Shown here one piece after another: positions 1 through 64,000 of a stretch of 64,000 nt of DNA. Origin of the DNA: Panagrolaimus kolymaensis (taxonomy: Eukaryota > Nematoda > Chromadorea > Rhabditida > Panagrolaimidae); NCBI GenBank assembly GCA_028622995.1, contig JAJQJQ010000003.1, positions 8,060,001 through 8,124,000 on the forward strand, written 5' to 3'. A program made the translations under genes and the position numbers. The notes beneath the pieces were generated by a model. The model searched no databases, was not told the origin of the DNA, and saw only the letters and a list, made by a program, of their open reading frames with translations. Each line of letters opens with the position of its first letter. Within the stretch, counting starts at the first letter, position 1.

Positions 1-3000
1 GCTGCCACTCTTGCCTGAAACTCCATCTCCATTTAGTATTGAATTAAAATTGGAAAATAATTTTAACGATAGCGCACTTGTGGACCAAAATATTATTGGA
101 GAAGAAGAAGCAAAAAATGATAATTTAGTTGTAAAAACTCTCAATGAAAATGTTAATGATAACATAAATTACAGTCTTGCAGTAAATCTTCCAGTCACAG
201 TTGCAGGTAAGTCAGGTCAACTAAAAAGGACTATTCTTAATTTTGAGATTCGTAGAAGAATGTTTGGATGAATTCGATAAAACCCTTGCTCGATCGTGCC
301 AACAAATACCCGATTGGAAAGCTCGATATTATTTTGATAGCACTTTGAGAACATGCAAAATGTATTGGCATGGAGGATGTTGGAGTGAATCTCGAAATGA
401 TTTCGATGATTTACAAATGTGCAAATGGAAATGTGAAGGTGCACATCATGAACCCATTTCACGTAAGTCGGAAATTCAATTTTCATATTTGACTTTTGTT
501 TTTAAGATAGCTGCTTGGATAAATTTGACCACAAATACCTCGGAGATTGTAGAAATGGAGTTTATGATATCCGCTATTTTTTCAATCATGAATCAAAAAA
601 GTGTTCTTCATTTTATTTTGGAGGTTGCCAATCTCATTCTAAAAATTTCTTTGTCGATCGAGGTCAATGTCAAGAATATTGTGAAACAGTTCCCAAAGAT
701 TTATCTGGTAAATTTAACATAACTCAAACTCATTGAAAACAAATTTTTCTTTTTTTAGGTTTTTGTCTTCAACCATTTGACCCTACTTATCGTAATTCTT
801 GCACAGCTGATGGCTCATATACCCAATATTATTATTACGATTCAATTGCAGATAGTTGCAAAATGTTTTGGTATGGAAATTGTAAATCTAAATCACATAA
901 TATTTTTGCTACTTTGGAAAGTTGTCAATGGCTCTGTGAAAGGAAGCAAGAAACTAAAGTGCCACGTAAGCAAAAAAAATATTAAAAGTAAAAAATTTGT
1001 AAGTTTAGAACATTGTTTGGATAAATTTGATTTAAAATATCGCGATGCTTGTAAAGGTGGAAAATGGGTGGAAAAGTATTATTTTGATCATACATCAGGG
1101 AGATGTCGAGCTTTTTGGTATGACGGGTGTATATCAGAATCACAAAATATTTTTAAAAATCGTGAATCGTGCGTTCATTTATGTGAAGCACCAAGTGAGT
1201 TTAAAAGTTCAGAATCCATTTATTTGTTTCAAAAATTAAATTTAAGCCCTCGCAACAGCAACTCAGCTGCCTTCAAATGAAACCACTGCCATAGTTTCTG
1301 AAAATGAAAAGCTACAAGAAATTGATACTTCTCGATGCTTGGAATCTTTAGCTGTTGGAGATTGTAAAGAAACGTAAGCTTTTATGATATTTTTTTCAAA
1401 CTATTTCTAAGTTGTTTACAGTTTGCCAGCATATTATTATAACGTTGAAAAACGAATTTGCGAACCTTTTTCTTATTCCGGTTGCCGAGGAAATGGAAAT
1501 AGATTTATGACTTTATCCCAATGTGATCAAACTTGTGGCAATTTTAAGCATTTTGATGGTAAATCATTTTTTTCAAAAAGTAATAAAATATTATTGCGCA
1601 TTTTTTTATTGCAGCTACCGAAGCAAACTGTTTCCTTCCGCTGAGTATTGGATTTGGTCGTAAACGAAAAACATGCATTCGAAATGCAGGATACTTTTTT
1701 TATTATAATTTAAAAGAACAAAAATGTGGCCGGTTTTGGTATCTTGGATGTGGAGGAAATGCAAATCGATTTCATCACGCAACTGAATGTGAACAAGTAT
1801 GTCGAAGAAGTCATGAAATTCCACCTAAAACTGAGCCCCTAAAATCTGTAAATGCATGCTTCCAAGGAATTTCAAAAGGCAAATGTGAAAATAATGAAAT
1901 TCCTAATAATCTTACGCGATGGGCTTACCTCGCGGCATCAGGGAAATGTGAAGAATTTGAATTTGATGGATGCGGAGGAAATGAAAATCGATTTGCAACG
2001 CAACATGAGTGTAATAAATTATGCCACAAATTGATAGCACCCAATTCAAGTAATTTTTTTCTTTAAAATAAGCAATAACAAAAAATACCAATTTTTTTTA
2101 GTGCAATGTGCCCATTATCCTGATTGGGGCCCATGTAATCGTTTGAGATACATGTGGTATTATAATCTCACAAGCGGCAGTTGTGAACAATTTTTATATG
2201 GCGGTTGTGGAGGAAATGAAAATCGCTTTTCAACTTTTGAAGTTTGTCAAGTTACTTGTGAAGTTCCTGGCGAAGGTAAAAAAGAAAACAATCATTTTTA
2301 CAAAATGGGGAAACCCAAGAAACTTTTTAGATCCATGCATGGATAAACTTGATCGAGGTAAATGGTGTGAAAGTATGTCGAATCGATATTATTATCATTC
2401 CAAATCCAAAACTTGCAAAGGATTCCATTATACTGGATGCGGGCAAAGTCGAAATAATTTTTTGCAATTAGATGAATGCGAAAATGTGTATGTTTTTAGT
2501 CACTAAAAAAAGCATTAAAAATATGTATATTTATTGTTTCAGTTGCGTTCATAGAAAAAAATCTTTTGATTATTCTATTCCAATAATTTCGAATGAAAGT
2601 TTTTCCAATGCAACAGACTACCTAATATCTAATGCCACAACCAAAGGAGTTAAATGTAGGTACTACAAAAGCTTATTTCCATAAAAGTAAAATTTCAGAT
2701 TCGGGCAAAAAACCGCTAGAAAATAAACCAATGATTCGACATCAAATTTTAAATGAAAGTGATAAACATTATCTCAAAACTGAAGGTCAATGGGTTGAAT
2801 ATGGACATTGCCTTGGTTTTCGTTACAATATTTCAGGTCCAAATACAAAATTAAACAGTTTTATATGTTTAATGGAAAAAGGTGGAACCTGCCAAATTCA
2901 AACCCTCACCGATACTGGCGGCGAAGAACGTTGTCGAGTTATTCGTCCATGGTTGCGAGGTTCACATTATTATTCATGGTTTTTTACTATCGAACGAAGA

Positions 3001-3147
3001 AATTATCCATCGAAAATATCTTTAACAGATGCAAATGGTAAAAAACAAAAAAGAACTCCACATCATAAAATAAAACCTCAAAAAGCTACCGATACTGTTG
3101 CATCGTTAATTATTCTTCCGCTAAATGATTGTTATAATATATGTTGA
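1..3147 (+). CDS. Multi-Kunitz secreted protein (3' part; mlt-11/papilin-like)
   Basis: The 5' end lies outside the window. Coding segments read as <1-206, 248-462, 507-707, 759-965, 1009-1194, 1247-1373, 1422-1558, 1615-2049, 2102-2275, 2331-2485, 2543-2655 and 2699-3147 (TGA). Nine Kunitz/BPTI domains can be traced by the six-cysteine spacing with YYF/YYY and FxYxGCxxxxNxF cores (for example [12 protein letters not shown] and [13 protein letters not shown]). Most domains occupy one exon, so the array probably grew by exon duplication. A cysteine-containing C-terminal region of about 150 residues after the last Kunitz domain matches no domain I recognise. Nematode multi-Kunitz proteins are secreted serine-protease inhibitors, some of them (MLT-11 type) acting in cuticle moulting. 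The family call is firm; the assignment to MLT-11 is a guess. Domains 1-4 lack the GG of a canonical loop and may not inhibit proteases. Confidence 0.85.
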
Positions 3148-3218
3148 CACAAAAAATGCTTTATTTTGCTTTCGCTTTTTATAATATAAATAAACTTCTT
3201 TGATTCACACAAAAAAAA

Positions 3219-3354
3219 TTAATAAATAAATAAAAAATTAATAAATAAATAAAAAATTAATAAATAAATAAAAAATTAATAAATAAATAAAAAATTAATA
3301 AATAAATAAAAAATTAATAAATAAATAAAAAATTAATAAATAAATAAAAAATTA
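3219..3354. repeat. 19-bp tandem repeat, about 7 copies
   Basis: A 19-bp A/T-only unit (six A, then TTAATAAATAAAT) is repeated about seven times with almost no variation, just after the Kunitz gene. A single copy of the same motif lies at about 7455-7475 in the duplicated unit, so the array expanded after the local duplication. Confidence 0.9.
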
Positions 3355-3390
3355 ATCTTTTCTAACAACACCATTTGGAAAATTTCTTTT
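3352..3390 (-). pseudogene. Relic of the last exon of a CLCC1 paralogue
   Basis: On the minus strand this stretch reads as a short tail ending in N-G-V-V-R-K-D-stop. The intact CLCC1 homologue at 7475-8818 ends in S-D-V-V-K-K-D-stop, and both are followed by the same AT-rich sequence. No further CLCC1 exons lie upstream before gene X-A, so only the terminal exon survives here. Confidence 0.5.
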
Positions 3391-3437
3391 AAAAAAAGTA
3401 AAGTAAAAGAAAAATTAAATGTTTTATTTATTTTATT

Positions 3438-4255
3438 TTATTCATCCTCCGTTTCACAAATAACAGAAAAATCTTCATCATTGGACATATTGGCTTCGGA
3501 ATCAGTCGTTTGAGATATTTGGCGCTTCAAAATTTTTGTTTTAGTAGTTTCTGGTAATTTATAAGAATTTTTATCAGCGGGGTTTATTGATTTTTCAAAA
3601 AAGTCTTTTATTGAAGATGACTTCCGCGATATAAAAAATTCTTCAGTTGGTGTACGATCTTGACTTATTTCATTGCCTTCTTCGTCTTCAAGTGGACCAA
3701 ATAAATTAATATATGAGTCGTCGTTAAATGAAATATTGCTAAAAAAAATTATTTTTTCTTCATCATCTGCTTTTTCACCATTGGGTAATGATATTGGTTG
3801 TGGAGAAGGAGGGGGAGGGAGAACTTCGTCTGCGATATGCAAAGACGAATGTGGTATGTCCTTCGAAAATCCACTGCGACGCTTGGATTTCCACCAAATA
3901 AATTCAATGCTAAAATAATTAGTTATTTTTCCTTAGAAGAAAATATGTTTTTAAAATGTGCATACCTAATAATTGTAATAACCAAAATAAAAATCGAGAC
4001 AAAAGTTAAATTCATTTCTTCACATTCATTGTTATTATTATTATCAAACTCTTCTGTATCTTCTGTAAAAGTTTCATCTTCAATAATACCAACATCTTCT
4101 TTTTGATTTTCTTTAACTGTTATTGGGACCATCTGATACTGATCCGATGGATTTAACCATGAAGATTTATCAATTTGATATTCCTTTGGAATTTGACAAT
4201 AAGAAATACCAAATAATCCAAATAAAAATAAAAAATTTAAGAAATAAAGATTCAT
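3438..4255 (-). CDS. Short CLCC1-N-terminus-like type I membrane protein (gene X, copy A)
   Basis: There are two coding segments, 4255-3966 and 3909-3438, giving 253 residues. A signal peptide ends near YCQ. It is followed by the lumenal motif PKEYQIDKSSWLNPSD, an acidic Asn-rich stretch, one membrane segment (about residues 80-96, LTFVSIFILVITII), a basic patch (WWKSKRRS) and a long acidic Ser/Pro tail ending SVICETEDE. The N-terminal motif is shared with the CLCC1 homologue at 7475-8818 (PKEYQIDKSEWTNPSD). The CLCC1 core (cysteine pair, multiple membrane spans) is missing. I infer a gene derived from a CLCC1 first exon joined to an unrelated tail; its function is unknown. A second, broken copy lies at 8962-9648. 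Confidence 0.7.
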
Positions 4256-4927
4256 TTATAAATTTTTTGCAACAAAAACAAATTATGAAATTTTTTGTTA
4301 TTCTAAAGCCTCTTTCTACTATTAATTAAAGGAAAGGACGCTGGTCATTTGCTATTTTTCTTTCAAACTTCCCGGATGATTATAATGCCACACAAATAAC
4401 AGGCGTTTGTTGTGTAGTATAATCAATTATGTAATTAGCCGGGAAGTTTGAAAAAAGGCGCAAATGACCTGCGTCCTTTATGATAGAACGTGATTCAACC
4501 TTTCAATAAAAAAATCTTAGATTTCTTTATCTTGGTCATTGTTATTGTTAAAAAATACATACAACCGATTTTTTTCATATTAAAAGTAATCGTGCATTTT
4601 TCACACACTTTTTTCTTGTTTATATTCTTTAGGTATAGGGATTTGCCTCTGCCTCAAATTTGTGGATTTTTTCTTACAATAGTCAAAAATTACTTTGTTG
4701 CAATTTTTTTTAAACCCACGCTATTTTTTTAATATTTTACGCAACCAACCCAAAATTTTATAAATATTTTTTTTTTCATTATCCATACAAACACTGTTTC
4801 ATTTATTTTATTATAAAGACGAGCAATTTTTAATTAAAAATTATTACGTTAATTTTTGCTGGAATACAAACGAGTTGTTAGGAACTTTTTTGTTTTGAAA
4901 AATTATTAATATTGCATTTAATCAGTG
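4256..4927. other. Divergent intergenic region between gene X-A and activator A
   Basis: This is the shared upstream region of two divergently oriented genes. Its right half (about 4520-4760) is recognisably similar to 9750-10200 in unit B, apart from the hairpin element at 4333-4479. No further coding sequence was seen. Confidence 0.6.
4333..4479. mobile_element. Foldback/MITE-like element, 147 bp
   Basis: Terminal inverted arms of about 42 bp (4333-4375 and 4439-4479) begin AAAGGACGC and end GCGTCCTTT, pairing with few mismatches. The inner part is also partly self-complementary. The element is absent from the equivalent place in unit B. There is no coding capacity, and I see no clear target-site duplication. 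Confidence 0.7.
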
Positions 4928-5846
4928 ATGCCAGAATTATTTGATGAGAGTGGTGATACTGAAGACGAAGGCAGTGAGGTAAATAACAAACGCCTATATT
5001 TATTTTTGCTATTTAATGATAGGTAAATTTAGAATGAATTTGAGGTTATTCAAGATATACAGATACCAAAACCAAGGCCAAAATCAAAGTATGATTTTAC
5101 CAAAAGATTCGGATTTTATATTTGGGAACTTTTAATATTATCAGCAGCAATGTTTTTGCTTGGTGTGATGTATGAAAGATCAAATTTTGAACATTTTTTG
5201 GAAAAATCAACTTTTAAAGAAAAAGTATTTCAAAAATTTGGTAATGATTCCGCCCCATCTATTCTTTATCTTCATCATCATTTAACAATCCTTGATAATC
5301 CAAATGCACCAGCAAAATTTTTTGTTGCTGCTGAAAACCCAAATGATATAAATCATTTTAAAAAACAAATATCTGAAGTTTTTGATGAATTCAATATTCA
5401 TGTTTCCGTTATTCAAGTTGTTCCTCAAATGTCTTCAAGCATGCTATTTAACGATTATTTGGATCTCACTGCATCCACAGAAAAATCTTTGATATTCATC
5501 AACGATGTCAATAAACTTAAAGATGTAGCGCCCTTAACCATTCAAAGAATAGTCGATCCTGATACTGCTTCATCGAAAGAAGCTGCGATAATTTTAACAG
5601 CTTCTGGCCTAAAATTTCCTGAAATAAAAATGAGCAAAAAAGAATGCAAAATTTTTGTTCGAAAGTATTACTTTTTTTGTTTTTAAAAAAACAAATATAA
5701 TAATTTTAAAAATTTTCAGATATCTTTTGAATGTTTGGTCCTCGGCTGAGCTTTCCGAAGAACTAACAGAACCAATCATTTCTCGAATAACTGCAAACGT
5801 TCTTTGTCTGTCTTCAGCAAATCAACGAAGAAATATTGAGTTTTGA
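4928..5846 (+). CDS. LAP1/LULL1-type torsin activator, copy A
   Basis: There are three coding segments, 4928-4978, 5033-5664 and 5720-5846, giving 269 residues. A short acidic, then basic, cytosolic N-terminus is followed by one membrane segment (ELLILSAAMFLLGVM, about residue 50) and a lumenal domain of about 200 residues. The domain follows the TOR1AIP layout: a first strand-loop of the KFFVAAENP type, a central AAIILTASG strand, and a C-terminal SRITANVLCL. The last aligns with the SRI segment that carries the activating arginine finger of LAP1/LULL1. These proteins have an AAA+-like fold without nucleotide motifs and switch on torsin ATPase in the ER/nuclear-envelope lumen. The torsin starts 183 bp downstream. 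The short cytosolic tail favours the LULL1 type. Confidence 0.8.
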
Positions 5847-6019
5847 CTTTTTTTTAAGTTACATAAAATTATTATATTTTAATTTAATAAATTTTTTTTA
5901 CATATTTATTGATAGAAAAACTATTGGATATGCTTTTATGCATTTTCATATTTATTTAATACTTTGTTTTATATCCATATTTTTAATTTAAAAATCATTA
6001 AACAAGAATTTATCTTTCT

Positions 6020-6026
6020 TTTTTTA
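6020..6026 (+). promoter_or_regulatory. Probable SL trans-splice acceptor of torsin A
   Basis: A polypyrimidine tract ending TTTTTTTAG lies three bases before the torsin ATG and 174 bp after the activator stop codon. A 3' splice site with no upstream exon in this position is typical of a downstream nematode operon gene. Confidence 0.5.
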
Positions 6027-6029
6027 GAA

Positions 6030-7279
6030 ATGAAAATATTTCCATTATTAATTTGCCTCCTTTTTGTGGTTTCTTATGTTATAGCTGAACCATTTACAAT
6101 CGCTGCTGTGGGAGTTGCTGGTTTTGGAATAACGAGTTTGTCAGGATGGATCATGTATCGATATTTTCGACAATGTTCTAGGGATATTAAAGATTTAAAT
6201 AATTTTCGTAAGTTTAAAAAAGGATTTATCTAAACAATGTAAATAAATTTACAGAGACAAACTTTAATGAAGAATTGAATAAAAACTTTTTTGGTCAACA
6301 TATAGCCTATTCTATGGTTGGTCATGCTATTCAAGAGCATTTAGTATCAGAGTAAATTAAAGAAATACTTGAAAAAATTTATTTTTAGTTTTAGGACTCC
6401 AAATAAAGCTTTGGCTTTGGCATTTCTTGGTGGAACAGGGACTGGAAAAACTTATCTCACTTCTTTACTTGCTAAAACTCTTTTTGTTAGCAGAGAAAAA
6501 AGTCCTTATTATCATAAATATGTTGGAGTTGAAAGACTTCTGGATGATCAACATGAAGCGAGAGAATATGCAGTAAGTACATATTTTCTTTATACTCAAA
6601 ATCTGCAAATATGCTTGGCAGCAAAAATAAAAGCCTTTTCCTCAAAATAATTAACATTTTTTAACACATTGCATGTTTTCAGAGAAGTTTAGTTTCATGG
6701 ATCAAAGGAAATTTAACTGAATGTGCCTATAGTGTATTTGTATTTGATGAAATGGATAAATTTCCTCGAGTTGTAATCGATTCTTTGCAGGAATTTGTTG
6801 ATTTTGATGCAAAAACATATGGACGTTACAATTCCCGCAAAGCTATTTTTATATTTTTAAGTAATTCTGCAACCAAAATTATTGATGGCCATCTTTACAA
6901 TCATATCGGGGAAAACAAAAAAGCTCGAACTGATCTTCGTTACGAACATATAAAATTAATTTTGCGGGAAGCAGCTTTTAATGATGGCTCAAAATTTAGT
7001 GGTTTGCGTCAATCTGAAATTGTACGAAAGTCATTAATTAATTATTATATTCCATTTTTGCCTTTACAACGATCCCATGTTCTTCAATGCATTGAGGCTT
7101 ATATCAAAAAATATAATGAAAGTAAAATGGATAAAAAAGCAGAAATAAAATTAAGTAATAAAGAAAAGAATAGAATAACCGATGAAATGGAATATTCACC
7201 TGAAGAAAATCCAATGTTTAGTAAACAAGGATGTAAAACTGTTGAAGAAGTTGTTACAACAACAACTTTTAAATATTAA
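6030..7279 (+). CDS. Torsin-family AAA+ ATPase, copy A
   Basis: There are four coding segments, 6030-6207, 6255-6351, 6395-6572 and 6683-7279, giving 349 residues, near the usual torsin length. A signal peptide ends near VIAEPF. A hydrophobic stretch (IAAVGVAGFGITSLSGW) corresponds to the torsin membrane-associating segment. Next come the FFGQH motif, Walker A GGTGTGKT, Walker B VFVFDEMDK, sensor-1 FIFLSNS and the torsin-specific C-terminal GCK motif. Torsins act in the ER/nuclear-envelope lumen, need a LAP1/LULL1 partner for ATP hydrolysis, and affect nuclear pore assembly and lipid metabolism. One oddity is Thr after the Walker A lysine, where animal torsins normally have Asn. Probably co-transcribed with the activator just upstream. 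Confidence 0.92.
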
Positions 7280-7295
7280 AAATTAAAAAAGAATT

Positions 7296-7474
7296 TCCAA
7301 TTATAAAATAAAACCTCAACAAGCTTTTGATACTGTTGCGTCATTATTTTTCTTCAGTTAAATAATTATTATTATATTTGTTGAGACGAGAAAAAAAAAT
7401 ATTCTTTACTTTGCTTCTGTTTTTTATAATTAAACTACTTTTATTTAAAAAATAATAATAAAATAAATAAAAAA
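7296..7474 (+). pseudogene. Relic of the Kunitz-gene 3' end (unit B boundary)
   Basis: This stretch is a diverged copy of 3060-3230: the last codons of the Kunitz gene ([11 protein letters not shown] versus a frame-broken KPQQAFDTVAS) and its 3' flank. It starts 17 bp after the torsin A stop codon and marks the left edge of the second duplicated unit. Confidence 0.7.
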
Positions 7475-8818
7475 TTAATCTTTTTTAACAACATCGCTGC
7501 CATGGCTTTCAATAGCTCTGCCAGCTTCTAAAAAAAATTACAAAAATTTAGTATTAAAATTTTGTTAAAATCAAACAACTCACGAAAATCAATAGAAAGA
7601 AGAGGCGTCTGAATTTTTATCTTCCAACTTTTTAAAATATAGAAAATTGCCAAAATCATAATTATTCCAACAAAAATAAGTCTTGCAATTTGAATATGAA
7701 TTGGTGCTGGAGTTAAATAAACTTCAATTGCTTCTTGAAGAGATTCAAAGAATCCAATTAAAGGACTACCCGCTGTTTTTCCAATAATTTCAAGCGAACT
7801 TGAAAGAATATTGGATGTCATTGGAGTCTCTGTGAGTGCATCCTTATAAAATTGTTCGCATGGATCTTGAATTCGTTGAAAATATGATCCAATATATGTT
7901 CCAAGTCCATACATCCAACTTTTTGGTGCACAAGGGTCTTTAATTTGAACTTGTCTTGCCATCTGTTTAGATAATGCAGTCTAAAATTAATCCAAACTTT
8001 TTAACATAAATTTGAGTGGGATAAAAAAATTTTTACCAAATAATTATCATTCATTTTTTCACTAACTTCATGAGCAAGTAAAATAAAAAAAATTATGATA
8101 AATGTTTTTGCTTTAAATATTTTAAACAAAATATACAAAGCTGAAGAAGTTATGATTTCAAAAGCAAATGGCATAGCTCGTAAGAATCCAATGATGTAAG
8201 GTTCTTTTGAAACACTTGCCTAAAAATTTGCACTTTTAAATAATTATTTTCTCTTGAATTGTTAAAATTTAAATTCCTACATCTTTAACGAAATCTTTCA
8301 TAAATGGCTCTAATTGCTCAATTAAAGTAAGCGACGGTTGTTCGGAATCAAGAAATTCTTTAAGTTTTTGTACCCCTTCTTTAGGAAGATAAATATCAGC
8401 GGCTTTATAAATTTCTTCGGGACTATCTTCTTTATTATTAAGATTTTTCAAAATTTGTGTGAATAATGCTTTCGCAAATTTTTGATTATGTTTTGAACAG
8501 CTTTGACTCAATTCTCTTAATTTAGTGTTTGACAAAATGAGTTCCTTAATAAAAGCTATTTTTATTAAATGAAAAATCATTTTTTCTTTTTAATAATGAA
8601 AGCAAAAGCCTTACATGTTGACATTCACTTGCATGAAAATTGCAATCACAAGTACCATCCAAATTTTCGCTAAATTGTGAAATAGTATTCTGATTATCCG
8701 ATGGATTTGTCCATTCTGATTTATCAATTTGATATTCTTTTGGCAGTTCTTTTTCGCAATTTGTAAGGGGTATTAAAGAATAAATAATTAAGAAACAATT
8801 AAGATAAGAGAGAAACAT
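7475..8818 (-). CDS. CLCC1: CLCC1 homologue (MCLC family, ER membrane protein)
   Basis: There are five coding segments, 8818-8615, 8544-8281, 8219-8037, 7980-7584 and 7527-7475, giving 366 residues. A signal peptide is followed by the lumenal motif SEWTNPSD, matching the WIDPTD region of CLCC1, and by a helical segment ending EGVQKLKEFLDSEQP. Then come membrane spans in exon 3 and the diagnostic lumenal segment with paired cysteines, CAPKSWMYGLG ... QDPCEQFYKDAL. An amphipathic/hydrophobic C-terminal span (IFVGIIMILAIFYIL) follows. The cytosolic tail is far shorter than in vertebrates. CLCC1 is described as an ER anion channel or scramblase-like factor and has been compared with yeast Brl1/Brr6 in nuclear-envelope membrane remodelling. 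An acceptor at 8823 lies just before the ATG, suggesting trans-splicing. Confidence 0.85.
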
Positions 8819-8961
8819 TTTTCTGAAACACAAAGTTAAAAACAATTTTTTAAATCGAGAAATGAAATTTCTAATTAAAATAAATAAAAAATATTCAAAG
8901 TATAAAACTTTTTAAGTTAAAAAACCATAAATATTAAAATGCTTTATTTATTTATTTATTT

Positions 8962-9648
8962 TTATTCATCCTCAGTTTCACTAATAATAGAAAAATCTTC
9001 TTCATTGGACATATTAGTTTCTGATGGCTCCGGCGATGTTGGAAGCGCTTCATCTTCAGTAAATAAATGATGGCCTTGAATACTTTCTTCTTCGGTTTCA
9101 ATTGGGCCAAAAAGATTAATATAGAATTCATCATTAAATGAAATATTGTTTAACGAAATTATTTCTTCGGTTTCATCGGCTGCTTCTACATTAGATGGTA
9201 TTGGTTGTTGAGAAGGAGAAGGAATAACTTCTTCAAAAATATGCAAAGATGAAGGTGATACATTTTTAGAAAATCTACTCCTGCGATTCAACCAAATAAA
9301 TCCAAAACTGTAAACATTAGTTTTTTTTAATCAATAAGTAACAATACTTTTAACTTACCAATTAATTATAATAGCACAAGTGAAAATCAAAATAAAAGTT
9401 AAATTCATTTCTTCACATTCATTGTTATTATTATTATCAAACTCTTCTGTATCTTCTGTAAAAGTTTCATCTTCAATAATACCAACATCTTCTTTTTGAT
9501 TTTCTTTAACTGTTATTGGGACCATTTGATACTAACCAGATGGATTTAGCCATGATGATTAATCAATTTGATATTCCTTTGAAATTTTGCAATAACAAAC
9601 ATAAAATAAATGTAATAAAAACAAAAATATTAAAAAATAAAATTTCAT
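8962..9648 (-). pseudogene. Gene X, copy B: broken by two stop codons
   Basis: This is the paralogue of 3438-4255 with the same two-exon layout (9648-9360 and 9308-8962). The first exon has a TAA at 9559-9561 (AAA in copy A) and a TAG at 9532-9534 (CAG in copy A), both inside the lumenal motif. Splice sites and the second exon stay open, ending SIISETEDE. About 130 bp of exon 1 (around 9400-9530) is almost identical to copy A, while the second exon is strongly diverged. A shorter product from a downstream start cannot be excluded. Confidence 0.75.
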
Positions 9649-10381
9649 TTATTAATTATTTCATGCAAAAAAAATAATATTAGCCGAGTATTTATTTCCT
9701 TGAATAATTTTTTTTTATCGTTAATGCAAACAGCAAAAACCGATTCTTCCTTTTTTTATCAAATTTAATCGTGTAATTTTTTTCTTCATTGGCTTGAAAA
9801 AATATATTTTATTTATGTATCGCGTAAGTTGTTTATCATCAAACTAAAAACTCTCATTTTGGAAGCAGCAACAATTTTTTTTTATCATGTAAGCGAAACG
9901 TTATCTTACAACATAAAAGAAAGACAAAAAACGGAGTTTTTGTGCATAAAAAAGGAAAAGAGTGATTGAGTAAATAAATATTAAGATCAAAGGATACATC
10001 GCTTTCTTTTCACCTTTTTTTTAGCGAACAATTTGTTTAAAACAAATTGTTTTTGTTTTTTATGTTTAAGGATTTGCCAAAGCGCTAAGATTTACATTAT
10101 TTTTGTAGTAAAAATTTATTTTGTTCTCGATTTCTCTATAATATCATGTCCACCCCCAGTTTTTTTAAACTTAATACAACCAAGCCAAAATATTATCAGC
10201 AATTTACTTGAATTGCATATTTTCATCATTTTTCACGCAAAAGCTTTTTCATTTATTTTATTATCAAAAAGTGCGTATTTTTCAGTTTTAAAATTATAAG
10301 GTAATCATATCGTGGAATAAAAAGAGGTTGTGGGAAACTTTTTTTGTATTTGAAAATTTAATAATTTAGATTAAACACGTG
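9649..10381. other. Divergent intergenic region upstream of activator B
   Basis: AT-rich sequence homologous in parts to 4520-4927. I see no gene in it. Confidence 0.6.
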
Positions 10382-11684
10382 ATGAGTGATTCAGAAGGAA
10401 AATATGAGCAGAGTGATTCAAAAGGAGAAGATAACCATATTGATACAAAAAGAAAGTGGGATTTTACCAAACGATTCGGATTTTACATTTGGCAAATTAG
10501 TTTATTCGCTATATTCATGTTTACGCTTGGTGTGATGTTTGAACGATATGTCATTACAAACGTTATTAATTCTTCAGAAAAATCAATTATTAAAGATAAA
10601 ATATTTAAAAAATTTGGTAATGATTCTGCCCCATCGGTTCTTTATCTTCATCATCATTTAACAATTGTTGAAAATCCAAATGCTCCAGCAAAATTTTTTG
10701 TTGCTGCTGAAAACCCAAATGATATAAATCATTTTAAAAAACAAATATCTGAAGTTTTTGATGAATTCAATATTCATGTTTCCGTTATTCAAGTTGTTCC
10801 TCAAATGTCTTCAAGCATGCTATTTAACGATTATTTGGATCTCACTGCATCCACTGAAAAACATTTGATATTCATCAATGATGTCAATAAACTTAAAGAT
10901 GTAGCGCCATTAACCATTCAAAGAATAGTCGATCCTGATACTGCACCAACGAAAAAAGCAGCTATAATTTTAACAGCTTCTGGCCTAAAATTTCCTGAAA
11001 AAAATATGAACAAAAAAGAATGCGAAATTTTTGTTCGAAAGTAATACTTTTTTGTGATTTTCTGCAGTTTACAGTGCCCGTCTTTATTTTTTTATTTTTT
11101 CATTTTTGAGTGAATCGAACTTTTGTGAAACTGCCAGATCGGACGGGCACGTGACTAACCGCTGAACCACAGATACTACATTTTCAATGCATCAAAAGTT
11201 TGTTATATGAAATTGCAAACTTTCAAAGAAGGAGTCACAAAGGATTCAAGAACAAATAATGGATCTAAATTAATAAAGGATCCAAGAACCAATAATGGAT
11301 CTAAATTAATAATGGATCCAAGAACCAATGAAGGATAAATAATGGATCCAAGATTCAAATAAAGGATCTAAATTTATAATGGATCCAAAAATTTTTAGTC
11401 TTAAATTTAATAGTCCCTAAATTTAAATAATGAAAATTTCATAACAGTGAAAGTGAAAAAAGATTGTAAAAAAATAAATAAATGCGGGCACTTTAAACTG
11501 CAGAAGACCCCTTTTTTGTTTGAAAAATGAAGGATTTTAATAATCAAAAACTTTCAGATATCTTTTGAATGTTTGGTCATCGGCTGAGCTTTCCGAAGAA
11601 CAAACTGAACCAATCATTTCACGGATAACTGCGAACGTTCTTTGTTTGCCTTCAGCAAATCAACAACGAAACACTGAGTTTTAA
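10382..11684 (+). CDS. LAP1/LULL1-type torsin activator, copy B
   Basis: There are two coding segments, 10382-11040 and 11558-11684, giving 261 residues. The domain layout is that of copy A: cytosolic tail, one membrane segment (ISLFAIFMFTLGVMF) and a lumenal activator domain ending in an SRITANVLCL arginine-finger segment. The tail differs from copy A and lacks the first short intron. The lumenal core from KFFVAAENP to LDLTASTEK is nearly identical between copies. The only intron carries a TIR-bounded insertion (11060-11506) absent from copy A, where the same intron is 55 bp. The torsin B gene follows 207 bp downstream. Confidence 0.8.
11060..11506. mobile_element. TIR-bounded insertion with internal minisatellite and tRNA-like boxes
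   Basis: Ends are inverted repeats of about 21 bp (TCTGCAGTTTACAGTGCCCG and its near-complement at 11485-11506). Between 11220 and 11400 a GGATCCAAGAACCAATAAT-type unit is repeated irregularly. On the minus strand, 11151-11176 reads TGGTTCAGCGGTTAGTCAC, like a Pol III A box, and 11109-11131 contains GTTCGATTC, like a B box. The element lies inside an intron of activator B. Confidence 0.65.
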
Positions 11685-11891
11685 CTTTCTTTTTTCATAT
11701 AAAACCGTGATGATTTAATTTAATAAACAATTTTTAAAAATATATGTTGTAAAAATATAATTAATGGATATGCTTTTATGCAATTCAATATTTACTTGTT
11801 ATCACTTTGTCTTTAAAGCAATGCTTTTTTGTTTTAGAATTCTGACGTTTCAGACAAGTCAAGGTTAACTTTAAAATTGCAAATTCCAGTA

Positions 11892-13153
11892 ATGAAAATA
11901 TTTCCATTAATAATTATCCTCCATTTTATGGTTTCTTATGTTATAGCAGAACCTTTTACAATTGCTGCTGTGGGAGTTGGTTTTGGAATAACGAGTTTGT
12001 CAGGATGGATGTATTGGTATTTTCGACAATGTTCTGGCGAAATGAAAGATTTGAGTAATTTTCGTGAGTTTACTAATTAAGAATTTAAACTCAAAATAAT
12101 ATTCGTAAATTTAAAGGAACACATTTTAATGAAGAATTAAATAAATATTTTTTTGGTCAACATATCGCATACTCTATGGTTGGTCATGCGATTCAGCAAC
12201 ATTTGGAATCAGAGTAAGTTTCAAAAAGTACAAAAAAAATGCTCGGAATAATTCTATATATTGTTTAAGGAACCCCAGTAAAGCTTTGGCTTTGGCATTT
12301 CTTGGTGGAACAGGGACTGGAAAAACTTATCTCACTACTTTACTTGCTAAAACTCTTTTTGTTAGTGGAGAAAAAAGTCCTTATTATCATAAATATGTTG
12401 GAGTTGAAAGACTTCTGGATGATCAACATGAAGCGAGAGAATATGCAGTAAGTACATATTTTTTTATACTCAAAATCTGCAAATATGCTTGGCAGCAAAA
12501 ATAAAAGCCTTTTCCTCAAAATAATTAACATATGTAACACATTGCATGTTTTTCAGAGAAGTTTAGTTTCATGGATCAAAGGAAATTTAACTGAGTGCGC
12601 CTATAGTGTATTTGTATTTGATGAAATGGATAAATTCCCTCGAGTTGTAATCGATTCTTTGCAGGAATTTATTGATTTTGATGCTAAAACTTATGGACGA
12701 CACAATTCCCGCAAAGCTATATTTATATTTTTAAGCAATTCTGCAACTAAAATTATTGATGGCCATCTTTACAATCATATCGTGGAAAACCAAAAAGCTC
12801 GAACTGATCTTCGTTACGAACATATAAAATTAATTTTGCGGGAAGCAGCTTTTAATGATGGCTCAAAATTTAGTGGTTTGCGTCAATCTGAAATTGTACG
12901 AAAGTCATTAATTAATTATTATATTCCATTTTTGCCTTTACAACGATCCCATGTTCTTCAATGCATTGAGGCTTATATCAAAAAATATAATGAAAGTAAA
13001 ATGGATAAAAAAGCAGAAATAAAATTAAGTAATAAAGAAAAGAATAGAATAACCGATGAAATGGAATATTCACCTGAAGAAAATCCAATGTTTAGTAAAC
13101 AAGGATGTAAAACTGTTGAAGAAGTTGTTACAACAACAACTTTTAAATATTAA
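11892..13153 (+). CDS. Torsin-family AAA+ ATPase, copy B
   Basis: There are four coding segments, 11892-12063, 12117-12213, 12270-12447 and 12557-13153, giving 347 residues. It has the same motifs as copy A: signal peptide, hydrophobic N-terminal segment, FFGQH, Walker A GGTGTGKT, DEMDK Walker B, sensor-1 FIFLSNS and C-terminal GCK. The last two exons and the intron between them are almost identical to copy A, whereas the first two exons and introns are clearly diverged, which points to gene conversion. A TTCCAG two bases before the ATG could be a trans-splice acceptor. The predicted role is as for copy A, as an ATPase partner of the activator directly upstream. Confidence 0.92.
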
Positions 13154-13733
13154 TAATTTTAAATGCAATAAATTGTTGTAAATAAACCTTTATCCATAGT
13201 TGTTTTAACAAGTGAATATCGCAAAAGACAGACACATTCCAAATCATAAAAGATTTTAACAATATTGCCTTAATTTTAGATTGAATCTTCACCAGTATAT
13301 TGTTACATACTTTCGATCTAATGAAAAACAAACATGCAGTAAAAAAACTTGGCATCAGTAATTATTATTTACTCGCCAAACCGAAACTGTCGCCTCATAA
13401 AAATTGTAAAAAGATTTGTTGGAGAAGAAAAAAAAACGATAGAAACTAATAATAAATACTCTAACATATATTACAAGCATTAGTTCAATAAGGTATCAAA
13501 TAAAGACAGTATAAAGTGAAAATGCAATTGGAGAATCAATCAAACTTTACAGAATAAATTTTGATATTTGAATTTTACCCACCGTAATTTTCTTTCCATG
13601 ACAACGGTGAAAAAGAAGAGGCTTTCAAATTTTCGTGTCGCGCACATTTTCTGTCATTTTTTCTTTTTGAACTTTTCATTCCAAACTTTTTTTTATTCGT
13701 TGTTTCCTGTTTTTGGACGATTTTTGTTTTTTA
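13154..13733. other. Intergenic, no gene seen
   Basis: AT-rich sequence after torsin B. The similarity to unit A stops at the torsin stop codon. No ORF with coding character was seen. Confidence 0.6.
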
Positions 13734-15187
13734 ATGAATCTAGACATCTTTAATCCGAGAAGACTTTTTTATGAATACCGTGGTGGTAAATGCTATTATT
13801 TCTAAAAGCTATGACTATAATAAACCTTTTTTCAGCTCCAGTTCAAAGTTCGAGACCTAAAGAAGCAACAAAGAAGACGAAAAAAGGATTGGTTATTGAA
13901 GCCACTGAAAATTATGGAAGAATCATCTGTGCGCGTTCATTCAAAGATCATGGTGTATTTGTCTTCTTTAATCGTGATACAATAATTAATGGAACTCCAA
14001 TGCATTTGGGTAGTGCAAATCTTTCAACAGCTATTCCAATTGGTACAGAAGTAGAATTCAAGTTAACGTATGATTTTCCATCGAAATGGCGGACGTTTAC
14101 ATCGTATATGGGCTATTATTGTGAATGGTTGACCTTCGGTTAGTATTATAATGTTGTTTTTTTGTTTATTACATATCCACATGTTTGTTCTTTAAGCTTT
14201 GTTGCACCCTTGTTTGTCAACTAAAGCTTATTCTTTACTTGTGTTTGTTCTTTGATTGTATTATATTCAACATTTTCCAGATACTTCAAAGAGTACTAAT
14301 GTTCTTCTTGTTGAATTACTGGTTAAAGAAAACCGTGATGATGGTTTGGTTATTGCATCTGATGGTGCTGCATCAAATGTGGTTATTCATCCTCACATTT
14401 GGCCTTCACCCAATGCTCTTCGCAAACTTTTGGTTGGTAATGAACTTGAACCTAGAATCGTAAGTAGTCTTTGACCCTTTACTTACTTTCTTTTGTAAAT
14501 CTTTCATTTTTCAGAATCATCGCTTTCAAATGCTCACTCAACGAAGTCGTACTTTACTTACTCTTGTTAGACCTGTTCCATCATTTTTGAAGACAAAACT
14601 TAGACGAATGAATTTTATTGCTCTTTCATGTAAACCACTTGGTAAAACTATTGCATGTTATGCTCATCTTGTTGGAGTTGGACCACAAGCTGTTTTATTC
14701 GACTCTCTTGGTTATCGGAGTGATACTGTGGATACGACACCTGTAGAAATTATAATGGATCGAGAAGTATTTATAAGCTCTCTTGGTGATGAGAAAGTAC
14801 GTGATTATATTTTACGAAGCTTTTTTCATTTATATGTGGTTTTAGGAGCAAACAGCTAATCTTAATCAACTAATTGGTCGAATGTTTCAACTTGGTTGTG
14901 TTGCAAATGTTGCGAGTCAGAAGCATCCATTACGGGCATTTTCTGCACATATGTGTTCTTCAGACGTTCTTCCAATTACTCCTACTCGTCGATCTTTCTA
15001 TCATAGATATAATGCTAGGATCAGTTTCCGCTCAACTCAAATGAAACGTACATTTTCTCCTTCTTCATCTTATACCGATGATTCTTCAAAGCGGTATGTC
15101 TTCTTTAACTTACAAATACTTCTAACTCTCATTAATTCATTTTTTAGATGGTGCTTCAACGAACCTTTGGCTCCGATTTTTGAATAA
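13734..15187 (+). CDS. Unknown protein with OB/cold-shock-like N-terminal segment (copy 1)
   Basis: There are six coding segments, 13734-13785, 13836-14138, 14281-14459, 14515-14796, 14846-15093 and 15148-15187, giving 367 residues. The start was chosen because its first exon matches the paralogue at 16358 (PxRLFxEYR). Residues about 30-100 read GLVIEATENYGRII ... GVFVFF ... IPIGTEVEFKLTYD, the strand pattern of a cold-shock/S1-like OB fold, but without the usual RNP1 aromatics. Later parts (VKENRDDGLVIASDG, IALSCKPLGK) may be further beta domains. There is no signal peptide or membrane span, and the C-terminal part is rich in Arg, Ser and Thr. I do not recognise the family; RNA binding is only a guess. 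Confidence 0.75.
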
Positions 15188-15312
15188 CATCAATCCTTAT
15201 AATAGTTTTCATTAAAATATCTGATTTAGTTAATAAAGTTAATTGTTTGTAATTATTTTGTAATCTTTTAAATGAAAGAATTTGTAATATCTTTGGACTT
15301 GTTATCGGCTCG

Positions 15313-15438
15313 TTAGATCAACGCGGTGATGGTAGTTACTGATTCTGTTCCAGATTCTACAGTGAATTCATTCATCTCTGAGAAAGCATGTTTATGGTCA
15401 ATTTTGCGAAGGTTCGCAGCTGGAATGATATCAGTAAT
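15313..15438 (-). pseudogene. Possible degraded serpin-like exon
   Basis: On the minus strand an acceptor (CATTCCTACAG) precedes about 41 open codons containing HKHAFSEMNEFTVESGTESVT, then a stop. The pattern resembles the HKAFIEVNEEGTEA hinge before a serpin reactive loop, but the expected following C-terminal segment is missing. Nearby minus-strand sequence (15480-15860) has short coding-like pieces broken by stops. This is a weak call. Confidence 0.3.
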
Positions 15439-16357
15439 CTGTAGGAATGTTAACAAAAACCTGTAAACCTTTTTATATTTTAGTTATCTGATGAGCGCAT
15501 TCAACCACGTTAGTAGTTTTACGATTACCTCGTTGCCCAAGAAAAAGTGATGCAGAGTTCCATAAATATCAATATAAAATTTCTGCTGTAAAATAAAAGA
15601 CATCAACAGCTTTTAAACTTACTAAAATGGTAAACTTAGAACGGAGTCATTTTAAACGTGCTGTAACTTTGGAATATTCGTTCATGGGTTGGCTTGAAAA
15701 AGTAAAAAGTGGATCACGATTTTGAGGAAAAGCATTGTAATCATTGCTAGTGCCTACCACTATGTAAATGAAAAATAAAGGAGCAGGAGGATATTCTTTA
15801 GCTATGAAAGATGCTTTAAAAGCATAAGAATAATCTAAGACAAGAATAAAAGTTTAATATTTGAGAAGAAGGTGATCATCTAAAAGTGAAGTATGTTAGT
15901 ATTATTAGCATTAGTATTTGCAAACAATATTTATGCATTGAATGCTGCCAAAAAAAATGGAACAACTTCTTTTATTGAGTTCAGTTTATAACTGAAACCC
16001 ACTTCAACCTTTTTTTAAATAACAACAGAGTCAATGGAAAAGATTTCATCAATTCGTTTTTTGATTACTAAAATGTAAGATTTTAATAAATGCTTCAAGC
16101 TATTGATTAAGAAATCATACAACAGAAATACAAAAAGCTTGCTGAATAATGAAGATGTTAAAATTTTTGACACACCAAAGTTGTTTTTTTGAATTTTAGC
16201 AACCGTAAACTTTCTTTATAAGACCTAAATCCTTTGTAACGCTTTGCAACATTCTTTTCTCTCGCCTTTTACGCATCTTTCTTTTTGAAATTTGTTTTAT
16301 GAAAGATTTTTACTTTTTTGTTTGCTTGTTGTTCAACGACTTTGTTTTTTAGTTGCT
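15439..16357. other. Intergenic between the tandem OB-like genes
   Basis: Mostly non-coding. Scattered coding-like minus-strand fragments up to about 15860 may be remnants of a decayed gene. Nothing is intact. Confidence 0.4.
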
Positions 16358-18006
16358 ATGTTTTATCCAAATAGACTCTTTACTGAATACCGTAGTGGTA
16401 AGTACTTTTTATATGTTTAATAATCGATTTCTTAAAGGGTTAGAAAAACATAAGGTTAACTATTATTGTTACGAACAATCTTTTCCATTATTATCTTCCT
16501 TAAATTTTTTGCTCTTAATTTTTTTAACTATTAAAGTATCATTTTTTCAGGTCCAGTTCAAAATACTAGACCTAAAGAATCTACAAAGAAAACGAAGAAA
16601 GGTTTGGTTATTGAAGTAAATGAAAACTATGGAAGAATCATCTGCGCTCGTTCATTCAAGGATCATGGTGTATTTGTCTTCTTTACTCGAAATACAACTA
16701 TCAATGGAACTCCAATGCATTTGGGTAATGCTAATCTTTCTACAGCTGTTCCCATTGGTACCGAAGTTGAATTCAAGTTAAGTTATGACTTTCCATCAAC
16801 GTGGAGAAATTTCAAAACATATATGGGCTACTATTGTGAATGGTTAACTTTCGGTATGTTTTGCTTACTCTTGCTAATAGAATATTTATCCATAATGCTT
16901 TGTTTCAACCTATCTTGCACTCGAAAGCACCATTACATGTTTTTTGATTAACTAATGACATAATTTTACAGATACTACCAAATCTACTGCTCATGTTTTC
17001 CATGCTGAATTACTGGTTAAAGAAAATCGTAACGATGGTTTGGTTATTGCATCTGATGGTGCTGCATCAAATGTGGTTATTCATCCTCAAATTTGGCCTT
17101 CACCCAATGCTCTTCGCAAACTTTTGGTTGGTAATGAACTTGAAGCTAAAATAGTAAGTAGTCTTTGATCCTTTACTTTCCTTGTTTACCTCTCGTTATT
17201 TCAGAATCATCGCTTTCAAATGCTTACTCAACCTAGTCGTACTTTACTTGCTCTTGTTAGACCTGTTCCATCATTCTTGAAGACAAAACTTCGACGAATG
17301 AATTTCATCGCTCTTTCATGTACGCCTCTTGGAACAACAATCGTCTGTTATGCTCATCTTGTTGGTGTTGGCCCTAAAGAGCTTTTATTCGATTCTGTTG
17401 GTGTTCGTGAAGATACTGGTGATACTCTACCTGTTGAAATTGTTATGGATTGTGACTTGTTTTTAAGTTCACTTGGTTATGAAAACGTAAGCTTCATTAA
17501 CCTGATAAAGCTTGTGACAATAATGTGTTTTTTAGATTTCAAGTTCAAAAGTAAATCTTGCTCCCACTATTGGTCGAGCATTTCAACTTGGTTGTGTTCA
17601 AAATGTTGCAAATCAAAAACATCCATTACGTGCATTTTGTGCTTATTTGTGTCCACCAGGAACTGTTCCGAAGAATCCTAGAATGCCTATGCCACGTGTT
17701 TATTCTCGTAATGTTCGTCATACTTCATCTCAAGTTAAAGCTTTTCCACCATTGGTTGTGAAGAAGCTTTCAAAATTATGTAGCTCATTTACTCGTCGAA
17801 GTTTCTATCATAAATTTACTGTTCGACGTAGCTTTCGCGCGAATCCACGCAAACGCGCCTTTACTCCATGCTCGCCTTATACTGATCTTGCTGCTAAACG
17901 GTATGTTTCATTTCTCTTAACTTTATAACTGTCTAATACTTTGTTGTGCTTTTTTAGAAAGAATCTCAATGAAACTTTCCATGATGTTTCCATCTCTGAT
18001 TACTGA
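16358..18006 (+). CDS. Unknown protein with OB/cold-shock-like N-terminal segment (copy 2)
   Basis: There are six coding segments, 16358-16397, 16551-16853, 16972-17153, 17205-17486, 17536-17900 and 17958-18006, giving 406 residues. Intron positions and phases match copy 1 exactly. The N-terminal GLVIEVNENYGRII ... GVFVFFTR ... IPIGTEV block and the middle MNFIALSCTPLG block are conserved between copies. The fifth exon is about 40 residues longer and rich in Arg, Lys and Pro. A TTTTTTAG acceptor lies five bases before the ATG, suggesting spliced-leader trans-splicing. No family is recognised. Confidence 0.75.
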
Positions 18007-18375
18007 AATTCTCTAGCAGATATGCTTATATTAATATTCAAAAAATGGTTGATTTTTAGTTATTACAGTTGATTGTTTGTATTTACTTTTGTAATTTTTT
18101 TTGCAATGTACGAATTTGTAATAAATGTGTTATTGTGATTTTCTTTGGCAACTAAGGTTAATGTAAACAAGAAAGTTTTCAATCATACAAATGAAAACAA
18201 AAAACTTGCTAGTAATTTTTGTGAAAGCTTTTTAACGAAATGTAAACTTATTAATGTGGGGCATAGCCGCAGCAGCATACCAGTGCATGTATTACAACAA
18301 AAGTTCAATCATATTAAAGATTGTATTTAGTTTGCAATTATTTATCAATGGTTACATATAACTATTAAAAATTAA

Positions 18376-20707
18376 TCACTGAAGTTGTTGTTGATGTTGA
18401 TTTTGGTTTTGAAAATATATGGATGGCGACCAGTTAGTCCATTCACCACTGCTATCTCGTTGGGTGTATTGTGGCTGCATGGGATATTCCCAATGACCAC
18501 CAGTAGGATCACTTTTTAATTGGAAACGTGACCATTCAGGAACGTATAATCTAAAGCAATTAAGACGCCTAATTCCAATGGTAACATGGTCATCATATTT
18601 TTGGCGGCGTTGAACGGCATAATCAGGAAGACAAAAGTCATAACAATCTGAGCAATATTCATCTAAAATTCAAAGGATTTTAGGTTTATTTTTTATGCAT
18701 TTTTTTTTTCAAACCTTTGGTGTAAACTGTGTGTTTCAAAAAATACCATTGAGCTCCTTGACAATCAGGAATTCTATCTCGAAATTTATTCATAGCTTCA
18801 TTGCTATCCATTCTTTCAGGAAGATATTGCCAATATTCTTGCCAACCAAATTGAGTTCGAACTTCTTCATAACTTGAAGCTAAACCATCTTGGAGGACAT
18901 CCATGCTCGGTAAAGCACTGCGATCAAGTTCCATTATAAAGCATGTTGTATGTTTACCATTTTGATCGGTTAATGCATGATCTGCTATGGCTATATAACC
19001 CTTAAAAAATAACACTATTTTAAAACTTTCGAATGTTGGTAATAAACTTTTTTTACCGTATCAAAATCAACTGCAGTAAATGAATTACTTTTTAATGGCG
19101 GATTTCCAATCATTTCAAATCTTGCTTGAGCTGGACTATAATAATGTATATAAACTTTGCTTGGAGCTCGATTTGAAACAGCTGAAGGATTTTTCTTTAG
19201 ACAATCATCACAAACCGGTGGATACATGTATAATGAGCGAACGGAATATGGAGCAAAAATGGAATTAAAAATGAGGTATAAAATAAATAAAAGTAAAAAT
19301 AAGCATAAAAGTAATAATATAAAGGCTCGAACAGCTTTGGAAGTCCATTTAATTTTACTAAAAAAAATGTTTGTTTGGAAAATGAAAGAAACAAAATGAG
19401 TTACCTAAAGGCATCGTAAAGATTTGAAAAGAAATCTTTAGCTTTTTGTCCAAAGCTTCGACCATCTTGTTGTGATCGACCATTTTCATTGAAAGCCCAT
19501 TTTTCTTTTGAGCCTTTAGTAATCATTGTGGCATTTGAAGATGGCGCATAAACTGAAGCATTTTCAACTTGATCTTGCATTCGTTTGTAGCTATCTTTTC
19601 TTGTTAGCGAACTAAAAAAAATTAATTTAAAATAAATATTTTTAACCAAAAGTAAAACCTCATTTCACTCGTTTTTGAAGCATCATCTTCCACCACACCT
19701 ATGTAAGTAACAACCATTTTAAACAAAATGAAACGAAAATTTTTCTCAAGGTTTTTTACTTTTCTTTTATTTTTTGTCAAAATCAATTTTTGCAATTTTT
19801 GTTTGTATTTTAAAAACCATTACAACAACGAAAAAAACTATTTGTTTTGTTTAAGGAAGCATGAATGGCGTGTCAAAAAAATATATGCGCGAAATGGGTA
19901 TTCACAACTTTTTATTTTTACAATTTTGCAAAACCCACTTTTCATCTGATTGAAATCGTCGCCATCCTTCTTCGGTATTACTTTTAAGAATGGAATGCAG
20001 TTGATCGGAATTACTTCCACTAACATTTGCTGATCCACCGCCAGATTTAATAAATCCAACTTCTTTACTGCTTTTATCTCCAGATTGATTGTGAATGGTT
20101 GTGTCTAAGCTTCGATCATGCATTAAAAATGAAGAATTATTATGTTTTGTTGGAGATATTTCTGCCAATCCACTTCCATGTGACTGAACAATTCGGGCGC
20201 CACCTTCTGTAAGTTATTAGTTTTAGTTATTTTTTTTTATCCTTGAAATTTCTTTTAAAAAATATAATAAAATTATTTTGCACCTGATGTAACAACTTCA
20301 TGGACATCATAACCATAGTTATTGATGCCACTATTATTTCGTTCAGGAGTGGAATGAAGAATGGGAGGTGGCAAATGTGGTAATCCCGCTGCAGAATGAT
20401 GCAAAAATGAGGGTTCTCGACTAAAATCTCGTTCACCAGTAAAATGAAACCTTCGATCAGCAGGTTCATTAAAAGGCGCCCCACTTGCTGCAGTGGTGGT
20501 AACAAAATTTTCTGATGTCGTTCGATATTCTGTTGATTGAGGTATATAACCAATAATATTTTCTATAAAATAAAAATCCCTTGATTAAATTAATGGTTGT
20601 CAAAAATATTTATTCAAATTTTTTGTACCTGTTGAGATCGGTCTTCTTCCTTCGGTCACGCTATGCTCAATCACTTCTATCTGTTCTACATGTCTAACAG
20701 GTTCCAT
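18376..20707 (-). CDS. Type II membrane protein with BRICHOS domain
   Basis: The coding segments run from 20707 through 20629, 20562-20284, 20206-about 19923, 19699-19660, 19613-about 19408 and further exons to the TGA at 18376. A long polar cytosolic N-terminus precedes one membrane segment (FILLLLCLFLLLFILYLIF). The extracellular part has a linker with CDDC and then a BRICHOS-type stretch: YIAIADH ... CFIMELDRSALPSMDVLQDGL, with a later cysteine in RIPDCQG. A Cys-rich tail follows (EYCSDCYDFCLPDY) with a dibasic RR, ending in a Gln-rich run. BRICHOS domains act as intramolecular chaperones for aggregation-prone C-terminal segments. An acceptor at 20710, two bases from the ATG, suggests trans-splicing. 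Confidence 0.7.
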
Positions 20708-20710
20708 CAC

Positions 20711-23143
20711 TGAAAAAAAAAACGTAAAATAAAAAAGTAAAAAATTAAAATTAGCTAAATCAATACAAAAAAAAATAACGATAAACATCTTCTTTCTTTT
20801 TTTCTTTACTAAAACTTTAATTTCAAAATTCTTCTTTTTTCACGATGCAAGAATGACTCTTTAAAAAAAAGATGGGAGAGAAATAAATAAATAAAAAACA
20901 ACAACAACCGGTTTCAGGAAGAAGACGACGAAGAATAGAATACGATCATCAAGTTTAATAGCAAGCAAAAAGAAAGAAAGGTAGCGGAGAGAAAAATAAA
21001 GAATCTGACCTCGAAAATAAAATAAAAAACGTTGATATTTTCTACCTATGGCGCCGATGCTCAAAGTGAAGGGAAAAAAATCATTGCCTTTCCTATCGTT
21101 TTTTTTGGTATTGGAATGGCTTTTTTAGGCGTTGGCAAGGTTACTTCTTCTTACATTACCTCATGAAACTCAGGAGAGCCTTTTTTCGAAAAATTTCCTA
21201 GAAACTGAAACAGAAACAGAAAAATAAAATGAATGATGTTTTTTCATTTTCACGATATCCAAAAGAAAGAAAAATTTAAATAAAAGAGGGAGCGCGCGAA
21301 ATGGCATTTTTTGATTTATGACTTTCCTCATTTCACGAAAATGAAGGAACGAAGCTGGCAATAATTTTTAGGTTTGTTTTCAAAAGCTTTTTTTGTCTTT
21401 ATTTTCTGCGACATATGAAAAAAATCAAGTCTCATTAAAACAGTTAAACAACAAAACAAAACAAAAAAATAAAAATAGAAAAAAGAAATTAAAAAAGCAG
21501 CGACAATCAAGAAGTTGAATGAAAAAATATTTTCTTGTTTCTGGCTGCCAGCCACTACTACAACAGCCAGCAGGAGAAAAAAAACTTCTTCATCTTCAAG
21601 GTCGTAAAACGGAATAAAAAAAAGAATGCGCTTGATTTCATTTTTTTTTCAATTTCTTCAGATGGTTGAGAATAAGAAAAATTTCTGATGAGCAATGGTT
21701 GAAAAAAATATATAATAAATTTAAAAAAATAGATGGATGGAAAAGTGATTCCTGGAGCCTTTTTTTTCTTTGGAAGTTCTAAGTCGGTTGAGTGGACGAC
21801 GACAGTTCAAAAGGATGAAAGAGGCACAACAACTAAAAAAAACTTCTCTACAGAGCTGTCAGCCAGCCATGCATCAACAACAGCAACGGAAACTAATCAT
21901 TTTCGATGATGAGTGCGAGCCAGCCCGATCACGTCAAAATTACTGGTTTATAATACAAAAAAGTGACTGTCGTCGGTCGTCACATGGAATCAAAAAAAAA
22001 AAAATAAAAGAAAGAGAAAAGACCGGTCATGGCATTTTTTTGATATATCAAAAATATTTTTTAGAAGTAAAAAAACAAAATAATTTTAAACTAAAAAAAT
22101 TGGTCAAATTTATTTTTGTTTATTGCTGACCATCAACAAAAACAATAATGGATGGAATGAAATCCATATTTACGCCACAGCTCAAAATAATGATGATCAT
22201 GGAAAAACATAAACTCGAAAACAATGTTTTTGCGCAAGGCCACTCCATTCCTGCCAGCCAGTCGATTTCGCTTTATGGTTTCAAAAACGTGGAAATAAAA
22301 AGTTCAACCAACGACGCCCAACAACGTTTCATTTCATTTTATTTTATTTTCCTACTGACTGACCATTCACTTGAAATTTTCATTCAAATTTCATTCATTT
22401 ATTTCATGCTGAACATCATCGGCCATTCTTGTCTCTCTTTTTCCCGGTATCGTCGCCGTCGTCAAAAAAGAAAGAAGAGTGGACATAAACAATTGACCCA
22501 TATTTGAATTTTTCTCAAATTTTTTTATTTTTATTTTGTTTTGCGTCAGCCGATGACTCTTGTATTTTTTTTTCATGGATGGAAAAGATGAATGCCGGCC
22601 TTTTAGTGAAATCGCCGGTGAAAATTTTAAAACTATGTATATCCCGCGATATCTCACACAAATCTTTTCAAAAATCATCAAAAAGACGATAAAGGAAATA
22701 ATAAAAAAAAATGGAGATGGGAAGAAGGAATGATGCGAGATTATGATTGATCAACAACAATGGAAATTTTTATGTTTTCTTTTAACCCTTTTTTTTAAAC
22801 TTTTTATTACATTGGTTTTCATTTATAAAAATGGTGAAAAAATATATGAACGCTAGATTTTTAAGAAATTTTTACTAGAAAAGTCTAACTTTTTTTGTGT
22901 GGCTTTCTTCTACCTGATAATATACAAAACTTACCTTTTCTGGGCCTCGAAAAGAGTTGGAAACACTTATAGCTTTTTTTAAAACTTTTATTAACAATCA
23001 AAAAATATAAATAAACATAAAAAGACATCTAAAAAAATCTTTGAGATACATTCTATTCACTAGCGGGTTTGAGCAATTTAATTTTGACTATGTATGAGAT
23101 TCGTAGAAATTATTTTTTTAATGACAAAAATTTAAAACTTTTA
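20711..23143. other. Long intergenic region, no gene recognised
   Basis: Between the 5' end of the BRICHOS gene and the 3' end of the cadherin. It is A/T-rich with homopolymer runs. Open frames at 21770-22129 and 22148-22507 have low-complexity Lys/Arg/Gln composition, no splice context and no recognisable motif. Confidence 0.5.
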
Positions 23144-26100
23144 TTAACATTCAACTGAATTTGAATTTTGCTGTTGCTGCTGTTGTTGTTCATTTTTCAT
23201 TCGAGATAGTTGTGAGAAAACTTCAGTTAAAGGTTGGAATGAAGGTGCACGGCGGGAGCTCTAAAAAAATAGATGGAAGATGAAATTTATCTTTGAATAA
23301 AATCAAAGAATTGTCACATGCCTCTTGTTCCAGCGTTATTGGAATCAAAGACGATACCGAAATAGGATCATACCGATATCTAACATTATTTATGCGACTG
23401 CCTGGAGCAAGAATATCATCAACTTTCGCATAAATTAATTCACTTAATTCTGGGTCAAACCTTTCTGGAGCAGAAAAAGGCTTCCCTAAAACTGAGAGTT
23501 GATGGATTTGATTGGGATCAAGCCTGGTAGGAGTAACACCAATTTGAAGCAAATAATCCGTGACGCTACTGCTAATTGAAAGGGCATCAGGATCTATACC
23601 CGAATCAGGTTGAGATCTAACTGCAAATCCATCTGTGCAACTCGTCCTCATTGGATTATTACTATTTCGATCGCTGCTATTTGAAGAAGAAATCATCGAA
23701 AATGTTTTAGTTCTTTCATATGAAAGTGATGGAGCAAGTTTTCCAAATGATGGAGACATTCGATTTATATCTGCCATCACAGCAATATTTCCTTTTGCAA
23801 CACTATAAACTTGCTTTTGAGGTTTTTCCTTTCGATTTTTGCTTTTGAAATATATGCAACAAACAATGCAGCATAAAAGTGATAATAAAATGATGAATAA
23901 AATTCCAACTGCAAGAATATATTTGTTTAAAGTTTGCAAACCAAAAATATTTGTGGCTTTTATAGAATTTGGTGAAGCAGCCTAAAAAATTATTTTTTTT
24001 TAAAAATAATTAGAAAATATTTTACAAAAGTTTACCTCCAAATATACTGTAGCTCTTGAATGTTGTGTAAGTCCACTGGAAGCAATAACCGTAATTTGTT
24101 CGATGCTTTTATTTGCTGGGAAAGGTTCGCGTAAGACTAAAACTCCCGAATCTGGATCAATTCCAATGTAAGAAATACTTTGATCATCAGGAATGGAATA
24201 ATATACTTTTCCATCTGGACCTATATCATCATCCGTCGCATAAACATTTCCAATTCGTTGTCCAACTTCAGCATTAAATGTAATTTCAAAAGTGTATGAA
24301 GATTTAGAAAAAACTGGAGCAAATTCATCCACTCCAATTATCGTTATTTCCACTGGAACCACGGCTGATCGATGTCTGGCATCTTTGACAGTAATCATAA
24401 ATTCATAATTATTTTTTCTTTCATAATCTAATTCGCCTTTAAGAAATACTTCGCCTGTATGAGTTTCTATAGTGAAAATTTCATCGTTGTCAGAAATGGA
24501 ATATCTCCAATTTTGACCAACATAATCCCATTTATTATGAGCTTGAGCTTTAAGGACTACACTTCCCATTTGAGCATTTTCATAAATATATTTATGATAA
24601 ACGGGAACAGCGAACATTGGAGCACTTCCAGACCAAGTATCAATGTTAAAAGAAAGTTGAGCAAAATGGACATTCCAAAGTGGCGGGGAGCCATTGTCAG
24701 ATGCGATAAAGGTCAAATTAAAATTATTTACACCTGGATTTTCGTAAAGTTCTTCATCATCCCAATGATCATAAAGAATTGCGCCAGAAATGGAATCAAT
24801 TCGAATTATATTTCGTTGATTTCCATCCAAAATTGAATAACGAATACGGGAATTATCGGCATTGTCGTTGTCATTGTCAAGATCCGTGGCCATCAAACGA
24901 CCAAGAATTGCGCCTTTTTTCATTTGTTCATCAATTTTAATTATTTTCGTGGAACTTGAATCAAAAATTGGGGCATTATCATTGATATCTGAGACTTGTA
25001 TTATCACAGTGGAAATGCTTTTTGGTTTAGAGTTGCTTGGAATTCCATTTTCTTCAATCATTAATCCAACTTTAAATTTATATTCTTTCATAGATTCTCG
25101 ATCGACTTTTTGCAGCAGCAATAATTGGCCATTATTAGATAAATGAAAAATATCCAAATAAGCTGAATCCAATATTTGAAGCGAGACTCCTTCATAATCC
25201 ACGGGAGTTAAGTTCTTTAATTCGATTTGACCAAATGGCAAAAACAATGGATAATTTTCTGCAACAATAAATGAATATTTGTCATTTTTAAGTTCAGCAA
25301 TTTGATGAGTAATATTTTGAACAAATTGAATTTGAACTGTAGCAAAAGAAGAAAGTTTTGGATTTCCACGATCCACCGCTCGAATTGGTGCAAAATAAAC
25401 TTCTTCTTTAAGAGTATTTTTTAATCGAAGTTCACCGGTTTTACTATCAATTCGAAGAAGATTTGAAGAATTATCGATAATTTCATAACGAAATTCACCA
25501 TTTGGACCTTCATCGGGGTCGATTGCAGATACTTTTCCAATGATGTCATTTTTCATTGAATTTGGTGAAACTTTAAATTTATATAATTCTGCGGTGAATT
25601 TGGGAGGATTATCATTTACATCCAAAACATTCACAGTGAAATTGGCTTTAACAATATGGATTCCATCAAAAACTTGAATTCCAACAACAATGGATTTTGT
25701 AGTTTCATAATCGAGTGGCTCCTTTAAATAAATAGCACCAGAAAATCGTCCAATATAAAAATAATCATTTGGTGGTATTAACATATATTCCAAATCAATA
25801 TCTGCATCCACATCATTGGCGGTCACGGTGGTAATAAGACTTCCAAGAGCCAAATTTTCTGGAACTTTGCGATCTTTGATCGGAGAAAATGATGGAGCAT
25901 TGTCATTAACATCGAGAACTCTAATTTCTATAATAGTTTCGGCTGCTTTTATATATTGCCCCGTCGCCATAACTTTTAAAGTGTAAAGTGTTTGAATTTC
26001 AGCATCGAGTTCTTCCGCGGTTCGAAGGTAGCCTTCTTCATCGATAGAAAATGCTGAATCATAATTTCCTTCGACGATGCTCAAAGTCAAAGGAACATCC

Positions 26101-29100
26101 GTGAAAATTTTATTTGAAGTTTCAATTTTCATTATTTTTGTATTTTTTGGTAAACCTTCTGCCACATAAGTAATATATTTTTGTTGTAAAAATTTAGGTT
26201 GGCCACGAAGGAATCCTTTGGTGGTTCGTTTCCATAAAACTCTCAAATTTTGTTCAGTACTTTTTGTAACTTTGTTTCCATAATCTTCAGCCAAAACTTT
26301 TAAAATAAATTCTGGTTTAGAAAATGAATAATCTCTTGCAAAAATTAAATCTCCAGTATCAGGATCAATATCCAAAGTTCCACTTGGATCATCTTTAATT
26401 GAATATTTAACTAAACCATTATCACCTTCATCCTCATCGGTTGCTATGAATCTTAAAAAAAATATGTATTTTTTTAAAGTTATCGAAAATAATTTTACTT
26501 TAAAAGGAGCGACGGAACTTGTAAAACATCACTGATTTCAATAACTTGCAAATTAATTGGGCTAAATTTCGGCGCATTATCATTTTCATCTGCGACCATG
26601 ACTCTAACTGTACAAACATCAGCTCTTTTTGGCATATTAGTATCCGAAACAGAAATAATCAAAAAATGTTCTGATTTTTTTTCGCGATCAAGTTCCTTGC
26701 ATGAAATCATTCCCGTTGTTTCATTAATTCCAAATAAACCATCTGAGCCACCTAAAATTTCTCAATAAAAAATTTTTTTTAAAGTAAAGAAAGTTTTGCA
26801 AACCTTCGATGTGATAAAAGAAAGGATTAGAAGTTTCATTAATTTCTTGATATGCAAATATTTGCATCATATTTGGTATAGACATATTTTCTCTAATCGT
26901 AATATTTCCACATGAATTTTGATTAATTTTTGGGCCATCAAAAAAGCTGTCACCAATATTAACGATAACACTAGCATAATCTGTAGAATTTACAGATACC
27001 GAAGTTGCAAAAACTAAAATTAATTTTTTATGTAAGTTTTTTTCTGGGATTAAAAACTTACTAATGAGTCGATAAATTCCATTTTTTATTGTTCCACTGG
27101 TCCTTAAAATTCCATCAGTTTCACCCATTTGGAAGTATGCTGGCTTTTGAGATCCATACAATCCAAATTTAATATTTCCATTATGATGATTTTCAGTTCG
27201 AAGAAAATTATTTACAACTGTGCCAGGAATTGGAGATGAACCAAGTTTAAAATTGAAAGCAGATTTTTCGAAATAACCCCATTCCACGGAATTGTGTTCA
27301 ACAAAAATTGTAAATTGTTGATCAGAAAATCGAGTGCTTGAGCTAATATCCATGGCTCGAATTGTGAGTTTCGTGGTTGATTCAACATTTTGTCTCAAAT
27401 ACAGAGCCCCAGAAGTTTGGTTGAGGAAAAAGTTGTTTTCTTCATTTCCAGAAAGAATTTTATAAATTAAAGTTCCATATTCGCCGGAATCAATATCGGT
27501 GGCAACAAAATAATGAATTGGTTGAGAATAATTAAAAATGGATGCCCATCGAATTGTGATATTATTGAAGCTTTTAAAAGCAGGCGAATTATCATTTGTG
27601 TCGATAACATTGATAAAAACTGTGGTTTGACTTCTTCGTCTATCGGATGATTGATTTGCAGAATCTTCAGCTTCAACGACGAAAAAATATTTGGGTTTCT
27701 AAAAAAGCAATTTTTTAATAAAAATTATTTAACCTTTAAAAAAATTTTTACCACATGAAAATGTAAAGTTTTTTGTAAAAATATTTCTCCAGTTTTAATA
27801 TTTATGCTAAAATCTTTAATTGAACCCAAAATTCGATATTTAACAATTCCATTGTTTCCTTCATCCTCGTCGAGAGCTTCGACTCTGCCAATGATACTTC
27901 CAATTTGGGAATTTTCAAGCACATTGAAAGTATAATTATTTGTTGTAACAAATTTAGGTGAATGATTATTTGAATCATCCAATTCAAAAATGAGGGTCAT
28001 TTCTTTTTTATTTGCTGCATTTAAATTTTGTTTTTGTACTTTCATTTGAACGATAGAAGCATTATTGTAATCCAACCTTCGAGCTAAATACACACTTCCA
28101 GTTTTTTCGTCCACTTCAAAAGTGGGATTCTATAAACAAAACTTTCAATAAAAAACATTGCAAAAAATAAATTTTTAAAACATACATTTTTAATTAGCGA
28201 ATAATATGAATCTGTTAAAGCTCTTTGTTGTGGCTGCGACAAAGTCAATAATTTTGTTCCGATGACTGTAGTTTCTTTAATTTTTGTTACAATCGTTTCA
28301 TTATCCGGCGTTGATAAATGATGCAAACGAATAATAAAAGATAAATATTTTTTGCGACCTTGTAAATCTGCTATTGCAACTGTGAGAGGTTGAGGCTTTT
28401 CAAATTTGAGCTCATCTAATTCTTGTTTGAGGAATATTGTGCCATTATGAATTTCGAAAAATTCAGAGACGCCTAAAAATAATTTTTTTCGTTTTTTTCT
28501 TCTTTTTTTGTGAATAAAATTACCGCTTTTTTCTATTGTCCATTGATGAGCATTAGAAGCTGTAATTTCCACAATTTTTATTCCGGGACCATCTGAGGTG
28601 CTAATCCTCAAAGTTCTATCGATAGGTTCCAATAACTCAACATCAGATTTAGTTTCATCCAATTCAATAATAATTGTGCAAACAGCTGGTCTCGGTTTAG
28701 CCCCTTGATCTTCAGCAATTACAGCAAGTTGAAATGGAGATTTAAAAGCTCCTTGTCGAATTCTTTTTTTTAATATAACTTCTCCAGTTCTTTGAACTTC
28801 AAAAAATTCATTTGGTTGTTGAAGTCGATATACCACAGTTCCATTAAGGCCGGCATCAGGATCAAAGGCTTCAAGTTGGCCAATAATTTCTTTTGGATTT
28901 AAAAATTCGGAGACTCGAAGTTTTGACATATTTATGCAATTTGGGGTATTATCATTAATATCGAGAATACGGATATGGATGGAAGTGTTAGTACTTAGCG
29001 ATGGCTAAAAATTCCAATAAATAAAAAAATTATTTAATTAACAAAAAATTTCTTACATTTCCTTTATCTTCTGCTAAAACTATAAAAGAATAATCTTGTT

Positions 29101-32100
29101 TTGTTTCTCGATCCAAAAGCTGCCTAACAAATAATTCGCCTGTTTTGGAATTTATTCCAAAATCAATAACTCTTTCATCAATAAATTTATACGAAATTTG
29201 TCCATTATTTTCGCTGTCTTTATCAATGGCTTTTAAAAACCCTATTGAAGTCATTAAAGGTGCATCTTCGGGAATTTCAAAATCATATAATTGATTTTCA
29301 AATTCTGGTGCATTATCATTGACATCCAAAACATTCAAATTCACGACAGCTAAACTCGCTTTCGGTGGAATTCCTTGATCTTGAGCTCGAATGGTGATTT
29401 TATATTTTTTGGTTTTTTCGAAGTCCAATGGTGCAGCGAGAAGTAATTGGCCGGTGAGAGGACGTACAATAATGGGGCAAACAGGTTCACTTTTAATAAG
29501 TTCATAAGTAACTTTTCCATTTTCATGTTTATCTTTATCTATCGCTTGAACAGCAAAAAATGGTTCATGAATTGCAAAATTTTCTGCTACATTCGTTTCA
29601 ACTTCAGCCATATCAAATTCTGGAGCATTGTCGTTGGTGTCATGGATGCGAATTTTGATTTGTGAAAAGCTTGCACAATTATCGCTCGCCCGAGCTTCGA
29701 TGTTGAGTAAGACAACATCATTTTTATCTGCATCTTGCTCTTTGGAAACTATAAGTTTGCCAGATTTTGAATCAAGTTGAAATTTGCCATTATTTCCAGA
29801 AACAATTTTATATGTCAGCGCTCGAGATGAAATAGCTTCAACCGTGCCTATCACGATTCCAGGTAAAATATCTTCGCTGATTGTAAATTCATAAAGTCCT
29901 CGAGCAAAATGAGGGCAATTTATTTCAGCGGATAAAACTTGAACTTGAATATTTGCAGGGGTTTGACTTGTGAGGCCTCCAGCATCTTTTGCAATAACTC
30001 TGAGATTAAGTATTTTTCCACCAAATGAAAATAATGGTTTATCTGAATATAGTCTGCCATTGTGGGAATCAATGTGGAAAAAGCCTTCATCGTTTTCAAT
30101 TTGGTAGTGAACCTAAAAAAATTTGCTATTGAGATTTGTATTTTTTTTTTTGGTTTTCTACCTCTCCAAATTTTCCTTGATCTTCATCAAACGCCTGAAC
30201 ATTTAATAATGCTGTGCCAATTGGCAAATCTTCATAAACTGTTATATTATATGTTTGTGGATCAAATATTGGACTATTATCATTTACATCTTCGATGATA
30301 ATATTGACCAAAGTTGACGATGACCGTTCAGCTGTAAATTAAATTTAATTATTTACTTTTTTATTTCCTGTTTTTGTTCCCTCAAATTTTCTCAGTTTTG
30401 TAAAAAAAATTTTGGTCGTCCATTTTTTTTTACTTCTTTCCTTGCATAATAATTTTTATCTTAGCATCCAATTCATTTCTCATCCTTCGATAATTGAATT
30501 TCTATATAACTCAGCGGTGGCAAAAAAAGGCGACGACGACGACAAACAGCAACAACAACAATTGGTTAGTTGATTTGCATAAAATTTTCATTATAGAAGA
30601 AATAACAACATGTTGCTCCTCTTTTATTTTGAAGGAAGTTTTTCTTTCCTTCTTTAACGCTTGAGTAAATAAAAAATTAAAGTGCAATAAAAAAATAAAA
30701 TCTTGCCTCAAAAGCCAACTTTTTAAAAATTTCGCAAAAAAATGTGTTCATAATAATTAAATAATTAAATTACCTGCATTGGTTGCAAAAACAGTTAATT
30801 GATATCTAGAAATCGTTTCAAAATCCAAAGATTTTTGTAAGCAAATTTTTCCATTGGTTGAATCAAGTTTAAATATTTCATTATTATTATTATTTGTTGA
30901 TGATTCTTTGAATGAATAATGCACCTTATTGTTTTTGTTGTTGCTATTGAGAGTGACATTGCCGCCGCATGAATTGTCATTTGCTACAACCTAAAAAAAG
31001 TTTTTTTCTTGTTGTCTCGGTCGTCGTCTTTTGTTTTACATAGTTTAAATAATGTTATTGGGTTATGGATTTGTGAGAAAAAAAGATTTTTTGCTTTCAA
31101 GGTTTCTTAGTTCCTTCTTTTTTCTTTCTAATTTTTGCATTTTTTCGCTTTCCCATATTCAAAGGTCATATGTACAAAAAAAAATTTGGAGGTAATAGCT
31201 TTCGAGTTTTATTTTTCTTTTGAAATCAAAAAAGCAAATTATACCTTTGCAAGGTGAAAATAAATTATTTTTTCAAAACTTTCTGAAGCTTTTTCATTTT
31301 CTTCGAAGAATATGAAAAAAAAGAAAGTTTTTATTTTGACAAAATCAATGCAAAATTATTACTTAAGGCACTATAAAGGTTGTCATGGATACACTTCTCA
31401 AAAAAAATTTCTGCCGAAAATGAAAAAACTTTTTTTTAACTTGTAGTTTGTCATTTATTTTTTTGTCTTTCAAAGTAAAAAAAAGAATAAAGAAAAAAAA
31501 GAGAATTAGTTTAACCCAGGTACAAAAGGAATTAATATAAATAAAAAATTTCTTTGTTCCTTTCTACTTATTGATAGACGGCTGGCTTAGACTTAAAAAT
31601 ATCTATTTATCTCTCTATTTAAAGCTTTTGAGAATTGCTTGCTTATTTTTTTTCAAACGCCGCTATTTTTACGACCACCTTTTTTCAGGGCATAAAAAGA
31701 AAGAAAAGACGTGTCCAATAACGACAGAATTTGATTCATAATGAGCTCCCTAGCGATGCCATTACTGATTATCAATCTTGGTGGAGAAATGAGTTATATA
31801 TTAGAGCAAAGATTACAAGCTCAAAATGTTATTGAAGATAAAAGTGTAAAAGTTTTACATGAAATTATTTCAGCAATGTTAAATAAAAATTTCTTAAAAA
31901 AACTTTTTTATCCTCAACCTTTAACCACGCGAACTTCAGTTCGGCAATTATTTGAAAAAATTGCTCATTCAAGTATAATGAGGCTTAATGATGCTAGGTA
32001 AGTCGTCTGACTTGACTGACTCAGATAAAATTTATGGAAAACGAAAATGCTATAAATATTTTTTTTATTTTTTTAAGCATGGATAAATTATTTGATTTAA

Positions 32101-35100
32101 TGACTATGGCAGTAAAATATCAAATTGTTATGGTTCGACACCCATATGAATTATTTAATGTAACCCTAAATCATTTGGATGGAATTCGAGCGGTTATGAA
32201 AGGAAATGACAGTATTACAGATTGCTTAGATTTTGCATATCAAATGGTATGTTGTTGTGTCTTAACCTTAAAACCCGACTAAAAAGACTAAAGTATTATT
32301 CTAAAAAGAAAAGTAGTAATAAAATGAAATAAATTAAATCCTTTTTTTTAATAATTATTTTCAGTTAAGACAAATTTATTTTACTTTACCTGAATGGAAA
32401 ATGGCATTGATACGACACACAATGCTTTCGTTTTTTCAGGTTTGTTCTTCGCTCGTTTTTTTTATTTGCGTGACTTTGGTCTTTTCCATTTTTTCATTAA
32501 ATTTTAATTATCTAAAAGCTGTTTTTTTTAAGTCACTATTTTTAAGGACGCAAAAGTTAAAGTATCAATTTTGATGCGAGAAGATAAACAAAATCGTGAA
32601 GGCGATTTTAATATAAATCAAAATCCTGTGTTACTTCCTCCACGAGCAAACATTCCTGGAACCATTCGGTATTACACTAACGGAGAATTTCTAAACTCGA
32701 CACCTTTTCCTTTGCCTTCGCTGTATTCTTCGAGTCCAATCACTAATGAAGAATACGATAAACGTCTAGGAATGGAAGTCACAGATCGTGGAACCACGTT
32801 GGGACATAATATGTATGCGGCCTTAAATGAAGGGGTCCAAGTAAAAAAAACCCATTTTTACTTCTAAATTATTTTTTGGAAGCTCAATTTCAGGTAAAAG
32901 GAGGAACGGGTGGTCGAGAAGATGCCCAACCTTCTGGTCCTTTGAGAGATGAACTAAGTTTATTGACGAAACTTTTAACAAGCGGCAGTAATAATAAAGA
33001 TAATCCATCTTCTCAACAAGTTGTTCTAAGCCTTTTTGATGATGACGACGATGATGATGATGGAAGTGGTGGACCGAACAAGAAAAAGGGCTCCAAAACC
33101 AATGGATCATCTTCAACTACAGTGGGAAAAGTAAAAATAAGCAAAACTTCAAGGCCTCTTGATAGTGCTATGAAAGAAGTAAGTTTTTTTCCTTTTATCA
33201 AAGCAAAACACTTCTCTTTGAAGAAGGAAAAAAAGTGGCGGGAACAACAATAGATTGTCATTTTTCATGTTTTTGCAGCAGCACCCTCCATTTTTTTGTG
33301 TGTGTGTTAGTTTTGCCATTTTCAACGCTTCTTTTTTTATTCAAAAAAAGATGAGAACTTTTGTGTTGAATTTTTAAATTTTTGGCATTTTTGATGACAA
33401 ATAGCTCTCTTGCGAGCAATTAATCATCCTTATTTTTATTCTTCTGCATTGCATCTTTTTTTTCTCGCAGCTATGTTGCGGCTAAAGCGCATTGGTCAGT
33501 TTTTGGATTGAATAAGCATCCTTCCCAAGTGACCACCACAACCACCACCATAAAACCCAAAAACTTGACAATCCTATTAACTTATAAGGCGAGAAAAGGC
33601 ACGAAGGAAAGAAGCAATGTAAATATCCTCAATTTTTTTTTAAAAGAATTATGATGAGTGGAAGAAATTCAAATTTTATGAAAAAGAAAAAAGAAAATTA
33701 AAAAGTTAATAAATAATAATAAAATTTTTTAGCTTTCAATTCGACCAACTTCGAAAAAGGGTAAAGGCGAAAACTTTGCAAATTTGATGGAAGAAGCCTC
33801 AGCTTCAACAACTCAAAAACCTCGATCTTTCTCAACCGCCAAAAAGAGGAGCGACAGTGCAAAAGGAACAAGAACGCCATCTCGAAATGGATCAGCAAAG
33901 AAAAAATAATAAATAAAAAAATACAAAACAAGAAACTTTTAGCTTTAAAAAACTTTTTTTTAAAATTTGTAAAAAATAAAAAACAAACTTGTAAAAGACA
34001 TGTTGAAATTTCTGCATCTTCTTTTATTGTAATTTCATAAAGAGATTTTTCAAATATTGGTGGTTTTGAATCTGAATCAATAATATTTACAATAACTTTC
34101 ACGGATGAATTTAGCGAAGGATTTCCATTATCTGTGGCAATAACATCAAATTCAATTTGATTTCCAATTGTGCAATCTATTTCTTTTTTAGCAAAAAGAA
34201 TGCCAGTTTCAGGTTCGATATCAAAAAATTTATTTGAATCGAGTGAATATCGAATTCTTGCATTTTCTCCGGCATCATAATCTTCAGCAATAAATCGATA
34301 AATATCTTGTGAAGGATCTTCTCCATTTTGTCGATTAAAAATAATAGAGAATTCTGTGGCATTCCATTTTGGCGGATTATCATTTACATCGAGAATTTCC
34401 ACTATAATTGGATGATCAAGGATTATATCTTGATCGGAACCAGAAAGAGCAAATTGGACATGAAGTTCTGGAGTGACTTCACGATCGATTGGACCACAAA
34501 CCAAAACTAAATAAATCGAAGGGGAATCTGTTTGTTTTAAACATAGAGATTTGACTCCAGCCAAACGCAAACTAAAAATAGTTTTTGAATATCTTTTTAA
34601 AAAGCTTAAAGCTATACCTTTCGCTACCATAATCCCTCACAGAAATTCGCGCCAATACATAACCAAGAGTTAAGCCTTCACTAATTCTTGGAGATCCATC
34701 CTCGGTCAACCACACCACGCTCAAATCATATTTTGAAGCTCCAGCTGCAGAGCTTTCAACATTTATCGTAACAAATACTGTGGATTCCAATGGTTGAGGA
34801 ACGCCATGATCTGCAGCAATAACAATTAGCTCGTAAGTAGTTCCAGGAGTTAATGGCACAGAATCAAAAAGAATATCACCATTTTGTGAATCAATTTTAA
34901 AAGGAATTATTCCTTGTGTATTAAATTGATTTTCAGCTAACCGATAACTTATTTTTGCATTTTCTTCCGCATCCATGTCTCTTGCTTGCACGGTTAAAAC
35001 TTTAGTTCCAATCGTTGCGTTCGAAGTTATTTGAGCTGAATATCGAGAATGTATAAATTCTGGTGCATTATCATTTGCATCCAAAACAATTACGTGAACA

Positions 35101-36937
35101 TTCAAACGCCCGCGTCTAAATAAAAAAAATACATAAAAGATAAAAATCAGTATGCAAATATTTCTCACTTGGATGGTTCACCGCCATCTATAGCCTCTAT
35201 AACAAGATCATATCGATCCCGATATTCTCGATCAAGTTGACCATTAACCACAAGGTCCACATACATGGCGTTATTGAGTTTAGTGGTGGCAAGTCGAAAA
35301 ACATTATTTACATTTCCGCCAGCAATAAAATATTTTTTTATTGAATATTTTTCTGAATCTGGATCCACCGCGGAAGGTAAAACAAGTTCAGTATCAATTC
35401 GAGCATATTCGGAAATTTCAAGCTAAAATAAAAAATTAATTTGCATAATTTTAGGAATTTCTTGTTTTACTATTTTTCTTACATTTATATCTTTAACAGG
35501 GAATTCAGGTGTATTATCATTTTCATCCAGAATTTCTACTGTTACTTTTATGGTTAATGTTCCATCAGTAGGAACCGCCAAAAATATTAGCCTTGTTTCT
35601 TTTTCATAATCTGCTTCAGATTGTAATAACACTTCACCGGTTTTTTCATTTACAGACAAAATCTGAAAAGTAAAAAAAAATCATCAACAACATCTTCAAA
35701 TTCATTAATATTTTTTCTTCCTCAAATTATTTACGCTTCATTTCCCTGCATTTTTGACTCATCATATTTCGTGATTTTATGTCATTATGACATTTGTATA
35801 TGCTTATATGCAAATTACCCAAATATAAGTGTTTACAGACGGTTGGCTGCTAGGAAGAAGAAAAAAATCCAAGAAGAGTCAGCTCGTTGCTCCTTGACAT
35901 TTTTTATTAAAAAAGTCAAGTAATTTTGTTTGTTGGCTTGCTAATTAATAATTCAAAAGAGGCTTCCCCCAAAAAAATAATATGCACGCAAGCTTAAAAT
36001 AGGCAGATGCTCTTTTTTTTGGCTGTGATTTTTTTTTTTCATTTTTGGGTTGGTTGAAACTTTTTTTTTTGTAAAAAAAATGTTTTTTTATAACATTCAT
36101 TAATTGAATGGAACCAAACTTTTTGAATCAATATTTCTGATTGAAAAAAAAAGAATAAAATTAGGTCAATAAGAAAAGCGAAATTTTTCTTTTGAAAAAA
36201 AAGAAAGACTTCTAAAATAAATGGGACCTATCTTTCTTTCCTTTTTTTGGATTGAACGTGAAATTAAGTTTTGTATAATGAAAAGAAACGCCAAGTTCTT
36301 TCTTCATCATTTTTAGAAAAAACCCTTTTGTTCAACAAAATAATAATAAAAAAGGGCGAAAAAAACTGCTTTGATTCATTTTTTAAGATTGAATTTTTTA
36401 GTTATGCGAAAAAAAAAGTTATTTTAGATGGCCGCCGTCGTTATTGTTGTTGTTGGTTGTCCGAAAAAAGACCTTGGCAAAAAAAATAAAATTGACTTTT
36501 GGCGCAATACAAAAGACTCAAAGAAAATTGAAAAAAAAGTAATAATAGAAACAGAATTTTTTTCTTCTCCGCCAAAGTGGCCCTCTTAAAAAATTAAGTT
36601 TTAAAGTAAAAAAAATTTATAAATTACTGAAAAAATTGATTACCTTTTCAGCCAAACTTTCGGGTTCAGGAAATACAATTAAAAAATTTGAACGATCTAA
36701 CATTTCTGGAAGTTTGTCTGAAACATATCCAATTTGATGTCCTACGGGTGCCATTTCAGATACACGCAAATGTCGTTCAAGTTCCGCATGAGCCACCGGA
36801 AGCCAAATTAAAGTTTCCAGCATCAAAAGCAAAAACATCACAAAAGCTTTGTTGTTGCCGTTGTTGATTGGCCGCTGCCGAAGCTGCTTTTGTTGGAGGC
36901 TCCACATTTTTTCAGTTGAATGACAACAAACTATCAT
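23144..36937 (-). CDS. Giant Dachsous-like cadherin (about 25 cadherin repeats)
   Basis: Minus-strand exons include 36937-36646 (signal peptide, then RHLRVSEMAPVGHQIG), 35662-35483, 35422-35169, 35115-34618, 34571-33989, 30990-30774, 30331-30162, 30112-29056, and onward to about 24000 and 23940-23320. About 25 extracellular cadherin repeats are marked by DxNDNxP linkers (LDVNDNPP, LDVNDNAP) and DxD/LDxE motifs; several linkers are degenerate. No EGF or laminin-G domains were seen, which separates it from Fat. One membrane segment (YILAVGILFIILLSLLCCIVCCIYF) precedes a cytosolic tail of about 200 residues containing SQPDSGIDPDALSISSSVTDYL and a Gln run. Repeat number and lack of EGF/LamG suit Dachsous/CDH-1, an atypical cadherin for planar polarity and adhesion. 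The stop may be at 23223 if the last (GC-AG) intron is not used. Confidence 0.8.
30991..33988 (-). other. Cadherin intron of about 3 kb hosting OSCP1
   Basis: The exon ending ISTCLLQ (33989) and the exon beginning VVANDN (30990) join in frame to complete one cadherin repeat. This defines a 3 kb intron that carries a complete plus-strand gene (31741-33909). The remaining intron sequence is A/T-rich without other features. Confidence 0.75.
31741..33909 (+). CDS. OSCP1: OSCP1 (organic solute carrier partner 1) homologue
   Basis: There are six coding segments, 31741-31997, 32078-32246, 32365-32439, 32547-32840, 32894-33178 and 33733-33909, giving 418 residues. The N-terminus (LPLLIINLGGEMSYILEQRLQAQN in outline: NLGGEM, LEQRLQAQN) and the KLFDLMTMAVKYQ and LNHLD blocks are hallmarks of OSCP1, as is the LGHNMYA block in the middle. 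A run of eight aspartates encoded near 33038 corresponds to the acidic stretch of the family. The C-terminus is Lys/Ser-rich. OSCP1 was described as a modulator of organic solute transport and is associated with cilia. The gene is nested, in opposite orientation, within a cadherin intron. Confidence 0.88.
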
Positions 36938-39632
36938 TGTTTCTTAATTTTTAGTTGAAAGGCAAAAAAATTTCAAGACGGCATTTTTGTTACTTCTTTA
37001 AATAAAGCTATCGACGACGACAGTTTTCATATATACAAATGTGCCACCAAAAATAAACTGCGCAAAAAAAGGTGTTTATGTTGACACTTTTAATGGAACA
37101 AAATGAAAGTTTTTTGTTTTGAAAATAATCGTCAAAAATCTGGAAAAAAATAATAAAGAAGAATGAAACTAGAACCTAAGTCTCAAGGATTTTTGAGTTA
37201 AAAAAATTAACCACGAAGAAAAAATGGCCACGCAAAGAAAAAAAATAAAAGCGGATGAATACAAAAAAAGTGCCGAACGTTCGTTCGTTCACTCACAAAA
37301 AATGATAATTATGTCTGCTGCCTATGATGATGTCCTTGATCGGGTCGAGTTCGAATCAAGTCAGCCTCTTTAAGAAAAAATATTCAAACGTTAAAAGGAA
37401 ATAAACCGTAGGGAAAGAAAAAATAAGGAAGGAAGAAGACCCACCATCGCTGAAAAAGGCTCGCTCGCTCATGAGCAACGATGATGATGGCTGGCAACAG
37501 CAGAAGAAAAGAAGAGCGATGTTTCAAGAAAAAAAGAAAGAAAGAAGAAAGATGAAAAGATGAGCGCGAGCAAAAGGGATGTCCAACCCTTTCGTTGTAA
37601 AGAGAAGAATGAGAAAAAAAATTGCGGACAGCCATCTTCAGAATCTTTTTTTTATTCAAAAGGAAAAAAAGGGATTCTTCAAAAGCTTTGTAGTTAGTTA
37701 TTGTGATTATTCATTTTAAAAAGCAACATACTTTAAACGTTCAGAAAAAAAGGTTGAAAGTTTTATTAAAAAACACGCAAACTATAACAGCCAAAGATGA
37801 TGTAATAGTTTTTTTCATCCCAAAAAATTGCAAAAAACAAAAGCAGCGCCATAGAAAGAAGTTTGTCAAAATTAAAAAAATGCTTTCTTTTTTACATCTT
37901 CATCTTATAGTTTTTTTGTCCTTGGCGCTGCTGCTCATCTTTTTCGTTTGATTAACCGTTAAAGAAAAAAAATTTGCGCACGAGTGAGCGAACAACAAAA
38001 TCTTCTCCTCCTGTTTTTATTTTGTGGTCATCATTCAGTCGACAGATTGGAAAAAAAGAAAAACAGGCAGTTAGGCACCACAAAAAAAGAAGGAATGAAT
38101 GCATTGCATTTTTGAGCTTAAAATCCATCAATGGAAGAACGATGGAACTTTTGGAACGTCCTCTTCTTATTTAAGGATGTGGGAATCTTTTTCGGCGATG
38201 GTGACAACGACCTTGAATTTGTAAGACGAAGAGGAGGACATTCTTTTAGCCTTTATACATTTTTCTTTAAGAGCAAAGCTTAATTAAAAAGTTTAGTAAA
38301 CCAAAGCCATTAATAATAAATAAATTTCTTAGCTTTCAAAGAAAGCTCCTGACCATTGACAAAAGGAAAATTTGCATAATTCAGAAAAAGTTTTTGAAAA
38401 AAAAAATAAATAGAAAGTATTTGGTTGGAGCAACCGAAAGTGGTCAAGTGTTAACGCTGGTCAAAATGCTTTGATTTTTTTGGTGTCTAGGTAATCGGCG
38501 AATCAAAACAAAAAAGAGACATCTGGAACTTCCGAGAGCTTAGAACCATAAAAAAAGTGGCCGTTACGCAAACATACAAAAAAACAAACAAGCTTTATTG
38601 AGGTCATCCTAAGTGGCAAGCAATGGCAGTAGCTATTAATTATTGTCGGAGGAGGATGTCGGATGGATGTAATAGAAATGGCTTTTATTAAACGAGATTG
38701 CCAAAAAAGAAGCTTACATTTGTAATCTCAAAAAAACCTTTCCAAAACTTAAAAAAGCATCTAAATTTGGAGCTTAAAAAATCAGAGAGAAAATGAGATC
38801 AACTTAAGTTGACAAAAGCCCATCAAATAAATAAAAATAAAAAAATCAGTGAAAGGAAGCTCAAACACATCAAGTATGCTAATGAAGGAAGGTAATGGTT
38901 CTGCCTGCGCCAATGCAAACATAAGAAGAAAAGGAGTATTCGTCAGTTATTCTCATTCTCACTCGATCACTACCAGCCGGTTTTCGATATTTTTTCTTCT
39001 TCTTAAAAAATAAAAGCAGCGAAGAATAGCCCTTAAATGCCAACAAAACAAAAAAATATGTATATAAGCAAATAAATAATAATAAGCATAAATTAAAGGC
39101 AGCTATTTTGAAAGTGAAAAAAAGAAAATAAGTTTTTTTTGTATGCAGAAACACGCAGAAGGAGGTTTGTAGCTTTTGTTTGTGAACATGAATGATGTTT
39201 TTGTTTTCTAAAAGTGCAAAGAACTTCTATGAAATTAGTAAATAAAATTAATCAATCAAAAATTTTATTCATAGCTATCACCAATGTCTTTACTGATTGA
39301 TTTTCATACATTTATGTTATTACTTTATTAGGAAAAATCACGTAACCATTAAACAGACCAAACAATTTCTGAATTTTATCATTAAAATAATAAATGAAAA
39401 AAAGCAGAACTATCTGCAGTAGTGAAATTGTCCGAGTTATTTTCATCTTCATAAAAAATGTAAACATAATTTTTTTTGATGATAAAATCGCTTAAATAAT
39501 CATGTAATTTATTTTGTAAGCTTTTGAAGTTGTACATGAAAAATATAGCAAAACATAGGTGTTTTGTTTCTTGTGATTATCTAAAATAGAAAGACAAAAT
39601 TTGCATGAAAAAAGAATGATGCTTGATTTCCG
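36938..39632. other. Intergenic region upstream of the cadherin
   Basis: About 2.7 kb of A/T-rich sequence with poly-A/T runs and a few GA-rich stretches (37410-37570). Frames at 37384-37659 (-), 37703-37951 (+) and 38879-39154 (-) are low-complexity and have no splice context. It probably holds the cadherin promoter. No gene was recognised. Confidence 0.5.
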
Positions 39633-39640
39633 TATATAAG
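39633..39640 (+). promoter_or_regulatory. TATA-like box of small secreted gene 1
   Basis: TATATAAG lies 93 bp before the ATG. The same box in the same context (GTATATAAGAA.CAAAATCACTCAT) precedes the paralogue at 56614, so it was copied with the gene and kept. Confidence 0.5.
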
Positions 39641-39725
39641 AAGCAAAATCACTCATAAAAAAATTTTTACTTCATTTTTTCTCGTTTCAATTTTGGCCGT
39701 CATCGTTGTTCGCTCGTCAAATATC

Positions 39726-40228
39726 ATGAAACTCGTCGTCACTCTTCTCGCTGCTGCTGTTTTTGCTTCTCTCATCTTTCCTGCATCCTTTAAAAGAAAG
39801 GAAAAATATGATGGAAAATGTCCAACTGAAAGAATGTGTAGAACTCGTGCTGGTCCCAATAATGGTAAGATTCTTTTTATTTTTAAAACCTAAAAAAAAT
39901 CTTTAAATTTTAGTTCATCATGGGAAAAATGGGATTAAAAATTGTACATGTGTTGTTTGGGGCTGTGTAATTGATAATGTATATTATACTGGAGTTGGAT
40001 GTGAAGGTGAAGATATGATTTGTAAAAATGGCCTCAATGAATATCTTTCAAGTGTAAGTTTTTGGATAATTTCTTAAAACTTTAAAATTCATTATTTAGG
40101 AAGAACGAGAAAAACTTCGTGATGGAGATTGTGATCCTAATGGTCCTCCGCCAACAACTACTACAACAACTCCTGAACCACCATCAACTACAATTAAAAC
40201 TTCAACTACTCTTAAACCAACAACTTAA
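39726..40228 (+). CDS. Small secreted Cys/Thr-rich protein 1, membrane tail lost
   Basis: There are three coding segments, 39726-39864, 39914-40053 and 40100-40228, giving 135 residues. A signal peptide (MKLVVTLLAAAVFASLIFPA) is followed by a Cys-rich core (NCTCVVWGCVIDN, GVGCEGEDMIC) and a Pro/Thr-rich stalk. TAA at 40226 ends the frame. The next 39 codons (to 40345) stay open in the same frame and encode a stalk and membrane segment (GLALIGYFVFFFGGQLW) equal to the tail of the intact paralogue at 56614-57185. The product is therefore either a secreted derivative of a membrane-anchored protein or a young pseudogene. Function unknown. Confidence 0.7.
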
Positions 40229-40285
40229 AGATCATTTACAACAACTACAAGTGGAACCGATGAAACAAAATATGGTGCTTGGAAA

Positions 40286-40907
40286 CTTGCTGGATTGGCT
40301 CTCATTGGATACTTCGTTTTCTTCTTTGGTGGTCAACTTTGGTAAAATCACTAATTCTCTTGGTGTTGCTTCCTGTCAATGTTTTCTTCTTTAAGATTCT
40401 AGTATGTAATAATAATAATAAATAATGTTTTATACTAAATATATCCTGTGTGTTTTTGATGACAAACGGTTACGTTAGAAAAGATAAAGAAAGCAAAATA
40501 CCATAAAATTATATGGTGCTTTTGCATCGGTCCGCTTTGGAAGCTGTGCTTCATTTTCGACTTAAAAAACAATAGTAAAAAAAGATTTCTTTTATTGATA
40601 GCTACCACCAATGTCTTTATAAATTGATTTTCATTCATTTATGTTACTTTATTAGGATAAATAACATAACCATTAAACAAACCAAACAATTTCTGCATTT
40701 TATCATTAAAATAATAAATGAAAAAAGGTGTATTTTGTTCATTGATGACAGATTCATCTGGATTGTTGTTCTCTTTTTCATAAAACATGTAATCGAAAGA
40801 TTTGTTTGTAAACTCTTTCACAAAAGAAGTTAATCGAGTTTTATAAGCTTCAGAAATTATCGTGGAAAAATTGAGTAAAAAGTGAATGTCAGGATTTTTC
40901 TATAAAA
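40286..40907. repeat. Duplicated block (copy 1) also at 46600-47213
   Basis: About 620 bp is nearly identical to 46600-47213. It carries the membrane-tail coding end and 3' flank of the secreted gene, plus (minus strand) the last exon of an F-box-like gene. The similarity stops abruptly at 40907/47213, inside the splice acceptor region. Confidence 0.85.
40639..40899 (-). pseudogene. Orphan last exon of the F-box-like gene
   Basis: This matches exon 3 of the gene at 46951-47998 almost base for base (KEFTNKSFDYMFYEKENNNPD ... YPNKVT in outline), with the same stop codon. Sequence upstream on the minus strand (40915-41175) is an unrelated dispersed repeat, so the first two exons are missing. 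Confidence 0.75.
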
Positions 40908-40914
40908 TAGTTGA

Positions 40915-41175
40915 TTTTTCTTTTAAAAAACGCAAATGAAAAAAATGGTGTATTTGTAAATGTCAAATAAAAGATGAAAAGCAAAATTTCTTTAAAAAGA
41001 TCAACGTATGCGAAAAAAGAATATTAAAGGTGGGATAGCATTAAGCAACAAAAACGAAGAAGATTGCTAAAAGAATTTTATTAATGTTAAAATGCCAATT
41101 GTGATAAAGATATTCACAAGCATATAATTTTCTGTTCGTGGTTCTTTTGTTATTACCATAAATAAAAACCACATA
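40915..41175. repeat. Dispersed repeat, copy 1 (other copy 53944-54205)
   Basis: About 260 bp, including GCATTAAGCAACAAAAACGAAGAAGATTG, is shared with 53944-54205 in the same orientation at roughly 85-90 percent by eye. No terminal repeats or coding capacity were seen. Confidence 0.7.
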
Positions 41176-41326
41176 TTTCGGTAATAAACAAGCAGCACAC
41201 TTTTAACAGAAACCAATATTTGCGTTGTTAGTTAATTATTGGAAACTTTCTGTGTAAAGTTTACATGATTCACCTCGCATTAATGATAAAGCATTCATTA
41301 ACTATGATTTATTTTTTAAAGCTTAC

Positions 41327-41466
41327 ATAATTCCCTTACTAAAATGAGATTCGAAAGTAAACTAAAGAAAACTTCAAAACATGTATGTTACTTTATACAA
41401 GAAAAATAAAACACAAAACAAGAAATTTAGCAAAATTTAAAAATGATCAACTGTAACAAAACATTA
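41327..41466 (-). pseudogene. Relic of the 3' end of the 58-kb gene
   Basis: This stretch resembles 57896-58035, including the final codons (V-D-H-F then stop) of the unknown gene at 58008-59728. With the secreted-gene copy at 39.6-40.3 kb it suggests that a 56.5-58.0 kb type segment was once duplicated here and then decayed. Confidence 0.45.
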
Positions 41467-41774
41467 TTGGGATGACATAAATTTATAATTTTTTTTTATC
41501 TTAATTGTAGTAGAAAAAAAATTAAAGAAAAGAATAAAAAAAATAAGCGGGGATGCTAAACTGAAATAGTGCCCTTTTTTTCTTCAATAGTAGACGCAGT
41601 ATGTTAATCCAAAAACAAATATAGAGTTAAAAACATTTTTGTAAAATTTGAAAGTAAAAAAAAGTTTGCAAAAACATTTTATTGAATTTTTTTTGAGAAA
41701 ATAAGCAACAAATAACTCATACAATTTATCAAAGAATTCACAATCAGATTTTTTAAATTGGAAAGTTATTTTCA

Positions 41775-43726
41775 TTAGCTTTTTTTACATAAAAAATCTA
41801 GTTTAGGCAAACATCTTTTTACATTCTCTTCAAAAGCTTTTCTAAAAGCGAATCCAGTTTGTTGATGAAATTTTATAAAAACATATGCATCTTCTTCAAC
41901 ATTTTCCTAAAATTATAGTAAAATGGAATTAATATCAACGCGAAGCGAATATTTTCATAGTTATGGAAGCAGAATTCGACATTCCGAGGACGTCTCTTTG
42001 GAAACTTTCAGTAGAAAAATAATTTTTTTTAGAAAGTTCTGCGTTTTTTTTTCCTTTGCCATGTGTATCATGGCATTTAAACCGACAATTTTCAGTGGTT
42101 AACACATGAATAATTATTATACTTTTTTTTAACGCAAAAGAAACTATTTCTTTCACTTTTTTTTACAGAAAATGGAAATAAGCTAAAAAAAATTGTGATA
42201 GAAAGCTTCATTAAAACTTTGTACAACGGGTAATAAAATTCAATCGCAAGCCGAGAAAAGATATTGATTTTTGGTGAAATTAAATAAAAGCGCCCCGAAT
42301 CGTACGAGAAATATCTACAGAGCTTTTTCTATTCACACTATTGAATGTTCATTTTTTAAATTATAAATAAATGCCCTTTTTGCTATTTTGAAACTTACCT
42401 TTAAAAAGTCAACAAAATTATTTGAATCAAATGTTGAAATAATAAAGAATAGCGAAAAAGAGTTTAATTTTATGGGAAGTTGAATCCTACGAAAATTTTC
42501 TGAGGAATTTTCATTGAAGAAATTGGTAATTATTCTAAAAAAATTAAAACACTTATTTTGTTGTATGTTTTTTTACTACCTTTTTGTTTTTGCATTAGGA
42601 AATAAACCAATCAAATCTTCAATAGCAAGAACTTCTTTGTTTGAATTAATAATTATAACATTTTCTAACATTGCAGTTTTAATTTGGTGGCATGGCAGCA
42701 TAGTAAGTTCTTCTATTGAAATTCTTTGAGAAACAAATTTAATATGCTTAATATCATATTTGAACGAATTTATGGTTCTTGAAAAAAGGTTTTCATAGAT
42801 TTCATCGTTTGATATAATTTGTAAAGTATTTGTTACACAATATTTTTTTAAATTAACAAGGTCAACATTCTTTGGGTGAAGGATTAATGATTGTTCTCGA
42901 AATGTTGGTAAACTTTGGAATTGCGAAGAAAAACAAATGTTGTGACAAAGGACTTGGTTTCCTCGATAAAATAAATATTTGCATGTTTGAAACAAAGTAT
43001 GTTTCAAATCATTTTTGGCTGTAATAATAATATACGCCATGAAAGGACGAGGAAATGAAAAAGTTTGATTTTTGGGAAAATTTAATTCAAACTTTTTAAA
43101 TTCTGTTGATTCAATGTTTGATGGGCTTGGTTCATCTTCACCTAAAATGTCAAGAGTTAATTAATCACAAAATTCGGATTAGACATGTAAAATCTTATAA
43201 TTCTTATTATCACACCTTTTAAATATTTGATTTTAACATTGGAAAATGATTTTCTGGAGATATCAACATCAACATTTGATAATGACAAGGATTCAAAAAA
43301 ATTTGATAACTTAGAGTTCGAAGAAAGTGGTTTTTTAGTTTTAACGAAATCAACTAAATCAGATGCAGCTTCGATGGAACCAAAATGCTTTTCAATTCCA
43401 ATATAATCTATCCACCATTTTATTACATACATTCCTGAATCATCGAGTTGTTTGATTGTATTATAATATTCATTTCTCATATCTTTGTCATCTGTAAATA
43501 AACGACAATATCGAGAATAAATATTTAATAATGCTTTTTGTTGGGATTTGGTTTTTAAAAATTCGATATAAAATTTCCAGAAATTTACAGATAGTGGATT
43601 TCGACCTAACTCCCATTCAACGCTTTCAATGGCAAAATCAATGTTTGACAAAAGATAAACATATTCTTCAATTGGTTTATCTTTGATAAGTTCCCAAAAT
43701 TTAATGGCTTTGTGATATTTTTCCAT
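41775..43726 (-). CDS. HAT-repeat (PRP39-like) / F-box-like fusion protein
   Basis: There are four coding segments, 43726-43216, 43141-42580, 42534-42399 and 41906-41775, giving 446 residues. The first exon has HAT/TPR-like helices (LGRNPLSVNFWKFYIEFLK, WWIDYIGIEKHFGSIEAASDL), resembling the splicing factor PRPF39. The second exon (TLFQTCKYLFYRGN, later LFPNAKTKR) and the last two match, in order and intron position, the F-box-like gene at 46951-47998 (KLIQTCKWIFSKS). The HAT exon joins the second in frame through an ordinary 74-bp intron. A TTTTTTAG at 43751 suggests trans-splicing downstream of the gene at 43881-44693. The HAT part is much shorter than a real PRP39, so a chimeric gene of unknown role is likely. 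Confidence 0.6.
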
Positions 43727-43880
43727 AATATTCGGAGCAATTTGTTTCACTAAAAAATCAGATTGGTATACTGTTACTATTAATTAGAAATTAATTAAAA
43801 ATCATGAACCAATGATTAAATATAAGAGCTTCGAAACTTTCATTAAATTAGCAAAAATAACTTTATTTTTTAAGATATTT

Positions 43881-44693
43881 TCACCATTTGTTTCGACCTG
43901 GAAATATAATTGCGACAAAAAAACTTACATGAAAACATATCACATTCATTGAAGAGATACTTGTGGCGTTTATGAGGACGAGACAGAATTTTTTTTATTC
44001 TCCAATTTTCAGTTGCAAAATGAAAAAAGTTTGAATGCGCTCGATTATCGTCTCCTTCTAGTGAATAACAAAGAAAATGAAAGTTTTCAGGAATTTTCCC
44101 TGTAATTAATGGAAGGTTCTCTTGGTAAAAACATGAAAGAGCTTCAGCTTGTAACTTTTCCCAGTTAATTTTTGGTACAGTTATATCAATAGCCCGAAGC
44201 ATCCGTCGGTCCCGTTCTATTCTAAAAAGTTAAATATTTAAAATTTTACATGCAAGGTCAATGGATTCTAAAAGTTTGGAATCAATATGTTAATGTGATT
44301 TCTTAATTTTCAGTCTGCATAAAGCAAAAAAATAAAAATTTTTACTATAGAAGCAATAAAAGTTGTAAAAAAATAGTAACAAATTAACGTTAATTTCAAA
44401 GTTGGTAAAATTTCAACTTTTTTATTTTTAGCACAAAGTTTTAAAACCAACAATAATCAATTAATAAGTTTCTGATTTTTTGTATTTGCGGAAATATAAA
44501 AATCATAATTGTGTTTATTGAGTAAATTCTATGTGTAATTTTTAACGCTTTACCTAGCCCATAACATCCACTCGCACGGCAATACTGTGAATTTTCGTGA
44601 AAATTCATTGAAGAATTTTCGGTGGTCAGCGAAGCGAATTGCCGACCTCATCCGATCTTTAAAGAATCTTGAGTATTCTAATGGCTCGGCCAT
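43881..44693 (-). CDS. Unknown protein, possible first gene of a two-gene operon
   Basis: There are three coding segments, 44693-44554, 44221-43929 and 43897-43881, giving 149 residues. The N-terminus is MAEPLEYSRFFKDRMRSAIR. A Trp-rich middle (CEWMLWARIERDRR) and a basic segment (ILSRPHKRHKYL) follow. There is no signal peptide or membrane span. The splice junctions keep the frame across both introns, which supports a real gene. Its stop lies 155 bp before the start of the HAT/F-box-like gene on the same strand, a spacing typical of nematode operons. I do not recognise the family. Confidence 0.55.
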
Positions 44694-46164
44694 TTTTTTA
44701 AACAAAATAATAAGTTTCTTAAAGGAAATTCCAAAACAAAATATTTATATTTAAAGATAAATAGTTTCATAAAAAATTACTCAAACGAGATAATCACCTT
44801 TCAGATGAGAAGTGTTTTGCTAGAATGTTTTTTTTAGGAAGCCTTAAATCAAATTAGATTGACAAACAATAAAAACAAGGTAAATAACACTTTTATGTGT
44901 CTCTTTTGTTTTTGCATATTAATCAAGATTTTCAAAAAAATTGTAAGTGTTTTCTTAAACTTACTTCTAAAAAGGTATACTCGAAAGTGTTAATTGTTTT
45001 GCAGGGTTTTTTTAAGTTTTCACATTAATTCTTAGCCTCTAATAAAAAAGAAACCCAATAAATAAACATATACGATAAAATAATAATAAAGGAAAAGCTG
45101 AAGTAAAAAAAGTAGCATAAAATCAAAATTATGAATGATTTGACCATAAAAGCCACAGCTTTTGATGCCCATCTTTTTTATTTTATAATCAATAATAACG
45201 AAACAATCAATTTTTTAATTGAGGCAAATAGAAGGGAATGAATCAAAAAATTTCTTAATTACATAAACAAATACATGATAGCAGATGAGGGCGAAGAAAT
45301 GGAAATAAAGGCACAATAAAAAAAATTAGTTCTATGACACAAGACGAGAATATGGTCACTATTATGCAAATTTGCATAAATATCAGCAAAACTAGTTTTT
45401 TATATTTTTGTGTAAAATCATTTCCATTAAATCCCAGATCAAATGCAAAAAATTTTAAAAAATTAAAAAATTATGCAAATTTTTCGAAAACTTTGCATAT
45501 CTCAAGTAATTCAGATATTAAAAATAGTTATATCCATCAGAAATAACAATATCCTGAAAGTTTCAAACCTATCAACCCTCAAAATAGCCAGCATACACTC
45601 ATTAGGTGTTTCGCACTTTTCCCAAAAAAATCATAAACCATGAAAGATTTCATAAATGCATCATCACAATCTTTAGGAAAAATCACAATTACATAAATTA
45701 TCCCATGCAGCTCCAACGGTAATTCAAATGACGGTGGCCAAATATAATCACTAAACTTAGAACTTAATTCAAAAGTTTTATAAAACATCTACTTCATAGG
45801 GACAAAAATGTGAAGTTTGCAAAGCTTAATTACACTCGCTTAAATATGAACCTCGTTATCAAACAACTTACGTACCGTAATAAGCTCCTTTTCTGCATAA
45901 CACCCCTCATTTTTTGTAAAAAAACATTCATACTTCCCCAGAAAAAACAAAAAATAATGTGAAATTCATTCTTTAACGCTTTTTCTTCTTTATCTTTTAC
46001 AAAGTTTCATGTCAATTTGTATCTTGAAGCGAAAACGTGTGAAAGTTGTTCGCTCGTTGAAGCTCTTTTTTTCTCGTTTCAATCATTTTTGGAGTTTTCT
46101 TCTTTCTCCTTCAATCAATCTTCAGTACTTTTCGCATTTAAAGAATATTTATCAAATTTTTAAT
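44694..46164. other. Intergenic, no convincing gene
   Basis: A/T-rich. A single minus-strand frame at 45579-45788 (69 codons) has protein-like composition but no signals or recognised motifs. It could be a fragment of the F-box-like family. Confidence 0.4.
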
Positions 46165-46591
46165 ATGAACCTTCAATTTGAAATGTCTGTTTTTCACGCA
46201 AAAATGATCTTGCGTTACTTAAATGAAGCTGTTACTCATCAAAAAGTTCACGCCATCCTCTCTGCTGCTGGTGCTGTCATTGAATTTGATGATGTTTTCA
46301 AAAACAATGTCAACAAAGTTGAAGTTGATGTAAGTTATATGTTTATTTAATTCGAGATTTGCTCTTCATTTCCACAAATTTTAGGCAAGCTTCGCTACAG
46401 AAACTCAAAAGCTTACTGAAGATTTGGCTGAAGCTGTTGGAGCCGTAATTCAAGATGTTATTCAAGATGAAATTATGGAAGATACAGACAATGGTGAACA
46501 AGGAAGCAATGATAATGGAGAATTAGATCAAGATGTTCATTTTGGTGAAGAAGAAGAAAGTGAAAGCTCTGGATCTTCTCAAATGTCGTAA
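46165..46591 (+). CDS. Unknown acidic protein, chimeric with the secreted-family 3' end
   Basis: There are two coding segments, 46165-46329 and 46385-46591, giving 123 residues. The N-terminal exon (LNEAVTHQKVHAILSAAGAVIEF) is unlike the secreted family. The second exon is very acidic (GEEEESESSGSSQMS). Just after the stop, another frame encodes FAGIALIGCFVFLFGGQLW, the membrane tail of the secreted family, and the 3' flank is the duplicated block. The gene therefore looks like a new 5' part attached to an old 3' end, with a frameshift separating the tail. No clear signal peptide was seen. Function unknown. Confidence 0.5.
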
Positions 46592-46599
46592 ATTTTTAT

Positions 46600-47213
46600 T
46601 TGCTGGAATTGCTCTTATTGGATGCTTCGTTTTCTTGTTTGGTGGTCAACTTTGGTAAAAATCGCTCATTCTCTTGGTGTTGCTTCGTATCAATGTTTCC
46701 TTCTTTTTGATATTAGTATGTAATAATAATAATAAATAATGTTTTATACTAAATATATCCTGTGTTTTTAATGATAAAAGGATACGTTAGAAAAGATAAA
46801 GAAAGCAAAATACCATAAAATTATATGGTGCTTTTGCATCGGTCCGCTTTGGAAGCTGTGCTTCATTTTCGACTTAAAAAACAATAGTAAAAAAAGATTT
46901 CTTTTATTGATAGCTACCACCAATGTCTTTATAAATTGATTTTCATTCATTTATGTTACTTTATTAGGATAAATAACATAACCATTAAACAAACCAAACA
47001 ATTTCTGCATTTTATCATTAAAATAATAAATGAAAAAAGGTGTATTTTGTTCATTGATGACAGATTCATCTGGATTGTTGTTCTCTTTTTCATAAAACAT
47101 GTAATCGAAAGATTTGTTTGTAAACTCTTTCACAAAAGAAGTTAATCGAGTTTTATAAGCTTCAGAAATTATCGTGGAAAAATTGAGTAAAAAGTGAATG
47201 TCTGGATTTTTCT
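46600..47213. repeat. Duplicated block (copy 2) also at 40286-40907
   Basis: This is the partner of the 40286-40907 block. Here the minus-strand exon is still attached to its complete gene, so this is the more likely source of the exon. Confidence 0.85.
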
Positions 47214-47998
47214 AAAAAATATTTTTACTCAAAAAAAAGTTGAACTCCTTTTCGAAGATGCTTTAAACTTAAAAAAACTTACCTGAATGAAATCAAAAAA
47301 TATTTTAAATTCATAATTATCTGGAATTCCAATAATTTCATATTTTGCTTTATCTTTCGCATCTACATCTTTCGGTCGCGTTCTCATCATCGAAATCATA
47401 CTTTCGATGACGAAACTAAAAATACAAATGTAAAATTAATCTTTACACTCTTAGCCTCCTGTTTTTAAAAAACTTACTAAACAAATCGATGAACTTTTGG
47501 AATGCAGGCTAAAATATCTTCAAATGATACAATAATTCTTTTTTGATTTATTACACGAACTTGTTCAAGTGAAAAAGTTTCCCATTCACGTAACTTCATT
47601 AAATATTGCAAATCTTTTAATGAAATAATTTGAAATTTTATTTCAATTTTCCTTGCAGAACAAAAATCAAGCTTAGGCCACAGCGAAGTGAATGAATTAT
47701 TAAGACTTCCAGAAGAAATTATTAATTCTTGAGTTATCCATAAATTTGAATGGCATTTATTGAGAAAAGATGAAATAGTTTCTTTTTTTAAAGAAGCTTC
47801 CCATCGATTGAAAAACAAATAACTAAACTTTTCAACAGGAATGACACGAGATTTTGAGAAAATCCATTTACAAGTTTGGATTAATTTGAGATATGCTTTG
47901 GGATGATTTCGATTCAAAGCCATTTTTAAAATCATGTCAGAAGGATAATAAAATATTTGAGATCTCGGGGAAGCAAATGAATATATATTATTTGACAT
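46951..47998 (-). CDS. F-box-like nematode protein
   Basis: There are three coding segments, 47998-47478, 47415-47283 and 47211-46951, giving 304 residues. An N-terminal stretch of about 45 residues (ILKMALNRNHPKAYLKLIQTCKWIF) has the helical layout of an F-box ending in LxxTCKxxF. The rest is divergent and Leu/Ile-rich, like the C-terminal substrate-binding region of nematode-expanded F-box families. Intron positions agree with the second half of the gene at 41775-43726. Such proteins usually act as SCF ubiquitin-ligase adaptors. The F-box assignment is weak because the first conserved Leu-Pro is missing. Confidence 0.55.
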
Positions 47999-48172
47999 TT
48001 TTATTATAAAAAACTATGTATTCGGAAATAAATCTAATCTTTCTTCGAATAAACAAACAAATAAATACCCAAAAAAACGTTTTTTATAAATGAAAGCAAA
48101 ATGTGATCCACAAAAAAAGGAAAAGAAAATCAATAATACCCTTTTCTTTCCTTATGCCACAGTTTTTAATTC

Positions 48173-48350
48173 TTAAAGGGGCACCGCAACTTGATGCCTT
48201 TTTCAAATTTTAGAAAGCGCGCCATTACACGCAAGCGTAAAGATAAATACTGTATTTTACGTGTAATGACAGTATTTATCTTTACGCTTGCGTGTAATGG
48301 CGCGCTTTCTAAAATTTGAAAAAGGGCATCAAGTTGCGGGGTTCCTTTAA
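48173..48350. mobile_element. Near-perfect palindromic MITE-like element with TTAA flanks
   Basis: Two arms of about 80 bp (48173-48253 and 48269-48350) pair almost perfectly around a loop of about 16 bp. The outer ends are TTAAAGGGGCACCGCAACTTG and its near-complement ending CTTTAA. TTAA on both sides fits piggyBac-type target duplication. There is no coding capacity. Confidence 0.75.
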
Positions 48351-48671
48351 AGGAAGGTCAACAAACTCTTCTTCTCTTTATAAAAAGGCAAAGGGTTAAC
48401 CACATTAGCACACAACCTATTGATTTTTTGTTTAACAACGCGAAGAAGTATGGCACTGCTTTGTTTTCAGCTCATATAGATTTAACGCAAAAAGATCAGT
48501 TTTAAAAAACAATTATTCAAAGGTTATTCATATTATAAAGTTTAACAGAAAAAATACAATTAAAGGAAACTAAAATAAATATATGCGTATCAAAGTACAG
48601 TATTTTAAAATATTCTTAAATAAAATTAATTTTTTATTTAAAAATAAAACAAATGCCAAGTTTCCAGGATT

Positions 48672-51600
48672 TTATTCCATAAAATGTTTTGATAAGGGAT
48701 TAATTTTTTTATACCATGGAGCATTTGAAGGAGATGGATTATTATATGGTTGGCGTGGGATATATTGTTGCGAAGAAGAATCAATAACATAATTAACCTT
48801 TTTCTTGGGTTTCGCATATTTTCCAGGATCAAAAAATTCTTCATTATATTGAAAATTCATATTTTTAGCGCGTTTAGTTGCATCAAGAAGCTTTTTAATT
48901 TCCGGGCCAGTTAAAAGTAAATTTGCAACTTTTTTTTCTAAATCTTTTATATCAGATGCGGAGGCAACTTTAACAGCTCCACTAGCCAAATTTTTATCAA
49001 GTATTCGCTTTTTTTCTTTATATTCGCGTAATTGCTTTTCTAATAAATTAATTTTCTTTTGAATTGAATTACTATTGGTGTTATCAAAAACTCTTTTAGC
49101 TTCTTGAATATTTAAATTCAAATAATCTTCAATTGCATCATTGTATGGTAACATGGCGTGCTGCTTTAAAAATGCACCAAATTGTGCACAAACTTCATCA
49201 ATAATTTTTTGTTCATTTTGATATTGTGAAACTCGATCATTTAAAGTTTTAATAAATTCTTCTTGTAATACTCGATTGGATTGATTTTCAGATAATAAAT
49301 CTTGTACATGCTCATCATCAATCATAACTGTTTCGGTATCTTGTTTGAATGTGATATGCATGTGAAAATTCCATGGACACCCACATTCATTACAATTTAA
49401 ATCAGCACCCATGGCTTCACAATTCTGTAGCGCAGGATTTGGAACTTGTTCAGGTGTTACACTATCCAAATAACAATGATCATGACAAATAGTTTTATAT
49501 AAAACTTGATAACTATCTGAATTTGGTTGTTGTTTGGTTTCAATACAAGTTGAATTTGTGCATACAGTTCTTGGAAAACCTAATTGTTCCGTAACTATTT
49601 TCGGATGGGGAATTTTAAGTTTTTTCTTTAAATCTTGGCTTCGTAAATCCACAGCTTCTATTTCTTTTTTCTTTGCAGATATTTGAGTAATATTATCTTG
49701 AATATTTTGTGTTACATCCGCTAAAGGTCGAGCTAAAGTTAAAATTAATTGTCGAGCTTCATTTAATGATACAGTTTCTTTAACCACATGAGGTTTGATT
49801 TGTTCAAAATGTTCAAATAATCGCTTTGTTTCTTTTACAGAAATATCCCAACTTTCTGCATATGAACTTCGTTTACTTATAACTGATGTTTCTCCAGCAT
49901 GTAAACAGCATAAAAATCGAAAGGCTTCATTATCCATGCAATATACGGTTGGTGGAGCCAATTGAATGTTAACCCCTCGATCTTCGTTTAAACCTTTCAA
50001 ATGTTTCTCTAGAGCAGGTTTAGTATCACCTGGTTCGTAAAAAGTACTTCGAGCATTTGTAAAGCAAAAGATGATGTTATCTGCAGCGGATTTATGTAAA
50101 TGAGTTAGCAATTCGTTGATACAATATTTAAACATAACATTCAATTTTGCATTATTTGGTTTTAAAAGTATACAAATACCATGAATTTCATCAAGATTTG
50201 AAATATATCGCAAAATTGAAGTAAAATTAATATTATCTTGATGTTGGCCACGTGTATCGCCTATACCAGGAGTGTCAATTAATCGAACAGTCTTTTTCCC
50301 AACATTGAAAACATGACTTCGTGGCTCTTGTGTACATGATTCACCAGTTTCAAAACATTCATTCTTTGATTCACCTATTTTAATTTCACGATCTTTAAAA
50401 TTAAATTTTGCTGGAATTAAACAAATTTGTGGAGATTGTTCAGCTTCTTCAAGAGTGCTATAGGTTAGATAATTTGCAAACCCATTAATCCACGTTGATT
50501 TGCCAACTCCTGTTTCACCTAAGATTAGAATATTGATTTGCTTATAAGGCCTAATCCTTTCAAGCAATTTGATAAGGACTGTGTCTTCATATCCAACATA
50601 ATCTGTTCCATGAGTTTCTTCAGAACATCGAAATAGAAAGGTTTTTACAGGAGCTGAACCACAATCGCAAATAAAATTTCCATTAAAATCATATTCAAGT
50701 TTTTTATAACAATCGCAACAAAACCATTCTTTCTCGGTTTTTGAGCATTTTTGTTTACCTCCACTAAATCGTGGGCATGATAATTCTAATACCACACGTT
50801 TGTTGGGTTTAGTAGGAGAAAAATCTCTTTTCTGTACGCATCTAGCTAAACACATACTTTTTTGTCTTCGATGTTCAATAAGAATATCTTGATCGATATA
50901 TTGCCCATTATCATAATGACAAATTCGATTTCCATCTGGAACATTTTCACGCTTATTTACATCTGGATTGACATCACAATCAACCAAAAAGCATTTAATA
51001 ACATTTCGACGCATAAAAGAATAAAATAAAGTTTTATTATCTCCAAGATTTTCTTTGGTTTCCCAATAACAAAAAAATACAAAGCATTCATTTAAATGAC
51101 GTCTAACCCGTTCAGCTTCAAGTAATTGATCTCGTCCAATATAAATTCCACCATTTTCTTTTATGGATGTTGCAAATGCAAGCTTTTCACGAATATCAGC
51201 TAAACTATTAATAAATTTTGTGATCGCAGGTTTTGAAATATCACTTGCATAATATTCGCTCACAAGTTCATACATGCATTTCATATCTGCACGCCCATAT
51301 CGAATATCAACCAATAAAATGTTAATTTTTTCTTGAATTTTTGTTTGATATCCATGTAAACGTTGTAAACAATCTGCAACAGCTTGAAGATCTTCATATT
51401 TTAAGCAAAAACTGTTTTGCTTTAAATCATCATGAAGATCATTTAAAATTTGTTGGCTTTCATTAATGGATTCAAACATTGTAACCACTTGTCGAATTGC
51501 AACTTCATCAACTTTTTGAATGATAGTATCCAAGAAAGCTACGGAATTTAAATATGTTTGGAAAGATGAAAGAGGTAATAATTCATAATATATTGGAGTT

Positions 51601-53341
51601 CCACGTCCATTATTAGCGTTTTTAATTAAATCCGGTAATTTTCTCATAAATTCTATTGATTCTTCAACGGTTTGAGGCAATTTATCACCATGGGGCAAAG
51701 CATCCATATAAAAATCAAGACTAAAATTATTTGATGATATTGTTTCATCATTAACATATGTGCCTGAACCAGCTGCTTTAATGCATTTTAGCGTTACCTT
51801 AAATAAACTTGTTTTATTACTTACAACTAACTAACTAGCTTAGGTTAGAAAATATATTACCTCCAAAGCTGCGGTTATATTCGTTTTATCTATCATTTCA
51901 TTACTTGTATAAGTTAATGTGGCAGTTGCAACTGCGCCCCATTGAATTCCAACAACAACGTGAGTTGCATTTGGAGTGCTTCGAACGGATTCGGGAGAAA
52001 GTAAACCAATAATTTTTTGTGTATCAATGTTTACAGATTCATACTATAAAAAATATTTTGTATTAATTATGGCTAAAAATGTTTACTTTGGTCATCATAT
52101 TGCAAATTAAGCTACCACTGGATTCTCGCGCACTTGTTTTTTTAGTTGATAAATATTTTCCATGACCTCGTACTTTTACAAGTCCAGCAACAAAACTTGC
52201 CTAAAATAAATTATTACTTTTATTTTATTTGTTAATCTCTTTTTTTTTCTAGCTAGCTATGTACTTGTAATTCAGCTTCGATATTAAGTTTATCAAGCTT
52301 TTCAGATATTGAATTTTTAAATGCAAATTCGGCTGAAGTTCGTTGAGTATCAAGAGCGTTGATACAATCGCTGGGTATTTTATCGTTGAATAATGAACGA
52401 GAACAAAAGCTATCTGTATGGGCATCAAATAATTCACCCAACATAGCAATCCGACCAAGTGCTTGGCGAGTAATTTTTTCGGTTTGAGGAATTCTATAAA
52501 AAAATTTCATAAAAATTATTTATTCCGATAATAAAGGGTGTCTATGAAATTTAAAAATAAAAGGAGTCTTGTATTAACAAACCAAAAACAAACACTTACT
52601 TTATTTGATTTGTAAAACCTGTATCAAAAATGTCATCAGCGGCAACCGCTGATAAATTTGGATATAAACCGCCGCCAGAAGAACCACTACTAATACTTTT
52701 TATTGGGGGACTTTCTTGAACGCCAATATTTAGAAGTTTTTCTACAATAGAATAATTTGGAGCTGGTGGACGTGGAGGTATTGAAGTCGATTTTAAATAA
52801 ACAAAATATTTATCATTTTTATTAAAATTTGCTGAATAATCGTCAACATCAATTTGTTCTTGAAAATCATTATCAAATATTTGAACTTTTTTTATTGACA
52901 TTCCTTGATATGGCGGCGAAAGGTTAATTATGGTATCAATTAAATCTTGCATTGATTTAATATTACCAGTGTTTATTTCAACTTGATTTATTGGAGATCC
53001 ATCAACTGCAACATTCACAAAGAATTCAATAGTCTAAAATGCACATTTTCTTTTTCACGCAAAAAATCTTTAAAAGTCAATACTTTTTGTGAAAAATAAA
53101 TTTTGAATTTTTCTTTATCTTCGATTTTTTCATTTTTTTTGTTTGTTAATTCAATAAATTCGTCAAAATTCTTTTCAAATCGATGAATGGATGAAATGGA
53201 AAAATCATTAGCTATCATAGCATCTTTAATTTGAGAGTTGTCAATGAGTTGAGCTACAGTACTCTCTGATGGCAATTGAATTACATATTTTTTTGGTTCA
53301 TTCCAAATTGGAGAATATAAATGAACGAGTAATTTTATCAT
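48672..53341 (-). CDS. Stonustoxin-type MACPF/CDC-like module fused to AIG1-like GTPase
   Basis: There are six coding segments, 53341-53084, 53033-52600, 52493-52265, 52200-52087, 52043-51861 and 51797-48672, giving 1447 residues. Residues 1-86 and about 90-175 look like two beta-grasp (ubiquitin-like/PB1-like) domains. Residues about 310-460 match the N-terminal perforin-like module of the stonustoxin (SNTX) family, including VGGx-type GLVKVRGHGKYLS, a later HVVVGIQWGA and DALPHGDKLPQTVEE. A helical FAT-like region follows. After a Cys cluster (747-785) comes a GTPase with P-loop GETGVGKST (about 833-841) and switch DTPGIGDTRG (about 914), then a CxC/CGC/HxH cluster and coiled coil. There is no signal peptide, so it is probably intracellular. 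Animal relatives of these modules are linked to immunity or membranes; pore formation is not implied. Confidence 0.75.
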
Positions 53342-54482
53342 CGCCTACAAATTTGGTTGTTAGAATCAATATTTTACTTTCTATGATTTTCAACAACAAA
53401 AAAATTATTAAAGGAAATCAAATACAGCATTCACAGATATTTGGAAGTGTATTCGAGATCAGGAAAAAAAATTACAATTTAAACCAAAAAATATTAAACA
53501 ATCAAAGAGGATGGTTGGGGAAAAAATGCGGAAAAAGAGGACACAAAAATCAAAAAAAACTTTTTTGTTAACACTGCAAAAAAAACCGATTGCAATCAAA
53601 AATTGACTCTACTTCACTTTACACTTTTTTCTTTTTATGCAATCGAATTTTTTCTTCTCACTATTCTTCCAAACACAAAAAAAGCCACTCCTTTAACTGA
53701 TAAGCAACAAACAAAAAAAGTTGGACAGCAACAATAAATCATAGCGCCTTATTGCTTGCTGCTATCTTTGTTTCACGTTTTTTGTTTATAAAAAGGAAAA
53801 AATAATTATTTACAAAATAAATATTATTAAAACAAACATATTTTTACTTTAATGGAAAAAAAACTTTTTAAAAGTCTAAATTCTTTAATTAAGCGTACAT
53901 CTCTTTTAAAGGCTGAAGATTATATTTTAAAAAGAAATTTGTTAATTTTTCTTTTAAAAAACGCAAATGAAAAATTGGGGTATTTGTAAATGTCAAACAA
54001 AAGAAGAAAAGCAAAATTTTGTTAAAAAGGTCAAAGTATGTAGGGAAAAATTAAAAGGTGGAGATGGCATTAAGCAACAAAAACGAAGAAGATTGACATA
54101 AGAATTTTATGAATTTTAAGATACCAATCGTAGTGAAGGTATTCACGAGAATATAATTTTTTGTTCGTGGTGCTTTTGTTATCACCATAAATAAAAGCCA
54201 AGGCAAGAAAGTCAATAGAGTTAAAATTGCTTTTCGCTTACATAAAGTTTTTTCGCACGATCAAATAAATATATGTCGCTTTTTCACGTCTTCCAAGACA
54301 AAAAAAATACGGATTATATTAAATGCTCAAGAAGAAAATGCTGTAATTTATATTGTTTGTCCCGAATATTTATAAATGTGTTCATTTAAGTTAAAAACAT
54401 GTCTTTCTTTTTTATTAATTATTGTATTTTTAAATATCATTATTAAAGTTAATTTTTAAAAATAAATATTATTAATTATTAT
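53342..54482. other. Intergenic with dispersed repeat copy 2 (53944-54205)
   Basis: A/T-rich sequence between MPPE1 and the SNTX-GTPase gene. The only recognisable content is the repeat shared with 40915-41175. Confidence 0.6.
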
Positions 54483-55862
54483 TCATAAAATATGTAATTT
54501 ATTTACCTCCTTGGCTTTACTAAAACCTGTAACATTACCCATATATAACGAGAAGCGATTGAGCGAAGCGAATACCCCTGATTTTCTATAGAAAATAAAA
54601 TTTTGAATAAATATTAGTGAAAGAGATAAAAGTATTGCTAAAGCATATATCCACAATACTGTATGCTCATGAGGCATCATACATTTTTGAACGCGTAATT
54701 CTTTGGGTGAAATTTTTAAAAGCAAAAATGATGGCCATCGATTATTTCTCCATGAAAAAGACGCGATAGTATATTCCCGAAAATTATATGGAGGTTCCCA
54801 TAATTTTGAACAAGTGAAATGTGAATGTCCACCAAATACAGCTCGAGGTCGAAGTGAATTAATTAAAAAATGAGTGGATTCATTTGAAATGCATTCCCAT
54901 TTTTCCCGAAATGTTTCATGTCTAATGGAATCCGGCGCAAGATCATCAGAAAATTCACAACCTTCATCGTTTTTTCTGAAATTGAATAATTATTTTTTTT
55001 GGAGTTTTTTTGAAGCAAAAAGTTTATTGTAGCTTGCTTATTACCGATATAATGGAAAATGTTGTAACAATATGGGTCTTGAATAACCTCCAGCAAGCTT
55101 TGGTTCGCAAGTATCGTTGAATAAAGTGCAATCAAATTTAACTTTTAAAGCTTTTATTGTTTCTTCAGCGCTATGACAAAGTTTACAACCATCTTTTTCC
55201 ATGGCCATAGAATTAATTAAAACAAAATGATTCCCACCAATATTTACATAAGTTACAGCAGGATCAATATTAAACCTCCTTGAAAACTGATCAAGATTAT
55301 GAGGCTTTAAAGCATAATGAAACCCAACATCGTGATTTCCTACGACCACGAGTGTTTGGATTGATTCGGGAACGGAAAAAAGATAATTAAATCGAGTGGC
55401 ATATATATCAAATTGCAAATCATTCGCCCATTGACCTTCATCAAATAAATCACCTTAAAAATAAATAAATTTATTAGCTTTGATAAAATAGAAAACAAAC
55501 GAATACCGAGAAAAATAACGGCATAGGGTGAAAGCCACGAAATGGCAGTTTGAAATGATCGTCGCATTTGCCATTCTCTGTAAAAAAATGAATTTTTAGT
55601 TTCACAACACATCTCTCATTTATTACCTCCTCAACTTATCTAACCAATGACCATTTTTAATTCCAAGTAAATGAGTATCGGCTAAAATCATAATATTCGT
55701 AAATTCTCCATCATGTCCTTCATTTAACTTTGATGAAACTTTTGGCCATGAACATCTTCCAATAACAAAATGATAAATAAAATATTCATTAAAGATAAAA
55801 GCAAGAAATAATGGTAAAAAACGGATAAGAATTTTTTGAGTTTTTGATAAATTTTCAAACAT
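54483..55862 (-). CDS. MPPE1: MPPE1/PGAP5-type metallophosphoesterase
   Basis: There are four coding segments, 55862-55627, 55577-55507, 55453-55045 and 54975-54483, giving 402 residues. An N-terminal membrane segment (FLPLFLAFIFNEYFIYHFV) precedes the catalytic domain with the metal motifs ADTHLLG, LGDLFDEG, VVGNHDVG, LLQHFPLYR and FGGHSH. A second membrane segment (VLWIYALAILLSLSLIFIQN) lies near the C-terminus. This is the MPPE1/PGAP5 (Cdc1/Ted1) family, which removes ethanolamine-phosphate from the second mannose of GPI anchors to permit ER export. All metal ligands appear present. The length agrees with the family. Confidence 0.92.
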
Positions 55863-56521
55863 TGCTTACCCAAAACTATTCATCTTCTTCGTGTAATGAA
55901 AAAGATAATAGTAAGAGAGTTAAAAAACCTCAATCAAAAGCAACAGATAAGCAAATGTTTGAGAAAATAAATTTCTCAAAACGAAAAAATAAATGGCGAT
56001 GTCCAAATAAAGTTTTTTTATGTTTTAAATATTCATTATGTATTGCATGAATTTACACTATGATACAAATATAACATAAATGAAAATCCATTTGTAAACA
56101 GTATTAAATAAGGATAAAAATTTATTTGAAACTATAAAAAATTAGACGAATTTTTGCAGTTCTTTCACGCCGAGCATTTTTTGAAGAATTTGATGAGCGT
56201 GGTGGAAACCAAAAAATTAATTGAAGCAAGTCATTCGTCTTTTCAATCCTAAAACAAATTACATTGCCAAATCTGTTTTGCATAAACTAAAATGCAAAAA
56301 GTGTTTGTTAATGACACAATTGTTGAAATAAAACATGAATTTTTTAAAATAAGTTTTATTTGATAGCAAAATCAAATAAGAAGCGTTTGTTTCGGGGGAA
56401 AATAAATATATTTTGATTTGATTTATATGAAATTTTCTTCAATAATTTTTTTAGGTATGTTTTAACTGGCTGAAATAGAAACAGAAAATTTGCATGAAAA
56501 CAGAATGATGTTTGATTTTCG
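55863..56521. other. Intergenic, no gene seen
   Basis: A/T-rich sequence. About the last 60 bp is similar to the region before the secreted gene at 39726. Confidence 0.5.
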
Positions 56522-56529
56522 TATATAAG
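56522..56529 (+). promoter_or_regulatory. TATA-like box of small secreted gene 3
   Basis: TATATAAG, 92 bp before the ATG, in the same sequence context as the box at 39633. Confidence 0.5.
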
Positions 56530-56613
56530 AAACAAAATCACTCATCAAATTTTTTTACTTCATTTTTTCGCGTTTCAATTTTGGTCGTCATAGTTGTTCG
56601 TTCTTCAAATATC

Positions 56614-57185
56614 ATGAAACTCGTCGTCGCTCTTCTCGCTGCTGCTGTTTTTGCTTCTCTCATCTGTCCTGCATCCTTTGAAAGATGGGAAGAAAAGGAT
56701 GGTAATTGTCCAAATTGGAGAACATGTCATACTGTTGATATTCCTATGGCACCTGGAAGTAAGTTTAATTTTGTTTTTTAAACTTAAAAAAATCTTTAAA
56801 TTTTAGTTAATGAAGGCAATAAAAATTGTACATGTGTTCAATGGGGCTGTATAATTGATAAAGTATGGTATTCTGGATCTGGATGCGAAGGTGAAGATAT
56901 GATTTGTAAAGGTGGCGCCAATAAAAATCTTCCAACTGCAGGAGTCAGTTTTTTTGATAATTTGTTAAAATTTTAAAATTCATTATTTAGGAAGTACTTC
57001 GTGATGGAAGTTGTGATCCTAATGGTCCTCCACCAACAACTACAACTACTTCTAAGCCAACAACTAAAGATGCAATTACAACAACTACAAGTGGAATCGT
57101 TGAATCAAAATATGGTGCTTGGAAACTTACTGGAATGGCTCTCATTGGATACTTCGTTTTCTTCTTTGGTAGTCAACTTTGGTAA
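56614..57185 (+). CDS. Small Cys/Thr-rich protein with C-terminal membrane segment (intact copy)
   Basis: There are three coding segments, 56614-56758, 56807-56943 and 56991-57185, giving 158 residues. A signal peptide (VALLAAAVFASLICPA) is followed by a Cys-rich core (NCTCVQWGCIIDK, GSGCEGEDMIC), a Pro/Thr stalk (NGPPPTTTTTSKPTTKD) and a hydrophobic C-terminus (WKLTGMALIGYFVFFFGSQLW). The mature protein is either a type I membrane protein with almost no cytosolic tail or a GPI-anchored precursor. The paralogue at 39726 has the same intron positions but a stop before the tail. No known family was recognised. Confidence 0.75.
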
Positions 57186-58007
57186 AATCAATCATTCTCT
57201 TGGTGTTGCTTCTTGTCTATGTTTTCTTCTTTTTGGTATTAGTTTTTTAATAATAATAATAAATCATGTTTTACTATTTATATCCTGTATTTTTCTTGAT
57301 AAACGGATACTTAGCAAAATATCATAAAATTAAATGGTTCCTCTGCATCGGCCCGCTTTTGAAATTTTTCTTCATTTTCGACTTCAATAACAAACAATAG
57401 TAAAAAAAGATTTCTTTTAGCCATCGAGAAGCTCAGACTTCGCCAGAAACAATGGATCAACCTGTTTCATTAAACCGATAACATACAAAAGCATATCAAA
57501 ACACAATGTAATGTTACATAGAAAAAACTTTTGTTATTTGAAGTTTTCACAACATTGCTTCTTCCATAATCGAAAAAAAGGAATTATCACATTTTCAACA
57601 TTTAATATAATTTTAGCAGCACGTTCATCGTCATAAATAAGTTCTGCTTCAAAAGGATTGGTAAAAAAATCGAAACAAAGCTTTGTGATAAAACAGTTGA
57701 AAAGTGTTGGAAAAACAGAAAAGTAATAACGGCAGCTTATTATTACCGTAGGTCATATTTTTATGTATAGTTTGTGTTCATTATAAGAACGAAAGAAAAG
57801 GTCTTTCAAGTTAGAGTAAATACACAAAGATAAACCAGTTTTATGTATCTTCTTTTAATTCCGCGAAATATTCGAAGTTTATTACTGTCGTTTGTAAAGC
57901 TTACACAATTCCCTTACTAAATTAAGATTCGAGAGATGACTAAAGCAAAGTTCAAAACATGTATGTTACTTTATACAACAAAAACAAAACAAAAAAGTTA
58001 ACAAAAT
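57186..58007. other. Intergenic, partly duplicated at 40.4-41.5 kb
   Basis: 57200-57420 resembles 40345-40600 and 57896-58035 resembles 41327-41466. No gene was seen. Confidence 0.5.
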
Positions 58008-59728
58008 TCAAAAATGATCAACGATTACAAAACAAATTTTTAGTAGTTTACACGCTTCATGAACTCCTTTTTGAATTCGATTCTTTTCATCGTCGCTGAA
58101 ATCATTGAAAAGTTGAAACGCAAGTTTAGTTGGCTTCTTTCCTACTTCTTCCATAATGGCGTAGATGTGATGGTTGAGAAGGAGCGCCATCAAGAAAACC
58201 GGAGTTGCAGCCATTCGGCTTCCAGAAAAAGTTTCAAATTCAAGTAAAACAGGATTTTCGGGATCATTAGTAATAACCTTGAAACCCCATTTTGGATTAA
58301 TTTTGAGACCATCAGCTGGCATTGAAAGGATCTTGATTAAATCTGAAACCAATACATATAATCAAAGATAGCATGAAAGTTGTAAACATACCATAAACTA
58401 CAAAAGGATCTTTATCTCTGACTTTAAGAACATCAGCAACAAATGAAGGTTCTTTTTGTTCAAAATTAAGGTACAAATCCTTTCCATATAAACCTAAAAC
58501 CAACGACCATGTAACCTGTAGTATATAAGGAACCAACATACCATTCCATTCATTCAAGAATCTATAGCCATTTTCACCACGAAAACAAATAACAGAAGAA
58601 TTGTCGAAAAAACCAATAAAAGGAACATTCAAATCAGGTTGGGATGAAAGATTTTGAAGTAAAGCTTGAATTTCAGGAATGATAAATGGTCCTTGGTACA
58701 AGAACGGAAGCGAATTTCGATCAACTACTAAAGCAAGCTTGATACGATGACCTTGTTTTTTTGATTGTTGTTGAGCTTTTCCAGCATGTTTGTATCTTCC
58801 AGAAACTTTGTCAAGATATGCTACCTATAATAATACAACATAAAGGTGTAAAGAGAAAAGTAAACAAAGGATACAAACTTACATAATAAAAGTTCTTTGA
58901 TCTAGGAACAATTTGATATTTTTTCAAAGGCAATTCTTCCAATTTTTCTACAGTTATAACAGCATATTTAGGAAGAGCCAAATTTGTATCATTAGTTACA
59001 GCAAGAGCATCCATACAGAAAGGAATAAGTTGGTGATATTCATGATAAAAGATTGTTTTCAGAACTAGTGGAGTATTGAGATGAATATTTTGAAAATCGA
59101 TGTTAAGAACATTTTTTGATGGAACAAAACGAGATTTCAAAGACGCTGCCAAACCATTAATTTGAGAATCACAAACGAGAACATAATTAGGATTACATGA
59201 AGCAAGAATTACACGTGTCAAATCACTGATACTTGTATTAAAAGAAATAATCTTTTGAAAACCAATGTACGAATATCCTTCTGGTTTACGACGAAGTTCA
59301 AAGAAACAAAATTTACCATTTCTGCCCAAACAAATTAAAACAAGATCACCTGGATTTGGTTTAATATTAGCAGCTACTAGCATGGACATAATTTCAATTG
59401 TATTTGGATGAAGAAGAAAGAGGTAACATTTTCTTTTTCTAACCTCTTCATAGACCATTTGACGAATTTCGAGATTAACGATATGAGAAATATTTTCATA
59501 ATCAACGAGATTGAAAAAAACAGCTTTGACATTATGACTAAAACCAGGAGCAAGGAAGAGATCTTTAACAGGTACATCCATAAATTTAGGAAGAGATTCG
59601 AAATGAGCATTCTTGAAAGTAACATCTAATTGTTGATTTTTAATTCCATTAATAAACAAATATTCGTCTTTTTCCATAACATCCTTAAATAATTGAGTTG
59701 GTTGATGCAATAAGTTATGTTGATTCAT
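58008..59728 (-). CDS. Unknown 537-residue protein beside the RdRP gene
   Basis: There are three coding segments, 59728-58883, 58824-58392 and 58342-58008. Splice junctions preserve the frame throughout. There is no signal peptide or clear membrane span. The middle of exon 1 (GDLVLICLGRNGKFCFFELRR, then RVILASCNPNYVLVCDS) has the alternating strands and turns of an actin/Hsp70-like ATPase fold, but I cannot show catalytic residues. The gene is on the same strand as the RdRP just upstream, with 198 bp between them, a spacing compatible with an operon. A remnant of its 3' end lies at 41.3-41.5 kb. Function unknown. Confidence 0.65.
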
Positions 59729-59926
59729 GCTTTTAAAATTCTAAAAAAGATGAAGAATCTATTATAGAAGGAGGAAAAAGAGATTTAAAAAAAATGAATA
59801 GAAAAATGCATCGTTTTTGCAACAAAAAATGTTCGAAATAATCCACGCAAGTAACAAAACAATGCTTGTTTTTGCATCATTTTTAAAGCAACATGATTGA
59901 TAAAAGTTTTAACATAATTATTAAAG

Positions 59927-62900
59927 TTAAATTTTTACTTTATCGTTTCGGATGGATAAATTGGACGCAGCTATAGAGTAGTTACCACGAGGAAAAATTA
60001 TACGAACATTTGTAGTTATTTCACCACGAGATCTTTTTGAATAATTTGATGGGAGTGATGGAAAACTAAACACTTCTTGAAGCAAGTCATTCATCTTTTC
60101 AATCCTGAAACAAATTATATAGTAGTGAATTCTAAAATGTAATAAAAGCTTACTTATCCATTTTCATGAGCTTCATTGTTGAATTTACATAGCCATGCAT
60201 AACTGGAGTTAAAATTTTTTCCAATTTTTGACAAGATTCAAGTCTTCCACGACACATGATGGTAAATAAATGAGATTGAGCAAATGTTTTTCGCAAACCA
60301 ATAACAACTTCAGTACAACCAGAAACTTCTTCAAGTTTCTTGTATTTTTCTAAAAACTCATCAGACCAGATACTGGGAACAGAAACAACAAAGCAAGGAT
60401 AAGTAATAACTTGATCTTGAAGTTTGATGGTAAAGAATTTATCACTATCAGGAGAGAATGCAAGTTTGATTAGAGTCGATTGTGCGGCCTAAGAAGCAAA
60501 AATGATTAGTCTTTTAGAAATAGAGTAACATACCATGTAAAGCTTCTTTTTATCATCATTTTGTAGTCGCAAAAGATTACATCCAGAGACAAGAATCATG
60601 CCAAGAAAATGAAGATAGACAGTTCCGCCCCTCAAGGACCTTAACATGATTAAATCCAATGAACGTTCTTCAGCCTAAAATCAAAAAGAAGCTAAAAGCC
60701 GTGAAAAGGATGTGACTGCAACTTACATTTTGAAGGAAATCTCTCATGAAATAACTGAGAGTATGACATAATAACCGGGTATCAAAGCTTTCTGCATGGA
60801 ACCAACACAATAAGATATTAGCGAACTCTTGAAACCATGGAAAACGTCAAAATTCGGTGATCATTTCTTGGATATTTGGTGGAACATTATGAAGATGTTC
60901 TTGAGCCGAAAGATAATCGGTGCTTTCAATTTCGAGTCGGTTGTTAATACTAATTTTAGTCGTTCGAGTATAATTGGTAGATAACCATAAATCTAAACCT
61001 TCCCAAGCAATCCATGGAAATGAATAACAAGTCCCATCTTCTGAAAATATTTCACATTTTAATGATTCCAAAACTAAATAAACATACGTTCAGCTAAAGC
61101 GTAAAAAGTTTTTGCGAGATCAACCATTTCTTGTGGAACGTCAGTCAATTTATAATTAAAGATATCTTCAGGTTTCAGTTTCATTTTCATTTCATCGTGC
61201 CATGTATTTGAGAACATATCCAAAACAACAGTGCGATATCTTTTGAAGATTTCAAAAACAGTACTTTGAATAGCGCATGAAGTTGAATCGTAGTTTGTAT
61301 CATGTTTACGGTTATTGCGCAAGACCCCAGCAATTTCAAGATAAGTGGCGGAAAAAAGTTCACCTTCAGATTTGATTTGATATCTTTTCATAAGTGACTA
61401 AAAGAATGAATGTAAGATCTAACAAAATAGCAATAAAACTTGCATGAATCTCATATTTATAGCTTTCGAACAACTTTTTGGCACCTTCATTTACATCCAA
61501 GACAGTTGCTGGAGGATTTTGACGATGCTTCATAACTTCTTGTTGAGCTATTTGAATCAAGTGAAAAAAAGTAGAGGCGTGATCATTTAGTTCACATAAG
61601 ATATGATTATCCGAGAACGATGATTGATGACGTTTTCCCATAAATTTTGGCCATGCTGAAGATTTCTCATCCATACCCAGAGCTTTTGGAGCAATACCAC
61701 TTTTGAAGAAATTAACTGCGACGTCAGTATTCTTTGCTAGGTTTTCACATTCAGGATGTAAAATAGAAAGAGTAGTCAAATGAGAAAGATGACAAGTGCT
61801 TAAATAAGCAAGTTTATCTTCTTTCAAATAATGAACTCTGAATAATGGATGTTCTTCTTGTAATTCTTCCAAAGAGACTTTAGCAATATGATCAGCTGAT
61901 GGAGGAGTAAAGTCAGTAGCAGGAACATTGCGAGACAGCAAGAAAGCATGATCCCAAAAAATGAGGTAAGTATCACCATCAAGATCTCCACCACCTATTT
62001 CATCAGTATGAGGACGAGAGCCTTTTTTAGGAAAAACAAGAACGTCGACCAGATGATGAAGTTGTTGAACATCAACAGCAGTAAGGAATCGAATATCACC
62101 AGCATGGTAAATAGGGCTTTTGGTAACACCAATAGGACCAAATTTGATGGTTTTCGAAGCATAGATGCCTTTCCTATTGAGACTATTACTGAATTGAAAA
62201 AATATTTGTCCTTCTTCCAGAATTCCAGTTGTATCAACGATGCCAAGTGCCATGCGACCATGTTCATGAGGAATCGGTATTTGACTTTTATTTGCAAGCA
62301 TATCTAAAAAAGAAAAAAGATAAAAAAATATTATTAAACGTAATAAATTTACTGGCATCCAATGCTGCTTTAGCTTCAATCATTGATCGTAAAAATGGTT
62401 CATACATCAAGACCTCTTCCCGGATATTCATTTTAGAAAGTGGAAAGTATTTTGGAAGCTTTGCAAAAGTTTTGACGAATCCTTTACCATCCACTAAAGG
62501 CTTGAGAATATCAGTGAAACTTTCATTCAATAGATGCAGAAGACGTTGTTTAACTTCTTTTTGTTTTCTCATACTTTCTTGAAGAGCAAGAGCATCCAAT
62601 GTTGCGATAAAACAATGATGAAAATTAGCATCACCAGGACCAGACCATTGAGAAATATCAAAATCAAGAGGGCTTTTATCAACAACATCAAATTTCTTCT
62701 GAGATTTGCGCAAGCATGCATAGTAACGTCCACCATTACCAAGTAAGCGATCATCATGAATATCAACAGAAACCATTCCTTTGTAACCAGCATAACGAAT
62801 TTGAAACGCAGAAGGAATATACAGAATACCAAGATGTTCTGCAATCATTTTAGCAAAGACAGGACTAATGATACCACAGCCATCAGAAAAACAATATGGA

Positions 62901-64000
62901 TTTCCACCAGAATCAAGAGTGCTTGTCATAAAATCTTCAATCAAAAGAACATAATCTTGCGAAATCTTTATACTTTGCTAAAAACATAAATGGTAAAAGA
63001 ATATTATAAGTTAAAGGATATACCCGAGCTGATGTAAAATACAATCCAATCCTTGATCCAACTTTAGCTGCTGTTTCACGTTTGAAATTACCAAGGCTTT
63101 GCCATAATCTAACAATTTCTTTTTTATCATCTGTAGCATAGAAGTATGTACCATATTCACGAAAGAGGGAAGATGATTGACCGAATTCTTGAAAGTGTCT
63201 TTTACCAATGGTGATTCCATTCCGACAAACAGGCAAGATGATTTCTTCGGCAAGTTCTCTTGGAAAATATTTGAGTGTTTCATCTCGATATTTAACTTGA
63301 ATCAAATTTTCGATACCAAGCTTTCTGAATCCTCTACAGTCCATTGTTGCTTCATTGAGTGTTAACATAGTTTGAGTTGGAGTAACATAGATCTAAAAAA
63401 ATTAAGTTAAAGTATGAAGATAACACTGCAAATAAATTTACCGTTTTAATCCAAACATATTCATCCCGAAGTTTCCTTTCTATTGCAACGTGATCATCTT
63501 TGATATCCATAGAAGCCAAGGACAAATCATTTCTTAGGTGTTCGTATATGGAGGTCAGTAACTTCACAACCATTTGATGATTATGTTGAACATTTTCACG
63601 GATGAAGTCGATTTTCTTTTGTTGGAAGAGTTGGTAATCCAAGAAGTAGATTCCAATTGTTCCAATACTCTTTATAGCTTCAATTCGATAATAAACTTCC
63701 CATGGCCATTGAATCATTTCTTGTTGCAATTCTTTCATCTTCAATGCGGGTATATCATAAGAACAAATTTTTTCATTATCATATGTGATATAACAGGATA
63801 AGGAGTAAAGTTGGCCCAAAAATGATTGCATATCATTGGTCTAAAAAAAAGTTTAATATATTCAAAATATATGGATTGGAAAATATTACCGCAAGTTTAA
63901 AGTAAATATGAAAAGCATTAGCATTAACAAGTCGGTTCCAAGGTGATTTTCCATTCTTAGGATTGTATCGACGATAAGATAAATAATTACTTTCGGTTTC
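59927..64000 (-). CDS. Cellular RNA-dependent RNA polymerase (EGO-1/RRF-like), C-terminal part, one in-frame TGA
   Basis: The 5' end lies beyond the window. Segments include >64000-63890, 63840-63442, 63392-63024, about 62976-62352, about 62303-61440, about 61396-61088 and about 61041-60727, with further exons to the TAA at 59927. Eukaryotic RdRP landmarks are CFSDGCGIIS, SAFQIRYAGYKGMV and the catalytic GGGDLDGD (61971-61994). These enzymes make secondary siRNAs in nematode RNA interference and germline silencing. In the C-terminal region, TGA at 60847-60849 interrupts the frame (EMITEF stop RFPWFQEF). All exons after it remain open, with good splice sites and matching phases, for about 240 more codons. 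It is either a recent lesion, a base error or a true shortened end. Confidence 0.85.

Follow-up and report, generated by a model that had tools for sequence, protein, structure and literature searches.

A diverged second set of torsin, LULL1/LAP1-type activator and CLCC1 genes clustered in the nematode Panagrolaimus kolymaensis

The main result of the analysis reported here is that a single locus of Panagrolaimus kolymaensis carries a diverged second set of torsin, LULL1/LAP1-type activator and CLCC1 genes, in which paralogues of the three genes are joined while their other copies are scattered. The locus lies in the window, by which we mean the whole 64,000-nucleotide stretch analysed (C2:8060001-8124000), in a genome of 265.8 Mb and 807 contigs; the published account describes the assembly as triploid and 266 Mb in size (PMC10374039). 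The gene families are known, and what is new is the clustered second set, together with a gene, here called X, that is headed by a CLCC1-type exon; neither appears in the results of our literature searches. Nothing on nematode CLCC1, or on a gene cluster of torsin with CLCC1, came up in them, within abstracts that were partial and might omit a passing mention. Also new are the finding that the genome has other, unlinked torsin, LULL1 and CLCC1 genes, and the indication from the homeologous loci that the array predates the subgenomes.

Layout of the locus

The region between 3438 and 13153 is made up of two tandem units (unit A, 3033-7284; unit B, 7271-13158). Each contains a LULL1/LAP1-type activator gene followed, after a gap of 183 or 207 bp, by a torsin gene, and each has a head-to-head gene X; the CLCC1 paralogue sits between the two activator-torsin pairs. 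From left to right, the features are:

3438-4255, minus strand: gene X, unit A (exons 3966-4255 and 3438-3909; 253 aa)
4928-5846, plus strand: activator, unit A (exons 4928-4978, 5033-5664 and 5720-5846; 269 aa; R250 aligns with the presumed arginine finger)
6030-7279, plus strand: torsin, unit A (exons 6030-6207, 6255-6351, 6395-6572 and 6683-7279; 349 aa)
7271-7479, plus strand: left edge of unit B, the duplicated 3' end of a Kunitz gene and downstream DNA (76% match to 3033-3242)
7475-8818, minus strand: CLCC1 paralogue (five exons, 8615-8818, 8281-8544, 8037-8219, 7584-7980 and 7475-7527; 366 aa)
8962-9648, minus strand: gene X, unit B (two in-frame stops in exon 1)
10382-11684, plus strand: activator, unit B (exons 10382-11040 and 11558-11684, with a 517-bp intron; 261 aa)
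11892-13153, plus strand: torsin, unit B (exons 11892-12063, 12117-12213, 12270-12447 and 12557-13153; 347 aa)

All spliced models use GT-AG introns. They return both torsins, together with the proteins of 366 and 269 aa, at the positions first given, bearing out the first-pass annotation of this DNA in its description of two tandem activator-torsin pairs with a CLCC1 homologue between them. The CLCC1 gene region (about 7480-8930) has no counterpart in unit A, except for a short stretch in exon 1 of X. In each of the four units available (A and B in the window, plus one each at the homeologous loci on C55 and C8), the activator and torsin genes share a strand and are separated by 180-207 bp, and a T-rich AG acceptor is found immediately 5' of torsin A. 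The start of X lies 670-922 bp from the activator gene, on the opposite strand, and a promoter common to both is possible.

Identity of the torsin, activator and CLCC1 genes

The torsin assignment is direct. Torsin A matches PF06309 (E 1e-25, 90.7 bits) and TOR1A_C (E 4.5e-7, 30.3 bits), the curated Pfam cut-off being 27 bits for each torsin domain, and it aligns to TorsinA 6oif with an E of 2.1e-42. The likeness to human TorsinA (TOR1A) extends to the torsin domain, the Walker A and Walker B (DEMDK) motifs and the C-terminal GCKTV, but the nematode protein reads GTGKT where TorsinA has GTGKN. Torsin dN/dS (ratios only) is 0.08-0.20. The remaining torsin matches of the genome lie on C4, C10 and C22 (39% identical over residues 90-347), with a fragment on C24. 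No canonical torsin is found on the contigs holding canonical LULL1 or CLCC1, and no activator match turned up in the 20 kb surrounding any of the three.

For the activator and CLCC1 genes, the first-pass annotation had looked to profile matches, with MCLC for the 366-aa protein and TOR1AIP for the 269-aa protein, and Pfam returned neither. The 269-aa activator has no Pfam match of any kind, and the 366-aa protein has two chance matches alone (E 0.045 and 0.091). Canonical LULL1 and canonical CLCC1 of the same genome fail equally, however, so the MCLC profile is too narrow for this nematode and was not taken as defining. A profile search with the activator likewise found no LULL1 or LAP1 chain, and no solved structure related by sequence to the window CLCC1 was found. 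The Pfam and PDB sequence searches, having yielded nothing relevant, were discounted as a test of activator and CLCC1 identity because the canonical genes fail Pfam too.

Set directly against the PDB sequences of human LULL1 and LAP1, activators A, B and C8 show a weak match. Of 1000 full shuffles, 25-337 do as well at the standard gap cost and 8-100 at a lower one; at the lower cost torsin A, used as a control, scores 50 against LULL1, next to 49 for activator C8. The connection runs instead through canonical LULL1, which is found on C6, C38 and C1 with 32-34% identity to the window activator (a further, weak match lies on C31). The C1 copy scores 169 against activator A, 75 against human LULL1 and 72 against human LAP1, where the highest scores among 1000 shuffles are 68, 60 and 55. 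An SRI motif is aligned in the four proteins (human LULL1, human LAP1, canonical LULL1 and window activator), and both nematode genes have a phase-2 last intron. The arginines in question are given as R563 in LAP1, whose lumenal domain spans 356-583, and R449 in LULL1 (PMC4358337). Judged from its position, the arginine of SRI would correspond to R449/R563. Linked in this manner through canonical LULL1, the window activator belongs with LULL1/LAP1. It resembles the human proteins (TOR1AIP2/TOR1AIP1) in having one hydrophobic segment, as read by eye, and in its aligned C-terminal arginine, which stands 19 residues before the end of the window protein. In contrast to the human system, the activator gene here immediately precedes torsin in the same orientation, and the pair is the second, diverged one of its genome. 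Activator dN/dS (ratios only) is 0.28-0.59, and an AlphaFold2 model built from activator B's main exon, with a mean pLDDT of 42, is too poor for use. In Panagrolaimus davidi, one protein model fuses an activator C-terminus with torsin, which supports the activator-torsin pair in a second species.

The evidence for CLCC1 comes mainly from alignment against shuffled controls. Smith-Waterman scores of the window protein against four mammalian CLCC1 sequences are 95-131, compared with maxima of 67-74 in 500 local shuffles each and of 55-68 in 500 full shuffles each, and with 32-39 for the reversed sequence. BLASTP against human CLCC1 gives an E of 4e-8, with 72 of 348 columns identical (21%), and hhalign against mammalian CLCC1 a probability of 55% (E 1.2e-4). 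As a lone query, the window protein retrieves none of 4533 database candidates at E <= 10; a search with window and human CLCC1 aligned retrieves 400 proteins, and all 120 listed carry PF05934. With a mammal-only HMM the window protein is not separated from shuffles (best domain 2.3 bits, against 8.7 bits, for the whole sequence, in the best of 2000 shuffles) and is not among the 15 matches listed. The protein is collinear with mammalian CLCC1 (MCLC) over nearly the whole core, sharing the N-terminal W-x-x-P-x-D, a P-A dipeptide ahead of the last hydrophobic segment and both cysteines of the knuckle pair (human C254 and C279, in the numbering of PMC13061601), and its membrane-fusion (MFH) domain is preserved at the core. 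It differs from human CLCC1 in missing the long tail and in having torsin genes as neighbours.

Within the genome, exons of canonical CLCC1 were located on C6, C38 and C68 by searching all of it, with 17 matches from 20 scored candidates, and the canonical gene scores 575 against the window gene, the maximum of 500 shuffles being 112. The two are 46-48% identical over residues 217-348 (C6:7005685 and homeologs), and both have four introns with phases 0,0,0,1, of which, by eye on the alignment, three fall at the identical residue and one within one residue. Canonical CLCC1 from C6 scores 78 against macaque CLCC1 (shuffle maximum 61) and 66 against the platypus protein, a thin margin over the maximum of 65. 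It is 484 aa long and has a tail, whereas the window protein ends shortly past its last hydrophobic segment; by these sequence comparisons, the 366-aa gene can be regarded as a tail-less CLCC1 paralogue. The contigs of canonical CLCC1 are without torsin and have LULL1 at least about 0.5 Mb away, the LULL1-CLCC1 distance being about 0.52 Mb on C6 and about 0.69 Mb on C38. The C1 copy of LULL1 is 0.16 Mb from a contig end, making the third subgenome less informative on distance. The gene assignments of the first-pass annotation were therefore right, by Pfam and 6oif for torsin, by the canonical LULL1 link for the activator and by the shuffles against four mammals for CLCC1.

Gene X and the age of the array

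By eye, X of unit A encodes a signal peptide, a CLCC1-type N-terminus, a short acidic part, one hydrophobic segment and a tail. Its likeness to CLCC1 is confined to the first 45 or so residues. The whole protein scores 107 against window CLCC1 (maximum of 500 shuffles 65); with the first 45 residues removed, the score falls to 35 against both CLCC1 genes, a value that 300 and 322 of 500 shuffles equal or exceed. Compared directly with canonical CLCC1, X scores 54, reached by 6 of 500 shuffles, and hhalign against mammalian CLCC1 gives 0.3%. Membership of X in the CLCC1 family was consequently rejected, homology being absent past the first exon. X has no Pfam match and was not found in the genome beyond these loci, although its first exon matches window CLCC1 and there is a match on C45 with an E of 0.89. 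The CLCC1-exon relic reported in the other unit by the first-pass annotation is indeed a CLCC1-type exon, yet not a relic, since it forms the in-frame first exon of X in unit A. This exon is present in all four units, broken in one, and over a stretch of 16 residues it has 13 matches to window CLCC1 and 8 to canonical CLCC1. Its greater proximity to window CLCC1 and its presence in every unit suggest that a CLCC1-type exon adjoined the pair before the duplication. Copy B of X, given its two in-frame stops, is probably a pseudogene; dN/dS among the three intact copies (0.44-0.61, ratios only) suggests weak constraint.

The loci on C55 and C8 have the same neighbours as the window (Kunitz gene, X, activator, torsin and first downstream gene) around a single unit. 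The CLCC1 paralogue type is absent from both loci and from all other genome matches, so that window CLCC1 is kept in one of three subgenomes. The history of the array was read from a four-way alignment (A, B, C55 and C8) in 150-column blocks. C55 is like unit A (90-100% per block) up to about 6055 and mostly like unit B thereafter, while C8 is mostly A-like on the left, apart from B-like patches in X, and turns mostly B-like at about 5680-5820. In the blocks between X and the activator, A and B agree in as few as 47% of bases, as against at least 93% for A and C55 and 73-84% for A and C8; the torsin 3' ends are near-identical between A and B. The C55 and C8 loci thus look like recombinants with an A-type left and a B-type right side. 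The simplest account would be an ancestral two-unit array from which unequal-recombination deletions took out the intervening DNA in C55 and C8, and the A/B duplication appears older than the split of the three subgenomes. The B-like sites within the activator and the A-like run within the torsin of C55 point to gene conversion, besides deletion, in shaping the units. As the paralogue type occurs nowhere else and its first exon is common to X in the four units, we infer that CLCC1 already lay between the two pairs in the ancestral array.

Possible roles of the cluster

A plausible reading, which the first-pass annotation had put forward, is that of a functional neighbourhood for nuclear-envelope remodelling. 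It gains from an array that looks older than could be seen from the window, and it is tempered by the finding that these are diverged second copies, with CLCC1 in one of three subgenomes. In the more specific form that we consider about evenly balanced between right and wrong, the diverged second set would serve nuclear-envelope/ER-lumen remodelling, with torsin acting on CLCC1-type oligomers in one tissue or stage. The same strand, the short gap and the T-rich AG acceptor suggest that activator and torsin are probably co-transcribed, as in a nematode operon, and the conserved residues that they would form one ATPase, with the arginine finger contributed by the activator. The CLCC1 paralogue adjoins the pair on the other strand and shares its first exon with X, which points away from the neighbouring activator gene in each unit. 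The set may serve a single tissue or stage, such as the germ line, and torsin and CLCC1-type oligomers would cooperate physically. That two subgenomes lack this CLCC1 speaks against its being strictly required at the locus, and the broken copy B of X and the weak direct match to LULL1/LAP1 were also counted against a functional set. A stronger version seems to us rather unlikely: Panagrolaimus would keep a second module dedicated to nuclear-envelope fusion, whose activator-torsin ATPase, encoded by an operon, would remodel or disassemble oligomers of the linked CLCC1, with X, a CLCC1 N-terminus on a different tail, as competitor or adaptor.

Accidental proximity must be taken seriously, even if we lean against it: a duplicated CLCC1 would have landed by an activator-torsin pair, and local duplication and exon copying would have given X its first exon, with no functional link. 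The absence of the CLCC1 copy from two of three subgenomes, the broken X and the fact that the remaining genes of the three families are not near each other are all in its favour. Conversely, the chance that a single gene placed at random in a haploid genome of 89 Mb falls within 10 kb of one locus is about 1e-4 (a hand estimate, uncorrected for the many gene sets open to notice), the association seems older than the subgenomes, and the CLCC1 reading frame, splice sites and core are all kept. It is improbable, in turn, that torsin, LULL1 and CLCC1 were adjacent in an early nematode and that the block was duplicated before the canonical copies dispersed. Canonical LULL1 and CLCC1 do share a contig in two subgenomes (C6 and C38), but canonical torsin lies on different contigs (C4, C10 and C22), and, with few chromosomes in all, finding LULL1 and CLCC1 on the same one is unsurprising. 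Least probable is a fast-evolving conflict cluster, such as a germ-line or hybrid-incompatibility element undergoing duplication, gene conversion and loss. The signs of unequal recombination, the near-identical torsin 3' ends and the varying copy number among subgenomes would suit it; the low torsin dN/dS argues against it, and no toxin- or drive-like gene came to notice in passing.

The possible significance of a functional second set lies in the long-standing question of torsin's targets. A 2026 Nature paper regards CLCC1 as the human homologue of Brl1/Brr6 from yeast, and in its Discussion the authors speculate that CLCC1 oligomers might be torsinA substrates (PMC13061601); the relation to Brl1/Brr6 is taken here from that work, the sequences set alongside ours being mammalian CLCC1. 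The cluster fits this substrate idea without proving it. Were the stronger version true, the linkage would constitute genomic evidence for the proposed relation. A paralogue cluster set apart from the scattered canonical copies offers independent, testable support for a link between torsin and CLCC1, and a small genetic system in which to address the question.

Genes on either side of the array

A multi-Kunitz gene lies to the left of the array on the plus strand (window 1-3147); one of its ORFs matches Pfam Kunitz_BPTI (1.4e-8), and a copy of its 3' end is found at window 7271-7479. To the right, two genes in tandem (window 13827-14956 and 16542-17652) share approximately 79% identity, and the single exon searched from this pair matched no Pfam family.

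Non-coding differences between the units

The interval between gene X and activator A contains an imperfect inverted repeat (window 4333-4479) that has the look of a small transposon. It is also present in both homeologous contigs (C55 and C8); the corresponding interval of unit B shows no match to it. The intron of activator B (window 11041-11557) spans 517 bp, as opposed to 55 bp in activator A, and harbors short repeats around GGATCC.

Torsin sequences

Elsewhere in the genome, a torsin-like fragment (G000:C24:2654013-2654542) comprises two matched stretches, the second interrupted by stops, and is possibly a further, decayed torsin. Within the array, the 3' ends of torsins A and B (window 6969-7269 and 12843-13143) are identical (100%, rounded, in two 150-column alignment blocks) although their flanks differ, a sequence pattern pointing to gene conversion.
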